A program made the position numbers and the translations under genes. A stretch of DNA of 64,000 nt, from positions 2,294,001 through 2,358,000 of the forward strand of contig CP084608.1 of NCBI GenBank assembly GCA_025917655.1, given 5' to 3'. Shown here one piece after another: positions 1 through 64,000 of the stretch. The stretch's first letter is position 1. Each line of letters opens with the position of its first letter. This DNA comes from Chlorella sorokiniana (lineage: Eukaryota; Chlorophyta; Trebouxiophyceae; Chlorellales; Chlorellaceae). The notes below the pieces were generated by a model that was not told the DNA's origin, made no database searches, and saw only the letters and a program-made list of their open reading frames with translations.

Positions 1-2472
1 CTCCATGCGCTCCAGCAGCACGGGCGCCTTCTCGTCGCACAGCGTGTCGCCGGTGACGACGTCCTTGAGGCCGGCAATGGCGATGATGTCGCCCGCGCGC
101 GCCTCCTTGACGTCCTCGCGCGAGTTGGCGTGCATCTGCATCAGGCGGCCCACGCGCTCCTTCTTGCCCTTGCCGGGGTTGAAGGCGTAGGTGCCGGCCT
201 GCGGGGGGGGTCAGGGGGAGAGGGGCGGGGCAGGGCCGTCAGCCCGAGAATGCACCATACTTAACCGATGAGGAGTGGGATGCAGAAGGGCGGCAGTCAA
301 GCGCAGTCGGCTGCTTTAACCACCCCAGCAGGACAGCAGTTAAAGGCCAGCTGGGGCCGCAGGGCAGCCCATGCCTTGCCGCGAAATGCGCCCAGCCCAG
401 CACCCGGCAGACACGACAGAACGTGCGACAGCGGCCGCACGAGTAGACCCACCTCCAGCACGCCCGAGTAGACGCGCACAAAGGTGAGGGAGCCCACAAA
501 CGGATCGGTCATGATCTTGAAGGCGAGGCCGGAGAAGGGCGCGTCGTCGCCAGACTTGCGCGTCATCTCCTGCTCGGCGTCGTCCACGGCGGAGCCCCGC
601 ACGTCGGGCAGGTCTGTGGGGGCGGGCAGGTAGTCCACCACCGCGTCCAGCAGCGGCTGCACGCCCTTGTTCTTGAAGGCGGTGCCGCAGGTCATGGGCA
701 CAAACTTGCCGCCGATGGTGCCCACACGGATGAGGCGCTTGATGGTCGCCTCGTCGGGCAGCTCACCCTGCGCAGCGCAAACAGAGGGTGCGGGGAGGGC
801 GCGTTGGGAGGGCGGCCAGCGCAACTCGGAACGCAGGGGCAACGCAGGCTGCCCCCAAGGAGCAGAGCAACAGCAGAAGCGAGGCGCCTGGGTGCCTGCA
901 GCGCCGCAGCACGTTTGCTCGAAGGCCAGTCGGCGCGGTGCAGCAGCCACCCAGCACCGCCGGAGCCCGTCGTGGCACTGGTCCGGGCGGGCAGCAGCAG
1001 GGAGCAGCAGCCCCCAGGCACAGCAGCAGCGGCAGCAGGGAGCAGCAGCCCCCAGGCACAGCAGCAGCGGCAGCAGGGAGCAGCAGCCCCCAGGCACAGC
1101 AGCAGCGGCGGCGGCGGCGCCTCACGTCCAGGTACGCCATCATCACGTCGTCGTCCAGCTCCACCACCGCGTCCACCAGCTTCTCGCGGTACTCCGCCGC
1201 CAGCTCAGCCATGTCCTCCGGGATGTCCACCTCATCAAAGCTGGCGCCCAGCTCCTGCACAGGGAACACAGTGTGGGTGGGTGGGTGTGTGGGTGGGTGG
1301 ATGGGGTCTTGGTTGTTGTGGGGGTACATCACAACAATCAGCATCATAGGGAAATGATCGCCGCAGGCCAGTCAACCGAGGCGTTACCATGCCATGCGAA
1401 GCAATGCAACGCAGAGGACGGATGGCGCTGCTGCAGGCAGGGGATCGAGCGGGGGTGCGGTACAGCAGGGGCCGTACCTCGCCGTTCCACACGAGCGCCT
1501 TCATCTTCACCAGGTCGACCAGCCCCTTGAACGAGTCCTCCTCGCCAATGGGCAGCTGGATGACCAGCGGGTTGGCACCCAGGTTAGAGATGACCTGGCC
1601 GAGGGGAAGTGGGAGGAGTGGTTGAGAAGAGGTTGGCGAGACATGCGTCAGCAGCGCAGGTAGGGCTGAACCATCTTGCACGCCAGACCCACGCAACAGC
1701 AGCGCAGGTGCCAGCACTGCCGAGCATTTGATAGTTTTTCCCAGAGCGGCGGCAGCCCCGCCTGTCGAGGCTCAGCAAGCCACCTGGAGGGCTGTCTGAC
1801 GAGGGCATGCAGCGACACTCGCAACTGCTGCCGCTTCCACACAAGCCCGCATGCAGCGCTCTGGCCACCGTTCCGCCGCACACACAGCCCCCCCAATACA
1901 CACAAACAACGGCTCACCATGTCACGGGTGCGGTAGAAGTTGGCGCCCATGCGGTCCATCTTGTTCACGAAGCAGATGCGCGGCACGCCGTACTTGTCGG
2001 CCTGGCGCCACACCGTCTCGCTCTGCGGCTCCACGCCCGCCACAGAGTCGAACACGGCGACGGCGCCGTCCAGCACGCGCAGCGCACGCTCCACCTGCGG
2101 GATGAAAGGTCGGGGGCCAGAGGCGGACATTAAGCAGATGTGCAGCACAGGTGATGCCAGGGGGCAGGGGATTTCAGCCCTGACCCTTCAGCCGTGGGCG
2201 GCCTCCACGGATGCCTTCCCTTGCAGCTGCCCTCCAACTGCCGCTGAGGCGCGAGGCAGCGGGAAGACTGGCTGAGCCCTGTGCTTCTTGCCCTCATCCA
2301 AATGTCTTGCCCTCATCCGACTACCGTGCCTCAAGTTGCAATCGCCCCGCCCTGCCCTGCCCTGCCGCGGGAGCTCACCTCCAGGGTGAAGTCCACGTGG
2401 CCGGGAGTGTCGATGATGTTGATGCGGTGGTCGTTCCAGGCGCAGGTGGTGGCGGCGGAGGTGATGGTGATG

Positions 2473-2504
<32 letters not shown>

Positions 2505-3455
2505 GGTGGCGGTGCCCTCGTGCACCTCGCCGATCTTGTACGACTTGCCTGGGATAGACAATAAGGGGGTGGAAGGGGGCGGAGAGCGGAGTGAGCAGGC
2601 TTGTGGGGAAGGAAGACATGCAGCTTGAGGAGAGCAAAGGACCCGGCGCAGAGGCAGCGCTGGGGATAGCTGCCCCCGGTGCAGGGGCGTGGGGCTGGCT
2701 GCCTGGCTGGCCTGGCAGCGGCCATTTGGCGTTCGCAGCCTGCTGTAGTGCGCTGGCGCCGACCAGCAGCACGGACCCCAAGCGCAGCACAAAAGGAGAG
2801 GAGCGGAGCGGCAGGGAGGGCGCTCACCGGTGTAGAACAGGATGCGCTCCGTGGTGGTGGTCTTGCCGGCGTCGATGTGGGCCATGATACCGATGTTGCG
2901 GTATTTCTCGAGAGGCACCTCGCGCTTGCCTGCAGGGGAGGGCAGCAGCACAAACACAGGTGGGGGTGGGCGCGCCGCGGCGAGAGGTGGGCGCAGGCGG
3001 CGCTGGCGGCAGCGGCCGCGCCAGGGAGCCACAGCGCCACCACAATGGCGCCTTGGGGGTGGCTGGCTTGGTAGAAAGACGTTTTCGGGCGTTTGTGAGG
3101 CGGGTGTGACCAGCCAGCGGGCCCAGGGCGCGCTCACCAGCCATGGCCACCACCAGAGACTGCCCGCGGCGACCAGCGGTGCTTGCGGCGGCGGAGCGCA
3201 GCAGTGCATGAGCCTGTACAAGCACAGGGGGCGATGGGTGCGCGCATTCCGTCAGTGGTGACCGCAAACACCCAGCTCGCTGGCCATGCCACCACAGGCT
3301 GATATGCAAACACGTGCCTGAGGCTGTGCATTGGCCGGGCGGAAGCCACTGAAGCCGTTCAGCCGCTTGGCAGCCGGGCGCACGGCAGCCTGGCGGCTGG
3401 TGCTGCGGCTAGCGGCCACAGCGCTGCACTGAGCAGCAGCAGCCTGAGTAGCCAT
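1..3455 (-). CDS. Chloroplast translation elongation factor G (5' part of gene; C terminus lies outside the window)
   Basis: This is a translational GTPase that moves tRNA and mRNA through the plastid ribosome. It starts at the ATG at 3455. Nine exons are visible: 3318-3455, 3138-3213, 2828-2929, 2379-2548, 1918-2094, 1478-1594, 1126-1254, 453-767 and 1-198. They give about 474 residues of the usual ~780. Residues 1 to ~75 are rich in Ala, Ser and Arg, as in a transit peptide. Then come the P-loop [12 protein letters not shown] (exon 3), the switch region [11 protein letters not shown] and DTPGHVDF (exon 4), and [10 protein letters not shown] (exon 5). Domain II begins in exon 8. The exons read through without any frame problem. 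Intron 1 appears to use a GC donor (CAG/GCACGT), because only that choice keeps the frame. Mitochondrial EF-G is the alternative; the transit-like start and the plastid-type G domain favour plastid. Divergent to the next gene with 190 bp between the starts. Confidence 0.93.
991..1108. repeat. 38-bp tandem repeat, three copies, in an EF-G intron
   Basis: The motif GGGAGCAGCAGCCCCC recurs at 1000, 1038 and 1076, a strict 38-base period with almost no divergence. It lies inside the intron between exons 7 and 8 (768-1125). The unit is rich in CAG and CCC. The near identity suggests recent expansion. No coding role is seen. Confidence 0.85.
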
Positions 3456-3645
3456 GGTTGCAAGTTGAAGTTAGAGGTCTGGCGGAGGCTGAATTGAGAC
3501 TCTTCACGGGCTGCCATCCTGCTCACAGCACGCAGCAGGGCTGGCGGAGGGACAGCCAGGGCTTTCGTGGAGATCCGGCGCATTGAGCACGCAACATTTC
3601 TCTGTCATCGACAAACTAACCCGCCGGTTGTCGGCACCGGCCCCT

Positions 3646-5650
3646 ATGCGGCCACAGCTGGCCCCAACCACAGCAAGCCCCACGGCGCTCTGCAGTTCCA
3701 TCCAGTCCCAACATCAGTACCAGCCCACTGTCTCCGCCGCTTGCGCGATCTCGAGACCCCTATCGCGGCAGCAGCGGCCCTGTCGCGGGCAGGCGGCAGC
3801 GGCGGCGCAGCAGAGACTCAACCCAGCTGCTGCCTGCTTGAACTCTGGCCCGTCCCGGTTGCAGCACAAGCTCGGGCATTGCCAGCGACGGGCAGCAGGG
3901 CTGCCAACCTGCGCTGCAGCTGCCCCAGAGGCTGCGGAGGGCGGCTACCAAACAGACAACGATGGGCAGACGGTGGAGCAGCGGCTGGCCCTGGTGCAGA
4001 ACATGGTTGCCACCGCAGAGCTGCTGATCCCTTATGACGCCAGTGCTGTCAACATGGCCCTGATTCTGTGGTGCGCCTTTGCGTGCATCTTTGTGTTTCT
4101 GTTTGAGTTTTGTGCGGGCACACTGGGGACTTCGACGGTGGAGAGCCGCCGTTCAGGCCGCCGTCCTTGTGCTTGGCCCGCTGGCGGCAGCGAGCATTCG
4201 CTGCGTCAGCCCAGCCAGGCCTTGCCCCTGCTGCCCGCAGGGGCGCCATCCGCAACATCCCTGCCAAGGACCGCGTGCAGTTGGTGTCTCGACTCAGCTC
4301 GGGGTGCGCTGCTTGCCTCTGCTGCGCCCGGCCTGCCTGCCCTCCCCACTGCCTCCGTCTCTTGCTGTGCTGCGGCTCGTTGGAGCCCCACTACGCGGGT
4401 GCTGCATTGGTTTCCTCACGCCTTGGGAGCCCTGTTGGCCTGGCGCCCATCGCCCTCCCTCCTGCTGCGGCCTTGCAGCGACATCAAGCGGCTGTGGCAG
4501 GTGGCGGGCCAGCGGTACAGGGCCCCGAAGCAGCAGGTGGCGGCCGCCATCGGCCCGGAGTACTCGCTGTGGAAGGTGGGCAGAGGTTTGGAAAGAAATG
4601 GGGTCCGTTGTTCGACGGGTTTGGAGAGGCTCGGCACAACTCGTCCCCACAAAGATTGCAAATCCTACACCCACCCCCCATCCCCTGTTCCCACGCACAC
4701 ACAGAAGAAGTGCATCAACCACACACCTGCCCAAGCGCGCATGCACCCTCATCCCCCTCCCGCACCCCCACCCCCGCAGGACCTGCCCGCCTCGCCGGCG
4801 CAGCTGTCCCACTTCCGCGGCAAAGCTGCGCTGCCCACGCACGTGCTGGGCGTGTCGCGCTTCTCCAAGGCTTTCTTCCTGCAGCCGGGCAGCGAGGTGC
4901 TGTACGGGCGGGTGCTGCTGGGCAAGGGGCCCCTGGGCGACCTACTGTACCCTCTGTACTTCCAGGCGTCCGTGGGAACCGCGGTAGTGCCCAGTGAGCT
5001 TCTGGGGCTGGGAGCGCGCTCCTGCACCCGCTCCTGCGCCTGCTCCCGCTTGCAAAGGCTGTGCTGCGTGCTTGCTGGAGAGTAGAGGGGCAGGGTCACG
5101 CACCACCCGCTCCTCCGCCCCGCAAACCCCGCTCCTGCCACTCGTCGCTTCCCCCGGCTGCTCCCAGGCGCTGGCGTGCTGACACTCATTCTTGTCCTTA
5201 CCGTTCCTCCCTTGCTTTCCAGCCACCCAAGAGCTCTGCGACCTGACACTGAAGTACCTGCCGCCGCAGCAGCTGGGCCTGGAGCGGGACGATGTACCGC
5301 GGTCCCGCTGGCCGCCCCCGCGCCGCCAGCTGCCCCCTTCCACGACGGCTTCACAGACTACCTGCGGGCTGTGGCGCCTGGGGTGTACGTCGGGTGTGAT
5401 GCGGGGGCCTGCCTCTCACACTCACGCCTCTCGACTGTCCAAGCGGGCGAAAGCATGTCGCTGTCCGCCTGCACGCACGGCAGCCGCGGTGCATTGCATC
5501 TGCAGGGCCTGCCCCTCGCTGAAACCACTGCCCCAAGCCCCCTGCTGCTGCCGCCGCTGCTGCAGGCTGGGCTACCGTACCGCCTCCACCGAGCCCAATG
5601 ACCCGCTGTACTTCGTGATGGTGCACACTCACACCGAGTCACTGCTGTGA
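3646..5650 (+). CDS. Plastid-targeted protein of unknown function
   Basis: I do not recognise the family. The first in-frame ATG is at 3646. About 70 residues rich in Ser, Ala, Arg and Gln follow, ending near LPTCAAAAPEA, which looks like a chloroplast transit peptide. Exons I support are 3646-4070, 4241-4303, 4479-4575, 4780-4993, 5223-5393 and 5566-5650. The mature part has conserved-looking stretches: VQNMVATAELLIPYDASAV, IRNIPAKDRVQLVSRLSS, DIKRLWQVAGQRYRAPKQQ, SRFSKAFFLQPGSEVLYGR, TQELCDLTLKYLPPQQLGLE, DGFTDYLRAVAPGVYVG and NDPLYFVMVHTHTESLL. No clear membrane segment is needed once introns are removed. Exon 5 needs a one-base shift between LGLERDD and FHDGFTDY to stay in frame, as in many genes here. 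It is likely a soluble stromal protein, but the function is open. Confidence 0.72.
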
Positions 5651-6700
5651 TGTGTTTTTCGCCTGCTGATCGTGCAGCTCACACGGTGGCGGCAGGCACG
5701 CAGCCAGCTACGTGCACATCACGCTTCCCACGCCAGGCTGTGCGGCGCCTGCTCCCAAGCTGTGCTTACATGGTGCGCCTCCGGCTGCATCCGCAGCAGG
5801 CCGGTTTCGTGCAAGACGGATCGCGTGCTGCCTGCCCCCATCTGCCCATCCCCTTTCTTTTCTTTGATTGACACTGAACAATGCCGCTGCCCTTGCTCAC
5901 CCCAAGCACTGATGTGCCGCTGCTACTTCACACAAGCCTGCACTCCTCATTCTTTCCTGGTTGATGCATGGTGCCACCCAAAGCTGTGGTGCGGAGTCCT
6001 TGCTGCTCCAGTGCAATGTTGTTTTCTAAGGTGCCACCTGAAGTACAGGCAGTTACTGGAAGTCCGGACAGGAATGTGGCGCTGAGGGGCAGGCCTGGTG
6101 CATTCTGGCAAGCGCCGTCAGCCAACCTGCGTGAGCAATGCATCACGCTGCCTCCAGGCCAGGCTGGCAGCACGCTGCTGCAGATCCTGTCCCTTGTGTG
6201 CGCCACGGTAGATGCCTGTGGATTCAACAGTCTTTTGCCGCTGTGAAGTGATGGCCCTTTGCATGGAGACGACTTCCATCTAGTAAGTTGAACTGGAGTG
6301 CAAAGCAGAGCCTTAGCAACAAAATGCAACGTTCTACAGGGCTCTGCAAGCAGGAGCGTTCTGCAGGCCAGGCCTGATTGACAGCAGGCAGATGTTGGCA
6401 GGCGCCAGAAAGCAGCACAGCTGGGACAAGGGGCAAAGCTTTTCGTCAATGGGCAGAGCGCAAGCAGGAGTCAAACCCTGCGGCAGCAGCAAACGAGCAG
6501 CCGGGGGCTGCAGCTCATTGCACGGCTCAAGCCGGGGGCGGCGCCAACCCGACGCTGCTTGGCCCCACAAAGCCGTCATGTGTGCAACGTGCTGCACCCG
6601 CCGGCTGCTGCCAGAGTTGTCAGGTGATCAAAACTGGTGGCCGAGCACAGCGGCAAACAAAGCTTTATGCGGAAGGGTCGTTGCGCGAACAACGCCGCGG
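5651..6700. other. Convergent intergenic region and 3' UTRs
   Basis: This kilobase lies between two gene ends that face each other (the plastid unknown and the glutathione peroxidase). Short ORFs here have poor codon bias and no recognisable domain. The only structured signal I see is a possible hairpin at 6518-6587, listed separately. Confidence 0.5.
6518..6587 (-). promoter_or_regulatory. Possible SECIS-like hairpin in the GPx 3' UTR
   Basis: Read on the minus strand, TTGCAC (6587-6582) can pair with GTGCAA further on (6523-6518). Inside this stem are ATGA on the 5' side (6579-6576) and TTGA on the 3' side. A GGGGC/GCCCC stem follows, then an AA before the loop. This is the order of parts in a SECIS element (helix, ATGA/GA quartet, helix, apical AA). 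However, ATGA and AA are about 15 bases apart, where 11-13 is usual, and the helix next to the quartet pairs poorly. It sits about 110 bases past the stop codon I favour, where an algal SECIS should be. Weak candidate only. Confidence 0.28.
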
Positions 6701-8242
6701 CTAGCAGCTGCTGGCGTTGGTGAAGGGCTCCCCCGCCACCTTGGCCATCACCGGCAGCTGCGCGCTCCTGCGGGTCCGCTGGGGGCGGCGCCGGCGCTGC
6801 CAGCGGTACGGAGGGCGGGACGGCCTCGGGATGCTTGCGCCGCGCCTGCTCGGGCCACTGGGAGGGCAGCAGGCTGTCCTCTGGCCTGGGGTGCAGGTTG
6901 TGCAGGTGCTGCAGGGTGCCGTCCACCATGGCACCCAGCCGGCCCCGCCGCTCTGAAGGCAGCACGCCGGCGGCGGCAGCTGCTGCTCGGCCGTCAGCCT
7001 GGCCGCCAGCGCCCGCTGCCCCCGCAGGCTGCTGCTCCTGCAGCTCCCCCGCCGCCAGCAGCTTCACAATCGACGCCTCCAGCAGCGCGGGGCGGGTGCG
7101 GGGCAGGTACCGCCCGTACACGCGGCCGTCCCGCCCCACCAGGAACTTGGTGTACCTGCGCGGCGCGGCGGGGCCAAGTGCAGCGTGCACAGCGTGGGTG
7201 GGCTGCCTGGTGAGCTTGCCGACCGCCGGTCGGCTGTCCGGTGAGCATCTCTGGCCCCCCACGCCAAACACAGAGCAGAAGGTTGTTTTGGGCCTGGACT
7301 GGCTACGGCGGCGGCCCTCTTCATGTGCATGCGCGGCGCCAGCTGGCGACTCACGGCCAGGGGATGGGGCGGCGTCGCCGCTGGCCACCTTGAGGAAGTC
7401 GACCACCGGGAGGCGCTCCGCCCGTTGACCAACACTTTGTCCATGACCACGCCCCTGGGAGGGGAAAACGTCGGTCGCGGGCGGCGGTCAGCTGGAGTGA
7501 CGGGGGCGTTGGAGACGCAGAGCGGCAGGCGAGAGCTGAAACCTTTTTATTTTCGCTTTGGACGGCCACCGCGGGCTGGCCCCCAAGCAGTCAGGGGCTC
7601 CCTTTGCCGCAGTCAGGGATGGCTTCTGGGTGCTTCTCAGGAGCGGCGCACACGCCTGAAACACCAGAGGGCACATCGAAAAAGGATCAAAGTCAGCTAG
7701 CGGGCGGCAACGCACTGGAAGCTCCTCGAGCGTAGGAACGCCTTGACCGCCTCGTTTGGGCCCGGCTCCAGGTTGAGGATTTGGTTGGTGGGGATGGCCA
7801 GCACAGTGAGGCCCCGCGATGAGTACTCTTGCATAAGGAGGTTGAAGTCCTGGGCAGGGAGCAAGATACAAGCGCGCAAAAGCAGCGCTCAGCGCTGTCA
7901 AACAAGCGCCGGATGCATCATGTGAGCGGCGCTGAGAGCGGCTGCCGCAGTTGGCGGATTGCACGGGGGCAGGGGTGCCAATGCACCTTGAGATGCCCAT
8001 CGCGGTAGGAGCCTCATTTGGAGGAGGTGATGGAGACCAAGACCACCTGCAGGGGGAAAGAGCGGCAGCCAGCCTCGAGCAGCCGCCCCACCAGTACCGC
8101 CGCCAGTGCCCCCCAAGTTGCGCAGCACCTGGCCGTCGAAGCGCTTGAAGTCTAGGTCGTTCTTGTCTATGTCCAGCGCCTTGAGGTCGTGAAAGTTGCT
8201 GGCATTGCTGGTGGGCGCCGGGGAGCTGCAACCCTGCCCCAT
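6701..8242 (-). CDS. Glutathione peroxidase, selenoprotein form (Sec encoded by TGA)
   Basis: This enzyme reduces hydrogen peroxide or lipid hydroperoxides using thiols. Exons: 8129-8242, 7987-8046, 7849-7716, 7454-7355 and 7155-6701. The family core is clear: FHDLKALDIDKNDLDF, VVLVSITSSK-U-GSYRDG, LTVLAIPTNQ (the GPx FPCNQF box), EPGPNEAVKAFL, VVMDKVLVNG, PVVDFLKV and YTKFLVGRDG. The redox-active residue is an in-frame TGA (8014-8016) exactly where Sec or Cys sits in GPx. The only ATG in frame (8242) gives MGQGCS, a myristoylation/palmitoylation-type start. Exon 4 needs two one-base additions to keep VNG, PVVDFLKV and IPWPYTKFLV together. After the domain there is a long Pro/Ala-rich tail. 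I favour the stop at 6701, but the end is uncertain because it also needs a frame shift; another frame stays open to 6576. Confidence 0.88.
8014..8016 (-). other. Selenocysteine codon (TGA) at the GPx active site
   Basis: The minus strand reads TCC AAA TGA GGC TCC inside a 60-base exon whose both edges are clean phase-0 splice sites (CAG/GTGCTG before it, AAG/GTGCAT after it). Coding homology continues on both sides: VVLVSITSSK before, GSYRDGHLK then DFNLLMQEY after. In GPx proteins this is the Sec/Cys of the V-A-S-U/C-G motif. A chance nonsense change landing exactly on this codon is unlikely. Confidence 0.88.
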
Positions 8243-8718
8243 TACGGCCTCGGCAGGCCGCAATTACACGCAATAAGATGGAGCTGCGCGATGCAGGGGC
8301 TGAAGAGTGAGCTTTCAGCTTCCGGTTCCTCATGTGTTGTGCACCATCCTACTCAGCGGCGGCATGCAGCATGCACACCTGCCCCTCGTCGTGTCTCATC
8401 AATGCTGCGTCATATGCAACAGATTGACTTCAGTGCATGCTGAGCTACCGGTACACAATGTGACATTGCCTGCACTAGGCATACGTACGGCTATTCAGCA
8501 GCGTCTGCAGTCCGCCACACATCCCGCCCGCAGCACCGCCTGCCAGGTGTTCAGTGAACAATGCGCACCTGACCTTTCTTGTTGGTTATATGCATATCGA
8601 GAAACATGCTGCGCATCACACTGCCTCATAATTGGCATGGAATGCATCCGGACGCAGAGCAAAGACCTAAGGCTCAGCAGGGGAAAACGCAGCGTCGCTG
8701 CGGCACAGCTGGCTTTTG
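8243..8718. other. Divergent promoter region, GPx / F-box-WD40
   Basis: The two start codons point away from each other across 476 bases. Base composition is lower in GC from about 8300 to 8680 than in the exons, as expected of a promoter. I see no recognisable gene and no convincing TATA box. Confidence 0.5.
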
Positions 8719-11700
8719 ATGGGAGCACTGCACAGCCGTCACGAAAAACCGCCGCAATCTTCTCCCGATCACCTTTTGGCAAGCGCAAATGGCAGTAGCT
8801 TCGCCCCCGTGGACTTTGTGGATGTGCTGCCTTCGCACCTCGCCCAGCAGGCACGGCACTCGCCCTATGACGCGCCGACACCTGCACAATATCTCTGGGA
8901 GGAGGTCGCAGCGACGCCGGTGGCTTGTCCGCTGTCGGTCGCCGCCGCCCCTGTGGCCGCCTGCAGCGGTTCAAACTTCTGCCTGCACCCTCCCTTTGCC
9001 GAAACCCACCATGCGCAGATTCTGGCCTGCCTGGATGGCCACCACGACTTGGCAGCCGCCAGCTCGGTCTCTCGCAAGTGGCGGGCGGTGGTAAGCGAGG
9101 AGGCGGTGTGGCGGGCGGTTACGCGCGCCGCTTCCCGGCTGGGGCGCTGAGGCCACGCTGCGTGGCGCTGCCGACTGGCAGGCCCGGGAGTACCTCAGGT
9201 GCGGCAGCCACGCGCGACTGCGGCTGCTGCCAGTCAGCCTTGTGTGCCATACCCCAGCTCTGTGGCGGCAGGCAGCACCGCCGACGCGTCAGGGCCGCCC
9301 AGGAACGCTTGCTGCTGTGCGCCTGCTAACAGCCTCCCGCCTCCTCCCACATCCGGCACGTCTCCCCCACAAAACCAACCCGCCGAGCAGCTGGTGCGAG
9401 CGCTACCGCTGGAGGCTTGGCCTGGAGCGGCGCTGGCGCGCGGGCGCCGCCGCCTGGCCCACACGCTGGACAACCACGCGGCCTGGGTGAACGCGGTGCG
9501 CCTGGTGCCGCGCGGCGGCGGCGTGGCCTCGGGCGGCAGCGAGGGGACCATCAACCTCTGGTGGGCGGCTGGCAGCGGGGGTGGGGGGGGGGGGGGGGCG
9601 CGCGGGGGGGGGGGGAGAAGGTTCGCCGGTGCTGGGGCCAGGCAGGGTAGGCCTGGGGCCGGTCAGCCGCAGCACACACCCTAGCGCTGCTTGGAAGCGG
9701 AAGTCGCCCTGCACCGCCCTGCCCGCCGCGCTCTGCAAGCGGGGAACCAGCCCTGCCTGGCGCGGCTGCTCAATGGTGCTGAACTGTGCCTGTGCCCTTC
9801 CCCCTAACACACACACGCGCGCCAGGTCTCTGGAGGGCGAGCCGCTGCTGCAGGACACCACCCACGGCCAGGCGGTGTGGGCCCTGGACGCCTCTGCCGC
9901 CAGCCTCGCCTCGGGTGGGTGGGTCGGCGGGTGCTGGCCCCTGCAACGCAGTTCCTTGCCCGCTGCAAGCCTCCCTTCTCCGGTTCAGTCCTTCCTTTAG
10001 GTTCTGCCTCTGACGGTGGCGTCCTTCCCACCAAGCAGAGCCTGCTGTTGCTCTGCGCTCCCCCTGACGCATCCCCCCCCCCGCCTCCTCCCCCTTTCCC
10101 CCGGTCCAATTAATGCCCCTCCCGCCCCTCCTGCGTTTCCTCCGTCCGCCAGGTGCCATGGACGGCTGGGTGCAGCTGCTGGACCTCGCCAGCGGCGGCG
10201 TGGCGGCGCGGCTGCCCGCGGGCTGGCGCGGCGGCGGCGGGCGGCCGCCGGACGACGCCGACTGGCAGCAGTTTGACGTGGTCACCTCGGTGCAGGTCCG
10301 CCCCTGCCTGCCTGCCTTGGCTCTGGCTCATCCCTATACAACCAAGATACGTAGCAGCAGCAACCAGCACTTGCGTGTGGGTATAGCAGCTGTCGTTTTT
10401 CAGAGAGCCTGGGGCCGGGCGGTGGGGAGGCCAGGGAGCGTCCTTTGGAACGGAACCACGCCTGTTGCCCTGCCAGTTCTTGCCCAGCAGCAGCACCGCA
10501 ACCCCCGCTGGCCCGCCTGCAGCTGCTGCCGTGCGGCAGCCAGGTGCTGGCGGGCTGCATGGACGGTACCATACAGCTGCTAGACCTGCGCCCCTCAGCC
10601 CACGGCGCAGCAGCTCGGCTGGCGCGGCGGCAGCGCCAGCGGCGCCTCAGCGTCCGGCTCGCCCGGCCTGTTCTGGCGGCCGCGGGGGCGGCGCGGCGGG
10701 CGGCTCCCGCCTCTGCGCCGCGCGCTGCCACGGCCACCTGCTGGTGGCGGGGGCGACGCGCCCGCTGTCACGCTGCACGACCTGCGCATGGGCGGCGCGC
10801 GCTTTGCAGAGCTGGCGTTGCCAGCTGGCAGCCACGCTATGCCCGCTGTGTTCGCGCTCGACCTGCTCTACCCCCGCCTCGCCACCGGCGGCGATCGCGG
10901 CCAGGTCACGGTGAGGCTCGAGCAGCTCGGCCTGGCTGTCGAACTTTTGTTGTTTGAGGGCTTGGTCTGCTGCTCGGAAGCTGCCCTGCCTCTGCTCCTC
11001 CCTCTGCTGGCATCGCACCCACATGCTGCGCTCCCCGCTGCGGCCCTCGTCTCTGCTTTTGCTGCTGTGCCCACTCTGCTCCCCCGCCCTCCCCCGCTGT
11101 GGCGGTACCGCAGGTGTGGGACCTGTCCCGCCTTGATGTACCGCCCGGCGTGCTGCCGCCTCTGCCCTGCAACGCGGCGCAGGCCGGCCAGCATGCTGCG
11201 TACAAGCTGCAGCCTGATTGCCCTGGCGGCGGCTCGCCTGCGCCTGCTTGGGCCGGCAGCCCGCCGCCGCAGCAGCAGGCGCAGGGTGCTGGTGGCGGCG
11301 CCGCCGTTGCTGCGGCATCCTGGCCCTCGCCCAGCGACCCCCTCGGCGGCAGCGCCATGCGGCCGGCCGTGGCGGCAGCAGCGGCACCAATGGGAGCGCG
11401 GCGAGCGGCAGCAGCGCCGCCGCAGCCAGCCTGGATGCTCTGGCAGCCACGAACGACTGCCACCTGCGGCGCGGTGTGCAGATGGGGTGCGCAGGCAGCT
11501 CAGCCGCTGCCGCGCTGCGCGCTCCTGGCACTCCTTTACTGCAAGTTTGGCTGCTGCAGGGCAGAGCCCCGCTGCCCTCCCTCTGGACCCTGCCCATCGG
11601 CCTCCCCTGCGGCCACTGTCTTGCACCCTCTTCTCCCTGAGCAGCCCCCGATTTCCGATGCTGCCCTACCCTCCTTTTCTTGTTGTATTGCTTGCTGCAG

Positions 11701-12249
11701 GTGCGTGTACAGCCTGAAGCTGCTGGAGGACTGGCGCCTGCTCACCGCAGACCACTCGGGCCGCGTGCGGCTGTGGGGCTGCCCCTCACCCTCCAACGGC
11801 GGCGTGAACCGCAGCTGCGGCCTGCAAGACGTGGCCATGGACCGCGGCGTGCAGGACGGAGGAGGCGGCGGCGGCGGCGACGGTGCGGGCAAGGCAGCCC
11901 CTGGACCCTGCCTCAGCCTGGGCCCTGCCTTTGCTCCCAGCGTGGACGACCCAGCCTCCGCGCTGATTGACCTGGAGGTAGGATGCTGGCTGCAGCTGTG
12001 CCCAATGCTGGCTGCCGCAGTGCCCAATGCATGACCCCAGCAGGTTGTGAGGGTGCAGGCGGGCATGCGGGTGCAGCAGCAGGTCCGCTTCAACATGGCA
12101 TGGAGCGGGCTTCAGCTGAGAGCCCTCTGCCGCGCCTGCAGGGCGGCCCCATGCGGCCGGTGGGCATGCACGCGCTGGACGCTTGCCTGACGCACCTGGC
12201 GGTGGCGGGGCGGGACAGCGTGGTACGCCTGTACAGCTACGAGGATTGA
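8719..12249 (+). CDS. F-box and WD40-repeat protein
   Basis: Probably a substrate-binding subunit of an SCF ubiquitin ligase. The ATG at 8719 begins an N-terminal region with an F-box-like helix set (HHAQILACLDGHHDLAAA, SVSRKWRAVVSEEAVWRAV, about residues 95-135). Later exons carry WD40 blades: HTLDNHAAWVNAVRLVP to EGTINLW; GQAVWALDASAASLASG; AMDGWVQLLDLASGGV; VLAGCMDGTIQLLDLR; FALDLLYPRLATGGDRGQV; VWDLSRLDVPPGVLP; SLKLLEDWRLLTADHSGRV to RLWG; and a last blade THLAVAGRDSVVRLYSYED before the stop at 12249. Frame changes inside exon 1 (WRAVTRA to WGAEATLRG) and near 9440 look like single-base errors. Between blades there are Gly- and Ala-rich inserts. The ubiquitin role is inferred from domain order. 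Confidence 0.82.
9577..9614 (+). repeat. Long G-run in an intron of the F-box/WD40 gene
   Basis: About 38 bases that are almost all G, broken only by single T or C bases, start just after the GT donor that follows EGTINLW. Four or more G-tracts of three or longer are present, so a G-quadruplex could form on the coding strand. The true length of such runs is hard to sequence. Confidence 0.8.
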
Positions 12250-12648
12250 CGGCCCAGGATTGCGTGACGAGGCTCTGCACGCAGGCAGCACCCGCCGCAA
12301 GGATTCTGATTGTTACCTCGTCCATGATTCATGTTGGCTGAGTATGAACTGTTGCATGAGCATAAGCTAATGGTCATGGAGGCTGTAGGCCATACCCAAC
12401 GCCGCAGTGGGCAGATATGCGCTGGAGCGGCGTCATGGGTCGGGTTGGCCCCTCAAACTTTGGCAGCTGCTGCTTCGTTGCAGCCGTTGGGAACTGCTGC
12501 CGATGAAATCATTGAAAGGCTTGCAGCGTTACTCCTCTCTCCTCTGCTGCCAAATGCCATGCCGGATCCTTTCCAGCCTGCGACTATATCAGGCCGTTCT
12601 TGGCCTCCTTCGCATCGCTATTCGCGCTTAGTCGACATAAAAACGCTC
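12250..12648. other. Spacer between tandem genes
   Basis: This 399-base stretch separates the WD40 gene stop from the next start on the same strand. It holds the 3' UTR of the first gene and the promoter of the second. No ORF here has algal-type codon use or a recognisable domain. Confidence 0.5.
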
Positions 12649-13829
12649 ATGATGCATCAAGCCGCCGACAACACCTACCCGGGCCTGGAGCGCGAGCTGC
12701 AGGAGCAGCGGGAGCCCAACAGCGGCCGCCTGGCTCAGCCCATGCGAACTCCGGCCAACAGTCCGCTTGCAGGCCGCCAGAAGAAGCCTGGTGAGCGACT
12801 GGACGGCGGCCATGGGATGCCTTTGACCTGCGGCGTGCTGCGGCTGTTGACACAATCCCAGGTCATGCATGTACGCACCAGGCTTAACCAGGAGTTGGTG
12901 TCTTCTTGCAGGAGTTGGCCGACACAGTGGGGCTCTGCCATGCAGCCTGCCTCTTTAGGGCTGTTTGGCGGCGTATCCACCCCTAGCAAGGTTGTGGGTG
13001 CTGCCACCATCCCCGCGCCATCCGGCTCCGCATGGACCGATGCCAGCGCTGGGCCCTCATCAGCTGCGCTGTTCTCCCGCGTCCAGCCGACAGCTTCAAC
13101 CCAACCGTGGATGGCCCTGCTGCCAAGCGCCCCCGTCTGACCCAGCCCAGCACCCACTTCGGCTTTGGCCTGCAAGCGAGCGGCTTCTCAGCCGTCGCAA
13201 GCGGCCTCCGCTCAGCTGCCAGCTGTGGCAGCGACAGCGACGGCGAGGGAGAGGAGGCGGTCTCAGAGAAGCGCCCTACCCCCAAGAAGCAGGACACGCC
13301 CTTCGGCCTGGCGGCAGCAGCCGCCGCGGAAGTTTGCGATGCCGCCACCGCCGCCCCGCGCCGCCGCGCAGCACCCAGCACCCACCTGGGCCTCCAGGGG
13401 CCTGGGCTTCTCGGAGATCCACGCATTCAACCCTGCCGCGGCTGCGGTTACCGCTCACCAGCTGGAACAGGTTGGTTATCCTGCCCCGTGCAAAGGCACC
13501 CCTGAATTGTTAACCGCCGCAGCACTAGCCCAACTGTCCAGCTGGCCCACCACTTGCATACCCTGCCTCTACCACTTGCTACACTCTCCATGTTCAACCT
13601 GGTGAGCGTCGCCATGATCCCCCTGCCTGATTGGTTTACTCTGTAGGAGGCCAGCCGTGAGGAAGATGGCATGGATGAGGACTGCTTCGGCACCCAGGTG
13701 CCGGCGGCGGCTGGCCGCAACGACGACGCCTGGAGCGACATGGAGGAGGAGGAGGAGGAGGCCGAGGTAGCCCTGCAGGCGCACTGGCAGCCCTTCCCCT
13801 ACCCAGGGAATCTGGATGTGGAGGAGTGA
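12649..13829 (+). CDS. Unknown protein with acidic C terminus
   Basis: I do not recognise this family. The start is two adjacent ATG codons at 12649 and 12652. Recognisable coding blocks are HQAADNTYPGLERELQEQ, QPASLGLFGGVSTPSKVV, DSFNPTVDGPAAKRPRLTQ (nuclear-signal-like), HFGFGLQASGFSAVASGLR, GLGFSEIHAFNPAAAAV and a last exon from 13648 (after CTGTAG) that ends NLDVEE. That exon is acidic, with a run of six Glu after WSDM. Frame changes near 13093 and 13395 again look like one-base slips. The basic KRPR patch, low complexity and acidic end suggest a disordered nuclear protein; this is inference only. Confidence 0.6.
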
Positions 13830-14074
13830 AGCCAACACGCAGGCCAACGGCGCCGGAGCGACGCCAGGAAGCCGGCTGGGGAGGGGAAGGGTGGAACCAT
13901 ATGCATTCATCTCAACCTGCATCCCAACTTGCACAGCTGCTTGACCATCATATGCCACTGCTGTCATTTACAACGAGAATTTTGAGTAGCATACATAGAG
14001 CGTGCATGGATGTCAACGCACGCCAAACACAAACCCAGCAAAGCGATGCATGCGCAATCAGTCATCCTGCACCC

Positions 14075-15730
14075 TCAAACGCACAGCGGCTGCAGCTTGG
14101 CCGGCACCGACACGCCGCGCTCCGCCAGCCAGCGCAAGTCCAGGCGCCAGGGCTGCGCAGAGCGCGCCTGTCGGAGCGCCATCTGGTGGCCCAGGTACAG
14201 CACTGTGTCAGCATTCGACCAGCTGTTGAGCCGCTGCAGCAGCCCAGCGGCAGCCACCGCGGCGTCCTGTTCCAGCTCCAGCAGCCCGCCGACCTGCTGC
14301 ACCTCGGGGGCCTCTGCTCGCAAGCCCACCAGGCGCAGCACGCGGGCGCCGTCGTCCCCACTCCCACCGCTCGTGCGCCGCCGCCAGCGGCCCGCCGGTG
14401 ACCGCGCAGCTGCCGCCCGTCTCGGCCATCGCGGCGGCCTTGGCCGCCACCCAGGCCCTGCTCCTGCTGGTGGCGCTGGGCAAGCGGAGGCCCAAGCTGA
14501 CGTGGGGCGCCAGAGAGGCGGGGAAAGCGTACACCTCAACGGGCGGCACCTCGGGCGCACCGACACCTGCACCCGGGCAGCGCCGCCGGCAGCCGGCCAC
14601 ATGTGAGCAGCGCTGCAGCACTCGGCGCGATCAACCGATGGACAGCACAAGGGCTCTGGTAGTGAGTCTGCTGCAGGCCAGGAAAATGGGGTGGCGGGGG
14701 CACGCTGGCGCCTCCACCCCGATGTCTCACCGAGAAGCCCCACAGCCGCTGCTCTTGCTGCAACCCCAAGCTCTCCACCGAGCCAAAGCACAAGTCCTGC
14801 ATGGCGGCCACGGCCGGGCCACAGAAGGGAAAAGAGGTTGCGGCAACGCTGGGCCTGCCGGACGGTGTTCGAGCGTGCTGTCATCACCACTGCGCTTCCC
14901 CCACGCAAGAGCTGCAGCCGGTCATCAACATTCCAGAAGTTGCCCAGCCCTTCAGTCAGCTGTCTGCGCGATAGCACAGCTCCGTAAGCCAACTCGCTGC
15001 ACCGGCACTTGCCTGTGGAAAGTGCTGCGTCTCATCCCGCGCAATGTAGCCGAGCTTTTTGTCGTCCAGCGTGCGCACGGACACGGCGTGTGGGTCGTGA
15101 GGGTTGTCCGGTTCGCGCACAAATGCCACCGCCTGGCCTGCTTGGGGCCAGGGGGTGCGGGGGGTCGGAAGCACGGCAGCGTGGGGCGGGCAGCACAGGA
15201 ACGGAGGGCGTCTGGGAAGGGCCAAGGCCACGGCAGCGCCGTGAGGAGGCAAACGTGCCTGTAGTAACTGTCCAAAATGTTCATCTCACCCTGGTTCAGC
15301 TGCGCAATCAGGCCCTGACGGCCGTCGAAGGACACGCCCACAGCCTGGAACCAGTGCAGCGGCGCCGCCTGCAGCTGCGCCTGCCGGCTCTCCAGCACCG
15401 AGGGCTCCACGGGCGCCTCTGCCGGGGGCCTGCCCTGCTGCTGCTGCTGCTGCTGCTGCATTGCAGCGGGGCTGTTGGCAGGCTGCTGGCCGCTGGGTGG
15501 GGTGTGATCAGGTGCCGGGCTCGGTTTGCGCCGCAGCGCGGCGTAGCGGTCTGCCCCCCCACGCGCCCACCCGCCGCTGCTGCCGACACGCCCCGGCGCT
15601 GCTCCTGCCGGGTCGTGAGAGATTCCCGATGTTCCGGTGGTTGACAACGACAATGTAGAATGGCTGCCGAGGTATGTCGAGAGAAAAGCAGCTGCGCTCT
15701 TCCGATGGAAGGGGCAAAAACGAGCCGCAT
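14075..15730 (-). CDS. HIRAN-domain protein with degenerate HNH-like C-terminal region
   Basis: HIRAN domains bind DNA 3' ends in HLTF and also occur alone. The putative start is the ATG at 15730 (MRLVFAPSIGRAQLLF, organelle-like), although linking it to the rest needs an intron or frame change near 15600. A Gln run (~15440-15460) precedes the domain. The HIRAN domain is split over two exons: GVSFDGRQGLIAQLNQGE (~15350-15265) and AFVREPDNPHDPHAVSVR to KLGYIARDETQHFP (~15137-15014). The next donor is GC-type (CAG/GCAAGTGCC). The C-terminal part has EVYAFPASLAPHVSLGLR, CAVTGG and HERWEWDDGARVLRLVGL (the last after removing one G from a GGGG run near 14362). This resembles bacterial proteins with a C-x2-C, HE-W-YDD and LC-x2-CH-x2-KH layout, but most metal ligands are gone here. 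Confidence 0.75.
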
Positions 15731-15935
15731 GGACACGGATCAAAACATTCAGGAGATACGAAAGAAACACAACTTGATCTACACCATAGGGCTCTCCTAG
15801 ACACCGCCAGCCAGCTTTGCCATGCTTTGTCCAGTCACAGCAGGCTCGCGAGCTTGGGTGGGCAATTGGTGATGCAAACATGCATACCTGCACTATCTGC
15901 ATGTGTGACTGAATGATATCGCCGCCATCACCGTC

Positions 15936-17241
15936 ATGTCTGCCTCCCCACTTCTCTCGTTTCTCCTGCGGTCCTTGAAACATCCCAATGCGGACAGCTT
16001 CGATGCCGAAGATCCTAGCCAATTCCAAGCAGTCGTGGTATGGCTTGAGAATACCCGCATCCGGCTATACCCCATTGAAGGCCGACAGCAGCTGCAAAAC
16101 AGGGACCCAGTCCAGTGGCAAGCCGCCTTGCAAAAGTATCTGGCCGACATAGAAAGCCCGATCAAGTATGACGGCGCTAACCACCGGGCGGTGCTGCAGT
16201 GGCTGCTCATGCACGCTGGTGCGCAGCGGCAGGCATGCGCATCTGTGCCGCCATACTGGCTTTGGTTTGAGCTTGTCGTGGGCCTTGGCTGTCAGTTGGG
16301 TGCCTATGTGCATCAAAAGCCATGAACACGCTGCGCAGCGTTCGCGATGCGCCTGCTGCTCCTTGCCATCGCTCGTTCGGCGGTCAACCGATGCTGTGCC
16401 CAACCTTCGCCCGACGCCGCTGCAGTGGGGCTGGAGTACACAGACGCTGCTCAGCAGCTCAACGCGGCAGCAGCAGCAGCGGAGGCGGAGGTCGGTCCGC
16501 CCGAGGAGTGGAGCGAGGCCCCGTTGCCGCCGCTGCCGGACATCACAAGCGACGCTGTGCGCGGCGCGCTGCTGCAGCTGCAGCAGCTGCTGCACGTGGG
16601 CGGCGGTGGCAGCGGCAGCGGCGGCAGCACAGCGGGCCCGGCTGAAGCGACGGCTGAGGGCCTGCAGCGGGCACACGCCATGCTGGAAGCCTGCGTGCTG
16701 CCTGCCCTCGCCGAAGCAAGCAGGCAGCAGCAGCAGCAGCAGCAAGCGGGCGGCGGCGGCGAGGCAGCTCCTGCAGCGGCAGCCACGCAGCGCTCCGCTG
16801 CGGCCGCCATGCTGGCGCGCTACCCGCTGGGCTTCTCAACCGGCGACGGTGGCGCTGACCTGGCGGCATCCATCCTGCGCATGCTGTACATAAAGGACCT
16901 GCGTGAGCTGCAGGCAAGCCTGGTGTTCCTCACATCCTGCAGTTGGCTTCCCGTGCTCTCGGGTTTGCTCATGCTGCTGTGCCTGCGCTGCTGACGCCGG
17001 CCGCGGACTGCAGTGTTGAGCGCCCAACCGCCCTGCAGCCTGCACGACCGTCCTCTGCTGGGGTGCTGCATTGCTGGTGAGGGCAGGCGGCACAGAGGCA
17101 GGTGACTGGCAAGCACCCAGCGCCCCCTTCGTGCTCCTCCCGGTCCCCCTTGCAGACGCAGGTGGACACAGCCATAGTTCAGGTGCAGGAGTTCACCGCT
17201 AACCCCGCACAGACGCCAGCCTGGGCAAGGTGGGGCGATGA
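15936..17241 (+). CDS. RTRAF (hCLE/CGI-99/C14orf166) homologue, RLL family
   Basis: In animals this protein belongs to the tRNA-splicing ligase complex and to cap-binding RNA transport complexes. The whole length matches the human protein. Exon 1 (15936-16218) has SPLLSFLLRSLKHPNADSF, AVVVWLENTRIRLYPIE and LQKYLADIESPIKYDG. Exon 2 (~16426-16913) starts LEYTDAAQQL and ends YPLGFSTGDGGADLA, ILRMLYIKDLRELQ. Exon 3 (17156-17241) is TQVDTAIVQVQEFTANP then RTDASLGKVGR-stop, almost the human C terminus. Two points: intron 2 uses a GC donor (CAG/GCAAGC), which alone joins RELQ to TQVD as in animals; and one C is missing in the CCCC of exon 3, without which the frame skips the conserved stop. A Gly/Ser- and Gln-rich insert lengthens the middle. 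Divergent to the HIRAN gene. Confidence 0.9.
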
Positions 17242-17462
17242 GCCCCCGATCGCACAGCAAGCTGCGGCGCAAGAAGGCGGTCCGCGCGAGCCGTGCCAGA
17301 GCGCGGCCGCCCCGCCTGCCGCCGATGCCTTTGTAGTCCTTGCTGTAACTGCCTGTGTGTATTCATCACGATGTGAGAAGTTGGACTCACTCACAGATTT
17401 GCTCTTGCAGTCTTTCTCGCTTCTGTTTAAAGTTCACATTGCCGCCAACGTGGCTGCTGCTG

Positions 17463-20400
17463 CTATTCCCCGCCTGCCGCAGCTGTCGCGGCCTGCTGCA
17501 TCTCTGGTTGCTGTTGCTGCTGCTGGTCTAGCTTCAGGGGCTGCTGTTGCATGTCCGTGGCAGCCTCTCCGCCCGCCGCAGCCGCTGCCAGCTGCGCCGC
17601 CACCTGTTCCACCTGCTGCTGCTGCTCCTGCTGCTGCTGCTGGTCAGCTGCAGTGCCCAGGCCGGCAGCCGCTCCCACGACCGCAGCAGCTGCATCCACG
17701 GCGGCTGCTCGCTGTTGCTGATGCTGCGTGGCTGCTGTGTCGGCCACACCAGCAGCTCCTGCCGCAGCATCTGCCTGCCCCTGCCGCTGAGCGACTGTTG
17801 CATCGGCAACAGCAGCGGCGGCTGCCGCAGCAGCTGTCTGCTGCTGCTGCTGCTGCTTGGCGGCTTCCTGGGCAGCGTCAGCGGCGGCGGCTGCCTCCGC
17901 TTGCTGCTGCTGCTGCAGGCGCGGGTCGTCCAGCCCCTTGAGCCAGAAGTCTTCGTGCTGCTCTCTCTCATAACGCTCCACATGCGCCCGAGTCATGGCT
18001 GCAGCGAGTTAGGGGGTGGGAGTTTGAGGGGGCTTCTGTGGAGGGGGTCCTTTGCCGGAGTGGATGGGTGAGTGAGGGTGGCATGGTGTGTCAGTGTGTC
18101 TATGTGTGGTGACTGGCGGAAACGAAAGCACAGGTGCGCCTCTGCGTTTCAGGTGGTGGGGCTGCCCTCCCAGGGGAGCCACCGCAGGGCCCTGCGCCTG
18201 TCGCTGCGCTGTCCACCCCCACTGCCTTCCTCTGCCAGCGTGCTGCCTCATGCCGGGCCTTGCGGCCGCCCTCGCCGCCGCCACCCACCTGGATAGTGCA
18301 GGAAGGTGGTGACTGTGTCCCAAACGGTGGCCCCGTCAAAGTTGTGCTCGATGGACCACTCGTCCACAAAGTCGAAAAACTCCCAGCCCCTGGGGATTGC
18401 AACGGAATCAGGCCAGCCGGAGATGAGGGGATGCAGAGCATCAAACGGTAGTCCAAGCCAAGGTCTCTGGGTGTGGGCTGCATCGCTATGGCAAGCCAGC
18501 GCGGCACAATGGTGTCCCAGGCTTCCAGTGCTGGCGGCCCCACCTGCGCCTCAGCTGATCTTCTGGCGCCCCGCTGCCCCCCTCCCTCGCCATACTCCCT
18601 CAACCACCCCACCCACCCCATCACCACCACCCCCGCCACCCGCTCACCGCTGCCGCTTCATGGCCGAGCCGCGAACCATCTTGAGCGCAAACTCCTCCCG
18701 GCTCTTGACGGCGTAATGGTGCAGAGCCAGCCGCGAGTGCACTGCAAGGGAGCAGACACCGGCGCCGCTTGTGTGCAGGAGGAACGAAACTGGGAGGTGG
18801 GGGCGGCGGGCACTAGGGGGAATGGAGCTGGGGCATAGCAGGCCCACGCCTGAGACGGAGCAGCGACAGGAGGGGGCAGAGCGCCAGACAGGCTGCCACG
18901 CCTCGCAATGCGCACGGCCCTCAGGGTGCGCTTCAGCCCAGGCAGCCCAGACAGCAATGGCAGCAAGGCACGCCAGAGCAGCGTGCGTGCCATGCGCCGC
19001 ACCTGGCTCCTCGCTGCGGGCGCCCAGGATGGGCGTGCGGTCGGTCTGCAGCACCGGCTGGCTGCAGTTGTGCGCAAAGTTGTGGGGGCCCTCCACGCCG
19101 GCCGTGCACCTGCGCAAAGCAGCAGGCCGCAAAACGGAGAGCCGATGAGTGGGAAACGTCGAGGGCTGGGCAGCCCATGATGGGCACTCCTGTGGCAGAA
19201 CGTCAGCAACACATGCGTGCCAAGCTAACAAGTGAGCCCTTTGCTGGCGGCGGCGCCTCACGCTGTGCGCACGATGGTCTTGACCAGGGCGTGCTGGGCG
19301 TGGCGCAGCGGCAGGCAGCGGTGGTAGCTGCGCAGCACGCCACCTGGCGGCCGCGACTCGTGGCCCGAGCTGCCAAAGATGAGCCAGTGCACCGCCACGC
19401 CGGACACGGCGGCGGGCGGCGCCTGGGGGCCCTCAAACGTGGCCAGGAAGGCGGGCAGGCTCTGGATGGGGGCCAGGGGTCCCTGAAGCGGGGACAGCAG
19501 CAGCCCAGCAAGCAGCCGACTCCTTGGAAGCTATGCCGGCGTCGCACGTGCCCCGCGGAAGGGGCAGCTTCCAGCAATCTTCCCGCCGCCGGCTCAAAAC
19601 ACCCGCCCACCGCTCGCGATGCAGAGCATGCTGGCCCCAGGCCGAACCGGCTTGCACTACGCCCAAGTGAAACTCTCCTCAGCCAACCGACGGCAGCCTC
19701 TGCTGCAGCAAGGTCCCCAACTTGCGCCAACATGCCAGATTCAACAACCAAAACGCCATTCGCCTGCGCATGCCACCACAGCAAACAAAGAAAACGTGCA
19801 GGGGTTCACCTGAACATGAGGAATTCGTCGACGTCGATGAAGGCCATCCAGGTGTGCAGGTGGCCGCGCTGCAGGCACCTGCGCACAGCCAGGGGTTTGC
19901 GGGGTCGGGCGGGGCCGGGCGAGGTTTGGCAGGGTAGCAGTTTGATGGGGAGGGGTAGCCAAGGGTAGGGACTGGCACAGCCTGGTGGGGCGGCGGCGCA
20001 GCTGGGCCCCCGCCAGCCCGCCGTGCGACAGACACAAGCACAGCGGGCGGGCGAAGTGCGACGGGCAGCGTGTGGCGGCACCGGGGCCGCCGCCGACTCA
20101 CTGCTCGTACGCATAGAGCTGGGGCTTGCCAGAGGCATGTTGGAAGTTGTCAAAGTGCTGGTACTCCAGCAGGCCGGCAGCGATGTAGCCCTGGGCCGGG
20201 AGAGAAGCAAGGATGGACACATTGTGTCGAGATGGGTACAAGTGCAGGTCTCAGTGGCAGCAAGCATAAAAAACCCCATCAGCATGTGGCACGCGCGTCC
20301 CTCAGTGGGTTTGAACAACAACACGAGAGAAGAGAGGGACAAAAACAAGCGGCACTCAAGGGCATGGCAGGTGCAGATGGATCAAGGGTGAGAACACAAA

Positions 20401-21714
20401 GGGGCAAGTCAAGGGCGCAGAGCCGCACCTGCACCACGTTACGCATGGGCGGCACGCTTGCATGATCCCACAAGTAGATCTTGCTGACGCCCAGCCTGCA
20501 GCGGGTGCGTCTTCAATGAATGGGTTCAGGGGAGGCGGGACAGCAGCGCCATGCCCAGCCGCAGAGGTGCGCCGCCAGCAGGGCGCTGCGGGAGCGCTGT
20601 GGGACCTGCAAATACGGCTGCTGCGCCCTTGCTGCCGGGCATCAGCGCTGCCCAGCCAGCTCAGCTCCAAAGCCAGCCAGGCAGTCGACAGCAGCCAGCA
20701 GACAGCCGGGCCACCAGCCTGCATCGGGTTCCAGCCCTCCCCCGCCGAATGCACGACAAGGCTGCATTGACATGGCTCGCCAATGCGTGCCTGTCCCAGC
20801 GCCCCCGCCCCGCCCCTGCAGAAGGTATTTCTGCCAGGCTGCCGCCCTGTCCTCCCCACCTGACGTGGTGGCTGACCCACTCCAGCATGTCTGCATGAGC
20901 GTCCCGAGCCACCACACAGATGGCAACGTAGCCCAGGCCTGGGTGCCCTGCAGGGTGGCACGGGGCCCATACAAAGATGGCCAAAGTTGGTTCTACAGCT
21001 AGTGCAGGGTGGGGGGGATGCTACTGCTCCCCCAAAGGTTGCGGAGCGAGGAGGGGGGCGAGGCTGCGCAGGCTGCGCACACGTGTCCTCATGCCCCAGC
21101 AAACAGCACCCAGAAGCTGCTCGCACCGGGCGTGAGGAAGCTGCTGCTGCTCAGCTCCTGTGTGCGCTCTCGCACGCCGCTGGCCTGCCACTCCCTGCGC
21201 AGCTCAAGCGGCGGCAGCCGCACCAAAAGTCAGCGACAGTGCCGGCCAAGACGCGGCATGCAGTTACGAAAGCAGTAGCTGCGCAGCCCGCTGCAGAGGG
21301 AAGCCACTGCACCGGCTGGGTTGCTGCCGTTGCGCTGCCCACACCTGAATGGTGCAGCGGGCGGTGCCGCCACGCCAATCTCAAAGTTGGGAAGCGGTTG
21401 GCGCTGCTGCTCCCCTGTGGCACGTTAAAGGGAGGCCGCGATGTTTGGCGGTTAGGTTTGGTCTCTTCTATAGGGAATGCACAATGGTTATTCCGCGCAC
21501 CTTCCGCTTGCAACAAGCGACGATGGTGCAGAGCGGCCTCCGCCGCCACGGCCGCCTTGGTGCCCGACCCATCGGCAAGCCCCTGCCGCACGTCTTGAAC
21601 TGGCGACCCAAGGTCCGGTTCTGCAGCTATCCGCGACGTCACAACTGTAGGCAAGGCCAGCAGAACTATGCCGGCGACACAGAGCAGCGTTGCGCGCTGC
21701 GGCGCCGATGTCAT
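17463..21714 (-). CDS. GT92-family (DUF23) glycosyltransferase with Gln/Ala-rich tail
   Basis: Probably a Golgi type II membrane enzyme that adds a sugar such as galactose to glycans. The start at 21714 gives a short basic end and a signal anchor (LLCVAGIVLLALPTVV). About twelve small exons follow. Family features: GYVAICVVARDAHADMLEW and VSHHVR; LGVSKIYLWDHASVPPMRN; GYIAAGLLEYQHFDNFQ; HTWMAFIDVDEFLMF (the DVD acid motif, ~19850-19810); AVHWLIFGSSGHESRP; ALVKTIVRTA; GPHNFAHNC; HHYAVKSREEFALKMVRG; WEFFDFVDEWSIEHNFDG. These match the GT92 order from the V-x-NE/ARD start to the HY-KS-EE-x-K-x-RG end. The last exon (17463-17996) is a ~150-residue tail of Gln and Ala runs after DFWLKGLDDPRLQ. The tail shows no known domain. 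All core exons stay in frame. The sugar donor and acceptor are not known. Confidence 0.88.
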
Positions 21715-22314
21715 CACTGCATGAGCTCCAAGAAAATCATTGAATGCCGCCCGCAATCTGCCAGCCCGGCCCCTTCAGCACCGGACCCTCGGCAGCACGC
21801 TCAGCACGGGAGATGCACCTCCTTTTTCAGCACGGTTGATACCAAATTGGATTCATCCCGCACCCAGCCTGACGATGACGCAGCTCGGCATTCAATGTGG
21901 GCTACAACTTGTTGAAAGTTGCATCCAACCGCGGCGGCCGCCGGCGATGGCACCGGCCGGCAGGACGGTGAGACGTAATAAATCTACACGTGCTCCCGGC
22001 AGAACTCAACAGCTCAATCACTCATACCATAGTCTGTATATAGGTACAAGCAATATAGGTACAAGCAAACAATACATGCGGAGAGGTACAGGGCAAATGG
22101 TGGTAGAGCAGGTGCGGTAGAGGCGGCAGCACCGAGCTAGAAATCGCAGACCTCCGCGCATTCAAGGCATGGCCCGCGATGAGGTGCAACAACACATGGT
22201 TCCATCATATTCAATCAACATAGTTGCCACGAGGCATAAAATTCATCAAGTCTGCCTGCGGAGCAACGTCAACACGGCAGCTGGGTGCTGGCGCCAGCCT
22301 GGTGCCGCCAGCCC
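21715..22314. other. Spacer upstream of GT92 and downstream of the NmrA-like gene
   Basis: This 600-base spacer between tandem minus-strand genes has a visibly lower GC content around 21960-22260. It contains the GT92 promoter and the 3' UTR of the next gene. A perfect 15-base tandem duplication (ATATAGGTACAAGCA at 22038-22052 and 22053-22067) lies about 330 bases upstream of the GT92 start. No gene is seen. Confidence 0.5.
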
Positions 22315-24659
22315 TCACAGGCACGGCAGGCTGGCGTCCGCCCAGCGCGTCTCCTCCAGGAACGTATCAAAGTCCTGCAGGCCAAAGCGGTCGCGGCATG
22401 CCTCCACATCCACGCCGTAGCCCTGTGGGCGGGGAGTGAGCTGGCGCGGTGGTCACTTGGCGTGGGCATGCCAGAGTGTGGGAAGAAAAGCACCAGGCAG
22501 CAGCCCCTAGGGGGCAGCATGTGCAGAGGTGTTGGGCATTTCGCAAGCGACGCAGAAGGGTAGGCGAACAGGCACCGAGCCATCGCGTGGCCTGGCATAC
22601 CCCGATGCCCGCGCTGGCAGTACGGTACTGCTCACTGTGGTGGAGTAGTATCGGCAGATGCGGTACAGATCACGGTTGAACAGCCAGAAGGGCCAGGCGG
22701 GCAGGCGGCGGTGCGACACCGCCGGCTGGCCGCCCTGCGCCCGCCCAAACGCGTCTGCCACCTGCACGGGCGTCAGCGCATCGCCAGCCAGCGGTACCGC
22801 CTTGCCTGCAAGGGGTGGGGGACAGGTGAGGAGCGGGTGGACAGCGCTGCAGCAGCAGCCCCGCGGCGGCAACAGACAGCAGGCGCTGCAGCTGGGTGCC
22901 AAGGCTGAAGCTGCTGCCGGCAGCGGCAGCATGCAGTGCCGCTGAACAGCCTCCACAGCCAGCTCACCGATGAACTCCTCGGGCGCCCGTACGACCTGCG
23001 CTGCCACCCGCCCCATGTCCTTCACGCTGCCGAGGGGAGAGGGGTGGGTGTGTGATTTGTGTGTGAGGGTTTGGGGTGGGGGATGGGTCAGAGAGGCGGG
23101 TAGGATGACATGCTTGTCGTGGGCGTGAGCAGGAACGCGCGGGTGGGCAGCCGGCAGGAGGCAGAAGGGGGCCCAGTGCACCACACCGGTGCTGCACTCT
23201 CTTCCCATCATGATGCGATCACACGCGCTGTTATCATTGTCCGCGCCCCCTGTGCCACAGGGGGAAGGCGCCGCCCTGCGCACCTGACCATCTGCAGCGG
23301 CTGGTCCGGGGCACCGCAAAGGCGAAGGTGCCCTTGAGGATGGCGGGGCGGGTGTGCGCCTTCCACAGCTCCTCCATGAACAGCGTGGCCTGGCGCGCAC
23401 AGCAGAGGGGGCAGCACAGCAGCAGGTGTGTGAGGGAGAGTGTGTATGTGTGAGGGGAGGCGTCACAGCAGCAGGTGCAAGAGAGAGACTGTGTTTGTGC
23501 GTGCTCCAGGTGAGAGCTAGGGAGGGAGAAATGCAAGTGTGCGCAAGCGAGTGCCAGAGCGCGGAAGATGTGGTGGTGGTGGGCAGCGGGGGCAGCAGGG
23601 GGCGAAATGCGCCAGCCAGCAATGCAAGGTCAGCGATGCAGCGGCTGCACCGCAAACGGCGGCAGAGAGAGGGGGCTCGCCTGCAGCGCTGTGAAGGGCA
23701 GGCCCGCGGCGGCAAAGATGTCCTCCACCTGGTGCTTCTGCTCCATCTGCAACATAAAACCAAATGTGAAACCAACGGAAATTCAAAGAAACAGCAGTGA
23801 CAGGCGCACAGCATGACGATGTTTGTTTGATGGCGGGCAGGAGGGAGCCAGATAGTAAGGCGGTCGCAACATGCAACAGGCCATGCGGCATCGGGCGGCA
23901 CCGGCAAACGAGCTGCCAGGCGTGAGAGGCAATCGATCGGTGCGCGCCTGCGAGATGCCCCAGCCGCAGCCGCGCCCGCGCTGCTGTTGTAGACGACGTG
24001 GGTGACGCCCGCGGCGGCCAGCGCGGCAGCCAGGCGGCGGGCACGCTCCAGCTCAGCGGGGTCCGCGGCGGCTGCGCAGATTGATGGGTAAGGAGAGGAA
24101 AGCTTCCCAATATCAGCACGCTCCAATGCTTTCCCAGTCGATGGCAGGAGTTCTAGGCAGCAAACACACTACAAGAGACGCACATCAAGCATCTCAAAAA
24201 TCGCGAGAGCGGCGGGGCGGCGGCACAACCGCTCACCTCCGTCGGCGGACAGCGCATGCACGTAGATGGCGCGGGAGTTGCTGGCACCGCTGCCCTTGCT
24301 GCCGCTTGGGCTGCCGAGGGCGGTGCGCAGGCTCTCTTCGCTGTCCAAGTCAGCACCCAACACCTCGAGCCCCCGGGCAACCAGGTCCGCGTGCCCCGAG
24401 GAGGCGGGCCGGCTGGAAAGCAGGCAGATGTCCTGCGGCGGTACGCCCGCCTCCAGCAGGCCCTCCAGCGCGCGGCGGCCTGTGCGGCCAGTGCCGCCGA
24501 TGACCAGCAGCGGGCGAGTCGCGGCGGAGCGCAGGGCGCAGGCGCCGCGCGCCGGTCTGGGGAGGGCGGTGCCGCTGGCTGCGGGCTGGCAGACGCCCTC
24601 GTCAGGGTGCACATCCTGAAAGGTCCGCCAAGGCCCGCGGAAACTCGGTGCGCTAGCAT
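22315..24659 (-). CDS. NmrA-like NAD(P)-binding (atypical SDR) protein
   Basis: A Rossmann-fold protein of the NmrA/atypical short-chain dehydrogenase group, which acts as an NADP sensor or reductase. The nucleotide-binding loop is RPLLVIGGTGRTGRRALEG with EVLGADLDSEESLRTAL (~24520-24320). Later exons give AAALAAAGVTHVVYNSSAG, FAAAGLPFTALQ, ATLFMEELWKAHTRPAIL, SVKDMGRVAAQVVRAPEEF and IGEL, AVPLAGDALTPVQVADAF, LPAWPFWLFNRDLYRI and a last exon GVDVEACRDRFGLQDFDTF to the stop at 22315. This order fits NmrA proteins, whose C-terminal half covers the substrate cleft. The start is uncertain: ATGs at 24659 or 24614 need a one-base shift before RPLLV, while the ATG at 24870 is in frame directly. The Ala/Pro/Ser-rich start looks plastid-like. 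The substrate is unknown. Confidence 0.8.
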
Positions 24660-25466
24660 GTCTAACTTGAGCGGGGGAAACGCGATCAGCCCTTGTGTGA
24701 GCTTCCGAGACGCCCGGCGCTGCGTACCATGCCTTTGTGAACTGCGTGAAGCTACAAACTGCTCCAGAACGGCCCCTCCGGGAGCCCAAACGTTGCTGCG
24801 TCAGCCGGCGGCAAAGCGCAGCACGGTCAGCTGCTGGACACAGGCCGTCATCAGCTGGCTGGCAGCACATCTCACCTGTGTATGACAAGACCAGCAGAAC
24901 GCACAGAGCTTCTGATCGTGTTGTCCGTCAAGAGGAGCATAGGATTCTGCCAATGCGCCCGAGACAGTCGGGCCTGTTGCGGCGGTGGTCGAGGTGAGCT
25001 CTCGTCGTCACACGGTAGGTTGGGCAGCAGGGCGGGAGGCTGTCCAACCATTAGAGGATGACGCGTTCACGCTTTTCCCAAATTTGCCTGGTGCAGGCTC
25101 AATACATCACGGCAGATTGAACCCCTGCTGTTCCAACGCATCTGCAGCAAGTTGCCGCCACCTCACCGACCAGCATCAACAGTGCAGCCGTTTATTTATT
25201 TGTATCAGCTGCGTTCCCTTCGCGTCTCTCAAGACCCATTGGGTGGAGGCTCTAAGAGGAACACCAGCGTCTTTCGATCGCTTTCAGACACTTGAATTTG
25301 CGAATTGACAGAAGCGCAATGCAAATCAAACCGGGAGAAACGCGCGTGTTGTTAGCTAAAGGCGAGATTTGTGCTTACCGATAACGGGCAACGGCCTGGT
25401 TGCACAACCGGTGGCGGCCGCTGCCGCCATTACCTGCCACCCTTCAGCATCGCTGCCCGCAGGCTG
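24660..25466. other. Divergent promoter region, NmrA-like / RNase H2B
   Basis: About 800 bases with lower GC, especially 25050-25340. The near 24.66-24.87 kb part may belong to the first exon of the NmrA-like gene, and some of the right end may be 5' sequence of the RNase H2B gene, whose start is not secure. An AT-rich patch (GTTTATTTATTTGTATC, 25190-25206) may be a core promoter element. No other gene is seen. Confidence 0.45.
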
Positions 25467-27178
25467 ATGCTGTTGCTCCCTCTCGCAGGCATCGCAGTTG
25501 GTGAGCCACAGCATCTCCAGCAGTTTGTCACGCTGCCAGATCCTAGAACAGGTAGGGCAACACATGGTGTTTGTGCAGGCTGCTTTACGCATCGCCGGGT
25601 GGACATGGCCTCGTCCGGCCCTCCTCCCCCGCAGGCGAGCCCTCCAGCTACCTGGTTGCTGGCGGCAGCCTCCAGGAGCTCAACTGGTACAAGCAGCAGC
25701 ACAGCAGCTGGTTTGTGGGCAACAAAGTGGTGCAGGGTGAGCGCCAACAGCAGGGGCCCCTACGGAAGTTCAGCAGCGGCAGGCTGACCCGGGCGACAGC
25801 GTCACTGCCCAGCATTGAGCCCACAGCTTGTCACTGCCCACATTATTGCAGATGGCGGCCTGTTCCTGGCCACACCAGTGGACCCGCTGCTTGTGCTGCT
25901 GCCGCTGCTTGAGGCAGCGAGGGACGCCCAAAACGTGTTTCAAGACCTGGAGCAGCTGCTTGGGTGAGCGTGCTGTGCCGCCAGTATCCTGTCTGTCGTG
26001 GCTTGGATGACTTGGTAAAGGGTGAATTCAGGAGAGCAGCTTGGAAAGTCGCTGGTAAGGAAGGAGACGGAGAACTGGCATGGATCTCTGCCCAGCCCCG
26101 GTCGGCCCCTTGCTGCCCCCGCAGCTCCGGGGCCGCCTCCGTCGCGCACCTTCTGCTGCCGCTGCTGCGCGGCGGCGAGCTCCTTGGCAGCGTGTGCGAC
26201 GTGAAGCAGGCTGGGGGCAGAGCTTCTACCGGCTCAGCGATGCGCGGGTGCTGGCCTGGCTTGGGCTCAAAGTGCGGCAGGCCAAGGCGGCGATGCAGGC
26301 CACGGCGGCGGGCGCCTTCAGGTGCGGGCATGCTTCAGCAAGCCGCAACTGCGTGCACTCCCTTGCCTTGTTTACCGGCAGTTTGAAGCGCAGCAGCTCG
26401 CCTGGCTGTTAACCCTGCCCCAGCTCTGTGTGCAATGCGTCTGACACGCCACGCTGCCCACGCTGTGCAGCGGCATGGATGACCTGTCGCTCACAGCGTA
26501 CGCAGCGGGGCTGATTGGCGAGTACCTGGCGCCTCGCTGGCAGGACCGGCTGGCAGCGGTGAGGCGCAGCAGCTGGGCGGATGCCTGGCATGCAGGGCCT
26601 GCCCTGAAGCGCTGTGATGCTGCCGCAGCTCCCCGCACAGCACATGCTATGCACGTTGGTGTGTCCTAGCACCGCTGGCTGCCCTCTCCGCAGGCCCTGG
26701 ATCTTGCGCAGGACCTGCCTGCGCAGCCAGCACACCCGCCTCCAGACTACGACACACAGGTGGGCCCTGGGCTGGCGCTGCAACGCTGCTCCGCCCAACT
26801 CGTCGCCCCCTCTCCCAAACATCACAAACTCGCGCTTTGATTTCTCTATGACCGGCGGCCGTATGCATGCAGTTCCCACACAATACCCCGCCCCGTCGCC
26901 CCTCCACCCCACACCACGCCTCATACCATGGGCCAGCCGCGCTCCCTCCTTCGTTCACACGCACTGCTGACCGCTCGCCTGCCTGCCCCTCCCCTCGCTG
27001 CCGCTCTCCATGGGCGGTGCCGCAGCCGGTGGACAAGCGGCCCCGCCTGGACCCCAAAGAGCTGGCCAAGCAGAAGGCGGCGGAGACGCGGCAGGCAGCC
27101 AAGGCCGCCAAGCTGGCGAAAGAGGCGTCCGGCATGCGCAAGCTCTCCGCCTTCTTCCGGCCGGCGGCGCAGAAGTGA
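25467..27178 (+). CDS. Ribonuclease H2 subunit B
   Basis: A non-catalytic subunit of RNase H2, which removes ribonucleotides from DNA and RNA-DNA hybrids in the nucleus. Matches to human RNASEH2B run in order: QELNWYKQQHSSWFVGNKVV (human F-x-EVK-F-x-SWFI), DGGLFLATPVDPLLVLLPLL (human ATPVDPLFLLL), VAHLLLPLLRGGELLGSVC, FYRLSDARVLAWLGLKV (human YYKYSKEKTLKWLEKKV), LTAYAAGLIGEYLAPRW, then a basic lysine-rich tail KRPRLDPKELAKQKAAETRQ. The end SGMRKLSAFFRP (27127-27166) parallels the human PIP-box end that binds PCNA. Exon 4 needs one added base before WGQSFYRLSD. I place the start at the ATG at 25467 (MLLLPLAGIAVGEPQ), but a short upstream exon is possible. Confidence 0.87.
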
Positions 27179-27542
27179 GGGCGGCGCTGGCCAGCCGGCA
27201 CCGCTGCAGTTGGCAGGGACGCCAGAGGGTGGCGCTGGGCCCTCTGCCAGCGGCGGCATTGCAGCCTTTCTCACACATGCTCCGAGTGCTTGTGGCACCA
27301 GCCATTGAACGAGAGGGACAAGAGCTGGCCATGCTAGGTCGCGGGAAAGGCCCGGTGTTGAAAGCTGTGCAGGCGAGTGCTTCAGGGCGGGAGGCGACAC
27401 AGGGAATGGAGCTCAAGTCAGAAAACAAATGAAAGCTTGGCTTGGTTCATTTGTCAATCAGAAGCTTAGATTCATAGGTTGCAGCAGCCAGGCTCTGCCG
27501 GGCGCCAGTCCACTCCGAATAAGCGCCAGCTGTGTGGCGCCC
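27179..27542. other. Convergent 3' UTR spacer
   Basis: These 364 bases lie between the stop of RNase H2B (plus) and the stop of the DUF1995 gene (minus). No ORF with good codon use or domain is visible, so this is read as back-to-back 3' UTRs. Confidence 0.5.
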
Positions 27543-30278
27543 TCAGCGCCGCCGTGCGGACGCCGCCGCCGCCCTGGGAAGCACCTCCAGCGCCACCTGG
27601 CGCTGGTTGGGCATCTCTGCCCGCTCCTCCACCAGCGTGAACCCGGCTGCAGTGCGGCTAAAGATCTGGAAGGGGCCGGGATAGCAACGGAAGATGCAGC
27701 CGCCCGCTGCGCCCTTGAAGTTCTGATATATACATTGTGCGGGGGGGGGCCGGGGGAGGGGGAGCGAGGGCAAGTTTGAGGAGGCACGCGATGAGCCGGT
27801 GTGCATTCCGCACATCCACACGGTTCCGCCGCTGCGACGGCATGCAGAATGCATGCCAGCCTTGCAGCACCCAGCGCCTGCCAGCGGTGCAGTGCAGGGA
27901 CCCGGTCACGCTGGCTTCCCTGCAGATTCCTGGCATCCCAAATCCCGCAGCTTGCAGCCCTGCCCGCCCACCTTGATGTAGTACGCGGTGGTGAACTGCG
28001 GGATGAAGCTCTTGGCGATGCGGCCGATCGCGGGGTAGAAGAAGGGCGGGTAGTAGCCTGCGCGGGCGGCGGGTGGGCCAGGGCAGAGCAGGCGGGCAGG
28101 GGCGACCTTGAATGAGCGCATCGGCAAGCATAGAGCCGCAGAAAAGGCCAGGCGAGTGCAGGCACAGGAATGCAAGGAATCGAGGAGGCAGGCCAGGCGA
28201 AGGGGCAGCAGGGAGCGGCGGCGGCCAGTGGAGCAGCGGCAGCAGCAGCAGCACACGCAGCAGTACACGCAGCAGCACACAGCAGCAGGCGGCGGCAGCA
28301 GCAGAATCAGAGAGCAAGGGGCGGCGTCTGTTCACCCGTGCGGATGCGGTCCAGCTCGGCGTTGAAGGTCACGATCGGCACGCTGCCCCGCCCCGCCGCC
28401 CCCAGCTGCTCGTGCAGCGCCGCCACCTCCAGCATCTCCTGCAGCCGTGAGGGGCGACAGGAAGAAAGGGAGAACGCGTCTGACTGTGTGTGCATGCGTC
28501 TGCGTGAGGGTGCTTGTGTGGGGACGACGTGCGAAGGGGGAGGGCCGGCCAGATGCTGCCCACAGCTGGGCGTGCCGGGCGTCGCCCACAACAGGGCCGC
28601 TGCTCGCCCACAGCCGCGGCCGCCGACCCCCGGGGTGCATGCCTGCGGGTTGAAGTGCGGGTACGCCATCACCAGTAGCTGCTCGCTGCCGTCCAGCTGG
28701 TCGGCGGCGTTGATCTGTGGGTGGAGAGGGGGCGGGTCAGGGGGTCATGTGGAGAGTGGGGCAAAAGAAGGAAGGAGGGAAGGCTGGGATGCAAGGCGGC
28801 ATGGGCACCCGCCACGCTCACCCACCCACCTTGTTCAGCGTCAGCCCCATGTCCAAAAAGGCGTTGGGCTTCATCTGCACAGCCATGCACACACAAGGCG
28901 GTGGTGGTGGCGGCAGCCAGCCCTGCAGCATCTGGCAGACTGCCGCGGAGGCACCAGACAGCCAGACAGACCCCCAGCGGCGCACGCCCCAGCCGCCTGA
29001 CACCCTGCCTGCTTTGCAACGAGGGTGGGAAGCCTGTTACACCCCACTCGGCCCCACTACATCCCCACTTGGCCCCACCACACCCTCGGTACACCCAAAC
29101 AGACCCACACACCAGGTAGCCAAACTTGAAGGCAGAACCCCAAACACGGGGTCAATAGTCCAGGAGCCGGCGTTGGGGTCCAACGCCTTCCCCTCCAGCG
29201 CCACTCCCAGCTCCTGTGCAAGGACGGGGGCCAAGGGGGCATGGGTGCAGCTCACGGCTCCACTACAATCCGGCCAATCGTTGCCAGCAGACGGCCCATG
29301 CGCTGCTGCTTGCGACCGATGCAGCTTCCACATTGCTGGGGACACCGCCGCTGCCGCTGTGCCGCCAACCCTGGTTGCGCATGCCGCCAACAACATCCAC
29401 TCCCCCAGGGCACGCTGTCATAAGGCGTCTGAGCCCACGCGCGCGGCAGTGGCCAGCCCCACACGTGCCTTGTTGTCGGGAAAGAAGATGCGTGTGGTGG
29501 CGGCGGCTTCGCGCCAGCCGCGCATGAACTGTCGTAGGTACTGGAGCGAGTAGGTCATCTCGTTGGCACCTGGGGGTGGGTGGGGTGTTGGCGGAGGGAG
29601 GGGTGGAAGGGGGATGGGGCTGCTGCCCAAGTGCGCTCTCCGGCCTCCTGGCCTGCTGCATGCACGCCAGAGGGGGCCCAACGCAGCCTCCCGCACCGGG
29701 CCCGCATCCCTTCTTCCCACACGCAGCGGCTGCCTTGTTGCACCGCCCGGCACACTTGGTAGCGCTCAGCCGCAGTTGCCTGCCCCCGTACACACGCTCA
29801 CCCTCTGCGTCGCCCGCCACCGCTGTGAGCGAGGCGGTGGGAAACTCAACCTCCACCAGGCGGGCGCCATCTGCAAGCGCCGCCTGCGTTGCCGCCTGCG
29901 CCTGCCGCACCGCCTGGTTGTAGTCGGCGGGGAAGGGCTGCGGGGGGCAAGGCAGCCGCAGGGAAAGGCGGAGGGTGGGTGCCCAGAAAGCGCTGAGTTG
30001 GACCGGGGCTGCCTTGGACCTGCAATACCGGTCCAACACCAGATGGAAGCCCACACACAGAACTTGAAGAGGGTGTAGAAACATGTCTGGGAGGGGTGTG
30101 CTGTTAGCCTCACCACGGCAGGCTCTGCCTCAGCTGCCCGGCAGGCTAGGCGCTGTCGCCGCCGCTGCTGCCTGGGCATTGCCGCTGCCGCCAATTGTTG
30201 ACGCCCTGGGTGCCGTCGCTGCAGCTGAAGCGTTTGTGACTTCTGGAGCATTGAAAACTGTGTTGTTTTCCCCGCCAT
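27543..30278 (-). CDS. DUF1995-domain plastid protein, LPA3-like
   Basis: DUF1995 proteins of plants include LPA3, needed for photosystem II assembly in the chloroplast; others have unknown roles. The ATG at 30278 opens a ~55-residue Gln/Arg/Ala-rich transit peptide ending near RLACRAAEAEPAV. Exon 2 (from ~29940) begins the domain: PFPADYNQAVRQAQAATQA then LVEVEFPTASLTAVAGDAE. Further exons give NEMTYSLQYLRQFMRGW with TRIFFPDNK, ELGVALEGKALDPNAGSW, KPNAFLDMGLTLNKV, INAADQLDGSEQLLVMAYPH, VPIVTFNAELDRIRTG, YYPPFFYPAIGRIAKSFIP then QFTTAYYIK, and finally AGGCIFRCYPGPFQIFSRT to the stop at 27543. The FPT start, the FFPD box and the RCYPGPFQ end are typical of the family. The exons stay in frame. 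LPA3 function is an inference from the family. Confidence 0.87.
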
Positions 30279-30994
30279 TGCTGCGCGATGTGAGGCTGCC
30301 GGGAGATAACCTGCGATAGGCTGATCGTTGCCGTCTGCCTCAAGAAGAAGATTGATGCTCAGGCGGCATGATCAATATAGGCAGAACTGATCGACGGACA
30401 CCCCTCCATGCTGCGGGTGAGGTGGCGGGCGGGCGGGCGGGCGGCAGGGGTCGTCATTGTGGGCACTTGTGTGGTGATCATAGAGCCACGCTGCGGTGAG
30501 TTTCTTGTGGTCCCTATCGCAGCTGCAACGGGGTCTCAGTGCGCAGTGCATGCACCAGACCATGGGCGGCAACGCGGCCTTGACTACATGCCGCTGGATG
30601 GAAGTCTCAACACTTGCCAAATGACAGCTTGGGGCAACATGTGTGGGATTCAGGGCTATTGCTGGGCGCTGCATGTTTCCATTTATGGCAGGCTCATGGT
30701 CCGATGAGGACCTGGCTGATGCATGACGTTGATGGGCACGCGGTTGCAGTGTCGAGATTTGCCAGCGTCAAGCGAGAGTGCGAGCAATCTGTCACCAAGC
30801 TGCTGCCCTTTCTACACCACATGGAAGACGTCTCGATTGGTGTTATCAACCATGCCCCGCTTGCGTCCTCAATGGCCTCAATGTATTTCAACTGGCGGTG
30901 CAAGCACGGCGCCGCCTACCGCCCAGCGCCAGCACGGCTTCCTTCACTAAGCGCACAGGGCCCTTTGCACCGGGTCTTATTGAAATGCTTCAAG
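30279..30994. other. Divergent promoter region, DUF1995 / SMYD4-like
   Basis: About 700 bases between two divergent starts. An ORF stays open on the plus strand into the next gene, but the part before 30995 has mixed third-codon bases and no homology I can see. I treat it as promoter and 5' UTR. If the SMYD start is wrong, the ATG at 30702 in the same frame is the next candidate. Confidence 0.45.
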
Positions 30995-32868
30995 ATGCAG
31001 AGTCCGTTGCAGCACCTGTTAGAAGAGGTGGCGTCCCGCTGCGACCCGTCGGAATGCACTTCGATCAGGGCAGCCGCGACAGAAGCTGTCAGGCAGACAC
31101 TGCATGCGCCCGGATTCGCAGATGTCGCAGCCGTGCTGCTGGCGACCAACGTGCAGGTCCGGCTCCAACTTGCAGCCCCGCCGCCGCTGCCGCTTTTGAC
31201 CTCTAGGGAAGGTGCCCACCCACTCACGCACACCCGCATGCACACGTTGCATGCAGGGGTGCGCGGCAGACAGCGATCACGTGGCCTCCTGCAAGGAGCG
31301 CGGAGCGGCGGCGTTCGGACGGGGGCAGTATCGCCAGGCAGCACAGCTCTTTCCGAGGCGCTGCGGTACTGCGACGAAGCCGCCGCTGGCGAGGATGGCG
31401 CCCAGCTGGCGGCCCGCCTGTATTGCAACCGCGCGCTGTGCCTGTCCAAGCTGCAGCCGCGACAGCTGGAGGCTGCGCTGGCGGACGCCGCCGCTGCCAT
31501 CGCCGCCGACCCGTCGTTTGCAAAGGGCTGGTACCGGCGTGCCGCCACACTGCGTGCGCTGGGCCGCGGCGCCAGCCCCGCCCGCGCTGGCGGACGCCCG
31601 TCGCGCGTTGCAGCTGCTGCAGCAGCAGGGGGTTCGGCGACAGAGGCCGCCACGCTGGTTGCTGAGCTGGAAGCAGAGCATGCTGCTGGCGCCGCCGATA
31701 CTGCCGCTTCCCCGGCCGCTGCCGGCGCTGCGGACGCTGTCTCAGAGTCATCACCGCCAGCAGCAGCAGCTGGAGAGGGGAACACGGCGCCAGCGGCCGC
31801 CAGCGAGGCTGTGGCAAACGGGCACGCCACGCCCGGCGAGGTTGCGGCGGCGGCGGCGAGCGCTCACGGCGACGGCGAGCCTGCAGCCCAGCAGCTGCTG
31901 CGTGCTGCGGCGCCGCTGCTGGTCGTGCAGCAGGCGGCGGAGGGGGGCGGGGTCTGGCAGCTGCTGGACAGCTGCCAGCGGGCACGGACGTGCTGCGGGA
32001 CCAACCCTTCGTGCATGCACCCACCAAGAAGGGCCGCCGCTCGGTGAGTGGTCAGAGATACTCAGTCTCTGAGTATGCCAGTCGCCTGCCAGCCAGGTGG
32101 CTGCGCTTGCTGCATGTGCATTCTCAGAAGCTGGCGACGCTGGTCTGTGGCTCCCCCGCTCTCAGGTTTGTGCTGCCTGCCTGGCCCCGCTCGCGTCGGC
32201 AGCAGCGCCCTTCTACTGCCGCCGCTGCCCCCTGCCAGCCTACTGCTCCGCCGCCTGCCCGCGCCGCCGACGCGTTCCACGTCGGCGGCGGCGCAGAGTG
32301 CGGGCGCCCCTGGGGAGCGCTGCTGCCGCCGGATGCGCTGTGCGCGCTGCGCGCGGCTCGGCGGCTGGCGGCGGCCAGCGGCGCTGCAGCTGCCGAGCAG
32401 GTGCGCGGCCTGCTAACCCACTTTGAGCTGCTGGAGCCTGCGGAGGCTGCCCAGCTGGCGGCGCTGGCGGCGGTGACACATGCGGTGTGGCGCCGAGCGG
32501 CGGCCGAGTGTGCAGCAGCGGGCGGCGGCGGCCAGGCCGACGAAGCAGAGCGCTGCGTGTCGGCGTCCGACGTGCTGCGGGAGCTGTGCCGGCTGCAGGT
32601 GGGGTGGGCTGCTGGCCCTCCACGCCTCGGCGCCGCTTGCTCAGCCATCCAGCCCGCTACCTCCAGTTTTCTTTTGAACCCAGTTGTTTCTTTTTCTCGT
32701 GCTTCCCTCCTCCCTCGTACCCCTCTGCGCAGGTGAACGGCCTGGCTGTGGTGCCCCCTCGGCTTCGCGGCGCCGACGACCGCCTCGCCCTCGCCCTCTA
32801 CCCCGCCGCCGCCCTGCTCAACCACGCCTGCCGCCCAAACGTGGCAGCGCGCTTCGAGGTGGGACGGG

Positions 32869-32899
<31 letters not shown>

Positions 32900-33896
32900 T
32901 GTGTGAGAGTGTGGGTGCAGCTTGGCGGCACCCGTGTGTGTGAGTGTGAGAGTGTTAGAGTGTGTGAGAGTGTGGGTGCAGCTCGGCGGCACTCAGCCCC
33001 TCTGATGAGCCATGGCTCGGCATGCACCCCTTTGTTTGCCGGCAGGGCGGTACGCTGATTGTACGGACCATCGAGGCAGTACCGGCGGGCGCCGCCCTGC
33101 TGCACTGCTACGGGCCTCAGGAGGGGGAGGCGCCGGCGGCGCAACGCCGCCTCCTGCTGCGCCGGCAGTACGGCTTCGCCTGCCGCTGCCGCGCCTGCGC
33201 GGCCGCTGACACGCCCGAGGGGCGGCTGGCTGACCTGGCGCCCGCGGGCTCAGGTGCACCGCTGGCGCTGCCGGGCGGCGGCGGGCGGTGCGAGGGGGCG
33301 GTGCTGCCGGCCTGCGAGGTGCCCGCCGGCGTGCTGCATCGGTACCAGCTTCCTCCCGGCTCCGGTGCCTGCTCCCTCTGCGGCGCGCGGCTGGACGCCG
33401 AGCAGTGGTGGCAGCGCGCCTTGCCGGAGCTGCGGGCGGCTGCAGACGCGCACGCGGCGGCGGCGGCGGCGCTGGACGCGGCTGAGCGCGGCGGCGGCGA
33501 CGGCGGCGCGATGGTGGCAGCGCGGCAGGCGATCCGCGGCCTTCGCCAGTGCCTGCGGCAGCGCCAGGCGCACCTGCACCCACACAGCGCGCTGCTGGGG
33601 GCGACCCACGATGAGCTGGCGCACGCATGGCACGCCGCCGGCAACCACGAAGCGGCGGCGCAGCACCTGCGTCACTCCCTGGCCTCCATGCAGCACGCCT
33701 ACCCCGCCCACAGCACCGCCCTGGCCTTCCAACGCCGCCAGCTGGCAGCCTCGCTGCGCCTGGCCGCCGCCCCGCGGCCGCCGCGGTGGGCGGGGGCGGC
33801 GCCGCCGCGGCCGAGGCGCGGCTGGCCGAGGCAAGGCAGGCTGAGGAGGCTGCTGAGGAGGTGCTGGCGTTGCACTTCGCTGGCCAAGCAGCATAA
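30995..33896 (+). CDS. SMYD4-like TPR / MYND / SET lysine methyltransferase
   Basis: Predicted protein-lysine methyltransferase of the SET-MYND class, closest in layout to SMYD4. The start at 30995 gives MQSPLQHLLEEVASRCDPS. TPR-like helices follow: CKERGAAAFGRGQYRQAAQLF then SEALRYCDEA, LYCNRALCLSKLQPRQLEAAL and FAKGWYRRAATLRALGR. The MYND zinc finger is VCAACLAPLASAAAPFYC, RRCPLPAYCSAAC (from ~32166). SET signatures: LYPAAALLNHACRPNVAARF (the NHSC-PN box, here NHACRPN), TLIVRTIEAVPAGAALLHCY, and the post-SET cysteines FACRCRACAA (~33170). A helical C-terminal TPR region follows (LLGATHDELAHAWHAAGN). I end it in the frame LALHFAGQAA, stop 33896. Frame slips at LFSEAL, after RALGR, near the MYND domain and near the end look like one-base errors. 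The substrate is unknown. Confidence 0.86.
32871..32992 (+). repeat. (GT)n microsatellite followed by a duplicated 39-base unit
   Basis: Twelve GT dinucleotides (32871-32894) run into a 39-base unit (32893-32931) that recurs at 32954-32992 with one mismatch. All lie in the intron just after the NHACRPN exon of the SMYD4-like gene. The pattern suggests slippage and local duplication. Confidence 0.85.
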
Positions 33897-34097
33897 GAAG
33901 TAGGCTTGAAGCTGAAAGAGTTACAGCCCGGTGCGGCAGGGTTGCGTGACAGGCTGGAATGTTTCAGCCAGCGCGCAGCCTGCCAGCGCCGCTGCTCTTG
34001 CAGTGATGCACGCTTGGCCCAGTCTCCTCACTGTAGTCTCCTTACTGAGACGCTGATAACTTCTAGGAATCATTTTGTGGGTGAAGAGTGAATACAG

Positions 34098-35337
34098 TCA
34101 GGGTTTGCAAAGCTTCATCGCGTAGAAGCGGGCCTCGAGCCAGGTGGCTGCCCGCCGCCGCCGCCGCCCGCTGCGCTGCCGCCCCCGGCGCGGCGTTCTG
34201 TCGCTCTTGTGAAGCAAAGTGCGACAATGCCACCATCGCGGCGTCCAGAGTGCTGGGCTCAAGCTGCAGCCGGGAGGGGAGGGGACAAGGGGTTCGGGCG
34301 GCAGAAGTCGACTCGTTTCAGTAAGTGGGCCCTGTCTCGCCCTCTGTGCCATGTCCCGGCTCAAGCATGCTCAAGGGCTGCCGTGTGACCGCCCACAGGC
34401 GTCGCCTTCACCCCAGCGACCGTCGCTCAGCCGCGCGGCAGCGCTGCCTGCAGAGGGACGATGAAAACGCGCAGAAGCAGCTGCCGCCGAGCCCTCCCCC
34501 TCCTCACCTCTTTCAGCAGGCTGCTCCAGGCGGAGCTGTCGCGGCTGCTGCCCCCAGCAGGCCCAGCGTGGAGGAAAGCGAGCGGGAGGAGAGCGGCCCC
34601 ATCAGCAGCTCCGCCAGGTCAGCAGAAACGCCGCTGCTGGGAGCCGAAGATGCCGCCACCCAGCCGCCGCCGAGGCTGCCGCGCAGCGCCGCCGCCAGCC
34701 CCGCCGCGGCGGCGGCCTGCTGCTGCCCGGGGCCAGGCGCCGCCGCTGCGCCGAAACCCAACGCAGCCGGCTGGTGGTGGGCTGCGGCTGGGCTCAGCAG
34801 GCTGCCCAGAGTCCCAAACTGGGATGCAGCTTGGACCCTGCAGGCACGGCGGTGGTGAGGGGTCAGCCGCTGCCTCGCCGGCCAGCCACATCGGCTTTGG
34901 AAAGCGACGCTGACGCAGGCCGCGGCAACCCTTTCCGGCTGCGCTTCTTGCAGAAAGCGGGCCACCCTCCGCCCAAGCGCAAGCCCATGAGCAGGAGGAG
35001 CTGGCAGCAGCGGCGGCGGCGGCGGCGGATCCCAGGCAAGCGGCGCACCTGGCCACGTCAACGCTGCGGGGTTGCCGCCAGGGCCGACGGCGGCCAAGCT
35101 GGCGCCGCCCCTCTGCGCCAGCTCGCCTGCCTGGGGCGGCCGCGCCGACAGCTGCTGCACCAGGGAGGGCCGCTGGCGGGGAGAGGAGCGGGCACACGTG
35201 CTCAACTTTTCGGCTGATTGGCTGGCGGCGGTCAGGCCGGCGTGTGCCTGGACAAGGCCTGTCGCGCCCCAACGCACGGCAGCCAATGCAAGGAGCTCCG
35301 TATGGAACGCAGCAATGCGGGCGCGCGCTGATTGCAA
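34098..35337 (-). CDS. Unknown Ala/Ser/Pro-rich protein (poorly defined)
   Basis: I do not recognise this protein and am unsure of its limits. Coding-like blocks on the minus strand are WGATGLVQAHAGLTAASQS, ADLAELLMGPLSSRSLSS and TLGLLGAAAA, RLQLEPSTLDAAMVALSHF and ASQERQNAA, and a plausible C terminus WLEARFYAMKLCKP with stop at 34098. The last two blocks are in different frames, as elsewhere in this window. No ATG is found in frame at the 5' end; the open frame simply begins near 35337. Serine- and alanine-rich stretches dominate. It could be a regulatory or disordered protein. Convergent with the SMYD4-like gene. Confidence 0.42.
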
Positions 35338-35358
35338 TAAAACGATAAAAGTAGCAAG

Positions 35359-38300
35359 TCACATCCAGCCCCCCTCAATCACCAGGGAGGCAATGTCAAA
35401 GCTGAAGCCGGTGCCCGTCGGCAGTGGCGCGGGGGGCCCTGGCCGCCGACGCCGCCGACGACGCTGCTCAGTACAGGGAAGCCAGCAGAGCCTGGGAACG
35501 ACGGCGCCAGGGATGGCTCCCGTGCCGGCTGCTGCACCTGCTGCGGCAGCAGCTGCCGCGGCGCCGCCGACGCCGCCCGATCCGGCTCTGCAGCAGCTGC
35601 TGCAGCTCCTCGACCGGCGAAGCGGCAGCGGGCCCTGAGGGCGGCCGCTGCACTGCCGCCGTTGCCGCCGCCGCCGCCGCCGCTGCCGCCGCCGCCGCCG
35701 CCGTCGGCTGCTCCTGCCGCGGCTCCTGCTTGGGCGGCGCCGCCGCGAGGGCTTGCAGCAGGCTGCGCATCTCTCCCAGCATCGCTCGGAACTCCTCCAT
35801 CTCCTGCGTGTGGTGTGTGTGAGTGTGTGTGTGTGTTTGTGTGTGTGTGAGTGCGAGTGTGGAGGGGGAGGCGCGGAGAGGGGGCTTTGAGAGGATAGCG
35901 CAGCGCAACCCGACGCACATAATGTACAGCACAGTACAGCACAGCACAGCACAGCAGCGACGCAGGCGCAGGTCAGCCAGCCAGCGAGCCACCTAAGCGC
36001 CAGCTCACCCTGGCCACTTTGTCCAGCTGGCGCCTGACTGGCAGCAGCTCCCGCTGCAGCGCCCTCCGCAGCTGCTCGGACAGCTGCTCGCTGCCCCGCT
36101 CCGCTCGGCCGGACACAGCGTGGGTGGGTGACGTGGCGCCGCCGCCGCCGCCAGGCCCTGCCGACTGCGAGAGGCCGAGGGAGGCTGCCGCCGGCAGAGG
36201 CAGCGACGGTTCCGCCGCCCTGCCGGCCCCGGGGCTGCCCCCAGGGGCGGGAAACCGAGGCGCAGCGGCGGCGCGGACGCGTCGGGCGCCACTGACGCCG
36301 CCGGCGCCGCCGCAGCCGCTGCTGCCGAGGCGTGCTCCCCGCCCGCTCCGTGGCAGCTGCAGCGTCGGCCTGGGGTGCGGCAGAAGCAGGGCGGTTGCCG
36401 CCCCGCATTGTCTCCTCCATGATGACTGCACCCTCTTGCTGCACGAGGGGAAAGTGTGTGTGTGTGTGTGTGTGTGTGGGGGCGGTGCCTCCGGGTTGCA
36501 ACAAAGACTTGCAACGGTGCCGCACTCGGCGTCTGGCCCTTGTGGGGCAGGCGTCGGTCACGCCCTGTGGTCCCACAGTGGCCTGCCCCCAACGAGCCCG
36601 TGCCGCACTGCCCTGACCCCCTTACATAGCCATAGGCGCTGCGCACGCCCGCCCGCCCCCCCCCCCACACACACACGCACACACCACACACACCCTACTC
36701 ACTTCCTGCCACTCATCCATGCAGGAGCACTGACCTGCGCTGCATTGCCGGTGGTGCGCGACTTCTTGGAAGCTTCCACCTCCTCCAGGTCCTTGAACAG
36801 GAACATGTACTTCAGGGCTGCGAGCGGTACAGGGAAGCAGGCGCAGCCGTCAACCTTGGCGAGCGCCGCAGACAGTAGGCGCAGGTTTGCAAAGAGTGCA
36901 GGCGTTCCAAAGAGCCCAAGCGGATTCCCATGCACAGCGCTTGTGGGCATTGAGTGCAAGTTGCTGCAAAGGGTGGCAGCAGTCGCAGCGCCGCAGCAGC
37001 CCCCAGCTGCTCTGCGAGCGATCCCCACCTGAGGCTTCCAGCGAGCGCGGGCCCTCAAACACCTTGTCAGCGCCGTCGGCCTGGCCATCCAGCTCAGCGA
37101 GCAAAGACTCAGGGGCGGCCTGCGCGTGATGCGGCAGGGCAGCGCGGATGAGGCAGCTGGCTGCGGAGGTCCAGCTGAGCCGCAACAAGGGCCTCCAGGA
37201 AACCGAGCCACTCTTTACCTCCGCAGGAAGAAACCAGACAGGGCTGGCTGAACAAAGACAGTCTTCATAACAATCCCCCAGCCCCATTCCCCCACCCTTC
37301 ACCCCTTCCCACATCAGCAGAGGCCAGTAGGAGGTGGGCCGCAGCGCTGCGTGCACGGCGGCCAGCAGGGGGTGCCCGTGCAGCTCCTCCCGCAGCACCA
37401 GCGCGTTGTAAACGATGGGCAGCAGCACCAGGCGCAGGTGGCCCTGCAGGTGTGTGTTGGTGTGTGTGTGTGTGATATTTTGGGGGCCCTGGGAGGGGCG
37501 GGGCGCGGGGTCGGCGGAGGGACACATGAAACACGCCCCTGGCTGATTCCAGGCGATGGCGAGCCAGCTGTGGCAGCAGGGCTGCACTGCGCAGCGATGG
37601 CCGCTGCTGCTGCTGGCTGGTGCGGCCCGCCGCCGCCTGGCTCGAGCTCGCCAGGTCAGCAGCGCCAGCAAAGCAGGCCCTTAAGGTGGGCGCCTTTGCA
37701 CCAGGGCTGGGCAGGGGAGCGCCTGTGAAGCGTCGCGGCGCCGCAGCGCAGCTCTGGGGCCGGCCTGGAAGGCTAGCCGTGAGCTGCCTCACCCGCTGCC
37801 CTCAAACTCCCAGGTGGGGGCCCTCCACGGCCCTTACCTCCGCCGGCCACCCACCAGCTTGCCACCACAGCCACTGGCACACCCACCACCCTCTGGATGC
37901 AACCCCCCACCCACCTGCGGCGTGACCTCCTCCCCCAGCTCCCGCCTCAGCAGCGCCTTGATGGGCGGGGGTGCCTCGAAGGCCCAGCGCCAGTGCAGCA
38001 GGCCACTCTTGTCGGCGAGGGAGGCGGGGGCATCTGGGGGAACTGCGCGAGCCAGGGGGGGGTCCAGGTGGCGGTAGATTTAGACAGATGTTGTCAGGGG
38101 TTGAGTGCCCACAGGGCGCCTGCAGACAGATCGGCCTGGTGGCAAGCGCACTTCGCGCTGACTGTCTGTGAGCGAGGGGGGCATCAGCAGAAGGGGGATC
38201 AAGGTGGTGTGCCGCCGCCAGCCGGCTCGCCTTGGACCTCGCGGTGCCTCAGAGCGGCGAGCTTGCGCGAGTAGTTGACCCCCAGGATGCCCTTGAGGTA

Positions 38301-38804
38301 GAACAGCGGCAGCAGCACGTCGCCCGTATCGTCGTCCTCCAGCGCCAGGTACCTGCGGGCAGGCAGCGGTGGGCAGAGCAGAAGCGGGCGGGCGGGTGGG
38401 TGGGTGGGCGGGAGGGTGGGGCAGCAGTGGGCGGGCAGGCAGCAGCAGGCGGGCAGAGGGCAGGTGGGTGGCCGGGTGGGTGGGGCAGCGCCGGCGCAGA
38501 ACAGCATTTGGGGAGACTGGGAGCTAAGCCTGCTGCAACAGCTCAAGCGAGGCACGAGCGACAGCGCAGCAGCCAGGAGCCTGCGTGTGCAAGCCGCGCG
38601 GCAGGCTCTCGCACAGCACTGCAGGAAACAGTGGCGTTGCAGCGGGGCGGGCGCCAGCCCCGTGCGTCTTTGACCGCATGCCCACCTGTCATCGCCTGCG
38701 GAGCGCAGCCAGCGCGGCGTGGCTGAGTGGAGCTTGATGGCGGCGTCGCTGGCGGCGTCGGGGGAGGTGGCTGGCGATGAAGCTTCACGTCCGCGCTTGG
38801 ACAT
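35359..38804 (-). CDS. Unknown multi-exon protein with coiled/low-complexity C-terminal half
   Basis: No known family recognised. The ATG at 38804 gives MSKRGREASSPATSPDAASD. Exon-like blocks follow in order: YLALEDDDTGDVLLPLFYLK and GILGVNYSRKLAALRHREV (~38352-38235); LADKSGLLHWRWAFEAPPP and IKALLRRELGEEVTPQ (~38030-37925); GHLRLVLLPIVYNALVLREE and LHGHPLLAAVHAALRP (~37446-37340); PESLLAELDGQADGADKVF; KYMFLFKDLEEVEASKKSR (~36815); a charged stretch LRRALQRELLPVRRQLDKV (~36075-36015); EMEEFRAMLGEMRSLLQAL (~35800) before Ala/Pro/Gln runs; and FSFDIASLVIEGGWM with stop at 35359. The N-terminal half looks globular, the C-terminal half coiled and disordered. It could be two genes, but the splice phases and strand are consistent with one. 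Confidence 0.6.
36454..36478 (+). repeat. (GT)n microsatellite
   Basis: An uninterrupted run of about twelve GT units lies in an intron of the unknown minus-strand gene. A second, imperfect GT-rich run lies at about 35810-35850, next to the EMEEFRAML exon. Both sit at intron edges on the pyrimidine side of the minus strand. Confidence 0.8.
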
Positions 38805-39319
38805 CGCCTTCAGTCGGGTGCGGCAAACTTGCTGGCGCACCTGCCCTTGGAAAACGCGCCGTATAGAAGGTAGGAGCCTAGTAGGCCATGCCAGTCCTGC
38901 AGGGGGTTCCACGTTGAAGTCCCAAGTGATTTCTGCGAACACGCGGTACGCCCCCCGTCACTGGAGCTGCGGCCCCGGCCTGGCAGGCTCCAACGCACTG
39001 CCCCGGAGCGCCGCCGTTCCATGCTCAAGATCCTTGCCCGCGAACAGGAAGAAGGAGTGGAGGTGCAGGGGCAGGTTGCACGTGAGGTGGACGGAGAGCT
39101 CACTTGCAGAGAGGGGATGAAGCCCAAGGGCTGTAAGCTCCCTTTTCACGACCAAGATGTCGACCTGCTCCAAAGCATGTGCGCGGCGGGGCGAGAGCAC
39201 CGCTCATGGCGGAGAGTTCCCTTACTGCAGCCGCAGCACAGCACGAACAATTCTGAAGATCCCTCGTGACTGGTCGCCTTCTAATTGAAAGCAAGGATAC
39301 AACAGCCATTTGGTATGGA
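38805..39319. other. Divergent promoter region, unknown gene / TPR-esterase
   Basis: About 515 bases between two starts. On the minus strand the frame stays open upstream of the chosen ATG (ITWDFNVEPPAGLAWP), and another block (LGLHPLSASELSVHLTC) lies near 39110, so an upstream coding or 5' UTR exon of the unknown gene is possible. Nothing here is firmly recognised. Confidence 0.4.
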
Positions 39320-41694
39320 ATGGAGGCACACAAACAGTCCGCCTTCCTGAAGGCCGCTGGCAACCGGGCTTTCGGCTGCGGCGATTACGCTCTTGCGGTA
39401 GAAAAGTACACCGAAGCCATACGTGTACTTAATGGGGCGCCAAGGCCCGAGGGATTGCACCTCCTGCATGGGAACAGGTTTTCCGCCGCCGCCGCCGCCG
39501 CCACAAGTCTGTGCTCAAGCCGCCTGCCTTGAAAGCATGTTGCTCCTCAGCTGCGCCCTTGCATGCAGGAAAGCTGGCCGACCAATTTCACTCGCCGTGC
39601 TCCTGCACCCTGGCTGTGCAGGGCAGCAGCCCAGCTGAAGCTGGGGCGGTGGCAGGCGGCGCTGGGCGACGCTGAGGCGGCTCTGGCGGCTGATCCCACG
39701 TGAGAGGAGGGGGCCCCTTGCACCATCCCCCTGGGCCTCTGCCGGCCTCTCAGTGCTTTGCGAACACGCATCGCAATGCATGGGTAGCCTGGTTCCCGGA
39801 CAATCCAAGCAAAGACGGCGACCGGTGCCTGGCTGGCAGCGCAGGTGGGCCAAAGCGCACTTCCCGAAAGCGACGGCCCTGCGCCAGCTGGGCAGGGTCG
39901 GCGACGCAGCAGCCGCGGCGCAGCGTGCGCTCGAGCTGGAGCCCGGCAGCAGGGAGGTGCAAGCCCTGCTGCAGCAGCTGCAGACAGCGGGCAGCGGCGG
40001 CACGGCAGCGGCGGCAGGGGCAGCAGGCGGCGGCGGAGGGGAGGCCGCGCAGCCGCTGCGCCGCTCGCCCCACGGCCGCTCTGCTGCCGCCCCTGCTGGC
40101 GGCCGCCCCCTGGGAGCACGTGCCAGCAGCCGACGGCGGGGACGAGAATCTGCTGCTGCTGCTGCACGGGCTGGGCGACCGCCCGGCGGCCTTTGCCGCG
40201 CTGGCGCGCCAGCTGGCGCTGCCTCAGACGGCGGCGCTCGCCCTGGGCGGCCCCACCAGGTGCCCTTCAGCGACGGCGGGCGCAGCTGGTACACCGTGTT
40301 TGACGACGAGTTCGAGCTGATAGAGGTGCGGCGGGCGTCTCTCTTGCTGTTTTCGAGCGAACAGCTTGGGCGGGTGGATGACACAAGGTGGCCTGTTGTC
40401 TGTCGTGCTTGTCTTTTCTGGACTTTTTCTGCTGCAGCGGTGCATGTGCCGCAGCGGTGCATGCCAACAAGCTGCTGAGGCCCAGCCGGCACTGATTCCC
40501 CAACAACACCCAGTAACCAGGCTCGCCGCCCACCGCCGCCGCAGGGCGTCCCGGGCGAGCGGCGCCGCACGCGCAGCCTGGCCGTCACGGTGGCGGCGCT
40601 GCAGGCGCTGCTGGCAGCGTTGGAGGAGCGGTGTGGCTGGCAGCCGCGCCGCGTTCATTTGCTGGGCTTCTCCCAGGTTTGGCTGGGGCCTGTTGGGTGT
40701 CTTGGCTGCATGTTGTTGGATCGGCGGCGGTTCCCAGATAGCGGCTGGGCCGCCTCCTGGCTCCCGAGTCCCTCCTGTGCACCCTGTTCTTTGTTCTTGA
40801 AGGCGCCTTTTGCTGCCGCCAGCTTCCAGGCAGCTCTCGCAGGCCTTGGGTCACCGATCACGCTCGGCCACCCCGCCCCCCCCTTCCCTTCCCTTACCCC
40901 CACCACCACTGGCACACTCTCATGCCTCGCCGCAGGGCGGCACCGTTGCGCTGGAGCTTGCGCGGCTGCAGCAGGCCCTCGGGCAGCCGCTGGGAAGCTG
41001 CATCGCGGTGGCGGCGGCGCTGCTGCCGGAGCAGCTGGCGGCGGGGCTCGGCAGCACGGGCGGCAGCGCGGCGGCGGCGGGCAGCAGCCCGGGGCTGCCC
41101 CATGCTGATTACTCATGGCAGCGCTGATGCAGGTGCCAGGCGCGGTCATTTTTTCAACTGCAACTTCTAAGAGTGATCCTCCCGACCTTGTTCAAACCCG
41201 ATTGGCTGCCGCCCCGGCCCGCCGCCCCGCCCCGCCTGCCGCCCGCAGTAGTGAGCCGGCAGGCGGTGGAGGCGACGGCGGCGGCGCTGCGTGCCGCGCA
41301 CGGCATGAAGGTCGACGTACACAGCGTGCCGGGCAAGGGCCATGCCATGCCGCAGGTGCGCTCGGCCCCCAACTCTGCCGACCCGCCGCCGCCAGCCTCG
41401 CTGCCTGCCACCAGCTGCACCGCCGTTTGCTTCGCCAGCGCTTGAGCACCCACGCCGCGCGGCCACCCGCTGCCTCCGTCCAGCGTTTCCTGCGGGCCGG
41501 CGTGCTGTGCCCGCTTTGCAGCAGTTTGCAGGAACCACCCCAACGCCTCTGCTGCTCCTTGGTTGGCGTCTGCCCCCAGAACTCCCAGCACTCGGTACCC
41601 ATCCCTGCCACCCCCACCCTCGCAGGGCCCCGCCGAAGCGCGCCAGCTGATGCAGTTTTGGGCGCGCCACCTGGGGGCGGCCGTCGGCAGCTGA
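39320..41694 (+). CDS. TPR-carboxylesterase (acyl-protein thioesterase-like) fusion
   Basis: A fusion of a co-chaperone-type TPR domain with an alpha/beta hydrolase of the phospholipase/carboxylesterase group (LYPLA-like). The ATG at 39320 starts MEAHKQSAFLKAAGNRAFGC then GDYALAVEKYTEAIRVL. More TPR helices follow: AQLKLGRWQAALGDAEAAL, WAKAHFPKATALRQLGRVG. After a Gly/Ala linker comes ENLLLLLHGLGDRPAAFAAL (the HGLGD oxyanion loop), VPFSDGGRSWYTVFDDEF, and the nucleophile HLLGFSQ|GGTVALEL, a G-x-S-x-G split by an intron (~40677/40935). The acid is in LITHGSADAVVSRQAVEAT, also intron-split, and the catalytic His in VPGKGHAMPQ. The last exon ends WARHLGAAVGS, stop 41694. So Ser-Asp-His are all present. 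One or two frame slips occur before the VPFSDGG exon. Likely a cytosolic lipase or thioesterase guided by a TPR partner such as Hsp70/Hsp90; the partner is inferred. Confidence 0.84.
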
Positions 41695-42200
41695 GCTGGC
41701 GGCGGCGGGGGCGGCGGGGCGGGCCAGCTGCTGGAGGTGCGGCCGGGGAGGTGAGCCTGGAGCTGGTGCAGCCTGAAGAGGAGCGGTGAGCGGCGGCGAG
41801 CGGCAGCCAGCGGCAGCGCTGCCGTCCTCCCTGGCGGCTGCTGCCTTCACGGCTCCCGGCACCCTCCTCAGCTCGTTGTCTTTTCGCGATTTTAAGCAGA
41901 CGAATCGTTGATAAATCCAATCTCGCAACAACGAGCGCACGCTTCAATTTTTTGATTCGATCCTGGCATGGGAAGGGCGCCCTTCACGCTGACCGAGCAC
42001 GCTGCGGCGGCGGCGAGCGGGCGGCTCAGCGCCTGGCTGTGGCCGGGGGTGCTCGCTCCAGTGCCAGCTCCTCGGGGGCTCGGAGCGCTTTCCTAAACGC
42101 CAGCTTCTATGCTTATTGCTGGGGGATATCTGGCTTTGCCCCGTGCCTGGGCGCTGAGGGGCTTCCTGGGGTGGAAAGCAGGGCGGCGCCAGGCGCCGGT
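41695..42200. other. Convergent 3' UTR spacer
   Basis: About 500 bases between the TPR-esterase stop (plus) and the exportin stop (minus). A lower-GC patch lies at 41870-41965. I see no ORF with a domain and no RNA gene. Confidence 0.5.
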
Positions 42201-43707
42201 TCAGCCGTGCGCCGCAGCACGCTCCCAGTAGGCCACATCGTTTAGGAAGGCCAGCAGGGCGCGCTCAAACGAGTGGGCCCCCAGGTCGGCCTGCCCCCAG
42301 TGCGCCAGCGCGGCGCAGCGCTCCCCTGGGCCCAGCCCCGCCGCCGCCAGCGTGGTGTCGGCGCAGCGCGGCAGCACGCCGGCGTGGAAGTCGGTCCAGT
42401 TGGCGGCGGCCAGGCAGAACAGGGTGTCCCCCAGCGCCTCCTGCGCCCCGCCGTACAGCCGGCTGGTCAGCAGGGCCAGCAGGGCGGCGGCCAGCGGGGC
42501 GCGGGCGGGCTCGAACAGCGGCAGGGAGAAGAGCTTGGTTGCAACCTGCAGCGCGGGGGAGAGGAGTGCGGCGTGCATGCGAGTATGCGTGTGGGTAGCT
42601 GCGAGCAGCAAACGGCCGAGCACGCTGCCACGGCTGCCGCACACATTGCCAGGAGCAAAAATAGGAGCGCCGCTAGAACTCGCCGGAACCCAGCCAAGAG
42701 AGGGCGGCCAGGAGGCGCGGCACCGCGCTTCGGGCCCCGCGCTGGCGCCCTGCTGCCGCTGCGACCGTGCATGCGGCAGAAACACTCAGCTGGCTGCTGC
42801 AGCGGGCACCCACCTGCAGCTCAAATAGTTCCTCCAGCACCAGCCGCACGTCCGCTGCCGCCAGCACCACCTGCTGAGCGGCGGCGGCCTCAAAGAAGCC
42901 AACCAGAAGCTGCAGCACCCGCCGCACAACCGCCTGCCCCTCCTCCCTGGCCGGGGCGGCGGCGCCTGGTTCTGCTGCGCCGCCGCCGCAGCCGCAGCGG
43001 CCAGGCTTTGTGCGGCGGGTGCGCGCCGGCGCTGGCCTTGACGCCGCCGCCACCGTCGCCGCCTGCCCGCGGCCCGCCGCCAGCCAGCGCGCGCCAGCGG
43101 TGGCGCAGCAGCGTCAGCAGCGTCGCCAGCGCGACGGCGCGCACGTGTGGGGGTCGGCGCCGCCTGCGGCTGCGGCGGGCGTCCCCGCGCGCTCCCACAC
43201 CCCGAGCGCGAGCGCAGCGCGGACAGCAGCAGGGGGCGTGCTTCTGGCTTCCGCCCTGCGCCATCAGCGAGGCCAGCAGCTGGAGCAGGAGCAGGTCGGC
43301 GTCGAAAGTGGGGTCGCCGCCTGCGCCAGAGAGGGTGGGTGGGTGGTGTAGGGGCGGGGGCCGCACATGAAACGTATTAGGGGGCGGGGAGAGATTAGGA
43401 GAGTTTCTAGCTGCAAAGGCGGCAGCAGCACAGCCTGCAGGCCCCAGTCGCAAACTCTATGCGTTCAAACTTGGCGGGCTGGCCTCGCGCCGCTGCAAGC
43501 AACACAGCATGCAGGACGCGCACACCCCCATCCGGTGGGGGCGCAAGCGGCGCGGCGAGCGGCAGGGAAGCGCACCTCCTGCGGAGAAGGCTTGCACCAG
43601 GGCGCCCAGCAGCTGCTCCACAGCTTCCGTGCCCAACTCCGTGGCCAAGACGTCCAGCGCAGCCGAAACAAGGCGTAGCAGAGCGGCGGAAGCTGCCCCG
43701 CCGCCGC

Positions 43708-43743
<36 letters not shown>

Positions 43744-46700
43744 TGCTGCAGAGGGCGCGGAGCGCCGCAGCCACGCCAGGCAGCACTGGCGCTACCAGCG
43801 CAGCGCAGACTATGCCCCGCACAGTTTGCGGGCTGCCGCTGTAGCTCTGTACGACGGCTGCGGCTGCCGCGGCTGCACGGCGCGTCGCGGCGGCGGCAGC
43901 GTCTGACAGCTGCGCGCCGCCGCCTGCGGCCGCCCCCGCCGCTTGCAGCAGCTGCACCAGCGGCGCGGCCAGGGCCGCAAAGTCCGCCGCCCGCGCATCG
44001 GCGTCAAAGTCGGCGCCAGGGTGGCAGGGCCAGCAGCGGAGGGAGAGGTCAGACAGGCTCAGCCACAGCGCACGCAGCGCGCGCAGCGGCAGCGCCCCTT
44101 GCGCCGCCAGGCCGTCCGCCGCCAGGCGCCGCAGCATGGCCTGCAGGAGGGGGCCAAGAAAACAGACATGGCGCACTTACAGCGCATTGGCTTGGCAGGC
44201 AAGACAGGGCACATCGCCAGCGCGGCTCCGGCTGTCAGCGGCGCCCTTGGCAGCGCGCCCTTCGCAGCGCGGCTGCCAAGACGCGACGGCTCGGCGTGCC
44301 ACGCGAGCAGAGCATCAGAGCAGCAGCATCAGAGCAGCGCCGGCGGCTGTAGGCAGCACTCGTGGCAGTGCAGCAGCAGGCAGGGCAGCAGGCACAGCAG
44401 CAGCCGCAGGCGGGGCAGTACATCAGTACTGCAGCTGGGTGCAGCGAAGCGCTCGCCGGGCTGCAGGAGCAACTCGCCTGTGCGGGATCATCCAGCAAGC
44501 CCTGCAGCAGCGTGGCCGGCGGCTTGAGGCTGGAAGAAAGCGCGACCGAGGTGGCGGCGACGAGCGCCTCCCGGCCCACACGGCGGCGGGGGCCAGCGCG
44601 CCGCGCCAGCCGCCCTCGGCCGGCGCGCCGCCGCCGCGGCGCGCAGCAGCGTCGCGCAGCTGTGGAGGTGGGAGTGCAGGAGGCGTCGGGCGATGGTACC
44701 GCAGTCTGGGTCCACGGTACCGTGGGCCAGCCCCAGCACCAGCCGGGAGAGCCAGGTGGCAGTGAGGGAGCCTGCTGCCTTGTACAGCCGGCCGCCGGCC
44801 GCCAGCCACGCCGCCAAGCCAGCCGCGGCTTCCGCCGCCAAGGGCGGCGGCGTGCGGGGCTCCCCAGCTGGCTGCGCCGCCGCCGCTACGGTGCCCACGC
44901 ACGCCGCCCAGCCGTCTGCCAGCTGGCACAGCGCGCCCAGCACTGCCGCACCGTGCGCACCGCTGACGTCGGCGTCGGGCGCCAGCTCATCGGGCGCCCC
45001 CGCCACCCCCGTAGCGGCAGGCTGGGCCCGCAGCGCGCCAGCAGCCGCAAGCAGGCGTCGGCGCCCTGCAGCGCGGGTGCCGCAGGCGCCAGCGCGGCCC
45101 CCACCGCAGCCGCGACCTGCGGCTGCGGTGCGCGCGGCGGCGGCAGCCGCGGCGGCCGAGGCCGCCGCCAGCTGCACGCAGGCTGCCTGCGCCGCCAGCA
45201 GCAGCGCGGGCAGGCGGTCGGCGGCAAACGTGGTGACGGTGCGGCCCAGAAACGACTCTGCGTGCCGCACAAACACCTCAGCCTCGCTGTCGCCCTGAAA
45301 ACGCCCACTGCCCTGCCCGCCGCCTGCATTCAGCAGCAAGGGGGCCGGCAGCCAGCCAGCGCTGTGCCACAGCCTCCTGAAGGACCCATTAAAGGGCCCA
45401 GCTGCACGTCCCAACCAGGTTCCATCTTGCGTGTGTCAGAAACATACAGCCAACACATTCCAAACGCTCCTGCCCGGGAGGCAGCGGGCTGCCCCAGCAT
45501 GCACAGCGCACCCACCTCGCGCAAGCAGCTCGCCGCCCCAAGCCCCCTCCCCTCCTCCTCCTCCTCCTCCTCGCCGTCCTCGCCGCCGCCGTCGCCGCCG
45601 TTGTTCTCGGCCTCCCGCTCGCCCTGCCCCCAGCATCCCCGCCAGACACCACAGACGCGAGCCAGTCCTCCAGGGCGGCACCGCTGCCCGGCGCCGGCGA
45701 CAGCGCGGAGAGCGGGAAGGGCGTCGGCGGCGTGGCGGCGGCGGGGGCGTCGGCGGGGCGCAGCGTGCCCAGCAGCAGGTCTGCCACCGCCAGCAGCGGC
45801 TCTGCAGGCAAGGCGATCTGGAATGTGGGTTCGGGTGCTGCAGCCCATTTCCTTCCAGGGGAGGCAGTCTGAAGGTGCATGCTACTCCTTGCCAGCATGG
45901 CACACACTCAATGCGAGGGGGAAGCAGGGCTGCTGGCAGCAGCTTCTGTTGCAGCATCCTCTGCACCAAAGCGCTGGCACACGCTGAATGCAGGAAAGGG
46001 ACGCTGCTGGCGGCCGCCTCCGTTCTGGCATGGGCTGCGGCGACAGCAACCGGGCGCCTGTGTGCGTGCCCCACCTTTGTAGGCCGCAGTCGCCTGCAGT
46101 GCTGCCGCCGTCGCCGACTCGCTGCCTCCGGCCTCCCACACCTCCTCTCCAAGCGAGTCTAGGTGGGTCAGCAGGGCGTGCCAGACCTGACACATGCAGG
46201 GGGTGGGGGTGAGGGGTGCAGGCGCCCGCCTTTGGGGTGGCACGGCCTCGCCCCGCCCTAAAAACACACCACCTGCAGACTCTCCGCCCCACTCCCCCCA
46301 CTCCGCAGCCGGCCGAGACACCGCTGACCGCCTGCCAGCCTGCCGCAGCACACGGCACACACACTCAGCGCCCCAGGCAACAGGCGGCAGGCCCTGCGCC
46401 GCTGCTGTCGGTTCTGTGCCGCCTGCCGCCGCAGCGCCGCGCACCTCCAGCATCAACAGCAGGTCAACGTGGCTGCGCCGAGCCGTGCTCAGCTCCAGCA
46501 CCCGGCTCAGCAGGCCGCCAAGCGCAGCAGTTGCCGCAGGCATCCCTTCCGCTGCGCTGCGGGCAAGAAGGGCGGACAGGCACGAGGGGAGGGCTGGGCT
46601 GGCGGGAGGGAAGCGGATGGCGGCAGGATGGGGCGCGGGGGCACGGCGCCCACGCACAGAGGCGCCACATGGACCAGTGTCAAGGGCAAATCCTTTGGGA

Positions 46701-48237
46701 TGTTCTGCTGCCCAAGTGCAGACTGCGAGCGTACAGCGACGCCCACCTGAGCTGCGTGGAGAAGAACTGCACCAGCAGGCGCACCAGCGCCGGCAGCAGC
46801 GGGTCGTCAGCCGGGCTGCGGCCGCCGCCGCCCTGCGCCTCCGCAGCCCAGCGCTGCAGCACGAGCTCGCAGGCAGCCTGCGGGCCGGAGGGGCGTGCCG
46901 TAGGTTTCACTGATCAGATTGCCCAGCAGCCAAAGGACACGAGCAGCCCTTCTCCCTTGCGCCACCCTGAGCTCTTCTGCTTTTCCCCGCTGCCTCCCAC
47001 CCCCATGCAATCCCACCCACCCACCCACCCAATCAACCAGATCACACCACACACACATATAAATCAGGTTTTCTTCTCTGCACCTGGGCCCTCCCACACC
47101 CATTCACGTACATGGACACGTTTTCCCCCTAACCCCCCCCGCGGCCCCCCTCCCCGCCCCCGAGCCCCCCAAGCCCCGGCGTGCCTGCAGCCGCGGCAGC
47201 AGCGCCTCCAGCATCTGCTGCGCCTGCTGTGCGCTGAAGTACTTGGCCTGCAGGTCGGTGGCGCAGTCCAGCGCCGCCGCCGCCACCTCCAGCGCCGCCT
47301 CCTCGCCGCCGCCGCCGCCGCCAGCAAGGCTGTTGGGTGCTGCCAGCGAAACAAAGTCGAAGAGCAGGGCCACTATTGCGCCGCTGCTGATGCCCTGGTC
47401 CTCGGGGAGCCGAGCGGCTTCGGCCAGGGCGGAGCGCAGCAGCGCGCAGCGCCCTGGCGGCGAGGCCCAGCGGCGGCGGGCCGCCGCGCCGCCGCCGCCG
47501 AGAGCACCGCGCACGCCCTGCAGCAGCTGGCACAGCATGGCGAGCGCGGCGGGCTGCAGGTCCCTGTAGCGCTCCTGGATGGAGGGTATGTCGGACGACA
47601 GCACCTGCACGGGTCGAAACCGATCGCCAGGCAATCAGGCTGGCAGGCCGGTCCAGAGCACATCCCCCTCCGGGCAGCGGCGACGTGGGCAGCCGCAGGC
47701 AGCCGCAGCCCAGCGCATGCCCAGGGATCATGCCTTGCGCCTGCACCCCACCTTGCCCTTCACGCCGTAGCTGGTGTTCTGTGCCAGGGAGCGAAAGTGG
47801 TCCAGCGTGGCCGACAGTAGGCCCACCCCCGCCTCGGCTCGGGCGGGGTCGGCGACGCACGCGTGCAGCTCGGGCCAGCCAGACGGCCACTCCAGGCACA
47901 GCACGTGCGCCAGGCTCTGCGCCAGCTTGGCACGCACAAAATGGGGTCGGGCCGGGTCCGTGGCGCAGCGCCAGAGGCATTCGCGCAGCGCAGCCTGCCG
48001 GGCGGGTTCCAGGCGCGTCCAGCGATAGGCGACAGCCTCGTCGACAGCGGTGGCGGCGAAGAACAAGGCCTGCAGATCGGCCGAGGCGGGCTGGCGCAGC
48101 GCATGCAAGGCCCAGTCCAGAGCGGGCTCCGTGCGGCTCAGCGCCCGGAGCTCCGCCTCCGCGGAACGCTTCACATGGTGATCAGCTGACGGGTCGTAGA
48201 CCAACCGTAAGAGCCCTTCGAGTCTTCCAAGATCCAT
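42201..48237 (-). CDS. Exportin-6-like karyopherin (importin-beta superfamily)
   Basis: In animals exportin-6 carries profilin-actin out of the nucleus with Ran-GTP. The ATG at 48237 starts MDLGRLEGLLRLVYDPSADH. N-terminal HEAT region: ALDWALHALRQPASADLQAL, FFAATAVDEAVAYRWTRL, HFVRAKLAQSLAHVLCLEWP and SGWPELHA, which parallels the XPO6 line YFIRNKLCKVIVDIGRQDWP. Many Ala/Leu helices follow over about 15 exons (for example LLVQFFSTQL, HVDLLLMLEV, FVRHAESFLGRTVTTF, GTEAVEQLLGALVQAF). The C terminus EALGDTLFCLAAANWTDFHA, GVLP, ERALLAFLNDVAYWER fits the XPO6 end IYNMASVDFDGFFAAFLP then SFTQNVHRLVNDLRYYRL. A poly-Gly run (~43700-43744) expands one loop. Another exportin such as XPO4/7 is the alternative; the C-terminal match favours XPO6. 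Cargo in algae is unknown. Confidence 0.83.
43704..43744 (-). repeat. GGC-repeat coding for poly-Gly in the exportin gene
   Basis: The plus strand has a run of CCG triplets, read on the minus strand as ten or more Gly codons followed by Ser, Ser, Gly. It lies in an open exon of the exportin-6-like gene and encodes a flexible loop between HEAT repeats. Length may vary between strains. Confidence 0.75.
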
Positions 48238-48440
48238 ACGAATTGATGCACATCGCGACGATTAGCCCACGCAGTGGCTTCCATCTGTTGGCGGCTGCTG
48301 CGCACGACGTGGCGGCGCCGACAGGCAAGCTCGAGCTTGGCGTTTCACAATGTATGGAGGCGTGCAAGTGGACGACCAAGCCAAGAGAGGCACTCAACTG
48401 CTGCTGGGAACCACTGCGTTCTTTGCGGTGTGAGCGCCCC

Positions 48441-51400
48441 TCAGCTGCCTGCCGGCAAGGCGCCCGCCAGCACCCGCACCACCTCTGCCGCGGTCGGGCG
48501 GCGCCCGGGTCGGCCTGCAGGCAGCCCTGGATCAGCGCAGCCACCTCTTGGGGGCAGTCTTCAGGAGACCTGCAGTAGTCCAGAAAGTTCTATGTCAATT
48601 AATCATTCATTCACTCGCTCGATGACTCGTTCTCATGTGCACACGCGCCGTGCCGGCTGCAATTTCAGCCTCCACACTCGCCTTGCATCAGCCCGAAAGC
48701 AAGCCCCCCGCGCCGCCCGGCCTCACCGCAGCCGCCGCCCCTCGCCGCGCCGTGCCAGCCGCTGGCCCGTTGCGATTCCGTGCAGCACCCAGCCCAGGCT
48801 GAAAATGTCGGCTTCCAGGCCGCACGCGCCGTTGACCAGCTGCTCGGGGCGGCGTACAACGGCGTACCGCACCCTGGCCGCAGGCTCACGCTGCGGTCGC
48901 CCAGCATGCGAGCCAGGCCAACATCCGCCAGCTTGGCAAGCACGCCGCCGTCGCCGCCGCCGCCCCCTCGCTGTCTCCGTTGCTGTTGCTGCCGCTGCGG
49001 TCGTCGCCACCGCCCCGAACGCTGCTGCCGCCGCTGTTCGGGTCTGCTGCCCGGGTCAGCAGCACGTTCTGCACAGGAAACGCAGGCCAGCACACAGAAG
49101 AGGCACTCACCTGAGCAGGCGAGGCAGCAGCCGACTTGCCTGACTGCTTGCCATTTGTAAACACGGGCTGAAGCCTGTGCTGCCTTCCACAACACCGCGC
49201 AAACAAGCCGGCCCACCGCAGGCTTGATGTCCAAGTGGGCCACGGACAGCTGGTGCAGGAAGGCGACGGCGCGCGCCACGTCCAGCGCCACCCTGGCGCC
49301 CCGCTGGCGCCAGCGCAGCCATGGGGCGCCCAGCCGCTCCTGCAGGGTGCCCCCTTCCAGCAGCTCCGTCACCAGCATCAGGCTGGGGGCGGCAGCGCGA
49401 AGGTGGCCTGACGCGCCCGCCTGCGCCTCGTGCAGCCGCCCCGCGCCGCCCCCTGTCCGCCGCCGCTGGAATAGACGCCCAGCAGCTGCACGATGCAGGG
49501 GTGGGAGCAGCGGCGCAGAACCTCCGCCTCCCACCACAGCCGCTGCTGCTGCGGGCGCTGCCGCTCGAAGCCAGCGCCGGGCGGGTGCGGTGCGGCGGGG
49601 TCGGCAGGCTGGTGGAGCACCTTGACGGCCACGGGCCACTGCTCAAACAGGCGGCCGCGGTACACCTGCGAGTACAAGCGGAGCGGTAGACAAGCGGCTG
49701 GCAAAGCTTAGAGAATCCCTCGCCCGCAACCAGCTTCAATCAAGTGGGATGTAGCCAGAGGAACGGCACGCTGCCTCACTGCCCCTTCACCCTCACCCAG
49801 CCTCGCTCCCTCTCGACGTCACGCCCACAGACGCGCCGCGCCCCCGCCCCCCCCCCTCCCCACCCACCCACCCAGCCACTGCCCAAGTGCTCACCCTGCT
49901 GAATGCGCCGCTGCCCAGCAGCTGCGGCTGGCCATCGTCGCCCACTGAGATCGTAAAGTCCTGGGGCCGCAGGCGCAGGCTGGAGCTCTGCAGCCGCCAG
50001 GAAGCTAAGTCGGACGACCAGGCGGCGGCGGCGGCGGCGCCGGAACCGGGCTGGGAGGGGCCGCCGCCAGTTGCGCTGCCGCCGCCGGAGGGCCGGCTGT
50101 CCAGCAGCGGAAACAGGTCTGCCTCCCAGCTGCTGTCGTGCACGTGGAGAGCTTGGGGGGGGCAGCCGTCGCGACATGGCACGCCCTGCGCGCCTGCAGG
50201 GCTGCCGAGCGACGGCGCCGCCGCTGCACCGCCAGGCTGGCCACCAAGGCCGCCGCCGCCGCTGTTGCCGCTGCAATCGCAGTGGCTGCTTCGCCGCTGA
50301 GCCCGAGGGGTCCGCCAGGAGCGCAGAGGGGGAGGTCCAGCCTGACTGGCCCGCACCCTTCGCCTGCAGGGCTGCCCTCATCCGCCGCCGCTGCGCCGCC
50401 ACCCTCCTGCATGCGCTGGCGCCTGCTGCCGCCCTCTCGTGGCACCCCGGGCGCCGCCCGCGCATCGCCGGGGGCTGTGGCTGGGGCAGCACCCGCCTCA
50501 CGTCTCCCAAAAGCCACAACTTTGCGGCTGCCACCGCAGGTGCCGTGCCAGCGCGCGTAGCTGTAGCCGCCGTGGCCGGCCTGCAGGATAGCGGGGGCGC
50601 TTCGGGGCCAGCACAGCCCACGGTTGCCTGGGCTAACCAGCAGCATGCCCTGCAGGCAAGAAGGGCACGAGAGAGCAGCTGGAGGGGAATTTGCCAGGCT
50701 GAAACTGCAGTCATAAGGCCAAAGCAGGGGCTGGCAGGGGGCGCGCCCCATGGCAGCACAGCACGCATGCTGCCCTTGCAAGCCCGCAGCAGCGACAAGA
50801 CAAGAGCGTAGAGTGCCGAGCAGCGGTCAAGCACGGGTGCGCGGCGCGGCGGCAGGCCTGCCTGTGGGTGGATGGGTGCGGGCCCCGAGAGGCTGTTCCC
50901 CACCAAATCCACCACCAACGTGGCGGGCCACGCGTTTTGCTGCGGGTCCCCAGAGCCCCACTCCTCAGGAATGCGGCCGGTCAGGTTGTTGCTGCGCGCA
51001 GATGCATGCGGAGGGAAGAGTGAGCAACAGGACAGGCACGGCGCACGCAACAAGGAGGAAGCAACAACCAGCGCAGACAGTTCTTCACCCTGCGTAATGC
51101 CACAGCGAGGCTGCAACCTCCCGCCTCCACTGCTCCCCTGCAGGCGCCGGCCCACCCCACCCCCTGCTCATGCGAGGCCGCCCACCAGCCGCACACGGCA
51201 CGATCTACCACCCCGCCCGGCTCACTTCTCCAGGCCCAGCATCTCCAGCAGTGGCAGCGCCGCCGGCCAACCCGCGGGCAGCGTGCCCGACAGGCCGCAG
51301 CCGGCCAGGCGTAGCCGCAGCAGCTCGCGTAGAGGCCCCCCGTTGCTGCCAGGGACGACATGGGCGGCAGGGGGCAGCGTGCCGTGCAGCGGGTTGTCTG

Positions 51401-53364
51401 CGGCGTCGAGGGTTGACAGCCTGCAGGGCCCGCCCAAGGGCAAGGAGTCGTGGCCATACTGTTGCAGCACAAACAACCGGTTGCGTGCATCGTTGCAGAG
51501 GCGTCGCAACAAGGGGTGAAGCGAGGCAAGGCGCCCAGCCACACAGCCGTGCGACCAGCCGCTCAACCAAAGCGCAGCACGCCGCGACCACATCCCAGCT
51601 GTCCCTCAGGCCCCTGCAGCATGCGGGGCTGTAGAAGCCAGGGCAGCGGCGGCCGCACCGGTGCCAGGCCTCCTCCGGCGGCGCCAGCCACTCCACGGGC
51701 ACAGGGCCGCGGAGCTGGTTGCCGCTGAGGGACAGCGTCTGGTGCAGGGGGCAGGGCGCAGGCGGGCGCGGGCGGTCACGCCGCAACCGCACCACTTTCA
51801 GGGCCACACCCTTGACTATGCCATCTAATTGCCACACACACTCCCTTGCTGCAACAAGTCACGCAAAAAATCGAAGAAGAAGAAGAAGTATGACACGCAG
51901 GGGTGGCCTGAATACGCCCTTCTGTGGCTGACCCCCCAAACCCACCTCGAGCCCAGGGAAGGCGGCGGGCAGCCACGGCGGCAGCGTGCCCGTCAGCGCG
52001 TTGCTGGCGATGTGCAGCATCTGCAGCACACGCGCTTTCGTTGGCGATGGGACTGGCCAGCGAGGCGGGCGTCCAGCGGCGCCAGCGGCGCCCATGCGGC
52101 CGGGATGGGGCCGACCAGCCGGTTGTTGTCCAGCTCCAAGAACCGAAGGCGGCTGCAGGGGAGGGGGTGCGTCATGGTGCGCATGAGGGTGGCGGGGTGG
52201 GCGGAAGTCGGCGGGGCACAGTACGGCATGGCGTGCTTTGAGTTTGTGTGCGCATGTGAAGGCGGGAGTCAAGAGGCCTCCACATGTGTGCCAAGGAGAT
52301 GACAGGAAAAGAGCCCTCCGCAACCTCAAGGACGGAGCTGACGCGCGACCCTCACACGGCAGCAGGCTTTAACCCCCGCCCAGCCCCAGCCTCACGTCAG
52401 CAGGCCATCTGCCGCGCCCCACTCGAGCGGAAGGGAGCCAGTGAGGCCGAGGCCCACGAGCGACAGGTCCTGCAGCGCGGTCAGCCGGCTCAGCGGCGCG
52501 GCAAGCTCCTGCAGCGATGCCGACAAGCTGGGCAGGCAGGGTTCTGCCACAGCTGCCACAGCTGCGGCAAGGGGGAGGCAGGGAGGAGGGCGGTGGACTG
52601 AGAGGGTGTGAACATGGCTGGCTGCCTGCTTTAGAAGGTGCTGAACTGTCAGAGCGGGAGCAGGGCCGGTAGGGCTTGCCTTCGTCATAGCCCAGACCCC
52701 GCCGCTGGCATTCTGACAGCTTGAATACTTCGGGCATGCTGAGCGTGCTGCAGGGTGAAGTGCAAGGGGAAGAGGCGCTGGAGCGTTCGGTGGCGGGGTT
52801 GGTACCGCACGCTGAGCGCGCTGAAGCGACGTGGCCCCCGCCCAGCAGCCGCTGGCCAGCAACTGCGCCTTGTCAAGCGTGAGCCTGCACGGCCGTGCCC
52901 GCAGCAGCGCAGCAGCTCACAGCGTCGCCACGCGGCCGAGGGTGTCGCAGGAATACACAAAGCTCCAGCTGCAGGGGTGGGCCAGGGTGGCGTTCCTGCC
53001 GGGTGTGCCGCTTTGCCACCCTGAAACGTGGATGCCAAACGCTTCCATGTCCTCCCAGCCCTGGATGGCGCGTCTGATCTCGAGCAGAGCTTGAACTGCA
53101 CGAAAGACCGACAGTATGGTGTGGGCTGCACTGCAGCGCAGCTCTTGTGCCGGGCTGCCTCTGGCGGTCAGCCGGCTGGCCGGGCCGCCACCGGCGGGGC
53201 AGCCCCGTCTCGACACCCGCGACGCTGGGATGCGCAGGCTTGCCTTCAGCCTGAACGCTCCCTCTTGGGCTCGGGACTGTGTAGGCACGGAGGTTTGCCG
53301 CCAACAGGGCCACCTGCAGCAGGGCTCGCAGCCAGGCCCAACGCGTGCCTCTGCACGCCTTCAT
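48441..53364 (-). CDS. Leucine-rich-repeat receptor-like protein kinase
   Basis: A predicted single-pass membrane receptor kinase. The ATG at 53364 gives a hydrophobic signal peptide (WLRALLQVALLAANLRAY). Next is a plant-like LRR N-terminal cap: ALLEIRRAIQGWEDMEAF, HPCSWSFVYSCDTLGRVATL. LRRs follow: DLSLVGLGLTGSLPLEWG, RFLELDNNRLVGPIPAAW, MLHIASNALTGTLPPWLP, SLSGNQLRGPVPVEWL, LAGCGLSGTLPAGWPAAL, NNLTGRIPEEWGSG. A membrane helix of Ala/Ile/Val (AIAAATAAAAALVASLAV) precedes RRRRRS. Kinase: LLGSGAFSRVYRGRL, VAVKVL (catalytic Lys), LVTELLEGGTLQERL, HLDIKPA|NVLLT (HLD instead of HRD), KLADVGLARML (DVG for DFG), GTPLYAAP-EQL, and a last exon ending RVLAGALPAGS, stop 48441. HLD/DVG are common in algal TKL kinases. 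Several one-base slips are needed (for example at APEQL and before LADVGLAR). The ligand is unknown. Confidence 0.85.
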
Positions 53365-53695
53365 GGCGATTGCCGGACGGGCATCCCTACATACAAACGC
53401 CGCGCAGGTGACGGGCGCCGCGAGCGTCGCAGGTGCACGTGATTATGGGAGGGCCGCCGCCGCGGGCGTACAGCTCGGCGCTGGAGCCGCACAAGAAGCG
53501 CCGGCAGTAGCCGCATTGCAAGGGGGTCTTTTGATGCATGAAGTGGCCAACCACCCTGTGAAGCTGGCCAATGCCACGAAGGTTTAAAGCAACGCATGGA
53601 GAGGCCAGGTGGCGGACGCTTGCTGCAGGAAAGCGTCTTGAGGACCGCAGATGCCCAGGCAGTGTTCCGGGTGCTGTTCACACTAACATCCACTG
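53365..53695. other. Short spacer between tandem genes
   Basis: These 331 bases lie between the LRR-kinase start and the stop of the Spinster-like gene upstream on the same strand. They hold the kinase promoter and the transporter 3' UTR. No gene or clear core-promoter motif is visible. Confidence 0.5.
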
Positions 53696-56112
53696 TCAAA
53701 CCGGGTCGTGCGTCTGCTGCACCTCGCCTTCTTCATGGGGGACCCGCTCCGCTCCCAGAAGCAGCGGCTGATGCTCCCCCTCCTCCTCTACCAGCCCGCC
53801 GCCATCCACCTCCAACTCCGGCCCCCCGCCGGGCTGCCCCGCGCCCAGCACACCGCCAGCAGGAAGAGCGCCGCGGAAATCGCCAGCAGGCTGGTGCAGG
53901 CGCACATGCTGAGGCGCCAGTCGCCCAGGCGGCCCTGCGGGCGGCAACGCAAGAGGGTTGATGTATTTGCGGCCCGGCTTCAGGCCAGATAGCAACGCAG
54001 TGCCGGTTTCAAGACCCAGGCGTCTAGGGCTTTGGGCCCCACACAGCGCGGGCAGAGCACGGTGCCCGTTCGCTGTTCGACTCTGCAGCCGCGGAGCGGC
54101 GGCGGAGCCTACGGCAGGCCTGGGCCGCACCCCTGCCCCCGCCCCCCCACCCCCCACCTGCAACCAGCCGAGGGTGGGCGGCGCGGGGATGTCGCCCAGC
54201 AAGTGTTGCGCGGCTTCCGCGGCAGACAACGCGAAGGGGCGCAGCTCCTGGGGCACCGACCACATGATGGCGGCGTTGACGGGGGCAGCCATCAAGAACC
54301 TGCGGCCGGGCAAGGAGAACAACGTAGACGCTGAGCAAGCAAGGAAGCACAGGACAAATTCAGCTGCGAAACAGGATGAGGGCCTTGCCGCCGGAACATG
54401 ATCGGCATTCGTTGCAAAATTGTCCACACTAGAACCAGCGCAAAACACAGTTGGGGGCGGTGCCTTGCGGCAGCCCTCCGCTATGCCCGCCCCGCTCACA
54501 GGCCGAACTCGCCGCCCGCGAAGAGGGGCCCGAACTGCAGCATGTTCTTGGCGACAGCAAACCCCAGCATCACCAACACGCAGCCAGCTGCCACTCCGCC
54601 TGCAAGCAGGCGCGGGGTGAGTGTGTTGGGGGCCATCAGGGCAGCATGGACGCAGCAGCGCCGAGCAGCGAGCAGCGGCGCGCGGGCAAGGGGAAGCGCG
54701 GCAGCCTCCCCGCAGGCCACTTGAGAGCCCAACAACAAGCGGGGCAGCACAGGATGGATCTCACCCGTGCAGAGCATGAGCGCGTTGCGCACCGACGGCC
54801 CCAGAGCGTCCAGGGCCACCCCCCGCTCAGCGTGCCCGCCACGCCTGTGGCCACCGTGATTCCGCCAAACAGCAGGTCCGCAGTTTCGGGCGGCAGGCTG
54901 AAGATGTCGCGCGCCGCCTTGGGCCCGTAGAAGGCATAGCAGCCCAGCGCGCCATTGTACACGCTCAGCGCCAGGATGACCAGCAGGCACACCGGGCTGG
55001 CCAGCAGGCCGCGGCAGTCGGCCAGCAGCGCTGCCAGCGCGGCGCGGGCGCCGCCGCCGCCGCCCGCTGGCGGCGCGGCGCAGCTCCACGGGGAGGAAAG
55101 CAGGGTGGCGGCCGCCAGGGGCAGCATGGCACCCGCTTCGATCGCAAAGGTGGCCCTCCAGCCCAGCGCGGAGCCAACCTGCAAGCGGCGGGCCAGGCCA
55201 CGAGCTTGTAAGGTGCAAGCGCTTGACGGCGGCAGGAAGCCCAGCTTAAACTGCCTGCTGTTCTGGCTACTCCAGGGCAAGAAGCTCATGCAGCCCAGCG
55301 ATCTCCATCTAAGAGCCTGGCTTGAGTTTTGATACGTGTGGGTACGGCAGGAAGGGGCCCCACTCTGCAGCGCCTGCAACACTTGGCAGTGCGCCAGCGC
55401 CGCCGCCCCCCCCCACCCCCCACACACACCAGCTCACCAGGCCACCGTAGAGAAAGCCGAGCGCGAAGCCGGTGGGGATGCACACAAACAGCGCGGCCAG
55501 CCAGAGCGACTTCTTGGCCGGCGGCGCCAGGTCATCCACCAACGGCGCCGCCAGCGCGACGAACGGGCGCAGGCGCGCGCCGATGAGGAAGCGGCAGAGC
55601 AGGAGGGAGGGGAAGCCGGGGGACAGGGCGCAGCCTGCGGCGGCGACGACCCAGAGGCTGCAGACAGCGGCGAGGACCAAGCAGGCACGGGTCTTCGAGT
55701 TCGCACCGCAGTGGCAACACAGCTGAAGCAGGCCTCTTGCCGGGTCGTACCTGAGGCCAGACCCGATGAGCCGAAGCGCCGGCATGCGGTGGCTCAGCTG
55801 CGCGCAGGCCGGCGCCGAAAGCATCAGCCCCGCCATGAGCGCCGCCGCCAGCAGGCCATCAGCCGCCAGCGACAGGTCGAACTCGCCCTGAACGAGGCGA
55901 GCATAAGCACTGGTTATCAAGACACCTTGAAGCATGCAACCTGCTGCCAAAGGCGCATGCACATCTCAGCTGGGGGCCCACCTGGATACCATACCCGGGC
56001 GACCCCTCGCTGCCCTGCTTGCCGTTGACGCTGTTGCTGCCAATCACGCCCGGTCGGCGAACAGCAGCAGCGCCGAGCAGCAGAACAGGGCCAGCACCGT
56101 TCCGGGACGCAT
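53696..56112 (-). CDS. Spinster-like MFS transporter (probable sphingolipid transporter, plant type)
   Basis: A 12-helix major facilitator; animal and plant Spinster proteins export sphingosine-1-phosphate or related lipids, in plants at endomembranes. The ATG at 56112 gives TVLALFCCSALLLFADRA then, after one added base, VIGSNSVNGK, matching the plant motif NYVDRGAIASNGVNG. Then GEFDLSLAADGLLAAALMAG, LMLSAPACAQLSHR, LRLIGSGL, AAAGCALSPGFPSLLLCRFL, ALAAPLVDDLAPPAKKSLWL, FVCIPTGFALGFLYGGLV and LGWRATFAIEAGAMLPLAAA follow Arabidopsis Spinster closely. The second half has SVYNGALGCYAFYGPKAARD, ADLLFGGITVATGVAGTLSG, GCVLVMLGFAVAKN, MAAPVNAAIMWSVPQELRPF, HLLGDIPAPPTLGWLQ and LLAISAALFLLAVCWARG. The tail is acidic (VEEEGEHQPLLLGAERV), with an acidic-dileucine-like EHQPLLL that may sort it to vacuole/lysosome; stop 53696. 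Substrate inferred from family. Confidence 0.86.
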
Positions 56113-57119
56113 CCTGGCGGGTGTGGTCAGCCGCCCGCCGGCACGTGGTCGGGCGTTGGCGGGCGCCCTCCGCTGGCTGATGTCACACGCCGAGGCCCCT
56201 GCTTTCCTTGAGTTCCGCGCTGCGCTGTTGACAGCGCCACTAAGCAATCATTCAGTGGCGAAAAGAACTGCCCTGAGAACCTTAGGGCTTGGCAGAGCTT
56301 GAGCAAGGGTGCGTCGAAAGCGCACGGTAACGCTCAGAATGGGCCTTGAGCGCCTAGAAACACGCGCGGGACGCCAACAACGCAAGAGATGGAGATTCTA
56401 AGGACAAAGTGCCGTGCCCGGTTGGCGCACTGCAGTGCAAGTACCCGGGCCGTGGTGCCCTGGAATGCCCCTTGGCCAAAAAAACGCTGAAAGTTTGCCT
56501 TCATCTCAGAACCCCTATCACATGCATCGGTCATTCCTTGCATATAAAGGTTGGCAGTGCGGCGGACACGATGTTGCAGTGCAGGCACTGCGGCGGAAGC
56601 AGCCTCCAAGGCGGCGCTACCGCCTGTGCATGCCCCATAACACCCATACCGGCCCAGCACACCCCACCAATTTTCTCTCTGCAATCACGAGAGCATTTCT
56701 AAAACCCGCGTGCTATTGCACGTTTCCGGCTCCCTACACTTCTTCGCTGGCCGTTCCTGCTGCACGCGTCGGGTGTCCACCTCCGGCTACCACAGCTGTT
56801 GTGCAAGCACCCCTTGCAAGCACTCAAAGTACAATTTATACAAGATGGAAAGCATCTCTTAAATCCTTCCTGGCTCCATTGGGGCTTGCAGGCTGCTTCC
56901 AAGTGCGACGGGCGATCAGCGGCGGCAGGGCGGGACAAACTAGAAAGCTGCGCTGTTCTTCGTGCAGCGCTCGTTCGATCGCAGCAAGATTTTGCATCAT
57001 CTAGTCGGTTTGATCTCTTTAGCACCGCTGCAAGTGTATATAGCGGGCACTGCTTCTTTTCTGCAAGCTCGGCAGGCTTTGTCCCGTAGCGGCACCTGAG
57101 GGTGCCTGTTTAGAGGCAG
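56113..57119. other. Divergent intergenic region, Spinster / LSM8
   Basis: A 1-kb spacer, the longest divergent gap here, with lower GC from about 56250 on. It carries TATA-like sequences at 56542-56548 (ATATAAA) and 57037-57042. No ORF here has good codon bias, and I could not fit a tRNA or snRNA. A non-coding transcript cannot be excluded. Confidence 0.45.
57035..57043 (+). promoter_or_regulatory. TATA-like box upstream of LSM8
   Basis: TGTATATAG lies about 80 bases before the LSM8 start codon, a fitting distance for a short 5' UTR. The surroundings are otherwise GC-rich. The match is to the general eukaryotic TATA consensus only. Confidence 0.35.
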
Positions 57120-58019
57120 ATGTCGGGTGGAGGAGGCGGAGAAACGAGCTTGGCGCACTATGTTGACGGTGAGTGCCATCGGCGATCGTCAGGGTCGGCC
57201 CAAGTCTGCCTGCTCGTCCAAAAACTCTTCCAGGATCCGTATGTTAAATACCGTCATGATACAAGGAGAAGCCTCGCCACGTACTGGCATCGTGTCGGTG
57301 CCGCCGCTGCCGTGCGCCCCTCGACTTGCGAGCTCGATTGCCCCTGCCCCGTCCCTTGCAGCAACGGTGTCTGTGATAACAAATGATGGGCGCACCATTG
57401 TGGTGGGAGCAGCTGCATGCGCTGTTTCTGCGGGTGCCTGCGTCGGCAGCTGTGCTGGATCCCCGCTGCCGCAGGCCGGCACACCGAGCTGCCGCTGAAG
57501 GCAGGGCGTTGCTGCTGCCTGATGCTTTTTTTGTTCAGGGCACTCTGCGCGGCTATGACCAGGCCACAAACTTGATACTAGACGAGTGCCACGAGCGGGT
57601 GTTCAGCTCCAAGGTGGGAGCCAGCATCAGCAGTAGCGCTTGGCGCCGGAGCAGCGGGCAGCACGTCGTCCTGTTGCGGTCTGCTGTCGCTGCCTGCCCA
57701 GCAGCCTCCCGCGCTCTGCACTGACGATTGTTGTTTCTTGATTGCCGCAGAACGGCGTAGAGCAGCTTATGCTGGGGCTGTACGTCATTCGGGCGACAAC
57801 GTGTAGCGCGCGGCGGCGGCTGCTTCTGGCTGCTGTAGGCCCCCGCACGCTGTGCTCCCAGCTCGACTGTCTTTGGCCTGCTGTGCAACCCAGCTCGATT
57901 GCCTGCTGTTGAACCCCTTTGTCTGCAGCGCCGTCATTGGGGAGGTGGACGACGAGAAGGATGCCGCCCTGGACTTCAGCCAGATTCGGGCGCCGCCGCT
58001 GAAGCCTTTGACGCACTGA
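57120..58019 (+). CDS. U6 snRNA-associated Sm-like protein LSM8
   Basis: A subunit of the nuclear LSM2-8 ring that binds the 3' end of U6 snRNA for splicing. Five exons: 57120-57168 (MSGGGGGETSLAHYVD), 57362-57402 (TVSVITNDGRTIV, Sm motif 1), 57539-57613 (GTLRGYDQATNLILDECHER then VFSSK), 57751-57802 (NGVEQLMLGLYVIRGDNV, Sm motif 2) and 57929-58019 (AVIGEVDDEKDAALDFSQI then RAPPLKPLTH). The match to human LSM8 is nearly colinear from start to end, including VFSS and the C-terminal IRA-PL. One G is missing in exon 4 before GDN (the sequence reads CGGGCGAC); without it the frame leaves the conserved IRGDN. Length about 100 residues, normal for the family. The short Gly-rich start is not in the human protein. 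Confidence 0.93.
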
Positions 58020-58529
58020 CGCTCGGCAGGAGCTGCGCCTGACCCCTGGACCTTGAGGACGCCCCTGTCCCTGCACCAGCTGCAGCCTGGCCCCCTCATC
58101 CTCTTGCGCCCAACCTTGCACTTGACCTGTGCACATATGTTGCACAAATGTTGCAAACATGGTTGTACATTCCTAGGCAGGCAAAATACAGGGTGCCAAT
58201 GTGTTGAGGAAAGGGACAAAACAGTCTGATCGGCTCAACCTCGTCGCCAACAATACAGGCTTGGACTACAAGCAGCGCTCATCAGAAGTTGCGCACTCTC
58301 CAATGCAGCAAAACCGGGCAACACGGACCCAACACTCAGATACCAAACGCACCACAGCCTCCCCTTTCCTCCGCATCCTTGTTTGCAACTCTTTGCTCAT
58401 TGTTCTCGCCCAGCCCGCCTCTTGAGGGCTGCGGCCGGGCTGCCTCGGGCGCCGGCCTTGCAGCCGCACAGCCCCGCTGCCCTGGCAGCTTCCAATCAGG
58501 CGTGCTGGGCTGAGCGCTCCTCGCGACCC
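58020..58529. other. Convergent 3' UTR spacer
   Basis: About 510 bases between the LSM8 stop and the stop of the minus-strand unknown. The part 58100-58420 is lower in GC and carries short repeats such as TGCACA/TGCACAAATGTTGC, typical of UTR. No gene is seen. Confidence 0.5.
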
Positions 58530-59194
58530 TCAGCTTGTTTTGTCGGCCTTGGCGCGCTCCACCACGTTGTGCACCACCCGCTGGAACCGCTGCAGGCGCT
58601 CGTACTCGGCGCGCAGCGCCCGCTGGCTGCGGTGGCGCCCGACGACGCGTAGCCTGCCAGGGGTTGGGCGTGGGGTGCAGGCGGTTTGAGCCGCGTGCAC
58701 AACAACCGAAACGCAAACATACTTGCCGTGGCTGCACACGGCATGGCGAGCTGAGCATGCAGTCATGGCTGAACCCCGAGTGCGGGATCCAACCACGCGG
58801 CCCCACGGCCTGGCCCTCCCAAGCTGCACCGGCGCACCGGTGCTGATCCAAGCCTTGGGCTCCGTCTCGTCGCCCTTGAAGTTGTTGCCAAACACGCGCT
58901 GGATGGAGGACAGCACGTACTGCCCCACCTCCGGCTCATCGGCTGCGGCAGGCCTGCAGCGTGGTGGGTGAATGCGTGAGGGTGGGTCAGTGTGAATGGG
59001 CGGTTGACACACACCAAATCTGTGCAAAGCGAGGCGAACAGGGATGTGCCGGCCAGGAGCAGGTTGCCTCTGCGCTCATTGAGCCACACCACCGGCCCAC
59101 ACCACCGGCCTTGGCTCTGGGCGCCACCTGCGCCCCTTCCGCCAAACGATGCAGACCGGGCCCTGCGCCCCTCCCCCTCCCAAACGAGGAGAAA

Positions 59195-59238
<44 letters not shown>

Positions 59239-59823
59239 AGGCACACCCTCTTCAGCAGAGGCTCTCCCCCAACCCACCCGTCCACCGGAGCCTCGTCCAT
59301 GGAGCTCTCCATGTCCATCACCGCTTGGTCCACAGCCTCCTTGAGCGCCCGCAGCCGAGCCACCTCCTCGTGGTGGGCTATGCGTCCGGTGAAACCCTGC
59401 CCCGACTGCTCCCACGGCACGTCTGCACGGCGGCACAGCGGAGGGGGTGTGGGTGAGAGGCGCAGACAAGACTATCTAATTAGACAGTAAGAGGGCGAGG
59501 AAGCGTGGAAGGGTCCAGGCGGTGGGGGTCCAGGCTGTGGGGGCCGATCAGGAGGGGGCAGGCAGTAGCGGGCGGGCAGAGAAGCAGGTTGTAGGCATTG
59601 CACGTGGGTGCTGGTGCAGCCAGCACATCCAGCTCACCAGAGTTGCCCTGAGGGCGGAATATCTGGCTGGCCGCCTCGCTCAGGTACTTTCCCACGTCGC
59701 TGACCACTGAATGGACGCGCACAGAGGGCCGGGCAGCGGCGCGGAAGACGCTGGGCGGGCGGCGGGGGCGGGGGCGGCGCTGCAGGGAGCCTGCGGCCGT
59801 GGTGTCGACATGATCGACCGCAT
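58530..59823 (-). CDS. Small unknown protein with organelle-type N terminus
   Basis: Not recognised. The ATG at 59823 gives MRSIMSTPRPQAPCSAAPA, Ala/Pro-rich as in a targeting peptide. Coding blocks: FRAAARPSVRVHSVVSDVGK and YLSEAASQIFRPQGNSGE (first exon, after a one-base slip), VPWEQSGQGFTGRIAHHEEV with ARLRALKEAVDQAVMDMESS (~59420-59285), ADEPEVGQYVLSSIQRVFGN with NFKGDETEPKAWISTG (~58950-58840), and ALRAEYERLQRFQRVVHNVV with ERAKADKTS at the end, stop 58530. About 190 residues in all, with two charged helical stretches that could form coiled coils. A role in mitochondria or plastids is only suggested by the N terminus. Confidence 0.62.
59199..59238 (+). repeat. (CA)n microsatellite
   Basis: About twenty uninterrupted CA units lie in the intron between the VPWEQSGQ and ADEPEVGQ exons of the small unknown gene. 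It is the longest pure dinucleotide run in the window and probably length-variable. Confidence 0.9.
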
Positions 59824-60417
59824 AGCTTCGCGAGCCTGGCCTGCGTCAGGGAAGGGGCGCGGCCAAGTGCTCACGAAGCTGGGAGCGTGCCGGAGGAGAG
59901 CAGGAGTAGCGGAAGCCCCCAGACCGTAGGGACGAAAGCATGGGACCCCAAGCCATTCATTCACAGTGCACTTGGAGGGCGGTTGCTGGCGTGATCGGCA
60001 GCATCAAGCAAGGGCAAGGCAGCAAACAGTCTGCTCGTGCCTGCTGACGGTAAGCAATCAGGAAGGCTGCTCGGAACAAGATAAGAGACGTATGCAAAAC
60101 CTTTGCGTCAGTGATATGTGCAAGAGACTCCATGACTACGCACTTGTAGGTCATAAGACAGCACGGACAGCAGGCATGGCACGCGCGATCTACAGTGCTG
60201 CAGCGAGCAATTGCCGTCGCCAGGAATGCACTAAGTTGAAGGATTGGAAGATTGTTGGCTGAGTCCCTCAGTTTTACAACTTGGCTCCTTGTTTTCTGGG
60301 CTGCGCCATCAGCAGGCGGCCAGACTAAGTCTTTGTGATCCTAACAAATTCAGAAGATCCAAATTTAGCGCGCAAGGCTGCCGCTTGACACTGGCGCCAG
60401 TAAACTTGTCGGCCAGC
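59824..60417. other. Divergent promoter region, unknown / COQ6
   Basis: About 590 bases between divergent starts. GC falls from about 60050 to 60400, just before the COQ6 start. No ORF or RNA gene is recognised. Confidence 0.5.
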
Positions 60418-62881
60418 ATGGCGGCCGCAGCGGGCCGCTTTGCGAGGAGGGCCTTCAGCACTCCAGCTGCCAACAATGCTGACATCTATGATGTTGTTAT
60501 TGTGGGGGCGGAATGGTGGGGTCAGCACTGGCGGCATTGCTCAGTGAGTAGAGCGCTGCCTGGCGCCGCACCCTCTGGCTCGTTTGCCGTGCAAGCTCGC
60601 ATGCTGCGGTGCTCTGTGCCTGCGCTGCACCACACGGTTTGTGGGTCACCCGCGGCTGATGGCCAGCTCGACGTGGGTCGCGCTGCTGTCCTCTGCCCCG
60701 CAGATGCCAACCCGCTGACTCGGCGCCTGCGCCTCGCGCTGCTCGACCGCCAGCCGCCCCAGGAGGTGCCGTCTGAGCTGCCGCCCGCCGCCGACCTGCG
60801 TGTCTCCACCCTGACCCCCTCCAGCGTGGCCCTGCTGCGCTCCGTGGGCGCCTGGGCCTCGCTGGCACCCGCAGCGGCGCCCTTCTGCAACATGCAGGCG
60901 CGGCGGCGGCGGGCGGGCGGGCGCTGCGGGGCATCCCGCCGCTGTGCTTGCTCTCTTTGCCGGCCCTGGGGAAGGGCTGTGCCAGTTTGGAGTGTCGATT
61001 CCATGTGCAGCCTGGTGCATCGATCTGACAGCTGATCGGACTGCTGGGCTCCACTTGTACCGCAGGTGTGGGACACCGGCTGCGATGGGTTTGTGCGGTA
61101 CGATGCAGCCTCCGTGGGCGCCGATGTCATGGGCCACGTGGCGGAGAACCGGCTGGTGGCGGCCGCGCTGCACGACCGCCTGCGCGCCCGCGGCGGCGCC
61201 GTTGAGCTGCTCATGCCGCGCGGCATCGCCGCCGCGGAGCTGCCGCCCTACCACCCGGTGGCCCAGGTGCGCTTGGTTGCATTGAAACGATGGGAAGAAG
61301 GAGTGGGGCTGGAAGTTTGGGGGCCGGCGGCAATCAGACCCCAACCTCACCTGACACGTGAACGCCGCCCTGGTTCTGTCGGGTCGCTGACGCCGTGCGG
61401 TTCAGCCGCGTGCCGGCAAACAGCTCGTGGCCGGCCTGCCCTCCGCCCAACGCTCCGCTTGCAGCTAAACGGCGGGCCTCTGGTCAGGCTGGACCTTGCA
61501 GATGGCAGCAGCCTGCGCACGAGGCTGGTGGTGGGAGCAGACGGCCGCGGCAGCCGTGTGCGGCAGTGGGCGCAGGTGGGCTAAATGGGGGGGACTCGTG
61601 CTGTGGTTGCATCCGACAGGGCGGGCGGCCAACGGCGCTGCTTCCATGGCAGCGACGCCTCCCTGCCTATCTGCATGCTTGGGCGGCCTGCCTAATCCAC
61701 TGCTCTTGACAAAGGCTGCGCCTTCTGTGTCTCATGACCCCTTTGCCGCCTCCTGCCGCAGATACGCACCGTCGGCAAGGACTACGGGCAGCGAGGCCTG
61801 GTGGCGACCGTGGCGACGGCCTGGCCCAACCAGACCGCGCACCAGCGCTTCTTGCCCACCGGCCCGCTGGCGCTGCTGCCGGTGCGCGGCGGCCTCAGCA
61901 GCGTCGTATGGTCCTGCCCTCCCGAGATGGCGGCGCAGCTGGAGGCGCTGCCGCGGCGCGAGCTGGCGGCCGCCGTGACGAGCGCGCTGACGGGCGGGCC
62001 GCACTACCCGCCGCGGCCGCGCCTGGGAGAGCTGCTGGGTGGGCTGCTGGCCCCCGCCGCCGCCAGCCGCTTTGTGGAGCCGCCCCCTGTGGTGGATGTG
62101 GTGGGCGACGCGCCGCGCAGCTTCCCGCTCACCCTGCAGCACGCAGGCAAGCAGCTGCCGGGCAGCTTGACGAGCTGCCGGGCAGCGTCGCCAGCTCATG
62201 AGTATGCTATGCTGGGCCGGGGGAGGAGGCAGGCGCGTTTGCGCGTGGGCGTGTGCTTTCCCATGGTGCCCACTGTTGCTGCGCTGCTGGAGGGTGGCCG
62301 CAGCGCCGCACCCTCCAACCCAAGTGCTCTCGCCTCCCCCTCCCCCGGCAGGCCGCTACGTGCGGCCGCGTGTGGCATTAATTGGCGACGCGGCCCACGC
62401 CGTGCACCCTCTGGCTGGTCAGGGCGTGAACCTGGGCTTTGCCGACGCGGCGGCGCTGGCGGGCGCGGTGGCGGGGGCGGTGGAGGCGGGGCAGGATGTG
62501 GGGGCGTCGGCGGTGCTGGCGCAGCGGTACGAGGCGCCACGTCAGCGCGCCAACTCAGCCATGATCGCAGCGCTGGACACGCTGAAGGCGGTGTACCAGC
62601 CGCAGGCAAGCTCCGCGCGTGCAGCGGCCGCTGCTGCCTGAAACGCATGGTCCGTGCGCTGGGCACAACAATCGTTCCAGCTACCCACCCGGCGCTGCCG
62701 TGCCTGCGGCTGCCGCCCTGACTGAGCAAGCCGCTAACCCGCCACCCGCTCCCTGCCCATGCCTCCCACACCGCGTGCAGGAGGGCCGGCGGCGGCGCTG
62801 CGCGGCCTGGGCCTCGATGTGCTGAACAGCGCCCCGCTGCTGAAGCAGACCATCATGCGGCTGGCCATGCACGGGGCGTGA
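60418..62881 (+). CDS. Ubiquinone biosynthesis flavin monooxygenase COQ6
   Basis: COQ6 hydroxylates the benzoquinone ring of the ubiquinone precursor on the mitochondrial inner membrane. The ATG at 60418 gives a short mitochondrial presequence (AAAAGRFARRAFSTPAA). Exons: 60418-60543, 60704-60897, 61066-61266, 61465-61575, 61762-62146, from 62352 and from about 62781. FAD loop YDVVIVG then, with one added G, GGMVGSALAALL. Then LLDRQP, RVSTLTPSSVALLRSVGAW, MQVWDTGCDGFVRYD, MGHVAENRLVAAALHDRL, RLVVGADGRGSRVRQWA (DG motif), QRFLPTGPLALLPVRGG and ALIGDAAHAVHPLAGQGVNL with GFADAAALA, the classic UbiH/COQ6 second FAD motif. The end LKQTIMRLAMHGA fits the family. Three introns seem to use GC donors (after NMQ, after LQHA, after YQPQ). 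Length near 450, as usual. Confidence 0.92.
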
Positions 62882-63281
62882 GTGCGAGCCCTCCCGCCGC
62901 GTGCCCAAACACGTCCTTGCTTGCATCTGGCAGCATGCGCGTCGCGGCGAGAGCCTGCCTGGATGCTGTGACCAGTGCAGTGAGTGGGCTTGCAAGTCGC
63001 GCAGCAAGGCATCAGTCAGGGGTTGAATAAGGGCGGTCGGCTGGGATCACCGCCACGGGAGCGGCTGCGGCCCCAGCTCGCAATACAGTCCAAGTGCAAG
63101 GTTTTTGCCCCGCGTGGGGCCCAAGGGCGCCTGGGGCAGGCTGTGATGCCGTTTCACGGCGGCCAAGGTCGTGGCTTGTCAGATGCGTGGCGGTGCGGCG
63201 AGCACGGAGGGGGCCGAGGCCCCCATGCCTCCCACCACCGCCAGCGATGCCGACGCCGGCTGGAGGCGGCCCCAGGCACGG
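62882..63281. other. Convergent 3' UTR spacer
   Basis: Four hundred bases between the COQ6 stop and the UBC9 stop. No domain-bearing ORF and no structured RNA is recognised; this is two 3' UTRs end to end. Confidence 0.5.
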
Positions 63282-64000
63282 CTAGATGGGCGGCGGATAC
63301 TTGGCCGCCTCTTGCCGCACGCGCTTCTTGTACTCATCTGGCCGCTGCTGAAGCATGACGTATGCATCTGCATGGGACAGGCGGCGGCGCCGCCAGCAGA
63401 CGGCTCAGCACGAGCCGGATGGCCGCCGCCACCAGGCCCGGCACAGACGCTGGCAGCGCGCAGAGGGGAGCCAGGTGACCCGAGCTGGACGGTGCGGCAA
63501 GCAGCGGGGCTGGGTTGTCGTGCTGCGAATGCAAGGGAGATGGAGCGGGGCCACGCGCGCCCATCGCCACGCACCCGCTTGCGCTGGCGACAGCAGGTTG
63601 GGTGTGTCCAGGAGCTCCTGCAGTGCGAACACACCAGGACTTCCAGGGGAGGGTGAGAAGCTGGGATGATGGCTGGCGGCTGGTGGTGGCCAGCCACCCA
63701 GATGGGGCCAGGGCCGCGGGCGGGGCAGCAGCCACATACTGCTGCAGCCATGTGACGACCCCCGCGCGCTCCCGCCCTCGCAACCCCGCCACGCCTGCAC
63801 CGCCACCCACACATGCCACCACGACACCACCACCATCCTTTGTGCTCCAAGTAAACATTTGTAACTGGCCACTATGCCACAAATCCCCCCCTTCCCACCT
63901 GGATGCCTGTCAGGATCTGCTTGATGGTGATGGACGGCCGCCAGCCCTCGTCCTCATTCAGGATGGAGAGGCAGACGGTGCCGGAGGGGTAGATGTTGGG
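63282..64000 (-). CDS. SUMO-conjugating enzyme E2, UBC9/SCE1 (3' part; start lies outside the window)
   Basis: UBC9 takes SUMO from the E1 and transfers it to lysines of nuclear proteins. Three exons are visible: 63899 to beyond 64000 ([33 protein letters not shown]), 63575-63617 ([14 protein letters not shown]) and 63282-63367 ([28 protein letters not shown], stop). The active-site Cys is in GTVCLSIL, with the UBC9-type SILNED and DEGWRP, where ordinary ubiquitin E2s differ. The splice phases join Q-A-D-A-Y as in animals and plants. No frame errors in this part. The N-terminal half is to the right of the window. Confidence 0.95.

Follow-up and report, generated by a model that had tools for sequence, protein, structure and literature searches.

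Architecture of the gene

The minus strand of the window (the whole 64,000-nucleotide stretch of Chlorella sorokiniana DNA analysed) carries a probable LRR receptor kinase gene whose model runs from a start at 53364 to a stop at 48441. Its parts follow one another in the order signal-peptide-like start, LRR cap-like motif, eight plant-type LRRs, membrane helix and TKL-type kinase. Pfam backs the LRRs and the kinase, while the other parts were judged by eye and by hydropathy. An earlier, sequence-only reading had listed these elements in the same order on one strand between 48441 and 53364, with at least six plant-type LRRs and with HLD and DVG in the kinase. Each was recovered: eight LRR units can be counted by eye, the Pfam LRR families score above cut-off, and HLDIK and ADVG were both aligned.

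The first exon (53306-53364, its end uncertain; this and all features below lie on the minus strand) contains the ATG and a hydrophobic translation, MKACRGTRWAWLRALLQVAL..., that resembles a signal peptide by eye. The start codon is 53364 or 53907 depending on the model, the latter being favoured by the gene-finder once more sequence is supplied. An open frame at 52921-53110 holds the LRR N-terminal cap-like stretch and ends in the cap motif HPCSWSFVYSCDTLGRV, recognized by reading the frame. Pfam did not report LRRNT_2 in the window gene at E 0.1, nor is the gene among the 11 matches of an LRRNT_2 search over its own genome; the domain is detected by Pfam in paralogues.

Gene models and the LRR pattern place LRR 1 at 52396-52527, LRRs 2 and 3 at 51946-52152 (separated by either a 95-base intron or a frame break near 52049), LRR 4 at 51659-51738, and LRRs 5, 6 and the beginning of 7 at 51226-51420. 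The exon at 50904-50991 supplies the remainder of LRR 7 and the beginning of LRR 8, which by eye passes the modelled exon end to about 50865. With exon joins as queries, bearing X at most frame breaks, LRR_1 scored 66.5 bits, LRR_4 50.8 and LRR_8 36.5, each exceeding its cut-off. The plant-type LRR pattern has five matches on both strands of the whole window, all five inside the receptor gene. A C-terminal cap-like exon follows in the gene models at 50535-50649, with PGNRGLCW in the window gene and PGNERLCGPLP and similar in paralogues.

The transmembrane helix, TAIAAATAAAAALVASLAV (50209-50283), is Ala-rich in the hydropathy scan and ends in a basic stop, QRRRRR. As a control, eight hydrophobic stretches followed by at least four R/K were found in the 128 strand-kb of the window, and of these only the one at 50283 has at least six. 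The gene-finder models of the window place most or all of the helix stretch in an intron, and keeping it in frame requires an extra shift close to the eight consecutive C at 50160.

The juxtamembrane region and glycine loop (LGSGAFSRV) occupy 49895-50193, as judged by gene model and Pfam. One or more kinase exons at 49217-49665, seen in gene models, tblastn and Pfam, encode VAVKV, MLVTELLEGG and HLDIKP; they are interrupted near 49452, either by a 62-base intron or by a frame break. The modelled exon at 48727-49068 encodes NVLL, ADVG, PEQLVNG and ADIFSLG, with frame breaks near 48966 and 48880-48850, and the final kinase exon (48441-48569; SPEDCPQEVAALIQGCLQADPG ... TAAEVVRVL) includes the stop and a break near 48496. 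Pfam matches both Pkinase (E 1.8e-34) and PK_Tyr_Ser-Thr (E 2.8e-32), the former slightly higher. The window kinase is absent from the listed, best matches of the kinase-family searches of its own genome because it is split; a search of the genome with a paralogue's kinase as query recovered it at E 8.8e-10.

By alignment, the VAVK lysine (VAVKV), the catalytic-loop D (HLDIK) and the D of DxG (ADVG) are all present, and from these kept residues we infer that the protein kinase would be active. The catalytic loop, HLD, is of the non-RD kind, with HLD, HFD or HSD in relatives. Among the receptor kinases of land plants, the non-RD kind is associated with the sensing of microbes, and an immune-like role for the window receptor can therefore be guessed at by analogy.

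Frame breaks

The window gene lacks a single open frame in the assembly. According to the penalty, the gene-finder places from zero to seven breaks in it, and the setting used gives five, at 52049, 49452, 48966, 48880 and 48496. Those at 52049 and 49452 are explicable in gene-finder models as short introns, of 95 and 62 bases respectively. In our own reading, introns at 48966, 48880-48850 and 48496 are hard to accommodate without loss of conserved kinase residues. The total is thus about three to six apparent one-base breaks in some 2.2 kb of coding sequence.

Such a density raises the question of whether this copy of the receptor is decaying into a pseudogene, and Dievart et al. (PMC3268121) allow for misannotation or pseudogenes in two of their own sequences, one being from Chlorella. 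Against decay, the main catalytic motifs are retained, and the gene-finder calls breaks all over the sequence read, the window included. At one penalty it called 62 in 75 coding kb, of which 43 look like deletions, and a looser penalty gave 124 in 74 coding kb, 93 of them deletion-like; both counts contain false calls. An HSP70 gene in the same assembly (C3:1270.9-1271.1k), assumed to be in use, shifts frame at two points some 110 bases from each other, each next to a run of G. Because that gene breaks similarly, sequencing error is a likelier cause than decay, and we regard a pseudogene as unlikely.

A family of LRR kinases in the genome

LRRs followed by a kinase on the same strand were found on reading at 13 loci of the genome. 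By their kinases, nine of these are of type A, the window gene among them, and four of type B; eight of the type A loci were placed by tree and the ninth (L042) by its likeness to L043. A further row of the type A trees, L049, shows no LRRs over the stretch that was read. The same layout emerges from the cap: six of the 11 LRRNT_2 matches in the genome are followed on their own strand, after 3.7-5.4 kb, by a PF07714 match, where about 0.1 would be expected by chance if the 126 listed PF07714 matches were random and the reach 6 kb. When the loci themselves were read, eight of the 11 run on into a kinase and three do not. An F5/8 (discoidin) domain, suggested by reading for the type B ectodomains, was dropped when Pfam showed none in L031.

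These loci bear on whether the window holds one gene or two neighbours, an LRR receptor-like protein and then a separate kinase gene. Two loci (L037 and L039) do encode LRR-membrane proteins with no kinase in the stretch read, and in three others (L034, L048 and L050) the gene-finder gives the LRRs one model and the kinase another. Nor are its single models proof of unity, since the self-trained gene-finder merges neighbouring genes; given 47000-54000, it fused the window gene to the downstream gene and took the upstream start at 53907. The recurrence of the LRRs-then-kinase order at 13 loci nevertheless speaks against two genes, the more so as a helix lies between the two parts in 11 of the 13 by hydropathy scan and in L040 by gene model (the scan gave no clear helix in L033). 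Moreover, L041 reads through as one spliced start-to-stop model without a frame break, with signal-like start, LRRNT_2, LRRs, helix and kinase, although that model omits one kinase exon found by tblastn and the stretch acquires four breaks at the looser penalty. We think two genes unlikely, and the window gene would be expressed as a single transcript.

A pair of duplicates, C7:26k and C7:38k, differ at 30 of 558 exon bases in the LRR part and at 22 of 609 in the kinase part, against 111 of 1483, 160 of 1299 and 88 of 770 between exons. Third positions account for 17 of the 30 and 15 of the 22 exon changes. By the lower divergence of the exons, mostly at third positions, the LRR and kinase halves are both under coding constraint.

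Relationships of the kinase

The solved kinases nearest to the window kinase family are TK and TKL, and by these matches and the trees the kinase belongs to the group that includes receptor kinases (TK/TKL). In three trees the window kinase lies within a nine-row type A clade of its own genome, with support of 96/94, 98/95 and 79/79. The land-plant RLK references, which were three (BAK1, BRI1 and FERONIA), form a set of their own (100/99) with the window kinase outside. The kinase of L045, which has no LRRs, was in the first tree and was left out of the other two because its branch is long; L042 was in none.

Acquisition of a land-plant type LRR-RLK by transfer, or contamination, would fit the plant type of the LRRs but is extremely improbable, given that grouping of the window kinase with BAK1, BRI1 and FERONIA is rejected in all three trees (AU p 0.014, 0.007 and 0.014), that CTR1, MLK4 and B-Raf rank above BRI1 among the best 60 of 2643 matches of the family profile, and that intron-bearing type A paralogues are spread over contigs C1, C2, C4, C7 and C9. 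The nesting within streptophyte RLKs that would have pointed to such an origin was thus not found against these three references.

How type A as a whole relates to the RLKs is a separate matter. A position for the clade as sister of RLK/Pelle is not rejected (AU p 0.22), and in an unrooted tree type A and the RLKs lie on the same side of a branch with support of 98/97. Rooting relied on a sole outgroup, an MKK-like kinase of the same genome with a very long branch; in that tree support for type A fell to 79/79, the branch parting type A and the outgroup from the rest has 84/74, and the sister relation is neither supported nor rejected. Type A may, then, be the sister of RLK/Pelle. The proposal that the kinase is closer to algal TKL kinases than to land-plant RLKs stands in so far as it is TKL and outside the RLKs tested, and is qualified by this possible sister relation. 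The same holds for an independent LRR-kinase fusion: with a TKL kinase that falls apart from the RLKs tested, a separate association is the better reading, with the sister relation (p 0.22) weighing on the other side.

The four type B LRR kinases have an RD loop and side with CTR1. For L031, the only type B member searched, the nearest solved kinase is CTR1 (179 bits), followed by an EGFR entry (143, in two stretches) and MLK4 (109). A single origin of types A and B is rejected at p 0.005-0.008, values that lean low because the test was picked after the first tree had been seen. The test of the window kinase against the RLKs takes up a question already posed in the earlier reading.

Comparison with known systems

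The window gene shares with land-plant LRR-RLKs such as BAK1 and BRI1 the domain order, the plant-type LRR consensus and, in its paralogues, the LRRNT_2 cap. It differs from BAK1, BRI1 and FERONIA in its non-RD HLD, in ADVG, in having PEQ where those have PEY, and in falling outside the RLK set tested. With CTR1 and Raf-like kinases it shares the TKL group, yet it is of type A, unlike the CTR1/Raf-like type B. CTR1 itself is not known to carry an LRR ectodomain.

That the gene overturns a streptophyte-only view of LRR receptor kinases, as first supposed, does not hold, since such proteins were already reported from Chlorella in 2010-2011. Soanes and Talbot 2010 (PMC2939053) mention two in Chlorella NC64A, and Dievart et al. 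2011 (PMC3268121) describe five from Chlorella variabilis as a lineage-specific clade. The latter authors prefer independent LRR-kinase association as most parsimonious, with common origin and many losses still possible. Like the predicted product of the window gene, the NC64A proteins join LRRs, helix and kinase in one protein of a green alga, with lineage-specific kinases outside the land-plant RLKs. Compared by description, their five genes in one clade contrast with the 13 loci and two kinase lineages found here, and it is this larger family and its second lineage that are new. LRR-kinase associations are likewise described outside land plants, in other lineages, for oomycetes, Ectocarpus and Monosiga (PMC3268121). 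Later surveys, as presented in one review (PMC10868138), give counts of chlorophyte RLKs and place the origin of kinase-associated LRRs in early streptophytes.

Function and wider significance

Overall, the gene is in all likelihood a single-pass algal LRR receptor kinase, one of a family, with its LRRs forming an extracellular solenoid and with a cytosolic TKL kinase in a clade apart from the land-plant RLKs tested. It would be located at the plasma membrane, where an external ligand most likely binds the LRRs. The ligand-bound LRRs would bring kinases together, and the cytosolic kinase would then phosphorylate its partners.

On a reading to which we give roughly even chances, plant-type LRR ectodomains with a membrane helix were joined in this one alga to at least two TKL lineages, the non-RD algal clade and the CTR1/Raf-like RD clade, and at another locus to a class III nucleotide cyclase, and the LRR-helix unit would be a freely shuffled sensor. 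If it is true, a MAP kinase pathway could take its input straight from a receptor through the CTR1-like members. The finding extends the little-noticed fact that LRR receptor kinases also occur outside the streptophytes, and counts of RLKs could overlook a family whose kinases are other TKLs. With its 13 loci and tandem copies, the family provides material for asking which ligands a unicellular alga senses through LRRs, and it bears too on how often LRR-kinase receptors arose.

Layout of the LRR receptor kinase gene

The gene lies on the minus strand of the window, its ATG at 53364 and its stop codon at 48441. Translation reads, in order, a hydrophobic start from the ATG, an LRR cap-like stretch (HPCSWSFVYSCDTLGRV), eight plant-type LRR units, a PGNRGLCW cap, an Ala-rich helix followed by QRRRRR and a kinase ending at the stop. 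This bears out the order of cap, LRRs, helix and kinase on one strand proposed in a sequence-only reading, as well as its figure of at least six plant-type LRRs. Pfam backs the LRRs with 66.5 bits for LRR_1, and the kinase with E 1.8e-34 for Pkinase and E 2.8e-32 for PK_Tyr_Ser-Thr. The proposed LRR cap stands as a motif read by eye, but LRRNT_2 is absent from the Pfam results for this gene at E 0.1. The plant LRR pattern matches five times over both window strands, each time within the gene, and in 128 strand-kb of the window the helix of this gene is the single hydrophobic 19-mer with six or more basic residues directly behind it. Given longer input, the self-trained gene-finder moves the start to 53907 and continues into the next gene, so that both ends of the model are a matter of the reader's judgement. 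The minus-strand neighbours are an exportin-like start at 47104-48261, where Pfam Xpo1 reaches no better than E 0.017, and an MFS-like transporter at about 53900-55965 (MFS_1, E 2.2e-6, under its cut-off).

Frame breaks and gene integrity

The assembled sequence offers no single open frame for the gene on translation, and the number of one-base frame breaks called in it ranges from 0 to 7 with the penalty set in the gene-finder. At the penalty used for the parts list there are five, all deletion-like, at 52049, 49452, 48966, 48880 and 48496. Other gene-finder models replace the first two with introns of 95 and 62 bases, respectively; on reading, introns at the other three would lose conserved kinase residues (ADVG, PEQ and the C-terminal RPT stretch). 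Retaining the helix requires a further frame shift near 50160. Decay of the gene is an unlikely source of these breaks, and we take most breaks as assembly errors. With the same gene-finder, one penalty yields 62 breaks, 43 of them deletion-like, over the 75 coding kb of the window and 20 further stretches; a looser penalty yields 124, of which 93 are deletion-like, over 74 coding kb, and both totals contain false calls. Two frame changes by G runs about 110 bases apart in an HSP70 gene (L055, C3:1270700-1271100), through which the conserved protein continues, are a sign of indel errors in the assembly.

Related genes bear on whether the LRR and kinase parts form one gene. At locus L041 a single spliced model of 897 codons including the stop contains a signal-like start, LRRNT_2 (E 6.5e-5), LRRs, a helix and a kinase; it is free of frame breaks at one penalty, against four in the stretch at a looser one, and lacks one kinase exon seen by tblastn. 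Two duplicated copies on contig C7, L042 and L043, are 90.7% alike over 6.96 kb. Within their exons the LRR part shows 30 changes in 558 bases and the kinase part 22 in 609, proportionally fewer than between exons (111/1483, 160/1299 and 88/770), and 17 of the 30 and 15 of the 22 changes fall at third positions. Judged from these sequence differences, both halves are under coding constraint, which does not in itself prove a shared transcript.

The LRR-kinase family in the genome

The genome measures 38.8 Mb in 15 contigs, the window lying at C7:2294001-2358000, and yields 11 matches to LRRNT_2 (PF08263) at E 0.1, ten of them above the family cut-off. Six are followed on their own strand by a PF07714 match at a distance of 3.7-5.4 kb downstream; from the 126 listed PF07714 matches we calculate that chance would give about 0.1. 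On reading, eight loci continue into a kinase (L031-L036, L040 and L041). With L042, L043, L048, L050 and the window, at least 13 LRR-then-kinase loci are found in the window and 20 stretches of 6.5-10 kb (L031-L050), a lower bound rather than a census, the stretches having been picked for LRR or kinase matches. A hydropathy scan for a hydrophobic stretch and then at least four basic residues between LRRs and kinase finds a helix in 11 of the 13 and none in L033 and L040, although the gene model of L040 has one. A tandem cluster of LRR kinases at C7:23500-52000 (L036, L042, L043) reflects recent duplication, with copies 90.7% and 97.9% alike; one copy, at C7:33.5-36k, seemingly lacks its LRR part by reading.

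The remaining three LRRNT_2 loci show no kinase within the stretch read. L037 (C10:678500-688000) and L039 (C9:1822000-1831000), with LRRs and a membrane helix, resemble plant receptor-like proteins. In L038 (C13:6000-15500, minus strand, about 2541-7644) one model joins a class III nucleotide cyclase domain (PF00211, E 1.2e-5) to LRRs and a membrane helix, and also has a fibronectin-like stretch (fn3, E 8.7e-4, under cut-off); it is a possible LRR receptor cyclase. At C3:545000-564700 (L044, L045) lie four tandem TKL kinases with the motif HGDLKPQN, three of the four models having an upstream hydrophobic helix, and no LRR was seen.

Two kinase lineages

Among the best 60 of 2643 solved-kinase matches to a profile of six family kinases, EGFR, JAK-type and TYK2 entries lead, each summed over more than one stretch, followed by the Src-Abl ancestor (162 bits), CTR1 (161), MLK4 (158), B-Raf (155 and less), MAP3K9/MLK1 (149) and BRI1 (149). 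In three trees, built with few references and with paralogue sequences partly joined by eye, the window kinase groups with that of L035 (supports 96/91, 96/91 and 90/92) within an algal clade of nine rows that includes L049, type A (96/94, 98/95 and 79/79). The land-plant RLKs BAK1, BRI1 and FERONIA form a separate set (100/99 in each). The kinase phylogeny proposed as a check places the window kinase outside these three RLK references, a single clade being rejected in all three trees (p 0.014, 0.007 and 0.014). A sister relationship of type A to the RLKs is not rejected in one tree (p 0.22), and in the second, unrooted, both lie on one side of a branch (98/97). Type B (L031, L033, L034, L040) stands beside Raf-like CTR1 (92/92, 80/81 and 82/83); its union with type A, a test picked after the first tree had been seen, is rejected in two trees (p 0.005 and 0.008). 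The catalytic loop is HRD in all four type B loci and HLD, HFD or HSD in all ten type A loci seen (window, L032, L035, L036, L041-L043, L048-L050). One of the latter, L049 (C8:810500-817000), is free of LRRs as far as it was read, and its N-terminal region has no Pfam match at E 0.05.

The non-RD loop of type A would fit a kinase that is not switched by activation-loop phosphorylation. In land plants the non-RD class is linked to microbe sensing. In the window gene product, the extracellular LRRs would bind a ligand, the helix would relay the signal through receptor pairing and the cytosolic kinase would phosphorylate partners; ligand, partner and role are putative.

PMC2939053 mentioned two LRR-receptor kinases in Chlorella NC64A in 2010. 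According to PMC3268121, LRR-RKs occur in one of six green algal genomes, that of Chlorella variabilis, as five genes in one lineage-specific clade; it favours independent association of LRR and kinase while leaving common descent with losses possible. That the layout overturns a streptophyte-only view is not supported, and LRR receptor kinases of this kind are already known from Chlorella. PMC10868138, which cites Gong and Han 2021, gives an overview of RLK numbers in chlorophytes and dates kinase-associated LRRs back to early streptophytes. In its locus number and in having two kinase lineages, the C. sorokiniana family goes beyond the earlier reports found in our literature search.
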